A stretch of DNA of 64,000 nt from an uncultured Pelagibacteraceae bacterium. GTDB taxonomy: Bacteria; Pseudomonadota; Alphaproteobacteria; Pelagibacterales; Pelagibacteraceae. The stretch spans positions 58,917 through 122,916 of the forward strand of contig CACEFK010000003.1 in assembly GCA_902558835.1 (NCBI GenBank). Direction: 5' to 3'. The notes below the pieces were generated by a model that saw only the letters and a list, made by a program, of their open reading frames with translations, was not told where the DNA came from and ran no database searches. The position numbers and the translations under genes were made by a program. Of this stretch, positions 1 to 64,000 are shown in pieces (position 1 is the first letter of the stretch; each line of letters begins with the position of its first letter).

Positions 1-1
1 A

Positions 2-49
2 TACCAAAATATAGTTGCCGCGGTTAAAGAAGCAGCAACGAAAATGTAA
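2..49 (+). CDS. C-terminal end of a CoxS-like [2Fe-2S] subunit (partial, cut by window edge)
   Basis: Open frame YQNIVAAVKEAATKM* just upstream of the coxL-like gene; matches the usual CoxS C-terminal 'YQNIV.AV..AA' pattern and position. Confidence 0.6.
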   Translation, partial: YQNIVAAVKEAATKM

Positions 50-69
50 TTTTAAGGAGGAAAAAGAAA

Positions 70-2448
70 ATGGCAAGTTTAGTAGGTTCTAGAGTTGAGA
101 GAAAAGAGGATAAAAGATTTTTAACTGGTAAAGGTAGATATACAGCAGATATTAATTTAGCAAATCAAACTTACGCAATTTTTGTTAGATCACCGCATGC
201 AAGAGCATCTATTAAAAAAATAAATATAGATAAAGCTTTAAAATCGTCAGGAGTAGTAAGTATACTTACTGGAAAAGAAATAGCAGATGATAAAATTGGA
301 GGTTTAATTGCGGGTTGGGCAATAAGAAGTGAAGACGGTACAGAAATGAAATGTCCTGGAAACCCTCCGCTAGCTAAAGATAATGTAAATTTTGTTGGAG
401 ATCCTGTTGCAGTTGTAATTGCTGAAAGTTTAGCAGAAGCAAAAGAAGCTGCTGAAAAAGTTGAAGTTGATTACAAAGTATTAAAAGCAGTAACAAGTAC
501 TGCAGATGCCATGAATGGAGATACTATTCATGAAGGAATTGATAAAAATCTTTGTTTTGACTGGTTATTAGGTGACAGACAAAAAGTTAAAGAAGCATTT
601 GATAAGGCTGATAAAGTAATTTCTATTGATATCATAAATAATAGATTAATTCCAAATGCAATGGAGCCAAGAGCATGTGTTGCTGATTACAATGCAGCAT
701 CTGAAGAGATCACTTTATACACAACAAGTCAAAATCCACATTTATCAAGATTGATAATGTCTGCTTTTGGAAATGTAGCTCCTGAACACAAGTTAAGAGT
801 TGTAGCTCCAGATGTTGGTGGTGGTTTTGGTTCTAAAATAAATGTCTATAACGAAGATATTGTTTGTAGCTGGGCAGCTAAAAAAATTAATAGAGCTATT
901 AAGTGGGTTGCAGAAAGATCAGAATCTTTTTTAACTGACATACATGGAAGAGATCATGTTACTCATGCAGAATTAGCAGTAACTAAAGATGGAAAGTTTC
1001 TTGGTTTTAAAAACGAGACCATAGCAAACCTTGGAGCTTATGCTCGAGTATTTGGAACAGTTACTCCAACTTATTTATTTGGACCTTGCGCAACTGGTGT
1101 TTATGAAATTCCAGCAGCTTATACAAATGTCAAAGCCGTATATACAAATACAGCTCCAGTAGATGCTTATAGAGGCGCAGGTAGACCAGAAGCTACATAT
1201 ACAATAGAAAGATTAGTTGAAAAAGCTTCAATGGAATTGGGAATAGATAAAACTGAACTTAGAATAAAAAACTTCCCTACAGCATTTCCTTTTAAACAAA
1301 CTTTAGTTCATACAGTAGATTCTGGTGATTATGTTGCTGGAATGGAAAAGGCAAAACAGATGGCGGACTACAAAGGTTTTGAGGCGAGAAGAAAAGAGTC
1401 TGAAGCAAAAGGAAAACTTAGAGGAATAGGTGTTACCTCATATTTTGAAGCATGTGGTATTGCTCCTTCAGCTGCTGTAATGTCTTTAGGATGTGGAGTT
1501 GGATTATGGGAATCTGCAGAGGTTAGATTTAATCCAACTGGACAAGTTACTGTTTACACAGGTTCACATAGTCATGGACAAAGTCACCAAACAACTTTTG
1601 CTCAAATAGCAGCGGATGAACTAGGTGTTCCAATAGAAAACATAGATATCGTTCATGGTGACACAGACAAAGGAACATTCGGTATGGGAACATACGGTTC
1701 AAGATCTTTAGCTGTTGGTGGTATTGCTATTGTCAATGCTTGTAAAAAAATAGTTGAAAAAGGTAAAAGAGTTACAGCAAAAATGTTAGAGGCAAATCCT
1801 GAAGACGTTGAGTTTAAAGATGGTGAATTTGTTGTTTCTAAATCAAATAAAAAGAAAACAATTGGAGAAGTAGCTTTTGCTTGTTATTTACCTGGTGTAA
1901 GAGATGAAATGAAATCTCCATTGCCAGAAGGTGATGAGCCTGGTTTAAAAGAAACTTCTTTCTATGATCCTTCAAACTTTTCTTTTCCAGCAGGAACACA
2001 TATTGCTGAAGTTGAGATAGACCCTGAAACAGGTCATGTTAAGCTTGAAAAATATACAGCTTGTGATGATTTTGGAAGAATAATTAATCCAATGGTTGTC
2101 GAAGGACAAGTTCATGGTGGTCTTGCTCAAGGTATTGGTCAAGCATTGTATGAAAATGCAGAGTACGATGAAACAGGTCAATTGATGACAGGATCTTATA
2201 TGGATTATACGATGCCACGTGCAGATAATTTTCCTGAGTTTAACATTGGTTATACTTGCACTCATGCAACCACAAATCCTTTAGGAGTTAAAGGTTGTGG
2301 AGAAGCAGGAGCAATAGCAGCACCACCTACTGTGATGAATGCTGTAATTGATGCCTTAGGTGGACAAGAAGTTACTATGCCAGCCACAGCTGAAAAAGTG
2401 TGGAAGGCTTGTAAAAATCTAAAAAAATCTAACGCAAAAGCAGCATAG
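70..2448 (+). CDS. Molybdenum hydroxylase large subunit, aerobic CO dehydrogenase CoxL-like, form II
   Basis: 792 aa; VGGGFGSK and AYRGAGR motifs, RGAGRPEATY, GCGEAGAIAAPP; followed by a FAD subunit and XdhC-like genes. Confidence 0.9.
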   Translation: MASLVGSRVERKEDKRFLTGKGRYTADINLANQTYAIFVRSPHARASIKKINIDKALKSSGVVSILTGKEIADDKIGGLIAGWAIRSEDGTEMKCPGNPPLAKDNVNFVGDPVAVVIAESLAEAKEAAEKVEVDYKVLKAVTSTADAMNGDTIHEGIDKNLCFDWLLGDRQKVKEAFDKADKVISIDIINNRLIPNAMEPRACVADYNAASEEITLYTTSQNPHLSRLIMSAFGNVAPEHKLRVVAPDVGGGFGSKINVYNEDIVCSWAAKKINRAIKWVAERSESFLTDIHGRDHVTHAELAVTKDGKFLGFKNETIANLGAYARVFGTVTPTYLFGPCATGVYEIPAAYTNVKAVYTNTAPVDAYRGAGRPEATYTIERLVEKASMELGIDKTELRIKNFPTAFPFKQTLVHTVDSGDYVAGMEKAKQMADYKGFEARRKESEAKGKLRGIGVTSYFEACGIAPSAAVMSLGCGVGLWESAEVRFNPTGQVTVYTGSHSHGQSHQTTFAQIAADELGVPIENIDIVHGDTDKGTFGMGTYGSRSLAVGGIAIVNACKKIVEKGKRVTAKMLEANPEDVEFKDGEFVVSKSNKKKTIGEVAFACYLPGVRDEMKSPLPEGDEPGLKETSFYDPSNFSFPAGTHIAEVEIDPETGHVKLEKYTACDDFGRIINPMVVEGQVHGGLAQGIGQALYENAEYDETGQLMTGSYMDYTMPRADNFPEFNIGYTCTHATTNPLGVKGCGEAGAIAAPPTVMNAVIDALGGQEVTMPATAEKVWKACKNLKKSNAKAA

Positions 2449-2455
2449 GAGGTTT

Positions 2456-3241
2456 ATGAAAGATTTTAATTATCATTCAGCAAAAGATAGTAAAGAAGCA
2501 TCGAAACTTGCTTCATCTAGTTCTGCTTTTTTAGCAGGAGGAATGACCACTATTCCTTCAATGAAGTTAGGATTAGCTACTTACAAAGATTTAATTGATA
2601 TAAAAAATATCAAAAAATTAAGTGGGATAAAAGTAAGTGGGAAATCAGTTACAATAGGGGCTGCAACTAAACATGTTGAAGTTTCAAATTCTAAAGATGT
2701 AAAAAAAGCAATTCCATCATTATCTAGTTTGGCTGAAGGAATTGGTGATCCTCAAGTTAGAAATAGAGGAACAATAGGAGGGTCAATAGCAAATAATGAT
2801 CCATCAGCAGATTATCCATCAGCATGTATTGCTTTAAACGCTATAATACATACGAACGAAAGAAAAATTGAAGCGGCAAAGTTTTTTAAAGGAATGTTTG
2901 AGACAGCTTTAAAAAAGGGTGAGTTAATAGAAGCCATAGAGTTTCAAATTCCAGAAAAATCTAGCTATCAAAAACATCCTAATCCTGCATCTAGATATGC
3001 AATAGTTGGAGTATATGTAGCTAAACATAAAGGCGATATAAACGTTGCAGTTACTGGTGCAAAATCATGTGTTTATAATGATAAAGAAATGTCGAAAGCT
3101 CTATCGGGTAATTTTTCATCTTCTTCAATAGATGGAATGGATCTAGATAGTTCAGAAATGAACTCTGACATGCATGCTTCTGCAGATTTTAGAGCTAGTT
3201 TAGTTGTCACTCAGGCTAAAAAAGCCGTTGATGCTTGTTAG
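2456..3241 (+). CDS. Molybdenum hydroxylase FAD-binding medium subunit (CoxM-like)
   Basis: AGGMTTIPSMKLG..., IGDPQVRNRGTIGGSIANNDPSADYP FAD-binding motifs. Confidence 0.9.
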   Translation: MKDFNYHSAKDSKEASKLASSSSAFLAGGMTTIPSMKLGLATYKDLIDIKNIKKLSGIKVSGKSVTIGAATKHVEVSNSKDVKKAIPSLSSLAEGIGDPQVRNRGTIGGSIANNDPSADYPSACIALNAIIHTNERKIEAAKFFKGMFETALKKGELIEAIEFQIPEKSSYQKHPNPASRYAIVGVYVAKHKGDINVAVTGAKSCVYNDKEMSKALSGNFSSSSIDGMDLDSSEMNSDMHASADFRASLVVTQAKKAVDAC

Positions 3242-3262
3242 TTAAAAACTATATTTTATCAG

Positions 3263-3592
3263 ATGAAAAATTCATTTGATGAGAAAATATTAGACGAAGC
3301 TAAAGATTGGATTAAGGCTAATCAAAAAGTAGTTTTAGCAACTGTAATTCAAACCTGGGGATCATCACCTAGACAAGTTGGTAGCAGAATGATTGTGAAC
3401 GAAAAAGGAGATTTTTCAGGATCAGTTTCTGGTGGATGTGTAGAATCTGCAGTTGTAAGTGAGTGTCTATCGTTAATTAAAGACAACAAGCCTTGTAAAA
3501 AAATAGAATTTAAAGTTTCGAACGAGAGCGCTTGGGAAGTGGGTCTAGCATGTGGTGGAGAAATAGCGGTATATATTGAGCAGATACACTAA
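3263..3592 (+). CDS. XdhC/CoxI family protein, N-terminal domain only
   Basis: ATVIQTWGSSPRQVGSRMIV...GSVSGGCVESAV...GLACGGEIAVYIE; ends after the first XdhC domain. Confidence 0.85.
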   Translation: MKNSFDEKILDEAKDWIKANQKVVLATVIQTWGSSPRQVGSRMIVNEKGDFSGSVSGGCVESAVVSECLSLIKDNKPCKKIEFKVSNESAWEVGLACGGEIAVYIEQIH

Positions 3593-4272
3593 TGAAAATT
3601 AAAACACTCGAAGAAATATTAAAAAAAAAATCATCAAAAACTGAGTTTGCAATACTTACAAATTTAGAAAATGGTGATAGTGAAATTTATTTACCTGGCA
3701 CTTCTCCAAAAGGAGAATTTTCAAAATATGCTGTTGAAATAGAAAATTTTTTTAAATCAAAAAAAAACGGGGTTATAGAAAATTCAGAGATATTTGTTGA
3801 AACTTATATAAAACCAATAAAAGTAATTATTGTTGGGGCTGTACATATTGCACAATATTTAGTTGATTTTGCAAAAAGTTTAAATTTTGAGATTAGTATT
3901 ATAGATCCAAGAGGATATTTTGCATCCGAGCAAAGATTTCCTGATATTAAAGTTATTAACAAGTGGCCAAAAGAAGCTTTTGAAGAAATTGAAACAAATT
4001 CAAGTACAGCTTTAATAGCTTTAACACATGATCCAAAAATAGATGATCCTGCTTTACAATACGCGTTAAAAAATAAATTTTATTATATTGGAGCACTTGG
4101 TAGTAAAAAAACTCATGAAAACAGATGTCAAAGATTAGCCGAAGCTGGATTTACTAATGATGAAATTAATTCAATTCACGGACCAATTGGAATTAAGCTT
4201 GGTGGAAAATCTGCTCCAGAAATTGCTTTATCTATTATAGCTCAATTAGTATCAGAAACTTATAAAAAGTGA
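3592..4272 (+). CDS. XdhC C-terminal (Rossmann) domain protein
   Basis: IIVGAVHIAQYLVDFAKSLNFEISIIDPRGYFASEQRFP...LTHDPKIDDPAL...YIGALGSKKTHENR...GPIGIKLGGKSAPEIALSI; starts at a TAATG overlap with the previous ORF. Confidence 0.85.
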   Translation: MKIKTLEEILKKKSSKTEFAILTNLENGDSEIYLPGTSPKGEFSKYAVEIENFFKSKKNGVIENSEIFVETYIKPIKVIIVGAVHIAQYLVDFAKSLNFEISIIDPRGYFASEQRFPDIKVINKWPKEAFEEIETNSSTALIALTHDPKIDDPALQYALKNKFYYIGALGSKKTHENRCQRLAEAGFTNDEINSIHGPIGIKLGGKSAPEIALSIIAQLVSETYKK

Positions 4273-4844
4273 TTAAAGCAATATTACTTGCAGCTGGCCA
4301 ATCAAAAAGAATGAAATCAGAAAATAAACTTATTAAGTTATATAAAAATAAACCGTTAATAAATTACTCATTAAATGTATTAACAAAAAGTAAGGTAAAC
4401 AAAATTATTATAGTTCTTGGTCATCAACACAAAGAATTGAAAAAAATAATAAAAAAAAATAAAAAAATTATTTTTACCTATAATAAAAATTACAAAAAAG
4501 GGATGGCCTCTTCTATAAAAATAGGATTAAAAAAAATATCTAAAAACGATAAGGGCTTTATTGTAGCTCAGTCTGATATGCCATTTGTTAAACAATCAGA
4601 TATAAATAAAATTTGTAGATCTATAAAATCTAAAAAATTTTTAATACATGCTTTAAAATATAAAACTAGAGTAGGTAATCCTATTGGTTTTGACAGTTCT
4701 TTAATAAAAAAATTTAAAAATATTAAAGGTCAGTTTGGAGCAAAATTTATGGTTAAAAGGCTCAAAAATAGAACAAATTATATTAAAACTATGAGTATTA
4801 AATCTTTTAAAGATTTTGATAAAGCCTCAGATTTTATATGCTGA
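4269..4844 (+). CDS. MobA/MocA-like molybdenum cofactor nucleotidyltransferase
   Basis: ILLAAGQSKRMKSENKL nucleotidyltransferase signature; position in the Mo hydroxylase cluster. Confidence 0.8.
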   Translation: MIKAILLAAGQSKRMKSENKLIKLYKNKPLINYSLNVLTKSKVNKIIIVLGHQHKELKKIIKKNKKIIFTYNKNYKKGMASSIKIGLKKISKNDKGFIVAQSDMPFVKQSDINKICRSIKSKKFLIHALKYKTRVGNPIGFDSSLIKKFKNIKGQFGAKFMVKRLKNRTNYIKTMSIKSFKDFDKASDFIC

Positions 4845-5408
4845 TCTAGTAATTTTAATTCTAAAAAGTAAAAGAATTATTAAAATAATTAAAAATATAA
4901 GTGGTTTGAAAAATATTGTTTTTGACAGCCAAATATAATGAAGTACGCCAAAAATCCCAATTATATAAATTAATCTATGAATTTTTTTCCAATTTTGTTT
5001 TAACAGTCTAACCATTTTCTCAGATGACGTTACAGCAAGTGGAATTAACAATAGCCAAGCTGAAAATCCTATAAAGATAAACTTCTTTTTTAAGACATCA
5101 TTTATCAGTGGCTCAAAATCAAATCTGTAATCAAGACCAACATAACTTAACATATGAATAGATGCATAAAAAAAAGTAAACAAACCAAGCATTCTTCTAA
5201 ACTTGATCCACTCTACTGATTTTGTGATTTGCTTAAGTGGTGTCATTGAAAGAGTTAAAAGAATAAATATCAAAGTCCATTCTCCAAAGTGATTTATGAT
5301 TCTATCAACAGGCTCTGGACCTAATTGATTAAAAATTATTTGATAAGAAATCACATAAATTGGCCAAAGAGAAAGAAAAAAAACTAGAGTTTTAGAATAT
5401 CTTCTCAA
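4827..5408 (-). CDS. msrQ: MsrQ-like heme-binding membrane subunit
   Basis: Multi-TM protein with the ferric-reductase-like His pattern, directly downstream of the MsrP-like gene. Confidence 0.8.
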   Translation of the reverse strand: MRRYSKTLVFFLSLWPIYVISYQIIFNQLGPEPVDRIINHFGEWTLIFILLTLSMTPLKQITKSVEWIKFRRMLGLFTFFYASIHMLSYVGLDYRFDFEPLINDVLKKKFIFIGFSAWLLLIPLAVTSSEKMVRLLKQNWKKIHRLIYIIGIFGVLHYIWLSKTIFFKPLIFLIILIILLLFRIKITRSAYKI

Positions 5409-5414
5409 TTTAAT

Positions 5415-6320
5415 TTAGAAATTTTTTTTTAAATCCAAACCGCTATAGAGACTTGCAACTTCATCTCCATAACCATTAAACATTAAGGTCTTTACTCTAG
5501 GCGCCCAAACACCTTCACCTATTATTCTTTCAGTTGCTTGAGACCATCTTGGGTGATCAACATTAGGGTTAACATTTGAGTAAAATCCATACTCTCTAGG
5601 TGAAGCCCACATCCATGATGAGGTAGGCATGTTTTCAACAAATTTGATTTTAACAATAGCTTTTGCACTTTTAAAACCATACTTCCATGGAATAAAAATT
5701 CTTAGTGGTGCTCCGTTTTGATTAGGGAGTTTTTTACCATATAAACCTGTCACAACTGTTGTCAAAGGATGCATGGCTTCATCAATTCTTAAACCTTCAT
5801 TGTAAGGCCAGTTTAAAACAGGGTATCTTTGACCTTTCATTTGCGCAGGGTCATATACACTTTCAAATTCAACAAATTTTGCTTTATTAGTTGGATTTAC
5901 TTTTGATAGTAATTTGCTTAAAGAAAAGCCCATCCATGGAATAACCATAGACCAACCCTCAACACATCTTAATCGATATATTCTTTCTTCAGAAATAAAC
6001 ATTTCTGAGATTTCTTCCATAGATAATTTTATTGGTTTTTCAACTTCACCCTCAATAGCTATATCCCAAGGAGTTGTTTTAAATATTTGAGAGTTTCTAT
6101 AAGGATCACTCTTTGATGTTCCAAACTCATAATAATTATTATAAGTCGTTATGTCTTTATAACTCGTTAATTTATCTCTCTCACTTGCTAAAGATTTATT
6201 TAAAAAGGGTATACTAGACATTGCTAATGTGCTTGCACCAAGACCTACAGATTTAATGAAAGATCTTCTTTTTTTATAAATATTCTCTGGTGTAATTTCT
6301 GAATTTTTAAATTTTATCAT
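5415..6320 (-). CDS. msrP: MsrP-like molybdoenzyme catalytic subunit (periplasmic methionine sulfoxide reductase)
   Basis: Tat-like leader (RRSFIKSVGLGAS), RLRCVEGWSMVIPWMGF, PLRIFIPWKYGFKSAK; adjacent msrQ. Confidence 0.88.
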   Translation of the reverse strand: MIKFKNSEITPENIYKKRRSFIKSVGLGASTLAMSSIPFLNKSLASERDKLTSYKDITTYNNYYEFGTSKSDPYRNSQIFKTTPWDIAIEGEVEKPIKLSMEEISEMFISEERIYRLRCVEGWSMVIPWMGFSLSKLLSKVNPTNKAKFVEFESVYDPAQMKGQRYPVLNWPYNEGLRIDEAMHPLTTVVTGLYGKKLPNQNGAPLRIFIPWKYGFKSAKAIVKIKFVENMPTSSWMWASPREYGFYSNVNPNVDHPRWSQATERIIGEGVWAPRVKTLMFNGYGDEVASLYSGLDLKKNF

Positions 6321-6767
6321 TTAATTATTTAGAGATATTCCTTTTAACCACTCACTTTCCTCATTTTCATAATGTTCTTTTTTCCAAATAGGAGATCTTT
6401 TTTTAATTTCTTCAATTATATATCTAGATAACACAAAAGCTTGATCTCTATGTTTACAAGCTACACCAATAATAATGCTTTTTTCTTTTAAACCCACATA
6501 ACCTTTAACATGTTCAATAAATACTGCTTTTTCTTTAATATTTAACTTGTTATCCGCTTCTTCATAAATTTCTTCAAAACTTTTGATAACCATACTTTCT
6601 TTGGCATCATAGGTAATACCAGTAACTGTTTTATTTTCATTTAAATCTCTTACAGTTCCAACAAAATATATTACAGCGCCAAATTTAGATTGATTTAAAA
6701 AATTTTCTGCTTTTAAAATCTCAATCTTCTCATTTTTTGAAGTATCAATAATTTTGGTATGTAGCAT
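6321..6767 (-). CDS. moaE: Molybdopterin synthase large subunit MoaE
   Basis: GAVIYFVGTVRDLNENKTVTGITYDAKESM...HRDQAFVLSRYIIEEIKKRSPIWKKEHYE; moaD adjacent. Confidence 0.88.
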   Translation of the reverse strand: MLHTKIIDTSKNEKIEILKAENFLNQSKFGAVIYFVGTVRDLNENKTVTGITYDAKESMVIKSFEEIYEEADNKLNIKEKAVFIEHVKGYVGLKEKSIIIGVACKHRDQAFVLSRYIIEEIKKRSPIWKKEHYENEESEWLKGISLNN

Positions 6768-7036
6768 TAACCGCCTCCTATAGGAGGTATAATGCTAAAG
6801 TTTTGTTTTTTAACTATTTTATAATTGTCTGAGACAATTTTATCATCAGACGAACAAAAAGCTGATGATTTTATAATTTTTTTGAAAGACTCATTTCCTT
6901 TAAATTTAATATCAATAAACTCTATCATTTGGTTTCTAAGATCTTTTATTGAGGAATTTTCAATTAATTCAAAGTCTAAATGGGATTTAGTACTAAATTC
7001 TCTAGCTGCGCCAAATAGTTCAACTGATATTTTCAT
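6767..7036 (-). CDS. moaD: Molybdopterin synthase small subunit MoaD
   Basis: 89 aa beta-grasp-like protein ending ...IPPIGGG (C-terminal GG); adjacent to moaE and moaC. Confidence 0.85.
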   Translation of the reverse strand: MKISVELFGAAREFSTKSHLDFELIENSSIKDLRNQMIEFIDIKFKGNESFKKIIKSSAFCSSDDKIVSDNYKIVKKQNFSIIPPIGGG

Positions 7037-7581
7037 TAAAAAATATTTTTTAAAAAATCTGGGAGACCATCAGGGTTTTTCCATAATCCACTTTTTCCAC
7101 CTTCTTTAACTAATAATTTTACGTTATCAATTTTAAGATGTGGATTTACTATTTTGCTTAAATCATAAATTGTAATTAAGGCAGAATTAACACCCATTAT
7201 AGCTTCCATTTCAACACCTGTTTTTGCTACTGCAGAAACGACACAAAAAACTTCTAATGAACTGTCTAATTCATTCATAATTATTTTAGTAGCCGTATGG
7301 TCAATTGGAAGTGGGTGACATAAAGGAATAAGTTCACTTGTTTTTTTTACACCCAATACAGCAGATACCTCAGCTAAGGTAATTGGGTCTCCTTTAGGCA
7401 TTTTCTTATTTTTAATTAGATCAAAAACTTCTTTTCCAACATAAATTTTACCTGACGCAAGTGCTCTTCTAAAAGTTTCTTTTTTTGAAGAAACATCAAC
7501 CATATTAAAAGAATTTTTTTGAAATATTTCTTTCGCCCAATCTTTAAGATCTTCTTTATTTATAATTTTTAATTTTGACAT
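7036..7581 (-). CDS. moaC: Cyclic pyranopterin monophosphate synthase MoaC
   Basis: MVDVSSKKETFRRALASGKI...LIPLCHPLPIDH...VEMEAIMGVNSALITIYDL. Confidence 0.92.
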   Translation of the reverse strand: MSKLKIINKEDLKDWAKEIFQKNSFNMVDVSSKKETFRRALASGKIYVGKEVFDLIKNKKMPKGDPITLAEVSAVLGVKKTSELIPLCHPLPIDHTATKIIMNELDSSLEVFCVVSAVAKTGVEMEAIMGVNSALITIYDLSKIVNPHLKIDNVKLLVKEGGKSGLWKNPDGLPDFLKNIF

Positions 7582-8567
7582 TAGCCACCTGTAGTAGATA
7601 AATTTTTAGTTAAACCAGTTTCACCAAGTTCTAAATAATGTGATTCTTTTTTAAATTTCATTTGTCCCATAATGAGATCTTGCAATTCATCTATTTGATC
7701 ATCTTTTTGCAATAAATGTCTTATACTTATTCCAGTATTGCCAAATAGGCATAATCTAAGATCTCCTCTTGATGTAATTCTTAATCTATTACAACTTCTA
7801 CAAAAATCTTTAGAATAGGGTGCTATAATTCCAAATTTCCCTTTATATTCTGGATTGATATAATTTAATGACGGTCCTGCATCCTTACCTAGGGTTTGGT
7901 AAATCCAATTGTTTTTATTTAAATATTCTTTGAAGATTTTTGAAGATACATGGTATTTTTTAAAATAATCCAGGTTATCTCCAGTTTGCATTAATTCTAT
8001 ATATCTAAAATCTACTTTGTTCTTTTTAATAAATTCTCCCCAAGTCTCAAAATCTTTGTCTGATGCATTTATTCCATTTAAAAGAACTGCATTAATCTTA
8101 ATATTTTCAAAATTTAAATCTTGTAGGATATTAATTCCTTTTAAAATCTCTGGTAATCGATCATGACCTGTAACATTTTTGAATGTATTTCTATCCAGAC
8201 TATCAATGCTAATATTAATACCATTTATCCCACTATCTACTAACATCTTTGCTTTTTTGTCTAAATGATAACCGTTTGTGGTAATTACAACTTTTTTTAT
8301 TCCAGCTTCATGTTTTAAGATTTTAATTATTTCAAAAAAATCATTTCTTACTGTTGGTTCACCGCCAGTAAGTCTTATTTTATTTACACCTAATTTTGAA
8401 AAAACTTTTGCGAGACGTCTTATTTCATCAAGATGAAGAAATTTTCTATTGTCACTTTTATCGATTTGATAACCATTAGGTAAACAATACCCACACTTAA
8501 AATTACAAACATCTGTAATTGAAAGTCTTATATATGGAAATGTTCTACCGAAACTATCTATAAGCAT
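7581..8567 (-). CDS. moaA: GTP 3',8-cyclase MoaA (radical SAM)
   Basis: CNFKCGYC, RLTGGEPTVRNDF, FCRSCNRLRITSRGDLRLCLF second cluster, C-terminal GG. Confidence 0.93.
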   Translation of the reverse strand: MLIDSFGRTFPYIRLSITDVCNFKCGYCLPNGYQIDKSDNRKFLHLDEIRRLAKVFSKLGVNKIRLTGGEPTVRNDFFEIIKILKHEAGIKKVVITTNGYHLDKKAKMLVDSGINGINISIDSLDRNTFKNVTGHDRLPEILKGINILQDLNFENIKINAVLLNGINASDKDFETWGEFIKKNKVDFRYIELMQTGDNLDYFKKYHVSSKIFKEYLNKNNWIYQTLGKDAGPSLNYINPEYKGKFGIIAPYSKDFCRSCNRLRITSRGDLRLCLFGNTGISIRHLLQKDDQIDELQDLIMGQMKFKKESHYLELGETGLTKNLSTTGG

Positions 8568-8639
8568 TTTTTTTTTTATTATTTTTATCTTAATAAAAAA
8601 AAATACTAACTTCTAGTCTTAGAACCTTTCATTAAAGTT

Positions 8640-8963
8640 TTATTTTCCAACTGGTCGATAAGAAGATGCAGCTTTTGCAGCTTTTTCTGCAGCTTTGTTA
8701 AAATCAACAGCTTCCATGATATTCATGTCTTCAATTGTGCCAGTTGATTGCATTAACATCTTCATACCTGCCATAGTTTCAAAATCTGATCCTTCAATAA
8801 TAGCTATGAAATCATATGCTCCTCTAAGAGTCATCATTTCTATAAGTTTTCCACCAGCAGCTTCAGTTATTTTTTTTGCAGCTTCTTGTCTATTATCTGA
8901 AGGGTTCTTAACGAAACCAGCAAGACCTTGAGTTGAGTATTTACCTAGTACAACAAACTTCAT
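8640..8963 (-). CDS. GYD domain protein
   Basis: MKFVVLGKYSTQGLAGFVKNPSDNRQEAAKKITEAAGGKLIEMMTLRGAYDFIAIIE pattern. Confidence 0.75.
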   Translation of the reverse strand: MKFVVLGKYSTQGLAGFVKNPSDNRQEAAKKITEAAGGKLIEMMTLRGAYDFIAIIEGSDFETMAGMKMLMQSTGTIEDMNIMEAVDFNKAAEKAAKAASSYRPVGK

Positions 8964-9049
8964 TATTCCTCCTTTTTTATATTTAAATTATAACAAAATT
9001 CGCATTTGTTAAAAATGATTTAGGATTAATATGGTTTGAAAATGATTAA

Positions 9050-9844
9050 CTAATTTTTACTTAGTCTATCCATCTCTTTTAATTCAACTTCAAGTTTATC
9101 TAGCTCTTCTCCACCAGCCATCATTCCTAATAGCTCTTCTCGGCTAATATCTTTTTTATTAAAAGTTCCTAAGCTTTTACCTCTATTAAGAACAGTAAAA
9201 CTATTTCCCACAGGATATGCGTGGTGAACATTATGCGTAATTAAAATTACAGCTAAACCTTGTGAAGCCGCTTTTACAATATATTTTAAAACCATTGATG
9301 CTTGATGAACACCAAGTGCAGAAGTTGGTTCATCTAAAACTAAAACTTTTGCACCAAAATATATAGCTCTTGATATAGCTAAACATTGTCTTTCACCACC
9401 AGACATTGTTCCAACTGCTTGAGAAGGATCTCTTACGTCAATTCCAATTTGACCCATTCTTTCAGCAGCAATTTGATTTGCCTTTTCAATATCGAAAGTT
9501 TTTAAAAAAGGTAGTCCCTTTAATGGCTCTCTTCCCATAAAAAAGTTTCTTGTAACACTCATTAATGGAACTAAAGCTAAGTCTTGGTAAACTGTTCCAA
9601 TTCCCATATCTAAAGCATCTTTTGGTGAGTCAAAAACAGTTTTTTTACCTTCGATTACTATTTCACCTTCATCAGGTTTATGAACACCAGCCAAAGTTTT
9701 AATCAATGTAGATTTTCCAGCACCATTATCCCCAAGTAAGCACATGATCTCACCTTTTTTTAATTTCATAGTGACATCTTTAAGAGCAATTACTTTTCCA
9801 AAAAATTTACTAATATTATTAAACTCTATTAAATTTTCTGACAT
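9050..9844 (-). CDS. Sugar/polyol ABC transporter ATP-binding protein (FrcA/IatA type)
   Basis: GDNGAGKST Walker A, SGGERQ signature, [11 protein letters not shown]; carbohydrate uptake class 2 type. Confidence 0.85.
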
Positions 9845-10971
9845 TATTTGCTCTCTGTTACTCTTTTTCTTATATAATTATTAAACACCACAGCAATCAA
9901 CATCATTGCTCCCAAAAATACTTTAAACCAATCAGTATCAACATCTGTGTAAAATATTCCCATAGATACAGTTCCAAATATTAACGCTCCAAAAGCCGCA
10001 CCAATTGCTGAACCATATCCTCCAGTTAATAAACAACCTCCAACAACAGCTGCTGCAATTGCCTCTAATTCTTTTAAATTTCCTCTCATAGTATCTGCAG
10101 AACCAGCATCTAAAACTTGAATTGTTGCAAAAATTGTTGCTGCAACAGCAGTACCTATAAATAAACTTATTTTCACTCTTCCAACAGGCACACCTACATT
10201 TGTTGCACCGTTTTTATCTCCACCAGATGCAAATATCCAGTTTCCATATCTAGTCTTCATTAAAATCCATGTTGCAAAAAGGGTAGCTGCAATAAACCAT
10301 ATTACTGAAGGAGGAATACCAGTAGCTAATGGAGTTCCATCAGTTCTCAAAGCAATTAAATTCATTGAACCCAACCAAGTAAATAACCATTTAAATGTAT
10401 CAGTTGCAAACATCCACGCAATTGGATCGTTCTCAATTAAAACTCTTAAACCTGGAACTTGAGTTCTTCCTGTAATTAATCTTGTAATCGCCAAAGTTGC
10501 TCCTCTTAAAATAAACAACATAGCAAGAGTTACTATAAAAGATGGAAGTCCTGTTTTAACAACAAGGATACCATTGAAATAACCAACTAATACTGCCATT
10601 GCAAAAGCAAAAATTATACTTATCCATAAAGGCCAACCCCAATAAATAGCAGGAATTGCTATACATATTCCCGCAAAACCAATCATTGATCCAATTGATA
10701 AATCAAATTCTCCACCAATCATTAGCATCGCTGCTGCAATTGCAATTATTCCTAAATTTGCAGAGACATCTAAAAAGTTAAGAGTTCCATAAGCACTAAA
10801 CATTCCAGTGTCACCTGCTACTATTCCAAAAAATATGAATACTAAAATTGCACCACCAACAGCACCTAATTCAGGTCTATTTAACAGTAATCTCAGTTTT
10901 GATACTTCTTTAAGCCTTTCGTCTTGACCTGAAATTTTTTTTGATGAAATGCTTTTTGCTTTTTCAGACAT
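9844..10971 (-). CDS. Sugar/polyol ABC transporter permease (FrcC/IatP type)
   Basis: Hydrophobic; [41 protein letters not shown] motifs of ribose/fructose/inositol-type permeases. Confidence 0.85.
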
Positions 10972-10995
10972 TTTATTTTGAATTTTGTTTTGAAA

Positions 10996-11028
10996 AAAAG
11001 GCCTAACTAAAAGTTAGTTAGGCCTTTT
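10996..11028 (-). terminator. Perfect 15-bp stem/3-nt loop hairpin between the substrate-binding and permease genes
   Basis: AAAAGGCCTAACTAA-AAG-TTAGTTAGGCCTTTT; T-run on the minus transcript. Confidence 0.85.
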
Positions 11029-11039
11029 AAAGTATTATT

Positions 11040-11963
11040 TTATCTGTAACCTTGAGCTGCCCACTTAATTACTTTAGCAGCATTGTCAGGAGTTACGAAA
11101 CCAGGACCAGTCATAACTACTCCAGCTGGCATAGTTCCATATCTCATGTACTGACCAAAAATTGCTATTGGTAAGTAACCTTGTAGGTATTGTTGTTGGT
11201 CAATCAAAAACTCTACTTTACCTGCAGCAGCAGCTTTTAACATTCCAGGTGACATATCAAATGTACCAAGTTTAACAGAACCAACTTTTCCTGCAGCTTC
11301 TAAAGCCTTAAGAGCAGCTTCACCTGCAAGACCAGCACCTAAAGTTAGGATAGTGTCATATCCACCACCTAATTTAGCAGCAACAGCTTTTTGAATTTCT
11401 GTTGGGTCATTAGAAGTTCCTAAGATGTCAACTGATCCACCAAAACCTTTTTTGAATCCAGCACATCTTCTATCTAGCGCAACGTTTCCAACTTCGTGGT
11501 TAACACATAGTGCTTTTTTACCACCAGCAGCTTTCATTTTTTGTCCGCCACCAACACCAGCTTCAAACTCAGTTTGTCCAACGTGAGCACTTATACCTAG
11601 TGATGCAAAGTCATCTGAACCAGAGTTCATTGAAATTACTGGGATACCAGCAGCGATAGCAGCTTTAACAGATTTTCCTAAAGCAGCAGCATCTGGAAGA
11701 GTAATCACAATACCTTTTGGTTTTTGTGAAACTGCGTTGTCAATTAATTTAGCCATTTCAACCATGTCGAAAGTAGCGGGTGCAGTGTACTTGCAAGATA
11801 TTCCCATATCCGCACATCCTTTATCTACACCATTCTTAGCAACAGACCAAAACGGGTCGTTAGCTTGTCCGTGAGATACAACGATCACGTCTACCGCTAA
11901 AGCAGACACTGAAAGCATAACCCAAGCAACAAAAGCTAATAATGATTTGTATAATGTTTTCAT
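11040..11963 (-). CDS. Sugar/polyol ABC transporter periplasmic binding protein (FrcB/IbpA-like)
   Basis: Signal peptide, VDVIVVSHGQANDPFWSVAKNGVDKGC, periplasmic binding protein type 1 fold pattern. Confidence 0.85.
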   Translation of the reverse strand: MKTLYKSLLAFVAWVMLSVSALAVDVIVVSHGQANDPFWSVAKNGVDKGCADMGISCKYTAPATFDMVEMAKLIDNAVSQKPKGIVITLPDAAALGKSVKAAIAAGIPVISMNSGSDDFASLGISAHVGQTEFEAGVGGGQKMKAAGGKKALCVNHEVGNVALDRRCAGFKKGFGGSVDILGTSNDPTEIQKAVAAKLGGGYDTILTLGAGLAGEAALKALEAAGKVGSVKLGTFDMSPGMLKAAAAGKVEFLIDQQQYLQGYLPIAIFGQYMRYGTMPAGVVMTGPGFVTPDNAAKVIKWAAQGYR

Positions 11964-12111
11964 TATATTTCCCTCTCGTTTAAATAAAAGTTAACTTTTA
12001 ATGCGCGGACGTTAACATAAAAAAAACCAAGTTGTAAAGACGACAACTTTAAAATGTATAACTTTTATACATAGTTTATAATTATTTTAGATATTCTATT
12101 ATTAGTTGTAT

Positions 12112-13113
12112 CTAAAATTTTATTTTTATTTGTTTTTTTTGCTTCAAAGAATTTGATGCAGCATTTGCTAAGATAAGAGCTCTTCTTCCATCCTCAAAAC
12201 TAGATATAGGTTTATTTTTCTTTAATGTGTATCTGGCAAGTTCATCAAGCTGAAGCCTGTAAGCATCAACATATCTATCAATAAAAAAATTAAGAAGAGG
12301 TTTTTTTTGAGAAGTGTTATTTTTAGTAAATATTTCTGTCTCGTTTTCTTTTTTATTTCCAGAAATCAACATTCCTTTAGATCCAAACAACTCCACTCTT
12401 TGATCATAGCCAAAACTACAATGTCTTGAATTAGTGATTATACATTGTACACCTTTTTTTGATCTTAAAATACATGAGGCAAGTTCATAATCTTTAATTT
12501 TATCAAATTTTTTGTCTGAAATATTGCTTCCTGTTGAAAAAATTGAGCTCACTTCATCTTTTTCTAAATAAAATCTAGCTAAATCAAAATCATGTATCAT
12601 CATGTCTTTAAATATACCTCCCGAAACTTTTAAATAATCTAAAGGAGGAGGTGCTGGATCTCTGCTAGTAATTATAATTTTTTCTAACCGTCCTATTTTT
12701 CCTTTTTGAAGCTCTTTTTTTAACGAATTATGACCTGGGTCATACCTTCTGTTAAATCCCAACTGTATTCTCGGATTGTGTTTTTTTATTTTTCTTAGGC
12801 ATTTGTTAACTTTATCAATATTTAAATCTAAAGGTTTCTCACAAAAAATTACTTTTTTATATTTAGCAGCTTCCTCAATTAATTTGATATGCGTTGGTGT
12901 ACTTGAAGCAATAAATATTAGATCTATATTTTTATCTTTGAAAGCAATTTGAGGATTATTAATAGATGTAGCGTTAAATTTTTTTGATAATTTTTGATTA
13001 AGTTTTCTATTGATATCAAAAGTATATTTTAATTTAAAACTTTTATGAGAATATAAATTGTCAGCATGCATTTGACCAATTCTTCCAAGACCAATTAAAG
13101 CAACGTTAATCAT
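12112..13113 (-). CDS. Gfo/Idh/MocA oxidoreductase (inositol 2-dehydrogenase-like)
   Basis: INVALIGLGRIGQMHADNL, CEKPLDLN, QLGFNRRYDPG. Confidence 0.85.
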   Translation of the reverse strand: MINVALIGLGRIGQMHADNLYSHKSFKLKYTFDINRKLNQKLSKKFNATSINNPQIAFKDKNIDLIFIASSTPTHIKLIEEAAKYKKVIFCEKPLDLNIDKVNKCLRKIKKHNPRIQLGFNRRYDPGHNSLKKELQKGKIGRLEKIIITSRDPAPPPLDYLKVSGGIFKDMMIHDFDLARFYLEKDEVSSIFSTGSNISDKKFDKIKDYELASCILRSKKGVQCIITNSRHCSFGYDQRVELFGSKGMLISGNKKENETEIFTKNNTSQKKPLLNFFIDRYVDAYRLQLDELARYTLKKNKPISSFEDGRRALILANAASNSLKQKKQIKIKF

Positions 13114-14237
13114 AATTTAACCCATTTTTTTGATTTACTAGATTTTTTACATGCATCAATAAATTTAGCAGTTTCATATCCATCATCTTCATTAGGATAA
13201 AAAGTTCTTTTTTTTGATTTTAACGATTCAGCAAACTCTCTATAAATATTTGAAAAAGCATCCAAATAACCTTCAGGATGACCAAATTTTATTCTAGAAA
13301 ATTTTTTTGAAAAACTTGCGTTGTGAAATCCTCTTTCCAATATTCTAACAGCTCCTTTTGATGGATTATATTTCAAATAAGTTGGATCATTTTGCACCCA
13401 TTCTAAACTTCCTTTAGATCCAAAAATTCTTATTCTTAAACCATAAACTCCACCTCTTGCGGTACAACTTGTCCAAAACATTCCTTTTGCACCATTATCA
13501 AATTCAATTAATACTTTAGCGTTGTTATCCATTTTAACTGTCTTTGATACTTGACTAATATCAGCAAAAACTTTTTTTGTTTTTAATCCAGACATATAAC
13601 TGGCAAGATGACAAGCATGAGATCCTAGCTCGTTTAAAACTGTTGAGACGCCTACAATTTTTTTATCAAGTTTCCAACGAAACATTTTTCTAGAGTTTTT
13701 TTTATTTATAGTTTTTCCTTCACTCCAGTCTTGAACATACTCAAAATTAATATCTTCTACTTTTCCAATTTTTCCTTTTTCAATTAATACTTTGGCTTCT
13801 CGAACCATGGGGTAGGCTGAATAATTATGTGTAAGAGCATATTTAATTTTTTTATTTTTTTTTATTTTATTAAATAAACTTTTGGCTTGTTTCAGGTCAG
13901 CTGCAAAAGGTTTATCAGAAATTATATGAATATTTTTATTGATAAACTTTTCAGCAATAATTTGATGACTTCCTGGCGGTGTCATTATTGATACAACATC
14001 AATTTTATCTTCTCGAAGACTTTCTTTGTTGGCCATGGTTAAATAATTTGAATAACACCTATCTTCACTCACACCGATGCTTTTTCCAAACGAAGTTGAT
14101 TGTTTTGAATTTCTTGAAAAAACTCCTGCTACAATTTCATATTTGTTATCAAACCTTGATGAAATTCTGTGCACGTGACCAATCCAAGAATTAGGTCCAC
14201 CTCCAATGATACCTAGTTTTAATTTTTTAGATTTCAT
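13110..14237 (-). CDS. Gfo/Idh/MocA family oxidoreductase
   Basis: LGIIGGGPNSWIGHVHRI, SDKPFAADL, HNYSAYPMVREAK; 4-nt overlap with the next gene. Confidence 0.85.
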   Translation of the reverse strand: MKSKKLKLGIIGGGPNSWIGHVHRISSRFDNKYEIVAGVFSRNSKQSTSFGKSIGVSEDRCYSNYLTMANKESLREDKIDVVSIMTPPGSHQIIAEKFINKNIHIISDKPFAADLKQAKSLFNKIKKNKKIKYALTHNYSAYPMVREAKVLIEKGKIGKVEDINFEYVQDWSEGKTINKKNSRKMFRWKLDKKIVGVSTVLNELGSHACHLASYMSGLKTKKVFADISQVSKTVKMDNNAKVLIEFDNGAKGMFWTSCTARGGVYGLRIRIFGSKGSLEWVQNDPTYLKYNPSKGAVRILERGFHNASFSKKFSRIKFGHPEGYLDAFSNIYREFAESLKSKKRTFYPNEDDGYETAKFIDACKKSSKSKKWVKL

Positions 14238-14267
14238 TTTTAAAACTTATATATATAAGACTTATTT

Positions 14268-15170
14268 ATGTCAGTAAAATTAGGAATAGCGCCGATTGCA
14301 TGGAGTAATGATGACATGCCAGAACTAGGAGGCGATACTTCTTTAGAACAATGCTTGTCAGAAGCAAGTCAGGCAGGTTTTATTGGAATTGAGTCTGGAG
14401 GAAAATTTCCCAAAACATCTGAAGAGTTAATTCCTAAATTAAAAGAGTTCAATTTAAATCTTTGTTCAGGTTGGTATGGAGCAAATTTAAGAAAAAATAA
14501 CGTTATTGAGGAAAAAAATTTAATTCAAGATCAGCTAAAATTATTTAAAGACTGCAACTCACCTTGTATGGTTTTTGCTGAAGTTTCAGGTTCAATTCAA
14601 GGAGATCCAAATAGAAAACTTTCTACAAGACCAAAGATGGATCTTGATGAAGCTAAAAAATACTATGCAAAAATTTCTGAAATGGGAAAATATTTAGAAG
14701 ATGAAGGAATGCCTCTTGCTTACCATCATCACATGGGAACAGTTATAGAAACTGAGGAAGATACCATAAGATTGTTAGAAAATACCGATGATAGTGTTAA
14801 ACTTACTTTAGATACTGGCCATATGTTGTTTGCTCAGGGTAATTCTCTAAAAATATTAAAAGATTTCAGTGAAAGACTTATTCATATGCACTGCAAAGAT
14901 ATTAGAAAAGATGTTTTAGAAAAATCTTTGAAAGAAGATTTAAGTTTTAGAGGAGCATTTTTAGAGGGTGCTTTTACAGTACCTGGAGATGGCTGTATTG
15001 ATTACAAGCCACTATTTGATGCATTAAAAGAAAAAAATTATTCAGGTTGGTTGGTAGTTGAAGCTGAGCAAGATCCAGCAAAAGCAAATCCTTTTGAATA
15101 TGCAAAGATTGGTTATAAATATTTAACTGAAACCTTAAATAGCAGCAATATAGAGATATTTAAAAATTGA
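14268..15170 (+). CDS. iolE: Myo-inosose-2 dehydratase-like (IolE family, TIM barrel)
   Basis: LGIAPIAWSNDDMPELGGDTSLEQCLSEASQAGFIGIESGGKFP, YHHHMGT, LTLDTGHMLFA, GWLVVEAEQDP. Confidence 0.87.
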   Translation: MSVKLGIAPIAWSNDDMPELGGDTSLEQCLSEASQAGFIGIESGGKFPKTSEELIPKLKEFNLNLCSGWYGANLRKNNVIEEKNLIQDQLKLFKDCNSPCMVFAEVSGSIQGDPNRKLSTRPKMDLDEAKKYYAKISEMGKYLEDEGMPLAYHHHMGTVIETEEDTIRLLENTDDSVKLTLDTGHMLFAQGNSLKILKDFSERLIHMHCKDIRKDVLEKSLKEDLSFRGAFLEGAFTVPGDGCIDYKPLFDALKEKNYSGWLVVEAEQDPAKANPFEYAKIGYKYLTETLNSSNIEIFKN

Positions 15171-15671
15171 TTATCTGTAAATAGAAGTAAGTTCGTTGTT
15201 TCCTGCTGCAACACAAGGAGATTTGAAACAAGTGCCAACAATCCATTCAGAACCAGGATCAGGTAAAAAATTTGAGGACATAACAAATATCACTCCCATT
15301 TCAACCGCTTGACCAGCTTTACCTTCAGCTTTTATTCTTGGATCAGGATCAGTTTTAACTTTCGAGTCATCAGAAAATGGATTTTCTATTTTTAAATTTT
15401 CGTTGATATAATTAACAACTTTATCAGCTATCCATTCACCATTACAAGGATCACCCCAAACAGTGAATTTACCTTCATCGTTGTTTCCACATTTGTTAAT
15501 TTCATCATTAATTAGATCAACGACTTTGTTGTGATTTTCTTTTACTAAATTAGCTTTAGCTTCAACTGCTGGTCTTGTACTTGCTGTCCAAATTAACATA
15601 CCAACTACAAAGATTGCAGATGCAGATACTAAAAATTCTAAAAAACCAAAATTTTTGAAATTAATCTTCAT
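15171..15671 (-). CDS. Hypothetical protein with single N-terminal TM helix and four cysteines in the exported part
   Basis: GFLEFLVSASAIFVVGMLIWTAS helix then CGNNDEGKFTVWGDPC and CFKSPC. Confidence 0.6.
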   Translation of the reverse strand: MKINFKNFGFLEFLVSASAIFVVGMLIWTASTRPAVEAKANLVKENHNKVVDLINDEINKCGNNDEGKFTVWGDPCNGEWIADKVVNYINENLKIENPFSDDSKVKTDPDPRIKAEGKAGQAVEMGVIFVMSSNFLPDPGSEWIVGTCFKSPCVAAGNNELTSIYR

Positions 15672-16628
15672 TTATAATTTTATAGTCTTTGATTTTTCCA
15701 ACTTTTTGTCAAAAAAATCAATAATATTTTGGATTGTTTCTTTACCCATTCTTGTCATACATTCCTCTGTAAACGCAGCAGTATGTGGACTTAAAAATAC
15801 TTTATTATTTTTTAGTAAAGGATTATCTGGATCAGGTGGCTCGATCTCAAAAACGTCTAAACCAGCTCCAAGAATTAAATTTTCATTTAAAGCTTTATTT
15901 AGATCAATTTCATTTATAACTCCACCCCTTGCAGCATTGATTATAATGCAATTTTTTTTCATATTTTTTAGTAAATCATAATTTATAATATTCTTAGTTT
16001 TTTCATTAAGTGGCACATGAAGGGATATAGCATCCATGTTTTGTGAAGCTTCTTCTAAACTATCTACTTTTGTTCCACCATGCTTTTCAATTATTTCTTT
16101 TGATACAAAAGGGTCATACACAAAAACTTTCATTTCAAATCCCTGACATCTTTTTATTAAAGCCTGTCCAATACGACCAAATCCAGCAATCAATATATTT
16201 TTATTCCACAATTCAACAGTTTTGGGCAATTTATTTCGGTCATTGAATTTACCACTTTTAACAGCTTCATCGTACATATTTCCTTTTTTGGAAATATTTA
16301 GCAGCATAAACATTACATGCTCAGCTACAGCCACTGCATTTGCGGTTGCCGTAATTGTAAGAGTAATGTCATTTTTTTTTGTGCTTTCTAAGTCTATATT
16401 GTCATAACCAACACCATGTCTTGAAATAATTTTAAGTTTATTTGCACTATCAATTACTTCTCCAGTTAGTTTTGCAGTTCTAATTGAAACACCATCACAA
16501 TCTTTTATTTTTGTTTTAAGAAATTCAATATCTGTATTTTCTATAACCTCAAATTCGTAATCTGGATTATTTTTTATAAGCTCTATCCCAGCTTCATGTA
16601 TAGGTTGGATTACTAATATTTTTTTCAT
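15672..16628 (-). CDS. D-isomer 2-hydroxyacid dehydrogenase (phosphoglycerate dehydrogenase-like)
   Basis: ILIAGFGRIGQALIKR, NAARGGVINE, LGAGLDVFEIEP, LSPHTAAFT. Start moved from the track's GTG (16634) to ATG 16628. Confidence 0.85.
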   Translation of the reverse strand: MKKILVIQPIHEAGIELIKNNPDYEFEVIENTDIEFLKTKIKDCDGVSIRTAKLTGEVIDSANKLKIISRHGVGYDNIDLESTKKNDITLTITATANAVAVAEHVMFMLLNISKKGNMYDEAVKSGKFNDRNKLPKTVELWNKNILIAGFGRIGQALIKRCQGFEMKVFVYDPFVSKEIIEKHGGTKVDSLEEASQNMDAISLHVPLNEKTKNIINYDLLKNMKKNCIIINAARGGVINEIDLNKALNENLILGAGLDVFEIEPPDPDNPLLKNNKVFLSPHTAAFTEECMTRMGKETIQNIIDFFDKKLEKSKTIKL

Positions 16629-16670
16629 AAGCACTTATACACAAATATAAGTTTTATAAAATATTAATTA

Positions 16671-17657
16671 TTAAATTAAATTAGATAAATCTCTTTTATT
16701 ATTTTTGAAAGTAGGCAGAGGATATTTAAAAGCAAATTTTCTTGGAATACATTTTTCTTTAGCTTTTTCCCAAAGAGCTAGCCATTGTTTAAAATTTTTA
16801 ATTTTAAGATTTTTTTTATTTTTACTTCTAACGTAAAAATTGGGAAGGGGCTCTCGTCCTGATGGCTGTCCAGCAACATTATACCTTAGATCAGCACTTA
16901 TTCTAAAATCATTTGATCTATTTGGTAAAGAACAGTGTATTGAATGTTTGTGCAGAAGTATCACATCACCAATGTTAGCCTCTAAATAAATATGCTTCAT
17001 ATCATCTAACAATTCACTATTTTTTAGTTCTACTTGTCCTCTGTATCCTGAAACGTGATTTAGTAATCCTATTTTATTGATTTTTTTAACAGTAATCATA
17101 CATCCATTTTTTTTTGTAGTTTTAGTAAAAGGAATCCACACAGTAACCATGTCAGTTAATTTTTGCCCTTTTGTATTTAATACAGCCGCATCCTGATGCC
17201 AAGGCGTTCTTCCGCTTAGACCATCATGAATTGAACCCTTTGGTAATTTTTTTTCGGGCTGTTTAATTCTAGTATTTTGAACAGGGTTAGACATTATTTC
17301 TTTGCCCAAAATATTTTCTACAACATCCAGAATATTTTTATTAGTAATTAAATTCCATAATGATTGAGTAGCAAAATAATCACTATCTTTTTTTACGTGG
17401 TCTCTTGGTAATCGAGTATTAAAATATTGATCCAAATCATAAATATTAAGTTTTGAAATATAAGAGTATTTTTTTTTAAAATCGAAATTAAGAACTTTTT
17501 TTACATCTCTCTTTTTTGCATATTTTTGGATGAGACAATCCATAACAAATTCCATATCATTTAGAATTGGTTTTAAGTCTCTTCTAAAGTTAAGTACATT
17601 TTTAACAATCAAGTACCCATTCTCATGTAATTTTTTTTGAAGACTATTTGTCATCAT
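16671..17657 (-). CDS. Phytanoyl-CoA dioxygenase (PhyH) family 2OG-Fe(II) oxygenase
   Basis: TPWHQDAAVL (HxD), VWIPFTKTTKKNG, HKHSIHCSLPNRSNDFRISADLRY. Confidence 0.8.
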   Translation of the reverse strand: MMTNSLQKKLHENGYLIVKNVLNFRRDLKPILNDMEFVMDCLIQKYAKKRDVKKVLNFDFKKKYSYISKLNIYDLDQYFNTRLPRDHVKKDSDYFATQSLWNLITNKNILDVVENILGKEIMSNPVQNTRIKQPEKKLPKGSIHDGLSGRTPWHQDAAVLNTKGQKLTDMVTVWIPFTKTTKKNGCMITVKKINKIGLLNHVSGYRGQVELKNSELLDDMKHIYLEANIGDVILLHKHSIHCSLPNRSNDFRISADLRYNVAGQPSGREPLPNFYVRSKNKKNLKIKNFKQWLALWEKAKEKCIPRKFAFKYPLPTFKNNKRDLSNLI

Positions 17658-17685
17658 TAAAATTTATTTTATCATTCACAATATT

Positions 17686-18556
17686 TCAATGTTTTGGTGC
17701 TGTGGTTAAATAGTTCGCATCATGAAAAGAGGTTAACATTCTTTTTTTTGTACTAATTATATGAGGATAATATGAGATACCTTTGTAATTCCATATAACT
17801 GGTTTATTTAATGCATAACTTCCATAAATAAAAAAACGCTTTGGGCAATTTTTCTCTATAAATCGCTTAACTCCATGGTAGGAATTTGGAGTAGATTGGA
17901 AAAAAACAACTGTTCCTTTTTTGGGTGTAAAAGATTTGACTATTTCAAGCTCAGTTATTTTTGGAAATCTTCTAAAACTTTTTCTTAAATTTTTTTTTGC
18001 TTTTTTTCTATAGATAGTAAGAGAACCACCATTCTTTTTTGGAATGTCTGTTAAATAAATTAAGAAATTATATAATCTAGTTATATCATCTCGATGAGGT
18101 CTCAATCTATACCCTCCCTTTGATACTGAAAAGTCTATATCTAAATTTACTTTAGGATTAGTATAATTGTTACCCAACATTTTTTTTAATTCACTAGAAT
18201 TTAATTTTTTTTTAATAGTGAACTTTTTAGGATTAAATGATTTTGGTTTATGTAAATTTAACCACGATCCATCCTTAAAATTTTTTGTAAAAAGATTTTC
18301 AATTTTTTTTATAAAAAGACTTGCTATTAAAAAGCTTAAAAAGTTTTGCAGAGTTAACTGAATTTTTAATATATAAATTAAAATTTTTAGAACCTTTATT
18401 AATCCTGCTTCTACCCCCCATAATCATATCATCAAATGATTTTGAGTTACTTATTTCTTTAATTAATAAATTACAGATATTTTTTGAAACAACGTTGTCT
18501 CCAACCAAAACAGGAAAGTTACTTTTGATTTTTTTTAATTTATTTGTACTGAGCAT
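17686..18556 (-). pseudogene. 2OG-Fe(II) oxygenase (prolyl-4-hydroxylase-like) split by a single-nucleotide frameshift in an A8 tract
   Basis: ORFs 18299..18556 and 17686..18180 join in frame (…SKSFYKKIENLFTKNFKDGSWLNLHKPKSFNPKKFTIKKKLNSSELKKMLGNNYTNPKV…) if one A is removed from the run at 18303..18310. HRD and YHGVKRFF motifs in the downstream part. Confidence 0.7.
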
Positions 18557-19501
18557 TTAGCCGTACATTCCTTCTTTCACTTTAATCATTTTATACATCA
18601 GATCGTTTAAAGGTGTTTTAATCCCATGTTTTTTACCTATTTTTGAAACAGCGCCACTAATAAAGTCTATTTCAGTCTTTCTCTTATATTGAACATCAAA
18701 AGCCATAGACGACTTGTTAGTTTGCATTGAGTCTACAATTTTATTAAACATAAATAAGCACTCATCTTCTGAAACATTAACTCCATCTGCAAGCGCCACT
18801 TCTCTCGTCTCTAAAATTATTTCTTTACCTAAACCTCGAGATACTTCGTTTGCTTTATTGTTTATGTATAAATCAGTATGATGAAGATCAAAAATTGCAG
18901 ATAATGGTCCAATTGCTGTTAAAGCAAAAAGTTTCATCCATTTTCTTTTCTTTACATCTTCTGCAGCAATCATTTCAAGATTATGTGCTGTAAAAGTATC
19001 TGCAATTTCTTTAATTCTATCAGTAATTCCCCCTTCATACTCACCAATCCAAGATGGTAACGAACCATGATTCATTATATGACCTGGTCCTAAAATGTTT
19101 GAAGCTTGAGTAGTTGTTCCACCTATAACTTTTTCATTACCTACAATACCTTGAATAATTGCTTCATGACCAATACCATTTTGAAAAGACATGAATACTG
19201 TTTTGTCTCCAATGATATTTTTAATACTATTTAATGCCGGTTCTAAAGCTGTAGCTTTACACATAACTATTACAGCATCTACTTTATCCAACGAGGATGG
19301 ATCTGAAGTGGCTTTAACTTTGATTATACGATCTCCACCATGACCATCCATTTTCAAACCATCTTTATTAATTGCATTTACATGTTCTTTCCAAACATCA
19401 ATTAAAATTACATTTAAACCTTTTTCAGCAAGCAAACCGCCAAACAAGCAACCCATTGCTCCTGCACCAAGAACAGCTACTTTCAAATCTTTATTAATCA
19501 T
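18557..19501 (-). CDS. 2-dehydropantoate 2-reductase / ketopantoate reductase family
   Basis: VAVLGAGAMGCLFGGLLAEKG, FQNGIGHE, GTTTQASNILGPG. Confidence 0.85.
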   Translation of the reverse strand: MINKDLKVAVLGAGAMGCLFGGLLAEKGLNVILIDVWKEHVNAINKDGLKMDGHGGDRIIKVKATSDPSSLDKVDAVIVMCKATALEPALNSIKNIIGDKTVFMSFQNGIGHEAIIQGIVGNEKVIGGTTTQASNILGPGHIMNHGSLPSWIGEYEGGITDRIKEIADTFTAHNLEMIAAEDVKKRKWMKLFALTAIGPLSAIFDLHHTDLYINNKANEVSRGLGKEIILETREVALADGVNVSEDECLFMFNKIVDSMQTNKSSMAFDVQYKRKTEIDFISGAVSKIGKKHGIKTPLNDLMYKMIKVKEGMYG

Positions 19502-19589
19502 CGTTACCTTATTTAAAATTATTTATGTATAGAAATTATATATATTATCTATAGACATTATGCAAAATAAATTATAGCTTATTAACATC

Positions 19590-20567
19590 ATGCAATTAAA
19601 AATAGAAAAAGGAACTTTTAAAGATTATTCACTAGAAGATATTTCAGATGCATTAAGAAAAGGATTATCTGAAAATTTCAAAAAAGTTGAAGCAGAAGTG
19701 GTAGAGTGCCCTAATCTTAGAGATTGGGATTGTCCATCAGAAGGAATAAGTGGAAATCAAAAAATAATAGATGTTGGTGGAGAGCCTTATATGCATGATC
19801 CTAATTTTATTGGTGCAGAATTTGATTACGAAGAAATTTCAAAAATGATCGGATCAGAAAAATCTTATGCTTTAGGTGCAGGATCAGGCGCAATGTCATG
19901 TTTAGATGGTCACTGTGGAGAATTAGTTATAAATGAAAATTTAATTACCGATGAATCTAAGTCAATAATAGCAAGAGTAAGCCCAGACAAAAAATGTATT
20001 GTTGAAAAGTATTCTGCAAAAAAACATGGTGGACTTGGAAACATTTATTACACAGATGGTAAACAAGGAAAAGTTATTAAAATAAAAATCAAAGGTAGAA
20101 ATGGAGAACAAGGTTCTTTGCCCCAAGCAATGAGGTCTTCTTTATCAAAAAATTTAAAAATTAAAGATAATGAACACTTGTCTCTTGCAGGAGTATTTAG
20201 AGTATTAAATGGAAAAATAAGATCGCACGTGCAACCTGATTATAAAGATATTAAACATGAGTATTATGATCCAAAACAAATGAAATGTGTAAAAGATTTT
20301 CTTCAATTTTATGAACCTGTTGGACCAAAATTACAATGTTATACTGTTCTTTGGACTGGTGATCCTACTGGAGGAGAATTAAATTTAAGAGAGTCTGGTG
20401 AACATACTCACTTTCATTCTTACGAACACGACAGAGATGCTGGGCATTATCATTTTGACGTAACACCTGAAGAAATAGAATATGAAGGTTATTTTAACAC
20501 TGCAACAGAAGTACATAGAGTTAATAACATTTATAAAGAACTATTAAGTAAAAATAGTATTGAATAG
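19590..20567 (+). CDS. C11orf54/PTD012 (DUF1907) family putative metal-dependent ester hydrolase
   Basis: Collinear with human C11orf54 as remembered: VGGEPY, LGAGSGA, VEKYSAKKH, GKQGKVIKIK, EHTHF...GHYHFDVTPEEIEYEGYF. Confidence 0.85.
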   Translation: MQLKIEKGTFKDYSLEDISDALRKGLSENFKKVEAEVVECPNLRDWDCPSEGISGNQKIIDVGGEPYMHDPNFIGAEFDYEEISKMIGSEKSYALGAGSGAMSCLDGHCGELVINENLITDESKSIIARVSPDKKCIVEKYSAKKHGGLGNIYYTDGKQGKVIKIKIKGRNGEQGSLPQAMRSSLSKNLKIKDNEHLSLAGVFRVLNGKIRSHVQPDYKDIKHEYYDPKQMKCVKDFLQFYEPVGPKLQCYTVLWTGDPTGGELNLRESGEHTHFHSYEHDRDAGHYHFDVTPEEIEYEGYFNTATEVHRVNNIYKELLSKNSIE

Positions 20568-20595
20568 AAAACTCAATGAGTTTAAATTTATTTAA

Positions 20596-21012
20596 ATGAA
20601 AAGACAGTTCAAGTATCCAAAGCACTTTGAAGAACAAAAAAAAATTCCAAAACTTACTCAAAAAAGAATTCAATTAGCAGAAATATCACTTGGAGATTTT
20701 GAAGGAAGATTAGCTAATGAATTACTGAATTGGTTTTCCTTAACTCCACAACATTGGATAATGTTGCACATGGTTATGCTTGCTTATTATAAAAATAAAT
20801 CAATTACTAAAAATCAATTGCTCAAAGTAATTGAGAAATCATATTTAACCTCTAATGTTTATATCGATACAGCAATTAAAAAAGGTTATTTTAGAATTAT
20901 TAGAAACGAGAGAGACAAGAGATCTATTTTTATTTTACCCTCAGTAATTACAATTAAAACTTTTGAAGAATTTATTGACAGAAGAGATATTCTTTATAAG
21001 GGAGTTAAATAG
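20596..21012 (+). CDS. MarR/winged-helix type transcriptional regulator
   Basis: 138 aa; ITKNQLLKVIEKSYLTSNVYIDTAIKKGYFRIIRNERDKRSIFILP wHTH-like pattern. Confidence 0.6.
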   Translation: MKRQFKYPKHFEEQKKIPKLTQKRIQLAEISLGDFEGRLANELLNWFSLTPQHWIMLHMVMLAYYKNKSITKNQLLKVIEKSYLTSNVYIDTAIKKGYFRIIRNERDKRSIFILPSVITIKTFEEFIDRRDILYKGVK

Positions 21013-21017
21013 TTAAC

Positions 21018-21809
21018 CTAGTAAGCTTTAGACTCTTCTTTTTTCGAAGAACCTTTCATTTTTTCTACCACTGCTTTAGCGCCTGCACTTAATGCTCTTT
21101 GATCAGCTCCGATAGTTACAAAATTAAAACCTTTACTTATCATTTTTTGTGCATACTCAGGTGTACCATTATGAATTCCAGCAAAAATATTATTCTTTTT
21201 TGCATGTTCTAAAATTCTCAGTATTTCCGAATAAGCTTTTGTATTTTCTGCTCTATCAAAGCCAGGCTCTTCTCCTATTGCTAAACTTAAATCAGCTGGT
21301 CCAATATAAATTCCATCAACGCCAGGTGTTGACATAATTTCATCTAGCTTTTCTAAAGATTCTTTTGTTTCTATCATTGCTAGTTTAAGCATTTCATCAT
21401 TTGCATGTTTTGCATAATCTGAACCACCATAAATTAACCCCCTGACAGGACCAAAACTTCTATAACCATGAGGAGGGTACATGCAAGCTTGAACAAATCT
21501 TTCTGCTTCTTGTTTATTACTTACCATTGGACAGATAATTCCATAACAACCCGCATCTAGAATTTTCATTATTTGACCTGGTTCATTCCAGTTTACTCTA
21601 GCCAATGGAGTTACATCTGTTGTTGAAATTGTTTGAAGCATTGGGAGTGCATTAGTATAATCAACTAAACCATGCTGCATATCAATTGTCAGAGAATCCC
21701 ATCCTTGATGAGCCATTACTTCTGCTGAAACAGTACTAGGTATTTGAAGCCAACCATTGATAACAGGTTTCCCTGCTTTCATCATTTCCTTAACTTTATT
21801 TTTTCTCAT
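21018..21809 (-). CDS. HpcH/HpaI family aldolase
   Basis: GWLQIPSTVSAEVMAHQGWDSLTIDMQHG, MVSNKQEAERFV, GVDGIYIGPADLSLA. Confidence 0.9.
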   Translation of the reverse strand: MRKNKVKEMMKAGKPVINGWLQIPSTVSAEVMAHQGWDSLTIDMQHGLVDYTNALPMLQTISTTDVTPLARVNWNEPGQIMKILDAGCYGIICPMVSNKQEAERFVQACMYPPHGYRSFGPVRGLIYGGSDYAKHANDEMLKLAMIETKESLEKLDEIMSTPGVDGIYIGPADLSLAIGEEPGFDRAENTKAYSEILRILEHAKKNNIFAGIHNGTPEYAQKMISKGFNFVTIGADQRALSAGAKAVVEKMKGSSKKEESKAY

Positions 21810-21811
21810 TT

Positions 21812-23254
21812 TTAGATTTTTAAACCCATGTGAGTATATTTCACATTTAGATAATCTTTTATCGCTCCTGATCCACCTTCACGACCATAACCAGTTTGTT
21901 TTATTCCTCCAAAAGGTGCCTCAGCAATAGCAACAACACCAGTATTAACGGCAACACAACCAGACTCCAGTTTTTCAGATCCAATATGAGCTTTATCCAT
22001 AGAATTTGTATAAAGGTAACTACATAAACCTAAGTCGTTATCATTTGCTCTTTCAATTACTTCATCAAAGGTTTTAAAAGTTAATATTGGAACTAGTGGA
22101 CCAAAAGGTTCTTCCTTCATTATTGTAAAATTATCTTTTACATCATCAAAAACAGTTGGTTCATAATAATATCCTTTATTAAAACCAGAAGGTCTTTGTC
22201 CACCCATTAATACTTTTGCTCCTTCTTTTTTAGTAGTTTCAACTAGTTTTTCTATTTCTTCCAATCTCTTAGCAGTAGTTAAAGGTCCAAGATCCACACC
22301 CTTATCCATACCGTTACCAATTTTTAATTTTTTTGCTCGTTCCATAAAAGCATTAACGAATTCATCTTTTCTATTTTCTTGGATATAAAATCTATTTGGT
22401 GAAATACAGACTTGTCCATTATTTCTGAACTTACCAGTTATTGCTATATCAGCTACTTTATTCATATCTACATCTTCACATACAATAAAGGGAGAGTGTC
22501 CACTTAACTCCATTGTAACTCTTTGAACTTTGTCGGCTGCTTTTTTTAAAATAATTTTACCTACTCTAGTAGATCCAGTAACTGAGACTTTTTTAATTAT
22601 ATCAGACTCCATTAATTCATTTGATATTTCAGCAGGATCACCTGACAAAAGACTAACTACTCCATCTGGTACTCCAGCTTCTTTACAAATGTTTACTAAT
22701 TCCATTACAGCACCAGGAGTAATTACGTCTGGCTTACAAATTACTGAGCACCCCGCTGCTAAAGCGGTAGAAATTTTTCTAGATGCTAAAACTATTGGGA
22801 AATTCCAAGGAACTAAAGCTGCAACAACTCCAACGGGTTGATAATAGACATGAACCCTTGTATCTGGAAATCTACTCTGTTGAGTTTGACCATAAATTCT
22901 TTTTGTTTCTTCAGCATTCCACTCAAAAATATCGGCTCCACCACCAACTTCACCAACTGCTTCTGCAAGAGGTTTTCCAACTTCAAGAGTTAACCATTTT
23001 GCTATAACATCTTTTTTCTCTCTCATCATGTCTGCAATTTTTCTTAGCACGTATGCTCTTTGCCATGGTGCAGTGTTCTTCCAAATCTCTAAACCTTTTT
23101 CTGCTGACTTTAATGCTTTTTGCACCTCAATAGATGAAGCTTTAGATGCTTTTCCAATTACTTCTTCAGTTGCAGGGTTGATTACATCATAAGTTTCTTT
23201 TTTTTCAGCTTGTTGCCATTTACCATCAATGAATTGTCCAAATTTTTCGTACAT
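21812..23254 (-). CDS. NAD(P)-dependent aldehyde dehydrogenase
   Basis: VPWNFPIVLASRK, VTGSTRVGK, VTMELSGHSPFIV, GQVCISPNRF, KEEPFGPLVP. Confidence 0.92.
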   Translation of the reverse strand: MYEKFGQFIDGKWQQAEKKETYDVINPATEEVIGKASKASSIEVQKALKSAEKGLEIWKNTAPWQRAYVLRKIADMMREKKDVIAKWLTLEVGKPLAEAVGEVGGGADIFEWNAEETKRIYGQTQQSRFPDTRVHVYYQPVGVVAALVPWNFPIVLASRKISTALAAGCSVICKPDVITPGAVMELVNICKEAGVPDGVVSLLSGDPAEISNELMESDIIKKVSVTGSTRVGKIILKKAADKVQRVTMELSGHSPFIVCEDVDMNKVADIAITGKFRNNGQVCISPNRFYIQENRKDEFVNAFMERAKKLKIGNGMDKGVDLGPLTTAKRLEEIEKLVETTKKEGAKVLMGGQRPSGFNKGYYYEPTVFDDVKDNFTIMKEEPFGPLVPILTFKTFDEVIERANDNDLGLCSYLYTNSMDKAHIGSEKLESGCVAVNTGVVAIAEAPFGGIKQTGYGREGGSGAIKDYLNVKYTHMGLKI

Positions 23255-23346
23255 AGAATTTATTTTTAAGTTTACTTAATTAGGTTTTTTAATTTATAAA
23301 TAGAATTATATATAAACACTATACATATTAAAAGATAAACATATTT

Positions 23347-25191
23347 ATGAAGAAAATTACCCTTACTTGTGCTCATGCAATTGTAAAATATTTAATTGCT
23401 CAAAAAATATTAATTAATGGTAAAAAAGAACCTTTATTTCCAGGTGTCTTTGGAATTTTTGGACATGGTAATGTAGCTTGTTTAGGTCAAGCACTAGAAG
23501 AAAATCAAAAAGATCTTCCAACTTACAGAGGACACCATGAACAAAATATGGCTCTTACTGGAATTGGTTATGCAAGAGCTAAAAGAAGACAGCAAATTTT
23601 TATAGCAACATCCTCTGTTGGACCTGGAGCAACAAATATGGTGACAGCTGCAGCAGTTGCTATGAGTAACAGGTTGCCAATTTTATTTTTACCTGGAGAC
23701 ACTTATGCAAATAGAATGCCAGATCCAGTATTACAACAAGTTGAGCATTTTAATAATCCAGGAATAACAGCCAATGATGCATTTAAACCTGTAACAAGAT
23801 ATTTTGATCGAATAACTAGACCAGAACAGATTATTCAATCATTTCCAGCAGCAGTTCAAACAATGTTAGATCCTGCGGATTGCGGTCCCGCATGTATAGC
23901 TTTAAGTCAAGATATACAAGGTCAAACCTTTGATTACCCTGAAGAATTTTTTAAAGAAAGAGTACATGCGATTAGAAGACCAAGACCAGATGAATTTCAA
24001 ATTAAAGAGGCAGCAGAAAAAATTAAGTCATCAAAAAATCCAATTATAATTTCTGGTGGTGGAGTTTTTTACTCAAATGCAATGGATGAGTTGAGTCAGT
24101 TTGCAACTAAACACAACATACCAGTAACTCAAACTGTAATGGGATATTCTACAATGAAAAGAGATCACTCTCATTTTGCAGGCCAGATCGGTGGTTTAGG
24201 TGGAAAAAATACAAATACATTAGCAAAAGAAACAGATTTAGCAATTGCGGTTGGAACTAAACTTGCAGATTTTACAACTGGTTCATGGGCAAATTTTGAA
24301 AACGAAAATTTTAAACTAGTTTCAATAAATGTATCAAGATTTGATGCTAACAAACATTTAGCGCAAGCTGTAATTGGAGACGCTAAAGTTTCATTAACTG
24401 AGCTATCACAAGCTCTAGGTAGTTGGAAAGCTGGAGAAGAATGGAATAAAAAATCTCAAACTGAACTCAAATCTTGGAATGAACATATAGATAAAGAGAG
24501 TGCGCCGACAAATCAAGAAGTTCCAAGTTATGTTCAGGTAATTGGTGCAATTTATAGAAACTCTGACCCAACAGATATTGCAGTTACTGCAGCAGGAGGT
24601 TTAGTGGGTGAAGTTGTTCAAGTTTGGAGACCTAGAGAATTAAATACTCATGAAACAGAGTGGGGCTTTAGTTGTATGAGTTATGAAATTTCTGGAGCGC
24701 TTGGAATAAAAATGGCTAATCCTGATAAAGAAGTAATTTCTTTTGTAGGAGATGGTTCTTATTTATTAAATAACACAGATATTTATTCATCAGTTATTAC
24801 AAAAAACAAATTGATAATAATAGTTTGTGACAACGGTGGGTTTGCAGTTATCAATCGACTTCAATTATTTAAGGGCGGTAAAGAATATAATAACTTATTA
24901 AAGAGCTCTAATACTCCTGGATTAGTTGATGTAGATTTTGCAAAACATGCAGAAAGTATGGGAGCTAAATCTGAACATGTTAATTCAATTTCAGATCTTG
25001 AAGCTGCATTTAAGAGAGCAAAAGCATCCGATGTAACATACGTTATTTCAATAAAAACCCATGCTTACAAATGGGTTGAGGGATCAGCTTTTTGGGATAG
25101 CCCTACACTAGAAATTCCGACTACTAAAGAAAACGAAGAAGCTTTAAAACTTTACAAAGAAGGAAAAGGCAAACAAAGACAAGGTGTATAA
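23347..25191 (+). CDS. iolD: 3D-(3,5/4)-trihydroxycyclohexane-1,2-dione acylhydrolase-like, TPP-dependent (IolD)
   Basis: 614 aa ThDP enzyme; FGIFGHGNVACLGQAL, YRGHHEQNMALTGIGYA, GDGSYLLNNTDIYSSV. Confidence 0.85.
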   Translation: MKKITLTCAHAIVKYLIAQKILINGKKEPLFPGVFGIFGHGNVACLGQALEENQKDLPTYRGHHEQNMALTGIGYARAKRRQQIFIATSSVGPGATNMVTAAAVAMSNRLPILFLPGDTYANRMPDPVLQQVEHFNNPGITANDAFKPVTRYFDRITRPEQIIQSFPAAVQTMLDPADCGPACIALSQDIQGQTFDYPEEFFKERVHAIRRPRPDEFQIKEAAEKIKSSKNPIIISGGGVFYSNAMDELSQFATKHNIPVTQTVMGYSTMKRDHSHFAGQIGGLGGKNTNTLAKETDLAIAVGTKLADFTTGSWANFENENFKLVSINVSRFDANKHLAQAVIGDAKVSLTELSQALGSWKAGEEWNKKSQTELKSWNEHIDKESAPTNQEVPSYVQVIGAIYRNSDPTDIAVTAAGGLVGEVVQVWRPRELNTHETEWGFSCMSYEISGALGIKMANPDKEVISFVGDGSYLLNNTDIYSSVITKNKLIIIVCDNGGFAVINRLQLFKGGKEYNNLLKSSNTPGLVDVDFAKHAESMGAKSEHVNSISDLEAAFKRAKASDVTYVISIKTHAYKWVEGSAFWDSPTLEIPTTKENEEALKLYKEGKGKQRQGV

Positions 25192-25197
25192 ACCTGC

Positions 25198-26355
25198 ATG
25201 AACAAAGTATTTAAAGTTGGTCTCATAGGGTGTGGTCATATTTCTGAAACTTATTTTAGAGCTGAAAAATATTTTAATAATATCAAAATTGTAAAGTGTG
25301 CAGATATCAATCATAACAACGCTCTTAAGTGTGCGAAGATTTACAAAATCCAAGCTTTAAGTGTAAGAGATTTATTAAAAGATAAAGAGGTTGAAATAAT
25401 TTTAAATTTAACCATTCCTAAAGCGCATTATCAAGTTGCAAAGCAAGCTTTACTAAATAATAAACATGTTTATTCAGAAAAACCATTAGCTATTAATTTT
25501 AAAGATGGAAAAGATCTACTTAAAATAGCAAAAAAGAATAAACTTTATATTGGCAATGCACCAGATACATTTTTAGGTGGTGGTATTCAAAAATCAAAAG
25601 AATTAGTAGATAAAAAAATAATTGGAAAAATAAATTTAGGTAATGCTATTTTTGCTTTTCCTGGAGTACAATCTTATCATCCAAACCCTGAACCATGGTT
25701 TTCAAAAAAAGAGGGAGGTCCAGTAATTGACATGGGTCCTTATTATTTAACAGCTTTAGTGAATTTATTAGGACCAGCAAAAAAAGTTACTGGAAGCATA
25801 GTAAATGGAGTTAAAAGAAGAACTATTGGGATAGGCCCAAGAAAAAATAAAACATTCAAAGTTGAGTGTCCAACAACATATTTATCAACCATTACATTTG
25901 AGAATGGAACAATTATTAGATTAACCTTGTCATTTGATGTAATCGCTCATCAAAGAAATCATATTGAGTTATATGGAGATAAAGGCTCTATGATTGTGCC
26001 AGATCCAAATATGTTTGGAGGCTCAGTTTATATTTGTAAAAAGTTAGGGGATCCTTGGAAAGAATACAAAACTAATAAAATGCCATTAGGAAAAATTAAT
26101 ATTAGAACACAAAGTTCTAGAGCAAACGAGTCACCAACCAATGCAAATTATAGAGGAGCAGGTCTTGCAGAAATGGCCTATTCAATTGAAAATAAAAAAC
26201 TAAACAAATGTAATGGGGAATTATCTTTACATGTTTTAGATATTATTCAATCAACAATGAAAGCTTGTAAAACCAATAAACTACAATTAATTCAAACAAG
26301 CTGTAAAAAACCAAAAGCTTTTACTCTTAAAGAAATAAAAAAAATATTAAATTAA
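25198..26355 (+). CDS. Gfo/Idh/MocA family oxidoreductase
   Basis: VGLIGCGHISETYFRA, EKPLAINFKDG, GGPVIDMGPYYLTALVNLLGP. Confidence 0.87.
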   Translation: MNKVFKVGLIGCGHISETYFRAEKYFNNIKIVKCADINHNNALKCAKIYKIQALSVRDLLKDKEVEIILNLTIPKAHYQVAKQALLNNKHVYSEKPLAINFKDGKDLLKIAKKNKLYIGNAPDTFLGGGIQKSKELVDKKIIGKINLGNAIFAFPGVQSYHPNPEPWFSKKEGGPVIDMGPYYLTALVNLLGPAKKVTGSIVNGVKRRTIGIGPRKNKTFKVECPTTYLSTITFENGTIIRLTLSFDVIAHQRNHIELYGDKGSMIVPDPNMFGGSVYICKKLGDPWKEYKTNKMPLGKINIRTQSSRANESPTNANYRGAGLAEMAYSIENKKLNKCNGELSLHVLDIIQSTMKACKTNKLQLIQTSCKKPKAFTLKEIKKILN

Positions 26356-26369
26356 TAAAAATTGAGTTT

Positions 26370-27374
26370 TTAATTTATTGATTTGTTTTTGTTTTCAGCC
26401 ATTGATAATGCAATCTTAAATGAATTTAAAATTGGAGCCAAGTTTGCCTCATTTTTTCCTGCAATAGCAAATGCAGAACCATGAGCAGTAGTTGTTACTG
26501 GTACAGTTAATCCACCTTGAACTGTTACTCCTCTATCAAAACCAAACGCTTTAAGACCAGATTGAAGTGCATCATGATACATACCTACCATACAATCATG
26601 ATTTTTATTTTTATATGCCACTACGAATGATGTATCACAAGGCAAAGGACCATCAACGTTGTAACCAAGTTTTTTTGCCTCCTCTATTGCAGGTATAATT
26701 TCATCTTTTTCTTCTGTACCAAACTCTGCATGGGGATTAAGTGCTTGAATAGCAATTCGAGGTTTCTTTACACCGTTTAGCTCCATAACTTCATTAATTA
26801 ATTTTATAGGCTTCATGATGTTTTCTTTTGTAATATGTTGAGCAACTTCTTTTATTGGAATATGCGAAGTTACTCTTGCTGTCCAAAAATTATCTATAAC
26901 ATTAAACTCACAACAGAAACTATTTACTCCAAGTTTTTCTGCCATTAATTGCAATTCATCTGAGTGTTTATTTCCTCCAAGTTTTAAACTTGTTTTATTC
27001 ATTGGCGCAAAATTAATTGCATCAATTTTTTTTTCTTTAGCAAGAGTTAAAGCTAAATCTAAAGCTTCCAATACACTTTCACCAGACTCTTTTGATGGTT
27101 CAGCTAATTTATATTTATAATTTTTTCCTTTAGAAATATCTAATAGAAATCTATTTGCTTTATTAAAATCAATTTCATCAAAATTTTCAACAACATCTAT
27201 TTTATGTGCGATTCCAGCAATATTATTTCCACTTTCAAATACTTGCTTTTCACCAATGATGACGATGTTAGCTTTGTTAGTCATTTCGTCATTTAAAAGT
27301 TTTGAAATTAATTCTGGACCTATGCCAGCAGGATCACCTAGCAGTAAAGCAATGTTAGATTTATTTTGAGCCAT
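26370..27374 (-). CDS. PdxA-like 4-hydroxythreonine-4-phosphate dehydrogenase family protein (divergent)
   Basis: LLLGDPAGIGPEL, TSHIPIKEV, ALNPHAEFG, MYHDALQSGLKAFGFDRGVTVQGGL. Confidence 0.85.
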   Translation of the reverse strand: MAQNKSNIALLLGDPAGIGPELISKLLNDEMTNKANIVIIGEKQVFESGNNIAGIAHKIDVVENFDEIDFNKANRFLLDISKGKNYKYKLAEPSKESGESVLEALDLALTLAKEKKIDAINFAPMNKTSLKLGGNKHSDELQLMAEKLGVNSFCCEFNVIDNFWTARVTSHIPIKEVAQHITKENIMKPIKLINEVMELNGVKKPRIAIQALNPHAEFGTEEKDEIIPAIEEAKKLGYNVDGPLPCDTSFVVAYKNKNHDCMVGMYHDALQSGLKAFGFDRGVTVQGGLTVPVTTTAHGSAFAIAGKNEANLAPILNSFKIALSMAENKNKSIN

Positions 27375-27443
27375 TTTTTTCTTTACGTCTTGTATCAGAT
27401 TATGTTTAAATTATTAAATATAAATTAACGAAAGAGGGAAATA

Positions 27444-28418
27444 ATGAAAAAAAGCTTTAAACTATTTTTAGCAGCTGCTTTCCTAGTAACTGAATTTTTT
27501 GTTGTAGCTCTTCCATTAATGATCACTTCAGCTAAAGCTGACGGTCATCCAATACAAGCAATTACTCACGCTGGTTTTGGTGGTGGAACTGACGTTACTA
27601 CTAGAATGATGTTATTAAGAGCAAGAAGAGTTCTTAAGCAGGATATGCAATTAGTAAACAAAAAAGGTGGCGGTGGAGCAACATCTATGGACTACATGAT
27701 GTCTTTACCAGCTGATGGTAACCACACTTTAACTTGGACTACAGGTCATGCTGTATCTATGGCTTTAGGTAAAACTAAAGTTAAGTTAAGTGATATGCAA
27801 CCACTTGCAAGAGGAACTGATGATCCTCAATTGTTTGTTGTTAACTGTAAAGCAGACATCAAAGATGCTAAAAAATTTATTAGCACACAAAAATCAAAAT
27901 CACTAAAATACGGAACTACTCATACTGGTGGTATTGATGATGTTAGTGCAATTGCATTTACAAAAAAAGGTGGATTAAAAGATCCAACTATCGTTGCTTA
28001 CAAAGGTGTTGCGCCAATTAAAACTAACCTTATCAAAGGAGATATTGATGTGGGTGTTTTAAACTTAGGCGAAGCATTAACTGAAATAAACGAAGGTAAA
28101 CTTTGTGTATCAGTTGTATTAGCAAATGAAAGAATGGCTAAAATTGGAGATTCTCCAACAGCTAAAGAATTAGGTATACCTGTTTCTTTATCTACTGTTA
28201 GAGGATTTGTAACTAAAAAAGGTGCTCCAGCAGACAGAGTAAAACAATTAGAAGCTGGAATGATGAAAGCTATGAGCCACAATTACTACAAAAATTTCTT
28301 AACAGAAATTGGTCTTGATGAGACAAGTGTAGTTGGTGCTGACGAGTGGGGTAAGCAAATGGAAGAAATGCTTACAGAAATGACTGCTCAGCTTAAAGCT
28401 TTAGGTTACATTAATTAA
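27444..28418 (+). CDS. tctC: Tripartite tricarboxylate transporter substrate-binding protein (TctC/Bug)
   Basis: Signal peptide; GFGGGTDVTTRMML, VNKKGGGGATSMDY; followed by TctB and TctA. Confidence 0.88.
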   Translation: MKKSFKLFLAAAFLVTEFFVVALPLMITSAKADGHPIQAITHAGFGGGTDVTTRMMLLRARRVLKQDMQLVNKKGGGGATSMDYMMSLPADGNHTLTWTTGHAVSMALGKTKVKLSDMQPLARGTDDPQLFVVNCKADIKDAKKFISTQKSKSLKYGTTHTGGIDDVSAIAFTKKGGLKDPTIVAYKGVAPIKTNLIKGDIDVGVLNLGEALTEINEGKLCVSVVLANERMAKIGDSPTAKELGIPVSLSTVRGFVTKKGAPADRVKQLEAGMMKAMSHNYYKNFLTEIGLDETSVVGADEWGKQMEEMLTEMTAQLKALGYIN

Positions 28419-28441
28419 TCTAATTAAAAGTACATTTAAAT

Positions 28442-28948
28442 ATGAAAAATGTACAAAAATCAAAAAGGGCAAACAAAAGTTTGCCCTTTTTTTTTAAGGA
28501 TGAATTTAAGGTTTCATTTGTAATTATTTTTGTATCAGTAGTTTTACTTATAACAACTTTTACATTCGATATAGTTCCTCCAATTTTAAATAGAGGAATT
28601 CAGCCAGCAACATTTCCAAAAGCATTATTAATTTTGATAATTGCTATGACATTAATTGTTTATTATTTAGCAACTAAAAATCCTTGGAAAATTGAAAAAA
28701 AATTACCTAGATCATTTTTTTTAACAGTGTTTAGTTTTGTTTTATTTGTAATAGTTTCCAAAACTTTAGATTTCTTTTTAGCTATATCGGCCTTATCAAT
28801 TTTTGTAGCTTACTATTGGGGTGAAAAAAGATTATTTTATTTATTATTGGTTGGAATTATTTTTCCAATCATTGTTTTCGTTTTTTTTGAGACAATTTTA
28901 GGTTTAAGATTTCCTCCAGGAATAATTACCAACATTTACTATAGCTAG
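28442..28948 (+). CDS. tctB: TctB small membrane subunit
   Basis: Four-TM-like hydrophobic protein between tctC and tctA; GIQPATFP motif. Confidence 0.8.
   Translation: MKNVQKSKRANKSLPFFFKDEFKVSFVIIFVSVVLLITTFTFDIVPPILNRGIQPATFPKALLILIIAMTLIVYYLATKNPWKIEKKLPRSFFLTVFSFVLFVIVSKTLDFFLAISALSIFVAYYWGEKRLFYLLLVGIIFPIIVFVFFETILGLRFPPGIITNIYYS
28462..28495 (+). terminator. Intrinsic terminator hairpin lying inside the 5' end of the tctB ORF
   Basis: AAAAAGGGCAAAC-AAAA-GTTTGCCCTTTTT, 13-bp perfect stem, T9 tract (28487..28495); tctB ATG at 28442. Confidence 0.85.
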
Positions 28949-30424
28949 ATGGACAATTTATTATTAATGCTGGCACCACTCTTTAGTTCTAAACTGTTAT
29001 TAGTTTTATTTTTTGGAACATTATTTGGTTTAATATTAGGAGTTTTACCTGGTTTAGGACCGACAACAGGTGGAGCATTGATCTTACCTTTTACAATGAC
29101 TCTAGATCCATTATCTGCAATTGTTTTATTAACTTCCATCTATTGTGCAGGAACTTATGGTGGCGCAATAACAGCTGTACTTATTAATACCCCTGGAACA
29201 CCAGCAGCAGCAGCAACTTGTTTAGATGGTTATCCTTTAGCTCAAAAAGGTGAAGCAGGAAGAGCTTTGGGTATGGCAACAGTATCAAGTACTGTTGGAG
29301 GTATTTTCAGTGTTGTTATATTAGTTTTTTTTGCTCCTATATTGGCACAACTTGCATATGAATTTGGTCAACCAGAATATTTTGCTTTAGCAATATTTGG
29401 TTTAACGATGCTTGCTTCTATAGGTGAGGGGAGTCCAATTAAAAACTTAATTGCTGGTGCATTTGGAATATTGATTTCTACTGTCGGTAAAGATTTTATG
29501 ACTTCAATTGATCGTTTTACATTTGGGATCAATGAATTGACTGAAGGAATAGGTTTTATACCGGTAGTAGTTGGGCTCTTCGCAATGAGTGAGATGCTGA
29601 CTCAATCAACATTAATAAATCAAGTTTTTAACAGGATTGCTTTAAAAGCAATTAAATTACCAAGTAAAGATGATTATAAAAAAACATGGAAAACAATATT
29701 GCGATCAAGTGGGATTGGATCATTTATTGGAGTACTACCTGCAGAAGGTGGAACAGTTGCTTCTTTAATTGGTTATTCTGAGGCGAAGAGATTCTCAAAA
29801 AATCCAGAAGAATTTGGAAAAGGATCAATAGAAGGAATTGCAGGAGCAGAAGCGGCAAATAATGCAGCAACAGGTGGCGCTATGGTTCCAACTTTAGCAC
29901 TTGGTATTCCTGGTAGCGCAACAACAGCCGTTATACTTACGGGATTAATTATTCATGGTGTTAGACCTGGGCCAGATTTGTTTAGAGAGCAACCAGATTT
30001 CTTATATGGAATATTTGGCGCCATGCTAATAGCTAATATCCTCTTTTTTATTTTTGGATTTTTTGGAGCAAAAATATTTGCAAGAATAACTTTAGTACCT
30101 AATAAAATCTTATGGCCAATGATATTCGCAGTTTCAGTATGTGGAACTTATTCTTTAAATCAATCCATAATAGATGTTTGGATAATGTTATTTTTTGGAG
30201 TGCTAGGTTTTTTCATGAGAAGATATGGTTTTTCAGTTGTTCCAGTTATTATTGGATTAATTTTGGGTGAGTTAGTTGAAGGAACTTTAAGACAATCTCT
30301 GGTTATATTTGATGGTAATTGGTTGATGTTTTTTACAAGACCAATTGCTTTAACATTCTTTATTTTGTCTTTAATTGCTTTGGCTTTTCCTTTAATAAGA
30401 TCAAGAAAATTTAGAAAGAAATAA
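28949..30424 (+). CDS. tctA: TctA large membrane subunit
   Basis: GLILGVLPGLGPTTGGALILPFT, AITAVLINTPGTPAAAATCLDGYPLA, GIPGSATTAVILTGLIIHGVRPGP. Confidence 0.95.
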   Translation: MDNLLLMLAPLFSSKLLLVLFFGTLFGLILGVLPGLGPTTGGALILPFTMTLDPLSAIVLLTSIYCAGTYGGAITAVLINTPGTPAAAATCLDGYPLAQKGEAGRALGMATVSSTVGGIFSVVILVFFAPILAQLAYEFGQPEYFALAIFGLTMLASIGEGSPIKNLIAGAFGILISTVGKDFMTSIDRFTFGINELTEGIGFIPVVVGLFAMSEMLTQSTLINQVFNRIALKAIKLPSKDDYKKTWKTILRSSGIGSFIGVLPAEGGTVASLIGYSEAKRFSKNPEEFGKGSIEGIAGAEAANNAATGGAMVPTLALGIPGSATTAVILTGLIIHGVRPGPDLFREQPDFLYGIFGAMLIANILFFIFGFFGAKIFARITLVPNKILWPMIFAVSVCGTYSLNQSIIDVWIMLFFGVLGFFMRRYGFSVVPVIIGLILGELVEGTLRQSLVIFDGNWLMFFTRPIALTFFILSLIALAFPLIRSRKFRKK

Positions 30425-31173
30425 TGATTAAGTATGATCTAAATAAAAGAGTGGCAGTTGTTACAGGTGGAGCTCAAGGATTTGGCTTAGCAATAACTGA
30501 AAGATTTATCGAAGCAGGTGCAAAAGTTGTGATTTGGGACATTGATGAAAATGCAGCTAAAGAGGCGATTGATAAAGTAAAATCAGAACACCTTAGTTAT
30601 CAAATCGTAGACGTAACTAATTTTGAAATAGTAAATAAAAATTTAGAAGAAGTAGAAAAAAAATATGGAAAAATAGATATTTTTGTTAATAACGCAGGCA
30701 TTGCTGGCATGAACACTACAGTCGCCGAATATCCTTTAGAGGAATGGAAAAAAGTAATGAATTTAAATTTAAACTCTGTCTTCTATTGTTGTAAAGCAGT
30801 TGTTCCATTTATGTTAAAAAATGATTATGGAAGAATAGTTAATATTGCATCAATTGCTGGAAAAGAAGGTAATCCAAATGCAAGTGCATACAGCACATCT
30901 AAGGCAGGAGTTATTGGTTTAACAAAATCTCTAGGCAAAGAGCTTGCGCAAAAAAATATAGCTGTAAATTGCGTAACACCAGCAGCAGCTAAAACTAGAA
31001 TTTTTGATCAAATGACAGAGGAACATATTAATTATATGCTATCAAAAATTCCTAGAAATAAATTTGCAAAAGTTGAGGAATTAGCATCATTAGTAACCTG
31101 GTTAGCTAGTGAAGAAAACTCTTTTTCAACTGCGGCAGTATTTGATTTAAGCGGTGGAAGAGCTACGTATTAA
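30424..31173 (+). CDS. Short-chain dehydrogenase/reductase
   Basis: VVTGGAQGFG, NNAGIAG, S...YSTSKAG motifs. Confidence 0.9.
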   Translation: MIKYDLNKRVAVVTGGAQGFGLAITERFIEAGAKVVIWDIDENAAKEAIDKVKSEHLSYQIVDVTNFEIVNKNLEEVEKKYGKIDIFVNNAGIAGMNTTVAEYPLEEWKKVMNLNLNSVFYCCKAVVPFMLKNDYGRIVNIASIAGKEGNPNASAYSTSKAGVIGLTKSLGKELAQKNIAVNCVTPAAAKTRIFDQMTEEHINYMLSKIPRNKFAKVEELASLVTWLASEENSFSTAAVFDLSGGRATY

Positions 31174-31175
31174 TT

Positions 31176-32078
31176 ATGCAAGTGGGTTTTGATGTAGGCG
31201 CAACAAAAATAGAAAGTGTTGTACTTGAAAAAGATGGTCAAGAAAAACACAGATCAAGAATACAATGCCCTAAAGATTATACTCAAATTATTACTGCAAT
31301 TAGAGATATACACAATAAACTTGAGAAAGAATTCAAACAAGAGCTACCAATTGGAGTTTGTCATCCAGGGGTTCATTCTCCTCAAACAGGATTAGTAAAA
31401 AATGCTCCTAATATTAATTGGTTAGAAAAAAAACCTTTTCAAAATGATTTACGTAAAGCACTTGGAAAAGAAGTGTTTTGTGAAAATGATGCTAATTGTT
31501 TTGCTTTATCTGAAGCTATAGATGGATCAGGTAAACATTACAAAATTGTTTATGGTATCATTTTAGGGTCTGGAGTTGGAGGTGGGTTAGTTATCGATAA
31601 AAAAATAGTAAGCGGACCTAATGGTGTTGCAGGTGAATGGGGTCATAATCAAATCCCTTATTTTGCAGCAAAAAAAGAAAATTTCGACTCAAGTAATGCC
31701 AGAGAAGCAGAGATTGAGAGTTTTTTGTCTGGCTTAGGATTAGCAAAAAGATTTAATAAACTTTACGGAAAAAATTTAAAAACAAATGAAATTTTTGAAT
31801 TAAATCGAAAACACGATTTAGACGCTGAAAGATTTATAGATGATTTTAAAGTAAATTTAGCAATGTCTCTCTCAAGCATCATAAATATTTTAGATCCTGA
31901 TGCTTTTGTTTTTGGAGGTGGAGTTTCAAACGAAATTGATTTTTTACATGAAATAGACTCATTGGTTAGAAAATTTGTTATTGGTAGAGAATATGAAGGT
32001 GTTTTTTTAAAACCTAGATACGGAGATGCTAGTGGTGTAAGAGGTGCTGCAAGACTCGGTAGAAGCGCGACATATTAA
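31176..32078 (+). CDS. ROK family sugar kinase
   Basis: FDVGATKIE, CENDANCFALSEA, GSGVGGGLVIDKKIVSG, AGEWGH; no N-terminal HTH. Confidence 0.88.
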   Translation: MQVGFDVGATKIESVVLEKDGQEKHRSRIQCPKDYTQIITAIRDIHNKLEKEFKQELPIGVCHPGVHSPQTGLVKNAPNINWLEKKPFQNDLRKALGKEVFCENDANCFALSEAIDGSGKHYKIVYGIILGSGVGGGLVIDKKIVSGPNGVAGEWGHNQIPYFAAKKENFDSSNAREAEIESFLSGLGLAKRFNKLYGKNLKTNEIFELNRKHDLDAERFIDDFKVNLAMSLSSIINILDPDAFVFGGGVSNEIDFLHEIDSLVRKFVIGREYEGVFLKPRYGDASGVRGAARLGRSATY

Positions 32079-32261
32079 TATTTCAACTTTTAGTTGAAAT
32101 TTGAAAATCTAAAATATTTCGAAGTTAAGAAAAAATTAATTAATTTTTTAAAAAAACAATTACAACTCAAAATTGTAATTTATTTTTTAATTATCAATTA
32201 ACCCTTAATCTACTTATAGTTTCAAATATAAAAATCGTTAATTAACAAAGAGGAAGAGAAG

Positions 32262-33518
32262 ATGAAAAAACTAATAATCGCTTTAATTACATTAGCGTTC
32301 ACATCTACTTCATCAATTGCAGGACCTAAGATTGAGGTATTGCACTGGTGGACGTCTGGTGGTGAGGCTGCTGCACTTAAAGTTTTAAAAGATGATTTCG
32401 CTGCAAACGGCGGTGAATGGATGGACATGCCTGTAACAGGTGGTGGTGGAGACGCTGCTAACGTTGCACTAAAAGCAAGAATCGTTGCTGGAGATCCTCC
32501 ATCAGCATCACAAATTAAAGGACCTACAATTCAAGAGTATGACCAAGAAGGTGTTGTAGCTCCATATAACATAGATGAAGTTGCTAAAGCAGAAGGTTGG
32601 GACAATTTATTAGATCCAATGATTGCAGCTATTCACAAGTGTGAAAATAACAGCGGACCTTATTGTGCTGCTCCAGTAAACATTCACAGAATTGACTGGA
32701 TGTGGGCAAACAAAGCTGTATTTGATGCAAACGGTATTTCAGTTCCAACTACTTGGGATGAGTTAAATGCTGCTGCTGAAAAATTACAAGCTGCTGGTAT
32801 TATTCCATTTGCACACGGTGGACAAGCTTGGCAAGATGCTACAGTATTTGAAGCAGTTGCTATGGGTCTTGGTGGAAATAACTACTACAAAAATTGTTAT
32901 GTAGATCTTAAAGAAAGTTGTTTAAGAAGCGAAACAACAGTTAAAGTATTTGACCAAATGAGAAAGCTTAAAGGCTTTACAGATGAAGGTAGCCCAGGAA
33001 GAGACTGGAACGTTGCTACTGGTATGGTTATTGAAGGAAAAGCTGGTTTCCAAATTATGGGTGACTGGGCAAAAGGTGAATTTACAGCTGCTGGAAAAGT
33101 TCCAGGTGTAGATTACTACTGTGCTGCTACTCCTTCAAACAATGGATACTTATATAACGTAGATAGTTTTATCTTTTACAAATCTAGCGATCCAGATAAA
33201 CAAGCTGGTCAAAAGTTACTAGCTAAGCTTATGATGGGTAAAAACTTCCAAAAAGTTTTCAACCTATACAAAGGTTCTATCCCGGCTCGTTTAGACGTAT
33301 CAATGGATGAATTTGATAAATGTGCAAAAACATCTAACGCAGATATTAAAACTGCTGGTGCAAAAGGTGGATTAGTTCCAAGTTTTGCTCATGGTATGGC
33401 TCAAGGTAATACTATGAAAGCTGCCCTACAAGATATCATCACAGAGCACTTTAACTCTGACATGTCATCTGTAGATGCTGCTAACGCTTTAGCTGACTCA
33501 GTTTTAGCTAATATGTAG
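32262..33518 (+). CDS. Sugar ABC transporter substrate-binding protein (CUT1 type)
   Basis: Signal peptide; KIEVLHWWTSGGEAAALKVLKDDF; followed by two permeases and an ATPase. Confidence 0.9.
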   Translation: MKKLIIALITLAFTSTSSIAGPKIEVLHWWTSGGEAAALKVLKDDFAANGGEWMDMPVTGGGGDAANVALKARIVAGDPPSASQIKGPTIQEYDQEGVVAPYNIDEVAKAEGWDNLLDPMIAAIHKCENNSGPYCAAPVNIHRIDWMWANKAVFDANGISVPTTWDELNAAAEKLQAAGIIPFAHGGQAWQDATVFEAVAMGLGGNNYYKNCYVDLKESCLRSETTVKVFDQMRKLKGFTDEGSPGRDWNVATGMVIEGKAGFQIMGDWAKGEFTAAGKVPGVDYYCAATPSNNGYLYNVDSFIFYKSSDPDKQAGQKLLAKLMMGKNFQKVFNLYKGSIPARLDVSMDEFDKCAKTSNADIKTAGAKGGLVPSFAHGMAQGNTMKAALQDIITEHFNSDMSSVDAANALADSVLANM

Positions 33519-33530
33519 TTCATAAAAATT

Positions 33531-33562
33531 AAAAGGCCACTTTTGATTAAGTGGCCTTTTTT
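33531..33562 (+). terminator. Hairpin with T-tract between the sugar binding-protein and permease genes
   Basis: AAAAGGCCACTT-TTGATT-AAGTGGCCTTTTTT, 12-bp perfect stem. Confidence 0.85.
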
Positions 33563-33587
33563 AAATCTTAAATTAAAAATTTTTATA

Positions 33588-34463
33588 ATGTTCAAGTGGT
33601 TAGAAAAAAATTTACCTAAAATTGTAATGGCTCCTGCTGTTGGATTAATAGGTTGGTTTGTATATGGTTTTGTGCTTTGGACTTTATATATATCTTTTAC
33701 TAATTCTAAAATTTTACCCAAATATGAATTGTGGGGTTTTGGTCAGTATGAAAAGTTATGGGCATCCCGAAAATGGCTTATATCAGTAGATAATTTGCTT
33801 GTTTTTACTGCTTTATTTTTAATTTTTTGCATTGTGATTGGGATAATTTTAGCAATCTTTCTAGATCAAAAAATAAGAGCAGAAGGTGTTTTAAGAACAA
33901 TTTATTTATACCCAATGGCTTTATCATTTATCGTAACAGGTACTGCTTGGAAATGGATTTTAAACCCAACTCTTGGTATTCAAAAAATGTTTATTGATTG
34001 GGGTTTTGAGAACTTTACTTTTGATTGGCTGGTTAATAGGGAAATGGCAATTTACACCATAGTGATAGCAGGTGTTTGGCAATCGGCAGGATTTGTCATG
34101 GCTTTATTTTTAGCAGGATTAAGATCAGTTGAGGATGAAATCGTCAAAGCTGCAAAAATTGATGGTGCTGGTTTGTTTACAGTTTACTGGAGAATATTGC
34201 TACCAATGATGAGACCAGTATTTTTCACAAGTTTTGTAATTTTAATTCATATCTCAATTAAAAGTTATGATTTGATTGTTGCTTTAACCCAAGGTGGCCC
34301 AGGTATCTCTACCACGATGCCTGCTTTATTTATGACACAAGCAGCATTTCACAAAAGTCAAGTTGGATTATCTGCAGCAAGTGCGATGATGATGTTTATG
34401 GCTGTAGCTGCAGTCATCATTCCGTATTTATATTCAGAACTAAGGAGAGAAAATGCAAGATAA
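33588..34463 (+). CDS. Sugar ABC transporter permease (MalF type)
   Basis: EAA-like loop EIVKAAKIDGAGLFTVYWRILLPMM. Start moved to ATG 33588 (MFKWLEKNLPK). Confidence 0.9.
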   Translation: MFKWLEKNLPKIVMAPAVGLIGWFVYGFVLWTLYISFTNSKILPKYELWGFGQYEKLWASRKWLISVDNLLVFTALFLIFCIVIGIILAIFLDQKIRAEGVLRTIYLYPMALSFIVTGTAWKWILNPTLGIQKMFIDWGFENFTFDWLVNREMAIYTIVIAGVWQSAGFVMALFLAGLRSVEDEIVKAAKIDGAGLFTVYWRILLPMMRPVFFTSFVILIHISIKSYDLIVALTQGGPGISTTMPALFMTQAAFHKSQVGLSAASAMMMFMAVAAVIIPYLYSELRRENAR

Positions 34464-35358
34464 TTTAAAATCATCTTCTTATCAGCAGCTTGAGCAAAAA
34501 TCGAAATATACAAATATGTTTTTAAGATGGTTTTTGTATTTTGTTTTAATTCTATTTGCTTCTTATTTTATTTTTCCTTTGTATGTAATGGTTGTTACCT
34601 CATTAAAAACAATGGAAGAAATTCGTCAAGGAACACTTTTATCTTGGCCGAGTGGATTAAATTTTGACTCTTGGGCAGTTGCTTGGGGAGGAAGAGGGTA
34701 TGGAGCTGGTGATACTTTTTTAAGACCATATTTTTGGAATTCAATTAAGATGGTTGTACCTGCAGTATTTTTTTCTACCTTAATAGGAGCAATGACAGGA
34801 TATGTTTTAACTAAGTGGAGATTTAAAGGAGATAGTTGGGTTTTTTTATTTTTATTGTTTGGATGTTTTATACCTTTTCAAGCAATATTACTTCCAATGG
34901 CTAGGACTTTAGGAGCATTAGGAATATCTAATTCTATTGTTGGATTAGTTTTGGTTCATACCGTTTATGGAATTCCATTTACCACTTTGTTTTTTAGAAA
35001 TTACTACGTATCAGTCCCTACAGAATTGGTAAAAGCTGCAAGGATTGATGGAGCAGGTTTCTTTAAAATATTTTTCAAAATTTTACTTCCAATATCAGCA
35101 CCAATAATTGTTGTAACAGTTATTTGGCAGTTTACTCAAATTTGGAATGACTTTTTGTTTGGATCAACTTTTTCATTTGGTGAGGCAGCACCAATTCAAG
35201 TTGCTTTGAATAACATGGTTTTATCTAGTACAAGTGTTAAAGAATACAATGTTGATATGGCGTCAGCAATCATAGCAGGAGTACCAACACTTATTGTGTA
35301 TGTTTTAGCAGGTAAATATTTTATTAGAGGATTAACTTCAGGAGCAGTGAAAGGATAA
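34453..35358 (+). CDS. Sugar ABC transporter permease (MalG type)
   Basis: ELVKAARIDGAGFFKIFFKILLPISAPI EAA loop. Confidence 0.9.
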   Translation: MQDNLKSSSYQQLEQKSKYTNMFLRWFLYFVLILFASYFIFPLYVMVVTSLKTMEEIRQGTLLSWPSGLNFDSWAVAWGGRGYGAGDTFLRPYFWNSIKMVVPAVFFSTLIGAMTGYVLTKWRFKGDSWVFLFLLFGCFIPFQAILLPMARTLGALGISNSIVGLVLVHTVYGIPFTTLFFRNYYVSVPTELVKAARIDGAGFFKIFFKILLPISAPIIVVTVIWQFTQIWNDFLFGSTFSFGEAAPIQVALNNMVLSSTSVKEYNVDMASAIIAGVPTLIVYVLAGKYFIRGLTSGAVKG

Positions 35359-35360
35359 CA

Positions 35361-36455
35361 ATGAAAACATTAAAAATTGAAGATCTATCAAAAAATTTTG
35401 GGTCTACAGAAGTATTAAGAAAAATTAATTTAGAGATAGATGAGGGAAATTTTTTAGTTTTATTAGGTCCTTCAGGATGTGGTAAATCTACATTACTAAA
35501 CATTATTGCAGGGTTAGAGACAATCAATGAAGGTAACGTTTTTATTGATGATTATAATGTCAGTAAAGTAGAGCCAAAAGACAGAAATATTGCAATGGTC
35601 TTCCAATCATACGCTTTATATCCTTCAATGAATGTAAGAGAGAATATGATTTTTGGTCTGAAACAAGCAAAGACTTCAAAAGAAAAAATTGAACAACAGC
35701 TAGAGAAGGTATCTAAATTTTTACAAGTTGATCAATTGTTAGAGAGAAAACCATCTCAATTGTCTGGAGGACAAAGACAAAGAGTTGCTATTGGAAGAGC
35801 ATTAGTAAGAGAACCTAGAATATTTTTATTTGATGAACCTTTGTCTAACTTAGATGCAAAATTAAGAGTTGAAATGAGAAGAGAAATTAAAAAACTTCAC
35901 CAACAATTAAAAACAACAGTTGTATACGTAACTCACGATCAAACTGAAGCAATGAGTTTAGGAACAAGAATTGCAATTATGAATCATGGCGTTATTCAAC
36001 AAAATGATACACCTGAAAACATTTACAACAAACCAAGCAATACTTTTGTAGCTGACTTTATTGGATCACCATCTATGAATTTAATTAAAGGAAGTTTAAA
36101 AGAAAGCTCGGGTGAAATATCTTTTACAGCAAGCGGATCTAATTTTGAAATTCCAGTAAAAGGATATGGATTTAAAGATAAATCTAATTTAAATAATAAA
36201 GAAGTTTTCTTTGGTATAAGACCAGAGCATATTTATTTTAAAAAATCTAATGAAAGTGATTTTGAAGTTACTTTAAGAGCGGATTTAAGCGAGTATATCG
36301 GTCATGAACAGATAATGACCTTTGATTATGCTAATCAAGAAATCTTAGCCAAATTTCCTTCAACAATTAAAATTGAATTAGCAAAAGAAACAAAATTATA
36401 TTTTGATTTAACTCAAACATCATTATTTGATGCTCAAACTGAGGAGAGAATATAA
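35361..36455 (+). CDS. Sugar ABC transporter ATPase (MsmK/UgpC type)
   Basis: GPSGCGKST, LSGGQRQRVAIGRALVREPRIFLFDEPLSNLDAKLR, C-terminal TOBE-like region. Confidence 0.93.
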   Translation: MKTLKIEDLSKNFGSTEVLRKINLEIDEGNFLVLLGPSGCGKSTLLNIIAGLETINEGNVFIDDYNVSKVEPKDRNIAMVFQSYALYPSMNVRENMIFGLKQAKTSKEKIEQQLEKVSKFLQVDQLLERKPSQLSGGQRQRVAIGRALVREPRIFLFDEPLSNLDAKLRVEMRREIKKLHQQLKTTVVYVTHDQTEAMSLGTRIAIMNHGVIQQNDTPENIYNKPSNTFVADFIGSPSMNLIKGSLKESSGEISFTASGSNFEIPVKGYGFKDKSNLNNKEVFFGIRPEHIYFKKSNESDFEVTLRADLSEYIGHEQIMTFDYANQEILAKFPSTIKIELAKETKLYFDLTQTSLFDAQTEERI

Positions 36456-36456
36456 G

Positions 36457-37218
36457 ATGAAGGTTAAATATTCTGATTTAAAAAATAAAAGAGTATTTAT
36501 AACTGGTGGTGGTTCAGGCATAGGTGGTTCGATAGTTGAACATTTTTGTGAACAAGGGAGTGAAGTTTATTTTGTAGACATTGATCTAAAAGAAACAAAA
36601 AAGCTTTTAAACAAAATCAAAAAAAATAAATTTAGAATACCAACATTCATTGAATGTAATTTGTTAGATATCAATAAATTAGAAAAAACAATTAAAAATA
36701 TTATTGCAAAAAAAGGTCCAATTCATGCTTTAGTAAATAATGCAGCCAATGATGATAGACATACAACAGATCAAGTAGATGAAAAATATTGGGAAAATAG
36801 AATGGCAATAAACTTAAAGCACTATTTTTTTGCAGCTAAAGCAGTAGTTAAATCTATGAAAAAAATAAAATCTGGATCGATTGTAAATTTAAGTTCAGTT
36901 TCGTGGATGCTAGGTGAAGGTGATAAAGTTGTTTATGAAACTGCAAAATCTGCAGTAGTAGGTTTAACTAGATCTTTTGCACAAGAGTATGGAAAATATA
37001 ATATCAGAACAAATTCAGTAGTTCCTGGATCTATAGCTACTGAAAGACAAATAAAACATTGGTTAACACCAAAGTACAAAAAGCTTATTTTAGATAGCCA
37101 GGCTTTAAAAAGACAATTAAAACCTAATGATGTTGCACAAATGGTAATGTTTTTAGCATCAGATCAATCATCTGGATGTACAAAACAAAGCTTTATTGTT
37201 GATGGTGGTATAACTTGA
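36457..37218 (+). CDS. Short-chain dehydrogenase/reductase
   Basis: FITGGGSGIGG, NNAAND, YETAKSAVVGLTR. Start moved to ATG 36457 (MKVKYSDL). Confidence 0.88.
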   Translation: MKVKYSDLKNKRVFITGGGSGIGGSIVEHFCEQGSEVYFVDIDLKETKKLLNKIKKNKFRIPTFIECNLLDINKLEKTIKNIIAKKGPIHALVNNAANDDRHTTDQVDEKYWENRMAINLKHYFFAAKAVVKSMKKIKSGSIVNLSSVSWMLGEGDKVVYETAKSAVVGLTRSFAQEYGKYNIRTNSVVPGSIATERQIKHWLTPKYKKLILDSQALKRQLKPNDVAQMVMFLASDQSSGCTKQSFIVDGGIT

Positions 37219-37223
37219 TCTAG

Positions 37224-38192
37224 GTGAAAGTTGAAAGTTCTATAATTCAAAATAAATTTCTAAGAGTTCAAACTCTTAATTACGGCGCCAGTCTTTTTGA
37301 AGTTTATCACAAGAAAAAGAAAATAAATTTAATTTTAAACTTAGGATCAAAACAAAACTATCGGTATAAACATCCAAGTGTTGGATCTACTTGTGGAAGA
37401 TATGCGGGTAGAATTTCCAATGCAAAATTTAAGATAGGTAATAAAAAATTTAATTTAAATGCAAATGAGGGAAAAAATATACTGCATGGTGGTAAATTTG
37501 GTTTCTCATTTCTCCCATGGAAAAAATTAAATCAAACAAAAGATAAAATAGTATATCAACTTCATTCAGCAAATGAAGATCAAGGCTTTCCGGGAGATCT
37601 TGTTGTCAATTGTGCTTATCAATTAATAAATAAACATCTATTTATAAAATATGAATATAAATCCAATAAAAGCACTCATGTTAATTTAACTAATCATAGT
37701 TATTGGAACTTAGAAAAAAATAAAAAAAATATGATTTATAGTCATGAGTTAAAATTAAACTCATATAAATATCTTCAAATAAATAAAAATTTAATTCCAA
37801 CTGGTAGATTTAAAAATGTAAAAAAATCTATTTATAATTTTTCGAATTTTGAAAACATTAGAAAAAAATTAGATTATTTTAAAAATAAAAAGCTTAATAT
37901 TAAATTTAAAGGTTTTGATAACACTTTTGTTGTAAAGAAAAATATTAGAAATTATGTTGGAACTATAAAAAATAATAATACTAATATTCAAGTTGATTTT
38001 TTTTCAAATTTACCCGGTGTTCAACTTTATTCAGCACAAAATCTAAATTACAAAAAAAAATTATTTCCCTATCATGGTATTTGTTTAGAAACACAATATT
38101 TTCCTGATGCTCCTAACAAAAAAAATTTTCCTAGTACTTTAATTAAACCTAATAAAAGGTATACATGCTTTACAAAAATTAAAATTAATTAA
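37224..38192 (+). CDS. Aldose 1-epimerase (galactose mutarotase family)
   Basis: TCGRYAGRISNAKF, ANEGKNILHGG, NLTNHSYWNL, GICLETQYFPDAPN. Confidence 0.9.
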   Translation: MKVESSIIQNKFLRVQTLNYGASLFEVYHKKKKINLILNLGSKQNYRYKHPSVGSTCGRYAGRISNAKFKIGNKKFNLNANEGKNILHGGKFGFSFLPWKKLNQTKDKIVYQLHSANEDQGFPGDLVVNCAYQLINKHLFIKYEYKSNKSTHVNLTNHSYWNLEKNKKNMIYSHELKLNSYKYLQINKNLIPTGRFKNVKKSIYNFSNFENIRKKLDYFKNKKLNIKFKGFDNTFVVKKNIRNYVGTIKNNNTNIQVDFFSNLPGVQLYSAQNLNYKKKLFPYHGICLETQYFPDAPNKKNFPSTLIKPNKRYTCFTKIKIN

Positions 38193-38195
38193 TTT

Positions 38196-39233
38196 ATGAT
38201 TAAGAAAATTAATATCTCTATAGTTGGAACAGGTTTAATGGGCTTACAACACATTAAAGCTATTCAAAAATCAAAGAAAGCAAATCTTCATTCAATAGTA
38301 GACATTAGTAATAACGCTAAAAATTTATCAAAAAAATATAAAATCCCACTATATTCTAATGTATTAGAGCTTTTAAATTCAAAAAAACTAGATGCTGTAA
38401 TAGTTGCTACTCCCAATCAATTGCATGAAAAACATACAGTAAGTTTTTTAAAAAATAAAATACCTGTTCTGTTAGAAAAACCTATTTCAGATAATATTCA
38501 ATCTGCAAAAAAAATTATAAGTAGTGCTAATAAGAATAAGACACCATTATTGATTGGATATCATCGTCGGCATAATTCTATAGTCTCTAAAGTAAAAGAC
38601 ATTATTAGCGAAGGTAAATTGGGCAACATTGTTTCCGCAAATGTTTTGTGTTGGTTGTACAAACACAAAGCTTATTACAATGAAAAATGGAGAGTTAGGA
38701 AAGGTGGAGGGCCTTTAGGTATTAATTTGGTACATGACATTGATATGATTTGTTATTTATTGGGTTCAATAAAATATGTGCAAGCATTTACAACAAATAA
38801 AACTAGAAAATTTGAAGTAGAGGATACAGCCACAATAAGCTTGATCTTTAGTTCAGGAGCGCTTTGCACACTTAATTTGTCAGATACAATTGTTGCACCG
38901 TGGAGTTATGAATTAACTGCTGGAGAAAATCCTGCATACCCAATTACCAACCAATCTGCTTATATGATTGGAGGCACTAAAGGTTCTTTACAGTTTCCCA
39001 ATCTTAAATATTGGTTTTATAAAAAAGAAAGAAGTTGGTGGAACAAAATTTTTGTTAATGAAGATAAAAACAAAAAAGATGACAATACATTAGTAAATCA
39101 AATTGATCATTTTGCTGATGTTGTAACAAAAAAGACTAAACCAAAAGTTAATGGTAATGATGGTTTAATCTCTCTTAAAATTTTTGCCGCTATAACAAAA
39201 AGTGCAAAAACTGGAAAGAAAATTAAAATTTAA
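38196..39233 (+). CDS. Gfo/Idh/MocA family oxidoreductase
   Basis: ISIVGTGLMGLQHIKAI, LLEKPISDN, YHRRHNSIV, GGGPLGINLVHDIDMI. Confidence 0.88.
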   Translation: MIKKINISIVGTGLMGLQHIKAIQKSKKANLHSIVDISNNAKNLSKKYKIPLYSNVLELLNSKKLDAVIVATPNQLHEKHTVSFLKNKIPVLLEKPISDNIQSAKKIISSANKNKTPLLIGYHRRHNSIVSKVKDIISEGKLGNIVSANVLCWLYKHKAYYNEKWRVRKGGGPLGINLVHDIDMICYLLGSIKYVQAFTTNKTRKFEVEDTATISLIFSSGALCTLNLSDTIVAPWSYELTAGENPAYPITNQSAYMIGGTKGSLQFPNLKYWFYKKERSWWNKIFVNEDKNKKDDNTLVNQIDHFADVVTKKTKPKVNGNDGLISLKIFAAITKSAKTGKKIKI

Positions 39234-40294
39234 AGATTAGCTAAAATCGAATAAGAAGATTTAATAGTATCAGCACCACCTCCTAAATCTTTAGTTCTGT
39301 TACTTTTATCGCTTAAAGATTTTTTAATTGCTTCAACTATTGAATTAGATGCTTCTTTTTCTCCTAAATAATCTAGCATCATTGCTCCAGACCAAATTTG
39401 TCCTACAGGGTTAGCAATTCCTTTTCCTGCAATATCAGGGGCAGAACCGTGAACTGGTTCAAACAAAGATGGAAATTTATTTTCTGGATTAATATTTCCA
39501 GAGGGAGCAATTCCAATTGTTCCTGTGCAAGCAGGCCCTAAGTCTGAAAGAATATCTCCAAATAAATTCGATGCTACTACAACATCAAACCACTCAGGAT
39601 TAAGAACAAATCTAGCAACTAAAATATCAATATGAAATTGATCTGTTTCAATTTCAGGATAGTTTTTTTTCATTTCATTAAATCGTTCATCCCAAAAAGG
39701 CATAGTAATTGAAATTCCGTTTGATTTTGTTGCATTTGTTAATTTTTTTCTTTTTCGTTGCTTAGCTAATTCAAAGGCAAATTTTTGAACTCTGTCTATT
39801 CCATGTGCCGACATGATAGTTTCCTGAATTGCAATTTCTCTATCGGTATTTTTATACATCCTTCCGCCCACAGTAGAATATTCTCCCTCTGTATTTTCTC
39901 TAACAATCAACATATCAATATCACCAGGTTTTTTATTGGCTAGAGGAGGATTAATACCTGGAAAAAGTTTTACAGGTCTAAGATTTATGTATTGATCAAA
40001 TTCTCTTCTAAATTGAAGTAAGGATCCCCATAAAGAAATATGATCTGGTACTCTATCTGGCATACCGACTGCTCCAAAAAATATAGCATCATGTTTTCCT
40101 AATTTTTCTTTCCAATCATCAGGAAGCATTTTTCCATGTTTCTCGTAATAATCACAAGAAGCAAAATCATATTCTGTAAAATTTATTTTAAATTGATGTT
40201 TTAAAGCAGCGTCTTTTAAAACTTTTAAGCCTTCAGGTAACACCTCTTTACCAATCCCGTCACCAGCTATTGAAGCAATGTTATATTCTTTCAT
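39230..40294 (-). CDS. Tartrate dehydrogenase / isopropylmalate dehydrogenase-like
   Basis: IASIAGDGIGKEVLPEG, RENTEGEYSTVGGRMYK, FDVVVASNLFGDILSDLGP, EPVHGSAPDIAGKGIANPVG. Start set to ATG 40294. Confidence 0.88.
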   Translation of the reverse strand: MKEYNIASIAGDGIGKEVLPEGLKVLKDAALKHQFKINFTEYDFASCDYYEKHGKMLPDDWKEKLGKHDAIFFGAVGMPDRVPDHISLWGSLLQFRREFDQYINLRPVKLFPGINPPLANKKPGDIDMLIVRENTEGEYSTVGGRMYKNTDREIAIQETIMSAHGIDRVQKFAFELAKQRKRKKLTNATKSNGISITMPFWDERFNEMKKNYPEIETDQFHIDILVARFVLNPEWFDVVVASNLFGDILSDLGPACTGTIGIAPSGNINPENKFPSLFEPVHGSAPDIAGKGIANPVGQIWSGAMMLDYLGEKEASNSIVEAIKKSLSDKSNRTKDLGGGADTIKSSYSILANL

Positions 40295-40398
40295 TAGTTG
40301 ATTTTTATACTGCAAAATATCAATAAATTACATTGTTAAATTAATATTAAATTTTAAACCTTCATTGTTTTGACATATTTTTTTTGCTAACTTTGCTT

Positions 40399-40908
40399 AT
40401 GAAAAAAATAATCCTACTTGCTTTATTTAGTTTATTATTTTTCACAAATTCAAATGCTGCATGTGACGATCCTTTAACAGAAGGTGTTGATTATTCTAAT
40501 TGTAGATTTTCAGACTCACAAGATTTACAAGGAAGTTATCTTCCAAATTCAAATCTTTCTTTTGCAAGTTTTATTCAAGTAAACTTTGATAAAAGTATAA
40601 TGATGACTTCAAATCTATCGTTTGGAACTTTTCCAGAGTCTACCTTTGTTAGAGCCAACCTTTATGAATCTGTTTCTATTGGCGCAAATTTTGAAAAAAC
40701 TAATTTTACTGGAGCCAACTTAACTAGAGTTGATTTTATGGGAGCAACCTTAATCGAAGCAAATTTTCAAAACTCTAATTTAATGGAGGCTAACTTTACC
40801 TCTTCTAACATCACCAATGCTAATTTTGATGGAGCTAATTTAACTGGAGCAACGTGGACCAATGGTCAAACTTGTGGCCCAGAGTCTATTGGTACCTGTA
40901 AACAATAA
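40399..40908 (+). CDS. Exported pentapeptide-repeat protein
   Basis: Signal peptide then repeated A-N-[LF]-x-x units (GANFEKTNFTGANLTRVDFMGATLIEANF...). Confidence 0.85.
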   Translation: MKKIILLALFSLLFFTNSNAACDDPLTEGVDYSNCRFSDSQDLQGSYLPNSNLSFASFIQVNFDKSIMMTSNLSFGTFPESTFVRANLYESVSIGANFEKTNFTGANLTRVDFMGATLIEANFQNSNLMEANFTSSNITNANFDGANLTGATWTNGQTCGPESIGTCKQ

Positions 40909-40911
40909 TTA

Positions 40912-41205
40912 ATGAATACTTCAGTAAATACTGATGATGTTATCTTTAATTTTTTTAAACAAATTTGTGATGAAAAAGATGATCAAAAATGTGTTGAGCT
41001 TGGAAACGAATGGATAAAGGCAATGGAAACTAATTTGTCTGAAATGGAAAAAAACCTAAACGGTGCTGATTATATTAAGCATAAAGATGATATTCAAAAT
41101 AACAGAAATCATCTTGATAGCCTGAAGAACAAAACATCATCTGAGTGGAGAGCGTACGCAACTCAATGCATGATTGAAATAATGAATCATAAGAGTCAAA
41201 AATAA
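40912..41205 (+). CDS. Hypothetical 97-aa protein
   Basis: Intact ORF 3 nt after the pentapeptide gene; no recognised family. Confidence 0.5.
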   Translation: MNTSVNTDDVIFNFFKQICDEKDDQKCVELGNEWIKAMETNLSEMEKNLNGADYIKHKDDIQNNRNHLDSLKNKTSSEWRAYATQCMIEIMNHKSQK

Positions 41206-41263
41206 TTTAAGAAATAAATTTTAAATCACTAGCTATATCTATTAATATAATATAAAGACTATA

Positions 41264-41328
41264 AGAAGGGGTGTCTTAACAGACTGAGATCATACCCTAA
41301 GAACCTGTCCGGTAATTCAGAAAGGGAT
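41264..41328 (+). promoter_or_regulatory. TPP riboswitch (THI element)
   Basis: AAGGGGTGTC..ACTGAGATCATACCCTAAGAACCTGTCCGGTAATTCAGAAAGGGAT matches GGGGUG..CUGAGA..ACCC..GAACCUG..YCGGUAAU..C..AGGGA. Confidence 0.93.
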
Positions 41329-41330
41329 AA

Positions 41331-42770
41331 ATGGATAAAACATATTTTTTAACTCAATCAACATCATTAATATTAGTAATCGCAATTAGTTTAATATTTG
41401 CTTTTTTAGGAATTCTTCATTCTAAAAAATTTACAGGAATTAATAATTATTTAACTGCAAATAGAAACATCGGTTTATTTTCACTTACCACAAGTCTTGT
41501 AGCATCAGCTTTAGGTGCTTGGATTTTATTTGGTCCAGTAGCGGCTGCAACATGGGGTGGAGTAGGCGCTGTTATTGGTTATGCATTAGGCACAGCTTTT
41601 CCAATGATTTTCTTAATTTATTTTGGAAAAAAAATTAGAAATGAGTTTCCAAAAGGATCTTCTTTAGTTGAGTTTATGAGAAAGAAATTTGGCAAAAGTC
41701 TTTTTAAGCTAATTTTGTTAATGACAATCTTTTACATGTTCATTTTTCTTTGCGCAGAAGTAACGGCAGTTGCTGTATTAATTAATTATATATCAGGAAC
41801 AGAATTATGGATTACAGCATTAATAGTCTTGGCAGCTACCTTAAGCTATACACTTTATGGAGGATTAAGAGCCTCAATATTTACTGATAATATTCAAATG
41901 ATTGTAATTGGTGTTTTATTATTTATTTTGATTTCAATTATTAGTTTATCTTCAGGAGATAATTTTTCTTTTTCTTTAATTAATGAGAAAAACCCTCAAC
42001 TAATAAGTTCAAATTATGTTCCAGGATATACCGCTGGATTAACTTTCTTTATAGCAGTTGCAGCAACTAATTTATTTCATCAAGGAAATTGGCAAAGAGT
42101 ATATGCAGCAAAAGATTATCAAACATTAAAAAGTGGTTTGATAATTTCTTTCTTTATTATTGTTCCAATAGTTTTCTTAATGGGTTTTATTGGAATGGTT
42201 TCATTTTCATTGGATCCATCTGTTAGACCTGATTTAGGATTTTTTAGTTTATTATTAAAAGATCAAACAGAAATTTTATCTTTATTAATCATTATACTTG
42301 GTCTTGCATTAACAATTTCTACTGTTGATACTTTGGTTAATGCTATTTCTAGTTTATTTGTAGTTGATGGCAAAGCAACTTTTAATTTAGATAAAAAAAC
42401 TGATTACTTAAAAATATCTAAATATTTCATTTTAATTTTATCCATAATTGCATTTGGTGTTGCTTCAAAAGGATTTGATATTTTATATTTATTCTTACTT
42501 GCAGATTTATTTTGTTGTGCGTTTGTAGTGACTGTTTTTTATAGCTTCTATAATAAAGTGGATGAAAAAACCGCTTATGTTTCAATTATAATTGGTTTAG
42601 TTGCTGGATTTTTAATGTTTCCATTTCCAGATTTTTCTAAAAGTCTATTAGTGGGAGTATTTTTGTCTAAAGACCTGTTTTCACCATTTATAGCTCAATC
42701 TTTATTATTTTTATCTTTTTTGATTGCAACTTTCTTACCTGCAATAATTTTAAAAATTAAATTTAGATAG
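41331..42770 (+). CDS. thiV: Sodium:solute symporter family, putative thiamine-precursor (HMP) transporter ThiV-like
   Basis: Multi-TM SSS-type protein (GAWILFGPVAAATWGGVGAVIGYALGTAFP) directly under a TPP riboswitch. Confidence 0.82.
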   Translation: MDKTYFLTQSTSLILVIAISLIFAFLGILHSKKFTGINNYLTANRNIGLFSLTTSLVASALGAWILFGPVAAATWGGVGAVIGYALGTAFPMIFLIYFGKKIRNEFPKGSSLVEFMRKKFGKSLFKLILLMTIFYMFIFLCAEVTAVAVLINYISGTELWITALIVLAATLSYTLYGGLRASIFTDNIQMIVIGVLLFILISIISLSSGDNFSFSLINEKNPQLISSNYVPGYTAGLTFFIAVAATNLFHQGNWQRVYAAKDYQTLKSGLIISFFIIVPIVFLMGFIGMVSFSLDPSVRPDLGFFSLLLKDQTEILSLLIIILGLALTISTVDTLVNAISSLFVVDGKATFNLDKKTDYLKISKYFILILSIIAFGVASKGFDILYLFLLADLFCCAFVVTVFYSFYNKVDEKTAYVSIIIGLVAGFLMFPFPDFSKSLLVGVFLSKDLFSPFIAQSLLFLSFLIATFLPAIILKIKFR

Positions 42771-43131
42771 AGGATTTTAAAGCATCATAAATAAGTTCTT
42801 TAGTGGTCTCACCAATGCTTCTGTAAACTTCTTTATTATCTTTAAAAATTAAAAGTGTTGTTTGATATTGAACGTTAAAAAATTGAGCAATTTCTTTATT
42901 TGATACATCAAAAGCAAAGTACTCCATATTATCAAAATCATTTTTTGCTTTTTCAAGAACTTTCATTTGGCTAGCACAAGAACTACAATATTTAATCCAA
43001 GAACTAACCACCACAACTTTTCCTTCTGATAGTGCTTTATCAAATAACTCTTTACTATAAGTGGTTTCTTTTCCTATTGCCTTGGTGCTAAATGCTAATA
43101 CAAAACAGATAAATACTAAAAATTTTTTCAT
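42763..43131 (-). CDS. Secreted thioredoxin-like protein
   Basis: Signal peptide, VVVVSSWIKYCSSCASQMKVLEKA, FNVQYQTTLLIFKDNKEV. Confidence 0.78.
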   Translation of the reverse strand: MKKFLVFICFVLAFSTKAIGKETTYSKELFDKALSEGKVVVVSSWIKYCSSCASQMKVLEKAKNDFDNMEYFAFDVSNKEIAQFFNVQYQTTLLIFKDNKEVYRSIGETTKELIYDALKSSI

Positions 43132-43187
43132 TAAACAAAATTAAGGTAAATTTTAATTTATTGTAATACTATAAATTGTCTCTATAT

Positions 43188-44135
43188 ATGCCTAACCACA
43201 TGTCAAACGAGCAAATAAGCATAAATAACCTGTCAAAAGTGTACGACAATGGTTTTGAGGCGTTAAAAAAAATAAACCTAAATATTAAAAAGGGTGAAAT
43301 TTTTGCAATGCTAGGACCAAATGGTGCAGGAAAAACTACGCTTATAAGTATTATCTGCGGGATAGTAAGACCATCTTCTGGGAAAGTTACAGTTGATGAA
43401 TTTGATATTATTGATGATTATAGAGAAACAAGATCTAGAATTGGATTAGTTCCTCAAGAGTTAACTTTAGAGCAATTTGAAACTGTATTTAATAACGTTT
43501 CATATTCTAGAGGTTTGTACGGGAAAAAACCTGACCCTAAACATATTGAGAAAGTTTTAAAAGATCTAAGTCTATGGGATAAAAAAGATTTAAGGCTTAG
43601 ACAATTATCTGGGGGAATGAAAAGAAGAGTTTTGATTGCAAAAGCATTATCTCATGAACCAACCATTTTATTTTTAGATGAACCAACTGCTGGTGTAGAT
43701 GTTGAGTTAAGGCAGGATATGTGGAAAGTTGTTGAGAGTTTAAGAAAAACTGGTGTTACAATAATTTTAACAACACACTACATAGAGGAAGCTGAAGCTA
43801 TTGCAGATAGAGTAGGGGTAATCAATCAAGGGGAAATTATAGTGGTTGATGAAACAAAAGAATTATTAAAGAAAATGGGCCACAAGAAACTCACTGTGGA
43901 CTTACAAGAAGAAGTTAAAGAATTACCAAGCAGTTTAGAAAAATATAATCTTGAAATTGGTAACGATAAAATGTCAATTGATTACACCTACAATGTTCAA
44001 GCAAAACAAACAGGGATTACAAATTTACTTCAAGATTTAAAAGATGCAGGTTTAAAATTAAAAGATTTAAAAACAGAACAAAGCACATTGGAAAAAATAT
44101 TTGTAAGTTTAGTAAAGGAAAATAATGAAATTTAA
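43188..44135 (+). CDS. ABC-2 type exporter ATPase (YadG-like)
   Basis: [41 protein letters not shown]; partner permease follows. Confidence 0.88.
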
Positions 44136-44892
44136 TTATTATGCTTTTAAAGCAATTTATCTACATGAGATGGACAGATTTAAACGAACATTGATGCAAT
44201 CTTTGTTATCGCCAGTTTTATCTACCTCTTTATATTTTATTGTTTTTGGATCAGTAATTGGAGGCTATGTAGAAAATATTGATGGGATTAGTTATGGATC
44301 ATACATTGTTCCAGGTTTATTGATGCTTACTCTTTTAACTCAATCAATCAGTAACACATCCTTTGGTATATTTTTTCCTAAATTTAATGGAACTATTTAT
44401 GAAATCTTGGCAGCTCCCATATCAACTTTAGAAATTGTTCTTGCTTTTGTTGGTGCTGGTGCAACAAAAACTTTAATTGTAGGTTTTGTAATTTTTATAA
44501 CCGCAACATTTTTTGTAGAGGTAGATGTAAAATATCCTTTATTAATGATATTTTTATTAGTTTTAGTTGCGTTTACTTTTGCCTTGTTTGGTTTTTTAAT
44601 CGGATTGATGAGTTCTAACTTTGAGCAAATGTCAATTATACCAACACTAGTTATTACTCCGATGGTATTTTTAGGTGGAAGTTTATATTCTTTAGATATG
44701 CTGCCAGAATTTTGGCAGATGGTTACATATTTTAATCCAGTAGTTTATTTAATAAATGGATTAAGATTTTCATTTTATGGAGTATCAGATTTTAATATTT
44801 GGGTTAGCATCGTCTCTATGGTTGCATTTTTATTAGGATGCATCACGATTGTTACTATTTTACTTAAAAAAGGTTACAATATTAAATCTTAG
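44125..44892 (+). CDS. ABC-2 type exporter permease (YadH-like)
   Basis: Six-TM-like; [59 protein letters not shown]. Confidence 0.88.
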
Positions 44893-46028
44893 CTACTAGC
44901 TAATTTCTTTTTAGGATCATAAAAAGGTTTTTCTACAATGGTAGCAGAATATTTACCTTCATGAGTTTGAACATCTAATTGATTTCCTAATTCTGAATAA
45001 TTTATTTCTATCATTGCAAGTGCAATATTTTTTTTTAATCTAGGTGAATATACAGCTGAGGTTACTTTACCAATTGTCTTACCATCTTTTTTAATTGGCC
45101 AAAAAGTTGTGTTGGGTCCTGATAAAGGATCGCAATCAATTATTAGTCCAACCTGTTTTCTCTTTATCCCATCTTGCTTAATTTTTTTTAGAGCATCTTT
45201 ACCTATAAAGTCTATATTAGTTTCTAAATTAACTAATCGATCTAATCCTAACTCAAATGGATTGGTATGAATGTCAGCATCTGCATGATATGAAAGCATA
45301 CCGCCTTCAATTCTTCTTATGGACGATGTATGACCTGGTTGAATTCCATGTTCTTTACCAGCAGACATAATTTTTTCATATAATTCATTTCCTTTTAAAC
45401 CATCTCTTAAATATATTTCATAACCAAGTTCACTTGACCAACCTGTCCTTGAAACAATTAGCGGAATTCCATCAAGCTGATATTCTCTTAGCCAATAATA
45501 TTTAAGATCTCTGATGCTCTCACCAAATAATTTAACCATTATTTCTTGTGAGGTAGGTCCTTGTAACTGTAGAGGGGATACATCTGGTTCAGATATTTTA
45601 ACATCTAAACCTGAATTAATCGCAACACCTTGTGCCCATAACAAAACATCACTATCTGCCAAGGATAACCAAAAATGATTTTCTGCTAATCTTAGTAAAA
45701 CTGGATCGTTTAATATGCCTCCATCGTTATTTATGATTAATACATATTTACACTGTCCTATTGATAATTTTGAAAGGTCTCTAGGAGTTAATAATTGTAT
45801 AAATTTGTAGGCATCAGGACCAGTTATTTCAACCTGTCTTTCGACCGCCACATCACATAAGATTGATTTTTCAATAAGGTTCCAAAAGTTTTGCTCAGGA
45901 CTTCCAAAGTCTCTTGGAATATACATATGATTATATACAGAAAAACCTGTAGCTCCCCATTTAACAGTAGAGTCGAAATATGGAGACTTTCTTATTTGCG
46001 TTCCAAAACCAAAGTTTTTATTAGACAT
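44889..46028 (-). CDS. dmdA: DMSP demethylase DmdA-like (GcvT family)
   Basis: 379 aa GcvT-fold: CDVAVERQVEITGPDAYKFIQLLTPRDLSKLSIGQCKYVLIINNDGGILNDPVLLRL, GWSSELGYEIYL; closely resembles SAR11 DmdA from memory. Confidence 0.78.
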   Translation of the reverse strand: MSNKNFGFGTQIRKSPYFDSTVKWGATGFSVYNHMYIPRDFGSPEQNFWNLIEKSILCDVAVERQVEITGPDAYKFIQLLTPRDLSKLSIGQCKYVLIINNDGGILNDPVLLRLAENHFWLSLADSDVLLWAQGVAINSGLDVKISEPDVSPLQLQGPTSQEIMVKLFGESIRDLKYYWLREYQLDGIPLIVSRTGWSSELGYEIYLRDGLKGNELYEKIMSAGKEHGIQPGHTSSIRRIEGGMLSYHADADIHTNPFELGLDRLVNLETNIDFIGKDALKKIKQDGIKRKQVGLIIDCDPLSGPNTTFWPIKKDGKTIGKVTSAVYSPRLKKNIALAMIEINYSELGNQLDVQTHEGKYSATIVEKPFYDPKKKLASS

Positions 46029-46061
46029 TTGTGACCCTTAACAGTCTTGGTATGAATTACA

Positions 46062-46090
46062 AACAAAAAAAATAGCCCTGTTAAGGGCTA
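46062..46090 (-). terminator. aceA intrinsic terminator
   Basis: Minus strand TAGCCCT-TAAC-AGGGCTA followed by TTTTTTTTGTTT. Confidence 0.8.
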
Positions 46091-46119
46091 CTAAAAAAAT
46101 GGAGAGGGAAGTTATTTTT

Positions 46120-47394
46120 TTAAAACTGTTCTGACTCAGTAGATCCAGCCATTGCTGTAGTTGAACTTTGACCGCTACTGATAGTATTTGATACTGCATC
46201 AAAATAAGATGTACCAACTTCTCTTTGGTGTTTAACACTAGTATAACCATCTTTTTCTCGAGCAAATTCTTGTTGTTGAATTCTAGAGTATGCAGCCATA
46301 CCTTCTTTTCTATATTTTTCAGCAAGTTCAAAGATTGCAATATTTTGAGTGTGAAAACCAGCAAGAGTAATAAATTGAAATTTATAACCCATTTTTGCAA
46401 TTTCTTGTTGGAATGAAGCAATTTCATCATCGCTTAGATGTTTTTTCCAATTAAAAGAAGGTGAACAATTATAAGCTAAAAGTTTTCCAGGAAATTTTTC
46501 ATGTATTGCATCAGCAAACATTTTAGCTTCTGCTAAATTAGGCGTTGCTGTTTCACACCAAATCAAATCAGCATAAGGTGCATAAGCCAAACCTCTAGAG
46601 ATAGCCTGTTCAATTCCATCTTTTACATAATGGAAACCTTCAGGAGATCTTTCACCTGTTAAAAATGGTTTATCATTTTCATCAAAATCATTCGTAATTA
46701 GTTTTGCAGCATTCGCATCAGTTCTAGCTAAAATAATTAATGGAACCTCTGCAATATCAGCAGCTAATCTTGCAGCTTTTAGATTTTTTACCATTGTTCC
46801 TGTTGGCACCAAAACTTTACCACCCATGTGACCACATTTTTTTTCACTAGCTAGCTGATCTTCAAAGTGTACACCTGCAGCACCTGCTCTTATAAATTTT
46901 TTAGTTAATTCAAACACATTTAATGGACCACCAAATCCAGCTTCACCGTCAGCAATAATAGGTAACATGTAATCTGTACTATCTTCTTTTTTCATATCAC
47001 CGTCTTGCATTTCCATATGTTGAATTTGATCAGCTCTGATTAAAGAATTATTCATAGACTCAACTAATTTTGGTGCACTATCATAAGGATATAAAGATTG
47101 ATCTGGATACATTTCACCAGCTGTATTTGCATCAGCAGCAACTTGCCATCCGCTTAAATAAATTGCTTTTAAACCAGCTTTTGCATGTTGTACTGCTTGA
47201 TTACCTGACAAAGAGCCAAGTGTGTTCACATATGGCTCAGAATTTAATAATTTCCAAAGTTTTTGAGATTGGTTTTTACACAAAGAATATTCAATTTTAA
47301 TTGAGCCTCTTAATCTTTCAACTTCTTCCTCAGTATAGTCTCTTTTTATTCCAGCAAATCTTTTTAAGTCGTATGAGATTTTTTCTGCACTCAT
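46120..47394 (-). CDS. aceA: Isocitrate lyase
   Basis: [14 protein letters not shown] active-site motif, [42 protein letters not shown]. Confidence 0.95.
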
Positions 47395-47445
47395 TTTTTA
47401 GTTTCCTTTGTGTTTTAATTTAGAAAATTGAATAAGAAGAATGAA

Positions 47446-47607
47446 TTAGTTGCTATCGTCTAAGGCTTTGATTAGCTCACTCATTCCACTTGAACCCCAA
47501 TCACAATGATCATCTCTCATGTAGATTCCTCTACTGTTGTGCTGATCTAAGTCCTCTTTTTTGATGATTTGAGCTTCATTTTCTGTGTTTTTTAAATTTT
47601 TATCCAT
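47446..47607 (-). CDS. Small ORF, 53 aa, upstream of aceA (not in supplied ORF track)
   Basis: MDKNLKNTENEAQIIKKEDLDQHNSRGIYMRDDHCDWGSSGMSELIKALDDSN*; fills the gap between aceA and the divergent promoter, TATAAT just upstream. Confidence 0.6.
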   Translation of the reverse strand: MDKNLKNTENEAQIIKKEDLDQHNSRGIYMRDDHCDWGSSGMSELIKALDDSN

Positions 47608-47620
47608 GTAAATTATATAT

Positions 47621-47637
47621 TTTACAGAATTTACAAA
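47621..47637. repeat. Candidate operator copy 1: TTTACAGAATTTACAAA
   Basis: 16/17 identical to 47695..47711. Confidence 0.6.
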
Positions 47638-47694
47638 ATCTATAAAAAACGTTAAAAAGCTTTGTAAATAGGGAAAAAATATTGTAAAAATAAA

Positions 47695-47711
47695 TTTACA
47701 AAATTTACAAA
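47695..47711. repeat. Candidate operator copy 2: TTTACAAAATTTACAAA
   Basis: 16/17 identical to 47621..47637; 8 nt before the regulator ATG. Confidence 0.6.
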
Positions 47712-47719
47712 TAGTAAAT

Positions 47720-49153
47720 ATGAGTCAAATAGATTTAAAAATAGGGCCTAAAATCAAGTCTTTTAGAAGACAGCTTGGTCTTCAAGCGAACAAATTAGCA
47801 GAAGATTTAAACATTTCACCAAGTTATTTAAATCTTATTGAGAGTGGAAAAAGAAAAATAGATGGTGATCTACTATTAAACTTATGTGAAAGATTAAATA
47901 TTCAGTTATCAGATCTTACTTCAAAAACAGATATTAATCTTCAAAATACAATTTCTGAGATTTTAGATGATAGTTTATTTGAGGATTTAGATATTTTAGG
48001 ACCTGAAGTAAAAGATTTAGTTAGTACCAATCCAAAAATTGGAAAAGCAATTGTAAGACTTGGAGATATTTTAAAAAAAAAAGATCACGAACTAATTAAT
48101 AAGATTGAAAAAATTTCTGGTAAAATTGTTGATAATAGAAAAAATTCTTTTCCAGGAGAAGTTATTTCAGACTTTTTACAAGAAAATAAAAATTACTTTC
48201 CTAAGTTAGAAGAATTTGCCAATAAAGTATTTGATAAAATTCAAAAAAATAATCGTACAAGATATATTGCTTTATGTGAATATCTGTATTCAGAATATTC
48301 AATTACTGTAAAAGATGTCATTCCTGATGAAAGCAAACCATTTTCAAAAATTTATAATAAAAATAAAAAAGAGTTGTTGCTTAGTGATTACAGTTCACTA
48401 GAAACAAAAAAATTACATGCAGCTGCACAAATAGCACAAGAAGGCGCTAATAAAGAAATTGATGACTATCTTTCTAAATTTAGTTTTCCCTCTGAGGAGT
48501 CAAAAAAATTAACTAAAGTTGCTTTGCTAAATTATTGTGGAGCGGCGATTTTAATGCCTTATAAATTATTTCATTCTGAGTGTAAAAAACTTAAATACGA
48601 TTTAGAGTTACTTCAAAATACTTTTGCAACATCTTTTGAACAAGTAGCTCATAGAGTAACTTGTCTTCAAGATCCAAAACTTCCTGGAATTCCTTTTCAT
48701 TTTTTAAGAGTTGATATGGCAGGTAATATTTCTAAAAGATTTTCTTTATCAGGTATAGATATCCCAAGATATGGTGGTGCTTGTCCACGATGGAATGTTT
48801 ATTCTGCTTTTACTAGACCAGGGGTTATTCAAGCAGCTGTTAGTAAAATGAATAATGGTGAAAAATACGTTTGTATTGCAAGAACTGTTGAAAAAGGTAT
48901 CGGACGATTTGGTCAAGCAAAGAGTGTTTTATCTATTGGACTTGGATGTGATGCAAAATATGCAAAAGATTTTGTTTATACTGAAAACGTAAATATAAAT
49001 GATAAATCAACTGAAATTCCAATTGGAGTTTCTTGCAGAACCTGTGACAGATTAGATTGTTCACAAAGAGCATTCCCACCATTACATAAAAAATTTGATG
49101 TTGATTTAAATACAAGAGGTGTTTCTGTTTATGTCAGCGATGACAAAGCTTAA
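47720..49153 (+). CDS. XRE-type HTH regulator with ScfR/RamB-like C-terminal domains
   Basis: IKSFRRQLGLQANKLAEDLNISPSYLNLIESGKRKIDGDLL HTH; GVSCRTCDRLDCSQRAFPPL C-terminal motif; divergent to aceA. Confidence 0.82.
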   Translation: MSQIDLKIGPKIKSFRRQLGLQANKLAEDLNISPSYLNLIESGKRKIDGDLLLNLCERLNIQLSDLTSKTDINLQNTISEILDDSLFEDLDILGPEVKDLVSTNPKIGKAIVRLGDILKKKDHELINKIEKISGKIVDNRKNSFPGEVISDFLQENKNYFPKLEEFANKVFDKIQKNNRTRYIALCEYLYSEYSITVKDVIPDESKPFSKIYNKNKKELLLSDYSSLETKKLHAAAQIAQEGANKEIDDYLSKFSFPSEESKKLTKVALLNYCGAAILMPYKLFHSECKKLKYDLELLQNTFATSFEQVAHRVTCLQDPKLPGIPFHFLRVDMAGNISKRFSLSGIDIPRYGGACPRWNVYSAFTRPGVIQAAVSKMNNGEKYVCIARTVEKGIGRFGQAKSVLSIGLGCDAKYAKDFVYTENVNINDKSTEIPIGVSCRTCDRLDCSQRAFPPLHKKFDVDLNTRGVSVYVSDDKA

Positions 49154-49155
49154 TT

Positions 49156-49320
49156 ATGATTAAATATATACTGCCAGCTATAATTATTTTTTTAATAGTA
49201 TTATTCTGGGAAAAAATTACTGAGTTCGTAGAAAAAAAATTCAATATAAAGCTTAATTATATTGTTGTTAGCTCCATAATTGCTGCAATAGCAGTTATCC
49301 TTTTACTCCTAAATTACTAG
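49156..49320 (+). CDS. Small two-TM membrane protein, 54 aa (not in supplied ORF track)
   Basis: MIKYILPAIIIFLIVLFWEKITEFVEKKFNIKLNYIVVSSIIAAIAVILLLLNY* fills the gap exactly between neighbours. Confidence 0.5.
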   Translation: MIKYILPAIIIFLIVLFWEKITEFVEKKFNIKLNYIVVSSIIAAIAVILLLLNY

Positions 49321-49325
49321 GATTG

Positions 49326-49595
49326 ATGAACAGTCTGGAAGTTTCAAATTTTAAAATTGAGGAAACTGAGGGAGTTTTTACCTTTAAAAATGAAAATACA
49401 ACATTAGGCTTTGTTAGATTTAATGAAAAAGGTGAGGTAGAGTATATTTTTGTTAATCCAATTTTTAGAAAACAAGGGTTAGCAACTAAACTATTACAAT
49501 TAGTAAAACAAAAAACTGGAAAAGAAATAATACTTCAGGAACCAATTAGCCCTTTAGGATCGAAATTATTAAAATCATTAAATAAATGGAAATAA
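49326..49595 (+). CDS. Small GNAT acetyltransferase-like protein
   Basis: FVRFNEKGEVEYIFVNPIFRKQGLATKLLQLV acetyl-CoA-binding pattern. Start set to ATG 49326. Confidence 0.7.
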   Translation: MNSLEVSNFKIEETEGVFTFKNENTTLGFVRFNEKGEVEYIFVNPIFRKQGLATKLLQLVKQKTGKEIILQEPISPLGSKLLKSLNKWK

Positions 49596-50332
49596 ACTTA
49601 TTATTTTTTTTCACAGTTGTTCCAGCCATAATTTTATACGGTATCGCAAAATCAGGCCTAGGTGGCTCCATGACTTTAATTTCTGTTCCGTTAATGACAA
49701 TAGTGATGCCACTAAATCAAGCTTTAGGAATTATTTTACCAATTTTAATATTTTCAGATTTTATTGCTGTTTATAAATATAGAAAAGAATTTGATTTAGG
49801 AACTTTAAAACTAATGGTTCCATTTGCAGCTATTGGTATAATTATTGGATCTTTAACTTTTTCATATTTTTCAGAAGACTTATTAAAATTTATCATTGGA
49901 GTAATGGGCTTCTTATTTGCAGGTCATTATTTCTTTTTTAAAAAAGACAAAGAAAAACAATCAGAAAAAAATTTTTTAAAAGGTGGAGCTTGTTCTGTGG
50001 TTGCAGGTTTTACAAGTTTTTGTGTGCATGCAGGAGGAACTCCTACCAGTCTTTACTTACTTCCACTTAGAATGAAAAAAGAAATCTATGTTGGAACAAG
50101 AATATTTTTTTTCACTTTTGTAAATTTAATTAAACTTCCTTTATATATTAATTTGTCTATGACAAATTTAGAATCTTTTAAACAGTCAGCAATATTATTT
50201 CCAGTTGCATTATTAGGAATATTGATTGGATATAAATTACTTAAAATTATTGAAGAAAAATTATTTTATAATTTTATATATGCTCTAATTTTAGTATCAA
50301 GTACAAAGCTTTTATATGATTATCTAATATGA
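49586..50332 (+). CDS. TauE/SafE family membrane permease
   Basis: GIAKSGLGGSMTLISVPLMTIVMP, PFAAIGIIIGSLTFSYFSEDLLKFIIGVMG, VHAGGTPTSLYLLPLRM. Confidence 0.85.
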   Translation: MEINLLFFFTVVPAIILYGIAKSGLGGSMTLISVPLMTIVMPLNQALGIILPILIFSDFIAVYKYRKEFDLGTLKLMVPFAAIGIIIGSLTFSYFSEDLLKFIIGVMGFLFAGHYFFFKKDKEKQSEKNFLKGGACSVVAGFTSFCVHAGGTPTSLYLLPLRMKKEIYVGTRIFFFTFVNLIKLPLYINLSMTNLESFKQSAILFPVALLGILIGYKLLKIIEEKLFYNFIYALILVSSTKLLYDYLI

Positions 50333-50382
50333 TTTTTTTACACATACTAAATTTTAAATAAATGTTTAAATCTAGTTAAATT

Positions 50383-50937
50383 ATGAAAAAAAAATTTAAT
50401 CCAAGAATTAAAGCTAGGTTAAGAAAAAATCGACAAGTCTTAAGTAAAAATATTGACAACTTTTTTGGCTGGGTTAAAGGTGCAAAACTTGTTGAACTTA
50501 AAGAATGTAATACAGATGAAGACCCTGTTAGACCTGAGTTAGATAATAAGTTTAGAACAGGATATGGAAGAAAAATTTTTGGAGTTGAATATAAAGGAGA
50601 AATTCATGCTGTTATGTGTTTTGCTTACACAAATGAAATTCCAAAAAGTGTTGAAGAGTTAGAAAAACTTAGTACTGACGCATTTTTACAAACTGCTATG
50701 CGAGATCAGGCTGGTGGTCAAATAGCAATTGCTTACACAGTTTGGTCAAAAAAAAAAGGTGGTGGCAAACTAATAGTAAAAGAAGTATTTAAAAAGATAA
50801 AAAAATCTAATCATTTAAATAGATTGGTAACCCTTTCACCACTAACAGAAATGGCAACTCAATTTCATGTGAGAAATGGCGCTAAATTAATTCAAATTAA
50901 TGAAACTACACAAAATTTTGAATATAGAGTTATGTAA
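50383..50937 (+). CDS. Stand-alone malonyl-CoA-decarboxylase-like GNAT-fold domain protein
   Basis: GEIHAVMCFAYTNEIPKSVEEL...GGGKLIVKEVFKKIKK...LVTLSPLTEMATQFHVRNGAKLIQIN resembles the MCD C-terminal domain (…EVALT..IP.S…, FLIKQVV.EL, ATLSPIP, FHL.NGA). Confidence 0.55.
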   Translation: MKKKFNPRIKARLRKNRQVLSKNIDNFFGWVKGAKLVELKECNTDEDPVRPELDNKFRTGYGRKIFGVEYKGEIHAVMCFAYTNEIPKSVEELEKLSTDAFLQTAMRDQAGGQIAIAYTVWSKKKGGGKLIVKEVFKKIKKSNHLNRLVTLSPLTEMATQFHVRNGAKLIQINETTQNFEYRVM

Positions 50938-50939
50938 CA

Positions 50940-51506
50940 ATGAAAATTATTCAACTTTATTTAATAGTATTTTGTAGTTTATTTATATTAACTTATTCTA
51001 CAGTTATGGCTTACGAAGAAGCAAATTATGAAGTTGTCTCTAAAAACGAAGTTTATGAGATTAGAAAATATTCTGATCGTTTAGCGGTGGAAACTATGAC
51101 ATCCGGAATAGATAGTAATTTTAGAAAATTATTTAATTACATCTCAGGCAGAAATGACACTCAAGAGAAAATTAAAATGACAACTCCAGTCACACAGGTT
51201 GAGAAAAATGGAAATATGAGTATGCAATTTTATTTACCCTCTAAATTTAACTCTGAAAATGTACCAAATCCAAGCAGAGAAGACGTTAAAATAGTTAATA
51301 TTGAAGGAGGATACTACGCGGTGCTGAGATATTCTGGACGAGCTTCAGATGGAAATTTTCTTAAGCATAAAGAAATTTTAGAAAAAGAGTTACAAAAAAA
51401 TAATATATCAATTATAAGCCCACCTATTAGAGCAACCTATGATAGCCCATTTACCCTTCCAATGAATAGAAGAAACGAGGCTATGTTTAAAGTTGAATTA
51501 AATTGA
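50940..51506 (+). CDS. SOUL family heme-binding-like protein, secreted
   Basis: YEVVSKNEVYEIRKYSDRLAVET, KIKMTTPVTQ, Y(S)PPIRATYDSPFTLPMNRRNE. Confidence 0.88.
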   Translation: MKIIQLYLIVFCSLFILTYSTVMAYEEANYEVVSKNEVYEIRKYSDRLAVETMTSGIDSNFRKLFNYISGRNDTQEKIKMTTPVTQVEKNGNMSMQFYLPSKFNSENVPNPSREDVKIVNIEGGYYAVLRYSGRASDGNFLKHKEILEKELQKNNISIISPPIRATYDSPFTLPMNRRNEAMFKVELN

Positions 51507-51919
51507 TGAAATCGAAATTTAAAGCAATGGTGTTATCTTGCATGGATCCAAGATTTCAACATTTAGTTCATAATCACTTAAAGAAAAAAAAATTAACAGG
51601 AAAATATAGTGCGTTTACAATTGCAGGTGCAGCTGTTGGTGTCACACATAATAAATTCAAAAAATGGCATAAAACGTTTTATGATAATTTAGGAACTTCT
51701 ATTCAATTACATAAAATAGAAAAATTAATTGTGATTAATCATAAAGATTGTAGCGCAGCCAAAATTGCTAATGGAAATAAAGAATTTAGCCCAGTCAATG
51801 AAAAAAAAATTCATAAAGAATCCTTCTCTAAAATAAAAAAACAAATAAAAAAAAGGTTCCCAAAATTGAAAGTAGAATTAAATTTAATTTCTTTAGATAG
51901 TAAAATTACTAAATTCTAA
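51506..51919 (+). CDS. Small beta-carbonic-anhydrase-like protein
   Basis: VLSCMDPRFQ (CxDxR) and VINHKDCSA (HxxC). Start set to ATG 51506 (TGATG overlap). Confidence 0.7.
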   Translation: MKSKFKAMVLSCMDPRFQHLVHNHLKKKKLTGKYSAFTIAGAAVGVTHNKFKKWHKTFYDNLGTSIQLHKIEKLIVINHKDCSAAKIANGNKEFSPVNEKKIHKESFSKIKKQIKKRFPKLKVELNLISLDSKITKF

Positions 51920-54454
51920 TTATTGATTTCTTATTAGAGGATACACTTTAGGATTTAGATATTTTAAGTTTGTTAGCAATATTAAAATTAAAGTAACAAA
52001 GCCAATTGAAAATCCTAAATAAATTAAAACTTTAAAGTCAAACATCCATACTAGCTCAAAAATATTTTCCAAAATAAATTTTGAACCAATCACTGCAAAG
52101 AATATTGCAATTAAAATTACAGATTTAAAAATAATGATGAATTCAATTAACGATGAAAAAACAATTTGTTTTTTTGAAAAACCTAAAATTTTAAAGACTA
52201 AATTTTGATATTCTTTTACTTTTCCTTGAACCATAATTGCACTTGAAATGACAATTAAACCAATAACAATAGTAACTGCTGAAATTAAAGTAACTGCAAT
52301 AAATACTTTATTCAAAACAGCTGTAACTTTAGATAAATAATCTGCAATTTTTATCATTGATAAACTTGGCATAATTTCAAGCATCTCAGTTTCATCAAAT
52401 TTATTTGAATTAAATTTTGCAGTGGCTAAATATTCGTGTGGAATATTTTTTGCAAATTGAGGATTAAATAACATTGCAAAGTTGATGCTTAAATCTCGAT
52501 AATCTACCTCTCTGAAATTAATTACTTTTCCTTGAATTTCACGCCCATAAACATTTAAAGTAAAAATATCACCTAGCTGGATGTTTAAATCTTTAGCAAC
52601 TTTTGCGTCAAGAGATATTTGAAGTTGATCTGGGTTTGATAAATCCCACCATTTACCTTCTAAAATTGGATTATCTTCAGGAACATTTTCCACCCATGAA
52701 GATCTTCGTTCACTACCAATTACCCAGTAACTATCATTATCTGGTTTAATATAGGTGTTAGGATCCACACCATTAATTTTTACAATACCAGAGGATACCA
52801 TTGGCACAATTTCAATAGATGCATTTGGATCCATACTTAAAATACCTTGCTCAAATTTCTCTCTTTCTCCTTTTTGAATACCGACAAAGAAATAATCAGG
52901 TGCAATATCAGGAATAGATTTAGCAATTTCTCTTTGGAAATTTGTACCCACTAAAGCTAATGTTAATAACAAAGTAACCCCTAAGCCAAGAGACATAACT
53001 GTAATGGGAGTTATACTTTTTGTTTGGGTAATATTTTTAATTGAAACTTTTAAAGAAATTATTGGACTAGATTTGAATTTTTTTAGGAAAAAAATGATTA
53101 ATTTTGAAAGTAAGAAAAATACAATTAAACAAACAAAAAAAGCAGCAAAGTAACCCAAGCTATAAGAAGGTTGTTCAGACCCAATTGTGAATAATAAAAT
53201 TAAGATAGATAACAAAACAAAGCTAAGAACAATTGATTTCTTAGAATAATAAAATTGAAGATTCTGAAATACGTTTCTAAATAAATTAGACGCTTTAACT
53301 TGATCAATAGAACTAATTGTTGGAATAGAAAAAATTACCAGAACCAATAATCCTACCAAAAATATTTTTAAAAAATTTAGTAAAGAAAACACTGGATAAA
53401 CATTCAATCCTAGTCCATCAGATAAATATTTATCTGCTATTGGTACAATTAAAAAACTCGACCCATAAGCAATAACAGTGATGATAAATAAAAGTATAAA
53501 TAACTGAAGGTAATATAGTGTTTTAATATTACCTGAATAAAAGCCAACTGCTTTTCTTACAGCTATCGACATGTTGTTTTGATTAATAAAAGAAAGCAGA
53601 GTATTTGCTATTCCAATACCCGCTATCAACATTGCACTGATAGATACAAGAGATAAAAATTGTGAAAAATTATTAATAATTCTCTTTATACCACTTGCAG
53701 AATTTTCAGGATATCTAAGTTTAACTTTTTGATCTTCTTTAAATATTTCTTCAATTCGTTTTTCAATTTCTTCAGGCTTATCATTGTCATTAAACTTTAC
53801 TTTATATTCATAGTTTAAAAAGCTTCCAATACCATTTAGTTTTAAAATTTCTAAAGTTTGTTTTCCTGCTAAAGCCCAATCGCCAAATGCAACAAATCCA
53901 CTTACATCTGGTACTGATTTAATAATTCCAATTACTGTAAAATTTTGATCTTGAACTTTTACTATTTCGTTAATTTTAATATTTAGGGTTTTTGATAAAC
54001 TTTCATTGATCAGGATAGTATTAGGTTCTTTTTGCATTCTTTCATAAGCACCCATTGGTTCATAAACAACATTTCCGTACAAAGGATATTTTTCATCCAC
54101 AGTTTTAATTCTAGTAAATAACGATTTATTTTTTTCTCTGCTAGTAGTTGAAAGCATTGTACTGAACTCAATCATTTGAGAAACATTTGCAAACTCTTTT
54201 ACTTGGTTAACCAGATCTAAATTTCCCTGATTACGATTGTAATCAATTTCTAAATCTCCACCTAAAAGTGCTTTGGCATTATCATTTAGTTCTTTTTTAA
54301 GACTATCTTCAATTGTGAAAATAGCACTTAAGATAAATAAACTTATAAATAGCGTAACAATGATACTAAAAATTTTATGATAATTTCTGCTTAAGTCTTT
54401 TAAGGCATATTTAAAAATCAAACTAAATTCCGAAGGGTTATTTAATTTTTCCAT
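51920..54454 (-). CDS. FtsX-like ABC permease (YbbP type)
   Basis: 844 aa with two FtsX-type blocks (SFINQNNMSIAVRKAVGFYSGNIKTLYYLQ; VKEYQNLVFKILGFSKKQIVFSSLIEF). Confidence 0.88.
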   Translation of the reverse strand: MEKLNNPSEFSLIFKYALKDLSRNYHKIFSIIVTLFISLFILSAIFTIEDSLKKELNDNAKALLGGDLEIDYNRNQGNLDLVNQVKEFANVSQMIEFSTMLSTTSREKNKSLFTRIKTVDEKYPLYGNVVYEPMGAYERMQKEPNTILINESLSKTLNIKINEIVKVQDQNFTVIGIIKSVPDVSGFVAFGDWALAGKQTLEILKLNGIGSFLNYEYKVKFNDNDKPEEIEKRIEEIFKEDQKVKLRYPENSASGIKRIINNFSQFLSLVSISAMLIAGIGIANTLLSFINQNNMSIAVRKAVGFYSGNIKTLYYLQLFILLFIITVIAYGSSFLIVPIADKYLSDGLGLNVYPVFSLLNFLKIFLVGLLVLVIFSIPTISSIDQVKASNLFRNVFQNLQFYYSKKSIVLSFVLLSILILLFTIGSEQPSYSLGYFAAFFVCLIVFFLLSKLIIFFLKKFKSSPIISLKVSIKNITQTKSITPITVMSLGLGVTLLLTLALVGTNFQREIAKSIPDIAPDYFFVGIQKGEREKFEQGILSMDPNASIEIVPMVSSGIVKINGVDPNTYIKPDNDSYWVIGSERRSSWVENVPEDNPILEGKWWDLSNPDQLQISLDAKVAKDLNIQLGDIFTLNVYGREIQGKVINFREVDYRDLSINFAMLFNPQFAKNIPHEYLATAKFNSNKFDETEMLEIMPSLSMIKIADYLSKVTAVLNKVFIAVTLISAVTIVIGLIVISSAIMVQGKVKEYQNLVFKILGFSKKQIVFSSLIEFIIIFKSVILIAIFFAVIGSKFILENIFELVWMFDFKVLIYLGFSIGFVTLILILLTNLKYLNPKVYPLIRNQ

Positions 54455-55103
54455 CTTTAATTTTTATTTTTCTTTTAGCTTTGTCTGCAAGTTTAGGGTC
54501 ATGAGTTACCATAATTAAAGAAGAACCCTCTTCTTTAACGTATTTAAATAAAATATTTGCAATCATGATAGAATTTTCAGTATCTAAGTTTCCTGTTGGT
54601 TCATCTGCTAAGATTAGCTCTGGTTTCATCGCAATTGCTCTAGCTATAGCAACTCTTTGCTGTTCACCACCTGACAATTGACTTGGCAAATTATTAAAAC
54701 GATGTTTCAAACCAAATCGATCTAATAAAATTTTAGCTTCTTTTTCTGGATTTTTAAAATTATTAAGTTCAAGCGTTAAAGCAACATTTTCAACTGCTGT
54801 GTAATTAGGAATTAAATAAAACGACTGAAATATTATTCCAATATTTTTTTTTCTTATCTCCGACACTTCATCTTCACTTAGGCCTGTTATTTCTTGATCA
54901 TTAAAAATTATTTTACCAGAGATTGGTTTTTCTAAGCCTCCAATTAACATTATTAAGCTTGTTTTCCCTGAGCCACTTTCTCCAACTACTGAAACAGTTT
55001 CTTTTTTCTTAATATTTAAATCAATATTCTTTAAAACACTGATACTATCTTTACCAGTTTGGTATTTGAGATTTATTTTTTTTAATTTAAGAAGAGCACT
55101 CAT
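54438..55103 (-). CDS. ABC ATPase (YbbA/LolD type)
   Basis: GESGSGKTSL, LSGGEQQRVAIARAIAMKPELILADEPTGNLD. Start set to ATG 55103 (MSALLKLKKINLKY). Confidence 0.9.
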   Translation of the reverse strand: MSALLKLKKINLKYQTGKDSISVLKNIDLNIKKKETVSVVGESGSGKTSLIMLIGGLEKPISGKIIFNDQEITGLSEDEVSEIRKKNIGIIFQSFYLIPNYTAVENVALTLELNNFKNPEKEAKILLDRFGLKHRFNNLPSQLSGGEQQRVAIARAIAMKPELILADEPTGNLDTENSIMIANILFKYVKEEGSSLIMVTHDPKLADKAKRKIKIKDGKIK

Positions 55104-55713
55104 GAATAAAACTATATTTATTAAAATTTTGATATTCTTTCTAGTGCACATAAACGTAAGTGCAATAGAAAAGGTAGTTTTATTCGGTGATAGTTTGATG
55201 GCTGGTTATGGATTACCTAAAGAACATCATTTATCAATAGTTTTAGAAAACAATCTTAAGCAAGTTGGGTTAAATATTAAAGTCATTAATGGAAGTGTCT
55301 CAGGTAGCACGTCATCAGGTGGATTGAATAGAGCAGATTGGAGTTTATCAGAGCCAGGTATTGATTTAATTATTTTAGGATTAGGAGCTAATGATATGCT
55401 TAGAGGAATTCAACCAGAAGAAACAGAAAGAAATTTAGAACAAATAATAAAAGTTGCTCAGAATAAAAAAATTAAAATTATTTTAGCTGGAATGGCAGCG
55501 CCAGACACACACGGGGAAAAATATAAAAAAGAGTTTGATGCTATTTATCCAAAGTTATCAAAAAAGTATAATTTAGCATTAATCCCATTTCTTCTTGAAG
55601 GTGTGGCACTTAATCCAAGTTTGAATCAACAAGACGGTATACACCCCAATAAAGATGGAACAATTAAAGTAAGTGAAACAATAAAAAAAAGTATTATTAA
55701 TGTAATTAATTAA
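55102..55713 (+). CDS. tesA: TesA-like SGNH esterase/lysophospholipase
   Basis: VVLFGDSLMAGYGLP, LGANDMLRGI, DGIHPNKDGT. Start set to ATG 55102; divergent to the ybbA-like gene as in E. coli. Confidence 0.88.
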   Translation: MNKTIFIKILIFFLVHINVSAIEKVVLFGDSLMAGYGLPKEHHLSIVLENNLKQVGLNIKVINGSVSGSTSSGGLNRADWSLSEPGIDLIILGLGANDMLRGIQPEETERNLEQIIKVAQNKKIKIILAGMAAPDTHGEKYKKEFDAIYPKLSKKYNLALIPFLLEGVALNPSLNQQDGIHPNKDGTIKVSETIKKSIINVIN

Positions 55714-56169
55714 ATGAAAATCTTTCTATTAATATTTAGCTTATTATGTTGTCTTAGTTTTGCTCAAGCTCAAAATACAAATGTTACTATAAATTCTGAT
55801 TTGAACTTAAATTGTAAATTTGAAAAAGTAATTTTAAAAAATTCAGATCATAACTTTGAATCTTTCACAAAAGATCAAATTAAAAGAAAAGATATTAACA
55901 AGATAATAATAGAGTCTAAAATACCAGACCTTCTAAATGTTAAAAATTTATCAGAATTTTTTAATACAATTGATTTGGAGGTTAAAATTTCGAATAAGGA
56001 TATATTCTTAATTCAAGCATTCGATAAAGAGAGGAATTATTCTGAGTCTGCAGTCTATACTAGAAAAACAGGCGAACTTATTCACGAAATCACAACCAAT
56101 ATAAAACAAGAGGAAAAAGAAAAAGATATTTCTTTTTATAGTTGTAAAAATAACAACAAAGACACTTAA
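55714..56169 (+). CDS. Secreted hypothetical protein
   Basis: Signal peptide (MKIFLLIFSLLCCLSFAQAQ), no recognised domain. Confidence 0.6.
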   Translation: MKIFLLIFSLLCCLSFAQAQNTNVTINSDLNLNCKFEKVILKNSDHNFESFTKDQIKRKDINKIIIESKIPDLLNVKNLSEFFNTIDLEVKISNKDIFLIQAFDKERNYSESAVYTRKTGELIHEITTNIKQEEKEKDISFYSCKNNNKDT

Positions 56170-56209
56170 GACCAAAGACTCTAATTCTAATATTTGATAA
56201 TATCTAAGT

Positions 56210-56758
56210 ATGAAGAAGGTATTCCTAGTAATTTTGTTTTATTTATTTTCGCAGGTTATCTCTCTAGCGAATGAAAGAGATACTAGATTGAACCAATTGT
56301 TTAATGAGCTGAAAGCAAATAAATCAAAAGTAGCTTTTATAATTGAACAAGAAATTTGGGCTTTATGGAGCACTCATCCAACAGATGAAAAACTTACTGC
56401 AAGATTAGAGGAGGGTTCTCAATTTGTGAGAGATCAAAACTATCTAAAAGCAAAAGATATTTTTACTGAAGTTATTAATCTTGATCAAAATTGGGCTGAG
56501 GCGTGGAATAAAAGAGCAACTGTGCTTTATATGCTAGGAGAATTTCAAAAGTCACAAAATGATATAGATCAAGTATTAGCCTTAGAACAAAGACACTTTG
56601 GAGCTTTAGCAGGGCAGGGTTTAGTAAATATTCAGCTAAAGAATTATGAAAAAGCAATAAGAAGTTATGAGCAAGCGCAAGAAATTTACCCTGCTATGAG
56701 ATCACCAAAAATAATGATTAAGCAAATAGAAGAATTAATGAAACAACAAACAATATAA
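56210..56758 (+). CDS. Secreted TPR-repeat protein
   Basis: Signal peptide; NWAEAWNKRATVLYMLGEFQKSQNDIDQVLAL...HFGALAGQGLVNIQLKNYEKAIRSYEQA. Confidence 0.82.
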   Translation: MKKVFLVILFYLFSQVISLANERDTRLNQLFNELKANKSKVAFIIEQEIWALWSTHPTDEKLTARLEEGSQFVRDQNYLKAKDIFTEVINLDQNWAEAWNKRATVLYMLGEFQKSQNDIDQVLALEQRHFGALAGQGLVNIQLKNYEKAIRSYEQAQEIYPAMRSPKIMIKQIEELMKQQTI

Positions 56759-57378
56759 TGTGTGGAAGATACGTAGTAAAAAACCCCGTAACAAAAACAA
56801 ATAAATTAGTAAAATCTGCAATTCAGGTTGAAGATACTGAAAACTATAACGCTCATCCATATCAAAAACTACCTGTAATAAAAAAATATAAAAATGGAAA
56901 TACTTTAGAAAATCTACAATGGGGTTTAGTTCCAGGATGGGCTAAAGACAAAGATTTTAAAGCTTTGATTAATGCAAGACTTGAGACTATTGATGAAAAA
57001 GTTTCATTTAAAAAATTGATAAAAAACAACCGATGTGTTGCAGTTGCAGATGGTTTTTATGAGTGGAAAAGGGAAGAGAAAGAAAAAACTCCTCATTATT
57101 TTACCCGTGAAGATACAAATCCTATTTTTTTTGCCGGTATCTTTGAAAATGATCAGTTTTGTTTAATTACAGAGGAAGCAAAAGAAAATATAAGTGAAAT
57201 TCATCACAGACAACCAGTTATTTTAAATCAAGCTGATATTAATCGTTATTTAAATTTAGAATTACAAGGTTCAGCGTTTTTAAAAGAACGTAAAATTCCA
57301 AATTTAATTTTTCATGAAGTTTCAAAAGATGTTAATAAACCCACAAATAACAGCGCTTCTCTTATTCAAAAAGTATAA
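56758..57378 (+). CDS. SRAP domain protein (YedK/HMCES family)
   Basis: MCGRYV with Cys2, LQWGLVPGWAKD, NARLETI, CVAVADGFYEWK, IHHRQPVIL. Confidence 0.93.
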   Translation: MCGRYVVKNPVTKTNKLVKSAIQVEDTENYNAHPYQKLPVIKKYKNGNTLENLQWGLVPGWAKDKDFKALINARLETIDEKVSFKKLIKNNRCVAVADGFYEWKREEKEKTPHYFTREDTNPIFFAGIFENDQFCLITEEAKENISEIHHRQPVILNQADINRYLNLELQGSAFLKERKIPNLIFHEVSKDVNKPTNNSASLIQKV

Positions 57379-57380
57379 CT

Positions 57381-58676
57381 TTATTTACGTTTATTTTTCT
57401 TAAATCTAAAATTTTTAGGTCTTTTTCTATTTTTAAATTTTCTTTTATTATTTTTATTATCGAATTTTTTAAATTTCTTTTTTTTACTTAATTTATTACT
57501 AGAAAATTTCTTTTTAAATTTATTTTTAAATTTATTATTTTTATTAAATTTCTTTCCTTTTTGATTATTTGGTTTTGCTTCTTCTTTAACTTTAAAATCT
57601 GGATCAATTAGTTTTTGGATAGATCTCCACATATTTCTATCGTTGCTAGTTAAAAAGGTTAAAGCTGAACCATCTTTTCCAGCTCTACCAGTTCTTCCTA
57701 TTCGATGAATATAATCTTCTGGTACCTGTGGAAGATCATAATTAATTACATGTTTTATAACCGGTATATCCAAACCTCTTGCAGCTACATCAGTTGCAAC
57801 TAAAATTCTACTGTTACCATTTCTAAAACCTCTAATTACACGATCTCTTTTACTTTGTCTTAGATTTCCATGGATAGCATCAGCTTTATGTCCATCATAT
57901 TTTAATCGCTTAACTATTTTATCAGCACCATGTTTAGTCTTCACAAAAACTAAAATAGAACCACCTCTCTCAACTAACTGATTTATCAGTTCATGATATT
58001 TTTTATCAGGTGTAATTTGAAAAGTTTCTTGTTTAATTTTTTTAATTGGTGTTGATAAAGATCCAACAGAAACTCTTTCAGGATTATTAAGATATTTTTG
58101 TGAAATTTTTAAAATATTTTCAGGTAAAGTAGCTGAAAATAATAATGTTTGATGTTTTTTTGGCACGAATTTTAAAATCAATTCAATTTGCGGGGTAAAA
58201 CCCATATCTAACATTCGATCAGTTTCATCAAGAACCAGGTAATTTACTTTTGATAGGTTTAAACTTTTACGCTCAATGTGATCATTAATTCTTCCTGGCG
58301 TTCCAACTATAATTCTTGCTCTTTTATTTAATTGTCTTAGCTGTTTTTGCATACTCTCGCCACCAATTAAAAGGGCATTTCCAATTCCTATTTCTCTAAC
58401 ATTCAGTTTTAAAACTGTTTCCATTACTTGAGTTGCAAGTTCTCTTGTTGGACAAATAATTAGAGCCATCGCTTGCTTGTCTTTAAGAAGTTTATTGATC
58501 ATTGGAATAGTAAACGCTAAGGTTTTACCCGTACCTGTTTGTGCAGTACCTAGAACATCTTTTCCTTCTAAACTAATTGGTATCGATTGACTTTGAATAG
58601 GTGTTGGAACTTTAAAATCAGCTAATTCAATTGATTTTTTTAGTTTGTTTTCGATATTGAGATCAGAGAAATTCAT
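57381..58676 (-). CDS. DEAD-box RNA helicase (RhlE type) with Lys/Asn/Phe-rich tail
   Basis: AQTGTGKTLAF, PTRELA, VLDETDRMLDMGF, SATLP, HRIGRTGRAG. Confidence 0.93.
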   Translation of the reverse strand: MNFSDLNIENKLKKSIELADFKVPTPIQSQSIPISLEGKDVLGTAQTGTGKTLAFTIPMINKLLKDKQAMALIICPTRELATQVMETVLKLNVREIGIGNALLIGGESMQKQLRQLNKRARIIVGTPGRINDHIERKSLNLSKVNYLVLDETDRMLDMGFTPQIELILKFVPKKHQTLLFSATLPENILKISQKYLNNPERVSVGSLSTPIKKIKQETFQITPDKKYHELINQLVERGGSILVFVKTKHGADKIVKRLKYDGHKADAIHGNLRQSKRDRVIRGFRNGNSRILVATDVAARGLDIPVIKHVINYDLPQVPEDYIHRIGRTGRAGKDGSALTFLTSNDRNMWRSIQKLIDPDFKVKEEAKPNNQKGKKFNKNNKFKNKFKKKFSSNKLSKKKKFKKFDNKNNKRKFKNRKRPKNFRFKKNKRK

Positions 58677-58761
58677 TATGTAGGTAAAGATATATATATT
58701 TAAGTAATTAAGTGTCTGCTTATATCTATTTGTACCAAATACAACAAATAGTTTGAAAATA

Positions 58762-59247
58762 TTAATCTCTAAAATTTACAAAGTCTATTGGAAGACCAAT
58801 ATCAATTCCTTTGATTGCTGTTATAGCTTCTTGAAGATCATCTTTCTTTTTACCATCTACTCTTAATTCATCACCTTGGATTTTAATTTGAATTTTAAGT
58901 TTTAGTTTTTTGATATCAGCAATAACTTTTTTAGCATTTTCTTGGGTAATTCCTTCTTTTAATTCACTTATTTGTCTAATAGATCCTCCTGATGCTCCTT
59001 CAGAACTTTTAACTTCTAAAACCCTTGGATCTACTTTTCGTCTAACCAAATGTGTTTGTAATAATTCATTTACTTGCTTTAATTTTAATTCATCAGGCGC
59101 ATTAGTAGTGACTGATTTATCTTTTCTTTCAATTGAAATATGAAGTCCTTTAAAATCATAACGATTACTGATTTCTCTCATACAATTAGCTAAAGCATTA
59201 TCAAATTCTTGATAATTAATTTCGCTTATCACATCAAATGAAGGCAT
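58762..59247 (-). CDS. YajQ family nucleotide-binding protein
   Basis: MPSFDVISEINYQEFDNALANCMREISNRYDFKG, IQGDELRVDGKKKDDLQ. Confidence 0.93.
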   Translation of the reverse strand: MPSFDVISEINYQEFDNALANCMREISNRYDFKGLHISIERKDKSVTTNAPDELKLKQVNELLQTHLVRRKVDPRVLEVKSSEGASGGSIRQISELKEGITQENAKKVIADIKKLKLKIQIKIQGDELRVDGKKKDDLQEAITAIKGIDIGLPIDFVNFRD

Positions 59248-59358
59248 GAATATATTATACAGTATTAATGATGAAAATTTAAACTAAATTATAAAATTTA
59301 GTAATAATAAGGCATTTTAGCTTATTGAGTTAATTGTAAATAATATTATATTTAAGTC

Positions 59359-60471
59359 ATGCTTAGTTATATCATTCCATTTTTAATACTTATCTTAGTA
59401 GTCGTTTTTATACATGAATATGGACACTATTATTTTGCAAGAAAATATGGAGTAGGTGTTACAGATTTTTCAATCGGTTTTGGTAAAGAGTTATTTGGTT
59501 GGAATGATAAATCAGGCACAAGATGGAAAATATGTGCAATTCCTCTAGGTGGATATGTAAAATTTTTTGGAGATAGGAATGTTTATTCACAAGAGGACCA
59601 TCAAGAAATATTAGAAAAATATAACGAAGAAGAACGGGAAAAATTATTTATTTTAAAACCTTTATACCAAAGAGTTTTAATTGTATTTGGCGGTCCTTTA
59701 GCTAATTTTTTACTAGCTTTAGTAATATTTTTTTCAATTTATACTTTTGTAGGTAAAGATTTTACTCCTGCAGTCATAAATGAAGTTCAAAAAGATAGTC
59801 CAGCAATGGTAGGAGGGCTAAAAGCTGAGGATATAATTTTAGAAATAGACGGTAATGAAGTTAAAAGCATTATGGAAGTTTCAAAATTTATCACGATGTC
59901 TACTGGTGATTTTATAGATTTCAAAGTTAAGCGTTCCTATGATGAATTAATACTAAAAGTAAAACCCAATATAGTTGAAGGTGATGACGGATTGGGAAAT
60001 AAAATTAATAAAAGAATGGTTGGTATTAAGCTTGGTGCTTATAATAATAAAGTTAACCATGTTAAATTAGGACCTGCTCAGGCTTTATATCATGCAGGTT
60101 ATGAAGTTTATTTTGTAAGCGTTTCCTCATTAAAATACATCGGAGGAATGATTTTAGGTAAAGCAGATACTTCTCAATTAGGAGGACCAATTAGAATTGC
60201 TAAAATTTCTGGAAAAGTTGCAACGTTCGGAGTGTTGGCTTTCATTAGTATGATGGCTTATATTTCAATAAGTTTGGGTCTTATTAATCTATTTCCAATA
60301 CCGATGTTAGATGGAGGACATTTAATGTTTTATGCATTTGAGAAAGTTTTAGGCCGACCTTTGTCTCAAAAAACTCAAGAAGGTTTTTTTCGAATCGGAT
60401 TGTTTTTGTTGCTATCATTGATGTTTTTCACCACATTTAATGATCTAAAAGACCTAGGTTTATTTAGATAA
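59359..60471 (+). CDS. rseP: RseP-like site-2 metalloprotease (M50) with PDZ
   Basis: HEYGHYYFARKYGV HExxH motif, PLGGYVKFFGD, LINLFPIPMLDGGHL. Confidence 0.93.
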   Translation: MLSYIIPFLILILVVVFIHEYGHYYFARKYGVGVTDFSIGFGKELFGWNDKSGTRWKICAIPLGGYVKFFGDRNVYSQEDHQEILEKYNEEEREKLFILKPLYQRVLIVFGGPLANFLLALVIFFSIYTFVGKDFTPAVINEVQKDSPAMVGGLKAEDIILEIDGNEVKSIMEVSKFITMSTGDFIDFKVKRSYDELILKVKPNIVEGDDGLGNKINKRMVGIKLGAYNNKVNHVKLGPAQALYHAGYEVYFVSVSSLKYIGGMILGKADTSQLGGPIRIAKISGKVATFGVLAFISMMAYISISLGLINLFPIPMLDGGHLMFYAFEKVLGRPLSQKTQEGFFRIGLFLLLSLMFFTTFNDLKDLGLFR

Positions 60472-60628
60472 TTCACATTTTAAATCGTTTAAAAAAGTCA
60501 ATAAATCCAACGTTTATTTATGTTTTTACAAGATATTGTGTGTTTTAAAAAACTAAACACTAAAAAAAAGCTTGATTTATCAACGTTTATGGGAAGTATA
60601 AATATTAACCAACAAAACCGGAGCTAAA

Positions 60629-60904
60629 ATGAACAAAAAACAACTAATTGCTAAGCTTTCTGGCTCATTAAATTTGAGCAAAGCAGATGCTGAGCGAACT
60701 TTTGATACAATTACCAACACTATTTTAGATGCTCTAAAAGGTGATGACTCAGTAAAAATTGCTGGGTTTGGTACGTACAAAGTAGCTAAGAGAAAAGCAA
60801 GAGTTGGAAGAAACCCAAGAACGGGTGAGCAGATTCAAATCGCTGCTTCTCAAAAGGTAAAATTCTTACCAGCTAAAGCTTTAAAAGAAGTATTCAACAG
60901 ATAA
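60629..60904 (+). CDS. HU family DNA-binding protein
   Basis: MNKKQLIAKLSGSLNLSKADAERTFDTI, GFGTYKVAKRKARVGRNPRTGEQIQI. Confidence 0.95.
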   Translation: MNKKQLIAKLSGSLNLSKADAERTFDTITNTILDALKGDDSVKIAGFGTYKVAKRKARVGRNPRTGEQIQIAASQKVKFLPAKALKEVFNR

Positions 60905-61049
60905 TATTTTTTTTTAACAGCCCTAACGTTTTAAAAACACGTTCAGGGCTGTTACTATATGCAAAAACTGCATAGCCAATTTTCCTAATCAGCGTTAGTT
61001 TTAAAAATTAATAAAACTATAAGACATCACTTAAACAAGTGGAGGTCTA

Positions 61050-62351
61050 ATGACTAAAATAATAAAAAAATTATCAGCACCGCTTCTTAGTTTAATATTT
61101 TTATTAAACATGAGTAGTGCAGGTATGGCAGAGACAACTGTCTCTGGAGAAGTTCAAGCGATATTTAACTCGCTTCTATTTTTAATTTGTGGTTTCCTTG
61201 TCATGTTCATGGCAGCGGGTTTTGCGATGCTAGAATCTGGTATGGTAACTTCAAAAAGTGTATCAGTAATTTGTGCTAAAAATATAGGTCTATATTCAAT
61301 TGCCGGAATTATGTTTTGGCTTTTTGGATATAATTTAGCTTATGGAATTCCTGAAGGAGGATACATTGGAACATTTACACCTTGGTCAGATGCAAGTGCA
61401 GTTGACACAGGTTATGCTGATGGATCAGACTGGTTCTTCCAAATGGTATTCTGTGCAACAACAGTTTCAATTTGTTCAGGTGCTATGGCTGAAAGAATTA
61501 AGCTATGGCCGTTTTTCTTATTTGCAGCTATTTTAGCTGGTGTAATTTATCCAATTGTTATGGGTTGGCAATGGGGTGGAGGCTGGTTAGCAGAACTAGG
61601 CTTCTCTGATTTTGCTGGTTCTACATTAGTACACTCAACAGGTGGTGCAGCTGCTCTAGCAGGTATCATATTGTTAGGTGCTAGACATGGAAGATTTGAT
61701 AGTAAAGGTGAGGCGAAAGCAATCAAACCTTTTGCTGCTTCTTCAATTCCATTAGTAACTGTTGGAGTATTTATATTATGGTTAGGTTGGTTTGGATTCA
61801 ATGGTGGATCTCAACTAGCGATTGGAACATTTGATGATGCAGTTGCTGTATCAAGTATATTTATCAATACTAATCTTGCTGCTTGTGGTGGTGTTATGGC
61901 TGCAGCAATAATCACAAGATTAATGTTTGGTAAAACAGATGTAATTCAAATGTTAAACGGAGCAATTGGTGGTCTTGTAGCTGTTACAGCTGAACCATTA
62001 GCGCCATCACCTTTAGCAGCAATTTTCATTGGAGCTGTAGGTGGATTGATCGTAGTATTTGGAACTAAATTATTATTCAGTTTCAAACTTGACGATGTTG
62101 TAGGTGCAATCCCAGCTCACATGTTTGCTGGTATTTGGGGAACATTAGCAGTGCCATTAACAAACGCTGATGCATCGTTTAGTGCACAATTAATTGGTGT
62201 ACTTTCAATTAACATTTTTGTGTTTGCTGTGTCCTATGTAATCTGGTCAATAATGAAAGCCACGTTTGGAATTAGATTAAGTAAAGAAGCTGAAACCAAA
62301 GGTACTGACGTTACGGAAACAGGAGTAATAGCATACGCAATACGTGACTAA
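61050..62351 (+). CDS. amtB: Ammonium transporter Amt family, copy 1
   Basis: MAAGFAMLESGMV, GWQWGGGWLAELGFSDFAGSTLVHSTGGAAALAG, GWFGFNGGSQLA, HMFAGIWGTL. Confidence 0.95.
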   Translation: MTKIIKKLSAPLLSLIFLLNMSSAGMAETTVSGEVQAIFNSLLFLICGFLVMFMAAGFAMLESGMVTSKSVSVICAKNIGLYSIAGIMFWLFGYNLAYGIPEGGYIGTFTPWSDASAVDTGYADGSDWFFQMVFCATTVSICSGAMAERIKLWPFFLFAAILAGVIYPIVMGWQWGGGWLAELGFSDFAGSTLVHSTGGAAALAGIILLGARHGRFDSKGEAKAIKPFAASSIPLVTVGVFILWLGWFGFNGGSQLAIGTFDDAVAVSSIFINTNLAACGGVMAAAIITRLMFGKTDVIQMLNGAIGGLVAVTAEPLAPSPLAAIFIGAVGGLIVVFGTKLLFSFKLDDVVGAIPAHMFAGIWGTLAVPLTNADASFSAQLIGVLSINIFVFAVSYVIWSIMKATFGIRLSKEAETKGTDVTETGVIAYAIRD

Positions 62352-62458
62352 TTGCATGCAATGCAATATAGAGGCTCTTCGATCTCCATGTCGTTATCTC
62401 ATTGAAGGGCCTCTGTAAAAAAAGAATTAACTAAAATCTCTCTCTCTAGTTAGTTAAG

Positions 62459-62485
62459 CAAAGGCCCCAGAAATGGGGCCTTTTT
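62459..62485 (+). terminator. amt copy 1 terminator
   Basis: AAGGCCCC-AGAAAT-GGGGCCTT followed by TTT. Confidence 0.85.
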
Positions 62486-62581
62486 ATTTTACACATGCTT
62501 AAATAGCATAACTCTTTTGTCCTATGAGCAATTCATTATTTGCAAAACTTTTATAAAAGATGCTCTTAACAAGGAGAGATA

Positions 62582-63874
62582 ATGACTCATATTTTAAAAA
62601 CATTTATTATAGGTTTAATATCATTATTAAGCTTTTCTAACATTGCTTCAGCAGAAACAACGATGTCAGCTGAAGGACAATATATTTTTAATTCACTTGG
62701 ATTTTATTTAGGTGGTGTATTAGTAGCTTTTATGGCTGCAGGTTTCTGTATGCTTGAAAGTGGTTTAGTAACTACAAAAAGTGTATCAACAATTGCAGCC
62801 AAAAATATTGGTAAATTTGCAATTTGTTCATTAATATTTTTTCTATGTGGCTATAATTTAGCCTACGGTATTCCTGAAGGTGGCTTTATTGGATCTTTCT
62901 CAATGTGGAGTGATTCATCAGAGTTAGCTACTGGTTACTCAGATTATTCAGATTGGTTTTTTCAAACAATGTTTGTATGTGCAACTGCTTCTATAGTTTC
63001 AGGAGCTGTAGCTGAAAGAATTAAAATTTGGCCATTCTTTATTTTTGCAGCAATCATGGCTGGAGTAATTTATCCAATTTCAATGGGTTGGCAGTGGGGT
63101 GGAGGTTGGTTAGCAACTTCAGGCTTTTCTGACTTTGCTGGATCAACTTTAGTTCATGCGTGTGGTGGTGCCGCTGCATTAGCTGGAGTTATAGTGTTAG
63201 GAGCAAGAGAAGGAAGATTCTCAAAATCAGGTGAAACTAAATCTTTAGTACCGTTTGCTGCATCTTCAATTCCATTAGTAACACTTGGAACATTTTTACT
63301 TTGGTTTGGTTGGTTTGGTTTTAATGGCTTTAGCCAATTAGCTATGGGAACTTTTGATGATGTTAATGCAATTAGTAAAATTGCAGTGAACACTCATTTA
63401 GCAGGTGCCGCTGGTACAGTTGCTGCAGCAGTTGTAACAAGATTGCTTGGTGGAAAAACCGATATTGTTATGATGTTAAATGGAGCGTTAGCTGGATTAG
63501 TTGCAATCACAGCTGAACCTTTAACCCCAAGTCCAGTGTTAGCTATTGTAATCGGAGCTATTGGATCATTAATTATGTACTTTGGTACAAAATTTTTAGA
63601 AAGTAAAAAGATTGATGATGTAGTAGGTGCAATTCCTGTTCATATGTTTGCAGGTATATTTGGAACTTTAGTTGTTCCAATAAGCAATCCTGATACAAAT
63701 TTTGGAACTCAGTTAACAGGTGTAATTGCAGTATGTTTGTTTAGCTTCATACTTTCTTACATCACTTTTAGAGCTCTTAAACAAACTATTGGTCTTAGAA
63801 TTAGTGCTCAAGCTGAAAAACTTGGTACTGATGTTGCGGAAGTAGGAGTTAAAGCTTACGCAATAAGAGACTAA
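62582..63874 (+). CDS. amtB: Ammonium transporter Amt family, copy 2
   Basis: Close paralogue of the preceding gene; same Amt motifs; ORF track begins at the ATG after AAGGAGAGATA. Confidence 0.95.
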   Translation: MTHILKTFIIGLISLLSFSNIASAETTMSAEGQYIFNSLGFYLGGVLVAFMAAGFCMLESGLVTTKSVSTIAAKNIGKFAICSLIFFLCGYNLAYGIPEGGFIGSFSMWSDSSELATGYSDYSDWFFQTMFVCATASIVSGAVAERIKIWPFFIFAAIMAGVIYPISMGWQWGGGWLATSGFSDFAGSTLVHACGGAAALAGVIVLGAREGRFSKSGETKSLVPFAASSIPLVTLGTFLLWFGWFGFNGFSQLAMGTFDDVNAISKIAVNTHLAGAAGTVAAAVVTRLLGGKTDIVMMLNGALAGLVAITAEPLTPSPVLAIVIGAIGSLIMYFGTKFLESKKIDDVVGAIPVHMFAGIFGTLVVPISNPDTNFGTQLTGVIAVCLFSFILSYITFRALKQTIGLRISAQAEKLGTDVAEVGVKAYAIRD

Positions 63875-63894
63875 ATTATCTCTCTAAAATATAT

Positions 63895-63927
63895 AAAGGC
63901 TCCTTAGAAATAAGGGGCCTTTTTTTT
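63895..63927 (+). terminator. amt copy 2 terminator
   Basis: AAAGGCTCCTTA-GAAA-TAAGGGGCCTTT plus T-tract (one G:U pair). Confidence 0.85.
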
Positions 63928-64000
63928 ATTTTTTTACAATACTTTGAAGAGTTTCTAATACCTCTTTAGCATGGTCTTTTACTCTAACATTATCCCACAC
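63926..64000 (-). CDS. C-terminal end of an unidentified gene (partial, cut by window edge)
   Basis: Minus frame ...VWDNVRVKDHAKEVLETLQSIVKK*. Confidence 0.45.
   Translation of the reverse strand: MWDNVRVKDHAKEVLETLQSIVKK

Follow-up and report, generated by a model that had tools for sequence, protein, structure and literature searches.

The window analyzed here, a 64,000-nucleotide stretch of DNA from an uncultured Pelagibacteraceae bacterium, contains an intergenic region of 112 bp (47608-47719) that separates two divergent units: a small open reading frame followed by aceA on the minus strand and the gene of an ScfR-family regulator on the plus strand. A sequence-only reading of this stretch had named an aceA gene here, and the product of the frame at 46120-47394 (minus strand) indeed scores 724.9 bits against the isocitrate lyase model PRK15063, above the cut-off of 562. 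Immediately downstream of aceA, in the same orientation, lies a gene for a GcvT-like protein (44889-46028, minus strand), which reaches 399.9 bits, compared with a cut-off of 410 for DMSP demethylase. The first gene of the aceA unit (47446-47607, minus strand) encodes an unannotated protein of 53 amino acids with the core RDDHCDWGSSGM, which takes a DDQDWGSSGM-like form in other genera; searches of Pfam and NCBIfam gave no match for it. The protein was seen in the window and in loci L004-L027, L029-L032, L064-L067, L072-L075, L079, L081 and L082, with one copy per genome that adjoins aceA in every locus read, and its substitution pattern indicates purifying selection (mean pS 0.63, pN 0.25; mean dN/dS about 0.29 for unsaturated pairs). 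In some SAR11 genera, a second small protein, rich in Cys and Asp, occupies the same place, with the sequence NIESNCVSFDDACFDE or the variant HDDVCFFDQDP (upstream of aceA in L064 and L065; also in L068-L070). This protein and its variants possibly represent one diverged family.

The divergent gene (47720-49153, plus strand) encodes a protein with the complete architecture of the ScfR family (PF09856), consisting of an N-terminal XRE-type helix-turn-helix, a central IrrE/M78-like region and a C-terminal ScfRs domain, all of which score above their cut-offs in profile searches (HTH_3, 43.9 bits; Peptidase_M78, 40.3 bits; ScfRs, 200.2 bits). Its earlier description as an ScfR/RamB-like regulator is well founded, since RamB (NF038139) is also its best NCBIfam match, with a full-length alignment, though the score of 357.8 bits remains below the cut-off of 700 bits and places the protein outside this equivalog as curated. 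The four [4Fe-4S] ligands C363, C447, C450 and C455 (PrpR numbering) are cysteines in the window protein and in every full-length homolog aligned, and two of the five PrpR CoA-contact residues checked are kept in the window protein (R338 and K347). The recognition helix reads SYLNL or a close variant in nearly all alphaproteobacterial homologs located beside aceA or aceB, and SYLNQ in the three proteins from the PrpR/PccR side, a group of which few members were sampled. In the window, as in the SAR11 loci read, the regulator gene lies beside aceA and is divergent from it. In one locus (L026, genome G137), the full-length regulator frame appears to be preceded by a tandem duplicate of its N-terminal helix-turn-helix part, in the same open frame. 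The nearest relative of the regulator outside SAR11 in our sample (L084, genome G330) shows a similar box layout and has a GMC-oxidoreductase-like frame upstream, with no aceA found within 1.5 kb in that direction.

The intergenic region contains two near-identical 17-mers, found exactly where the sequence-only reading had placed them. The first, box A (47621-47637, plus strand; TTTACAGAATTTACAAA), is a tandem of TTTACAGAA and TTTACAAA with a 9-bp period and overlaps the spacer of the candidate promoter of the aceA unit; both of its TTTAC half-sites are invariant or nearly so among 25 same-genus genomes. It is followed by a degenerate third repeat (47639-47646, plus strand; TCTATAAA), which reads TCTACAAA in several relatives. 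The second, box B (47695-47711, plus strand; TTTACAAAATTTACAAA), combines TTTACAAAA and TTTACAAA in tandem and ends 8 bp 5' of the regulator start codon. The additional copies reported to lie between the two boxes are likewise present as a pair of inverted half-sites set 20 bp apart, namely TTTGTAAA at 47661-47668 (minus strand, which reads TTTACAAA) and ATTGTAAAA at 47681-47689 (minus strand), whose GTAAA and TTGTAAA columns, respectively, are invariant in the genus alignment. The original notion of a paired 17-mer was correct with regard to the pair and incomplete with regard to the feature, which is a three-part array composed of box A with its degenerate third repeat, the middle inverted half-sites and box B. 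Its basic unit is the tandem TTTACA-N3-TTTACA, with its 9-bp period, rather than the 17-mer pair as such. An Rfam search of the window revealed no RNA element in the intergenic region. The candidate -10 element of the aceA unit (TATATA, 47614-47619, minus strand) is located 6 bp from the ATG of the small open reading frame; it reads TATAAG or TATAAA in relatives, with TTATAA columns that are nearly invariant in their alignment. Its position suggests that the transcript of the aceA unit may be leaderless, with box A over the spacer of this candidate promoter.

In principle, such repeats could arise from AT-rich low-complexity sequence or reflect general promoter elements, of an UP-element-like kind or overlapping the -10 and -35 positions, without the involvement of a dedicated regulator. 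The AT content of the region is indeed very high, and dinucleotide shuffling of the 112-bp sequence yielded a 17-mer pair with no more than one mismatch in 6 of 1000 trials, so that the near-identical pair alone is less striking. However, low complexity does not account for the number and periodicity of the half-sites: there are eight TTTAC/GTAAA half-sites in the 112 bp (shuffle mean 1.1) and two pairs with a 9-bp period (shuffle mean 0.004), values that were reached in none of 5000 shuffles. Nor does it account for the occurrence of the same motif upstream of homologous regulators in other alphaproteobacteria, including GC-richer ones. As to general promoter elements, the conserved block does partly overlap the likely -10 element, but the exact motif occurs nowhere else in the genome. 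Across the whole assembly of 1,085,051 bp, the IUPAC pattern TTTACARAATTTACAAA has exactly two perfect matches, both at this locus, and the reversed control pattern has none; within the 64-kb window, TTTAC-N4-TTTAC is present at box A and box B only. The motif is not common across unrelated intergenic regions. A promoter element of general use is also at odds with the fact that the array is lost or decayed where aceA is kept and the regulator is lost (see below), and we regard an origin of the repeats from base composition or common promoter signals as highly improbable.

Matches with up to one mismatch outside the locus are few and scattered, and the 14 exact off-locus copies of TTTACA-N3-TTTACA, found in six genomes, all lie inside open frames, with no context common to relatives. 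A wider regulon was rejected on these grounds, and the array and its regulator apparently form a single-target pair, as expected of a local regulator.

The array is retained in all 25 same-genus relatives aligned, and the most conserved non-coding columns of these loci are box A, the two middle GTAAA half-sites and box B. The distance from the start of box A to the start of box B is 73-74 bp in these genomes, corresponding to about seven helical turns. Across SAR11, the array is kept while the orientation of its boxes is rearranged. Several other genera have three boxes, with box A pointing forward near -100/-90, a middle box in reverse orientation near -47/-38 and box B, also reversed, near -15/-6 from the regulator start. 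In these genera, the half-sites of the middle pair have a spacing of 9-10 bp, as opposed to 20 bp in the genus of the window, where box B is turned round. In total, 43 of the 44 distinct loci with both regulator and aceA contain the array, each scoring at least 9 of 10. The exception (L070, genome G013) has a regulator that adjoins aceA and no recognizable TTTACA box. This locus shows TTAAC repeats instead, perhaps reflecting a change in DNA specificity.

The phylogenetic distribution links the array to the adjacent regulator. Of 147 genomes of the family, 58 carry aceA and 55 carry the regulator, two sets that coincide with few exceptions, and two near-complete genomes of the same genus (G088 and G127) lack aceA, the regulator and the small open reading frame altogether. 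Five genomes possess aceA without the regulator, and in all four of them with readable upstream sequence the tandem box is absent or decayed (none keeps the tandem), in a comparison of related and partly incomplete genomes in which the absence of the regulator was judged partly from incomplete ones. Two of these loci, L078 and L079, still contain degraded remnants of the boxes (TTACTATATTTATAAA and TTAACTATATTTTAAA); the 53-residue protein persists in L079 despite the loss of the regulator. The disappearance of the array alongside the regulator is supportive of a role as its operator, short of conclusive. It also bears on the idea that the array serves a different transcription factor, encoded elsewhere, that controls both divergent genes. 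The assignment of the array to its neighbor is a prediction, which leaves room for such a factor, but array, regulator and aceA share their pattern of gain and loss, the architecture matches a proven site of a homologous regulator in the homologous position, and the single genomic target fits a local regulator. A regulator acting from elsewhere is therefore very unlikely.

Collectively, the repeats, their locus specificity, their conservation, their loss with the regulator and their homology to a characterized operator, all computed here, make us confident in the prediction that the array at 47608-47719 serves the adjacent ScfR/RamB-like regulator as its operator. This regulator would act locally, control its own gene and govern the small protein-aceA unit. 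The link between aceA and an ScfR/RamB-like regulator put forward by the sequence-only reading is upheld, as a prediction, by a motif that is specific to this promoter, conserved in relatives and absent or decayed where the regulator has disappeared.

Binding, direction of control and ligand are the parts of this model that we infer. The helix-turn-helix domains of the regulator, probably arranged in a tetramer as in PrpR, would bind the TTTACA repeats at their 9-bp spacing. Occupation of box B and the middle sites at the start of the regulator gene may mediate autoregulation, and occupation of box A over the promoter of the divergent unit, with or without the middle sites, would control aceA. 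A CoA thioester bound to the C-terminal [4Fe-4S] domain may set the DNA-bound state and thereby the flux into the glyoxylate shunt.

As to the direction of control, activation as in Paracoccus is slightly favoured, while the position of box A over the spacer would also permit repression. A variant of the operator model that differs in the sign of control thus holds that the regulator is mainly a repressor of aceA, with a loop between box A and box B that keeps both promoters shut and is released by a CoA ester or by loss of the cluster. In line with this variant, box A falls between the -10 and -35 positions proposed for the aceA unit, the spacing between boxes A and B is fixed within the genus at about seven helical turns, and RamB of M. 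tuberculosis represses icl1 (PMC6765138). On the other hand, the RamB protein of Paracoccus denitrificans, which among the studied systems comes closest in function and operator, activates glyoxylate cycle genes (PMC10370305), and the box spacing in other SAR11 genera differs from the 73-74 bp seen here. We consider predominant repression a serious possibility, albeit with a probability somewhat below even.

The signal sensed by the predicted operator-regulator pair probably differs from that in Paracoccus, because the Ccr enzyme of the ethylmalonyl-CoA pathway is absent: none of the 147 family genomes contains a Ccr homolog above the cut-off. The Paracoccus ligands are thus unlikely to operate in SAR11, and intermediates of this pathway were rejected as ligand candidates. 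Another conceivable scenario is that the [4Fe-4S] cluster serves as an iron sensor that raises isocitrate lyase levels when iron is scarce, with the DWGSSGM protein exerting further control on the enzyme. If true, this would explain the higher per-cell expression of SAR11 aceA published for Southern Ocean water under iron limitation (Beier et al. 2015, as cited in PMC6618146). However, the cluster of PrpR resists EDTA (PMC6765138), which argues for a structural role, and we view the sensing scenario as improbable. In the genome of the window, malate synthase G is preceded by a glycine riboswitch aptamer (65.7 bits; L111, 3733-3816, minus strand). A glycine riboswitch before malate synthase is a hallmark of SAR11 and, together with the size of the assembly (1.085 Mb) and the aceA/DMSP-demethylase-like gene neighborhood, identifies the genome of the window as SAR11-like. 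No perfect TTTACA tandem was found near malate synthase in this genome, and the gene was rejected as a co-target. With malate synthase behind a riboswitch and no further target of the array found, different signals seem to govern the two halves of the glyoxylate shunt in this organism.

Regulators are few in SAR11 genomes, and the locus provides a concrete predicted pair of operator and regulator in this group. It concerns the branch point between respiration and the glyoxylate shunt, which, according to the work on the Southern Ocean cited above at second hand, responds to iron limitation. Very probably, the neighboring relative of RamB docks at the repeated 17-mer and thereby controls both itself and aceA in SAR11. 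While the RamB-type switch as such is already known, tracing it into one of the most abundant groups of marine bacteria is new; our full-text literature searches turned up neither a paper that names a regulator of SAR11 aceA nor one on an ScfR in SAR11.

The comparison with known systems clarifies which of them is the better reference. The mycobacterial PrpR site, TTTGCAAA-N-TTTGCgAA (PMC6765138), is a 17-bp tandem with the same 8-1-8 layout, and its core differs from the SAR11 core TTTACAAA by a single base, with A in SAR11 where PrpR/RamB has G. M. tuberculosis PrpR also shares the C-terminal domains, all four cluster cysteines and a divergent metabolic target with the SAR11 regulator, but it controls the methylcitrate cycle. 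The PccR-type ScfRs located beside propionyl-CoA carboxylase genes, as in Sinorhizobium meliloti (L115), belong to the same family and are preceded by a 9-bp repeat (AATTGCAAAATTGCGAAA), but have a TTGC core and pccB/pccA-like neighbors. In an unrooted tree, the SAR11 regulators and Paracoccus RamB fall on one side and PrpR, the Nocardia and Streptomyces proteins and PccR on the other (support 100/96). The resemblance to the actinobacterial RamB core noted previously is sound; as a refinement, the alphaproteobacterial TKACA box of P. denitrificans is the better reference, and class 1 RamB (TTTGCAAA) was dropped as a direct model. In the same tree, the SAR11 proteins branch separately, joined by a small number of further alphaproteobacterial proteins that are mostly encoded beside aceA, and a midpoint root places them outside the Paracoccus RamB clade. 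We therefore propose that the SAR11 regulator works like a class 2 RamB, without claiming strict class membership.

In P. denitrificans, RamB (class 2, Pden_1365) is likewise an ScfR-family regulator divergent to glyoxylate-cycle genes, with its [4Fe-4S] ligands kept, and its two boxes have been proven by mutation and biolayer interferometry (PMC10370305). We recovered this locus from strain DSM 413 and found the boxes TGACAAACCTTACAG and TGACAATACTGACTG, 32 bp apart, which read TGACA-N4-TTACA and TGACA-N4-TGACT and start 2-3 bp before the ramB ATG. As in SAR11, each box consists of two T[T/G]ACA half-sites with a 9-bp period (T[T/G]ACA-N4-T[T/G]AC). Several SAR11 genera match the layout, with one box directly before the regulator gene and another about 32 bp further upstream (-15/-6 and -47/-37), an arrangement that is rearranged into box B and the middle half-sites in the genus of the window. 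The two systems differ in the core (TTTACA in SAR11, TGACA in P. denitrificans), the extra box A at the aceA-side promoter in SAR11, the gene order, with SAR11 aceA following the small protein and malate synthase lying elsewhere, and the lack of Ccr, and hence of ethylmalonyl-CoA pathway ligands, in SAR11; the regulators are 32% identical. Beyond these two groups, the exact tandem is present within 250 bp upstream of the regulator in 14 of 34 other, mostly alphaproteobacterial ScfR loci, as compared to 0.075 expected. The RamB box thus extends into SAR11 and other alphaproteobacteria.
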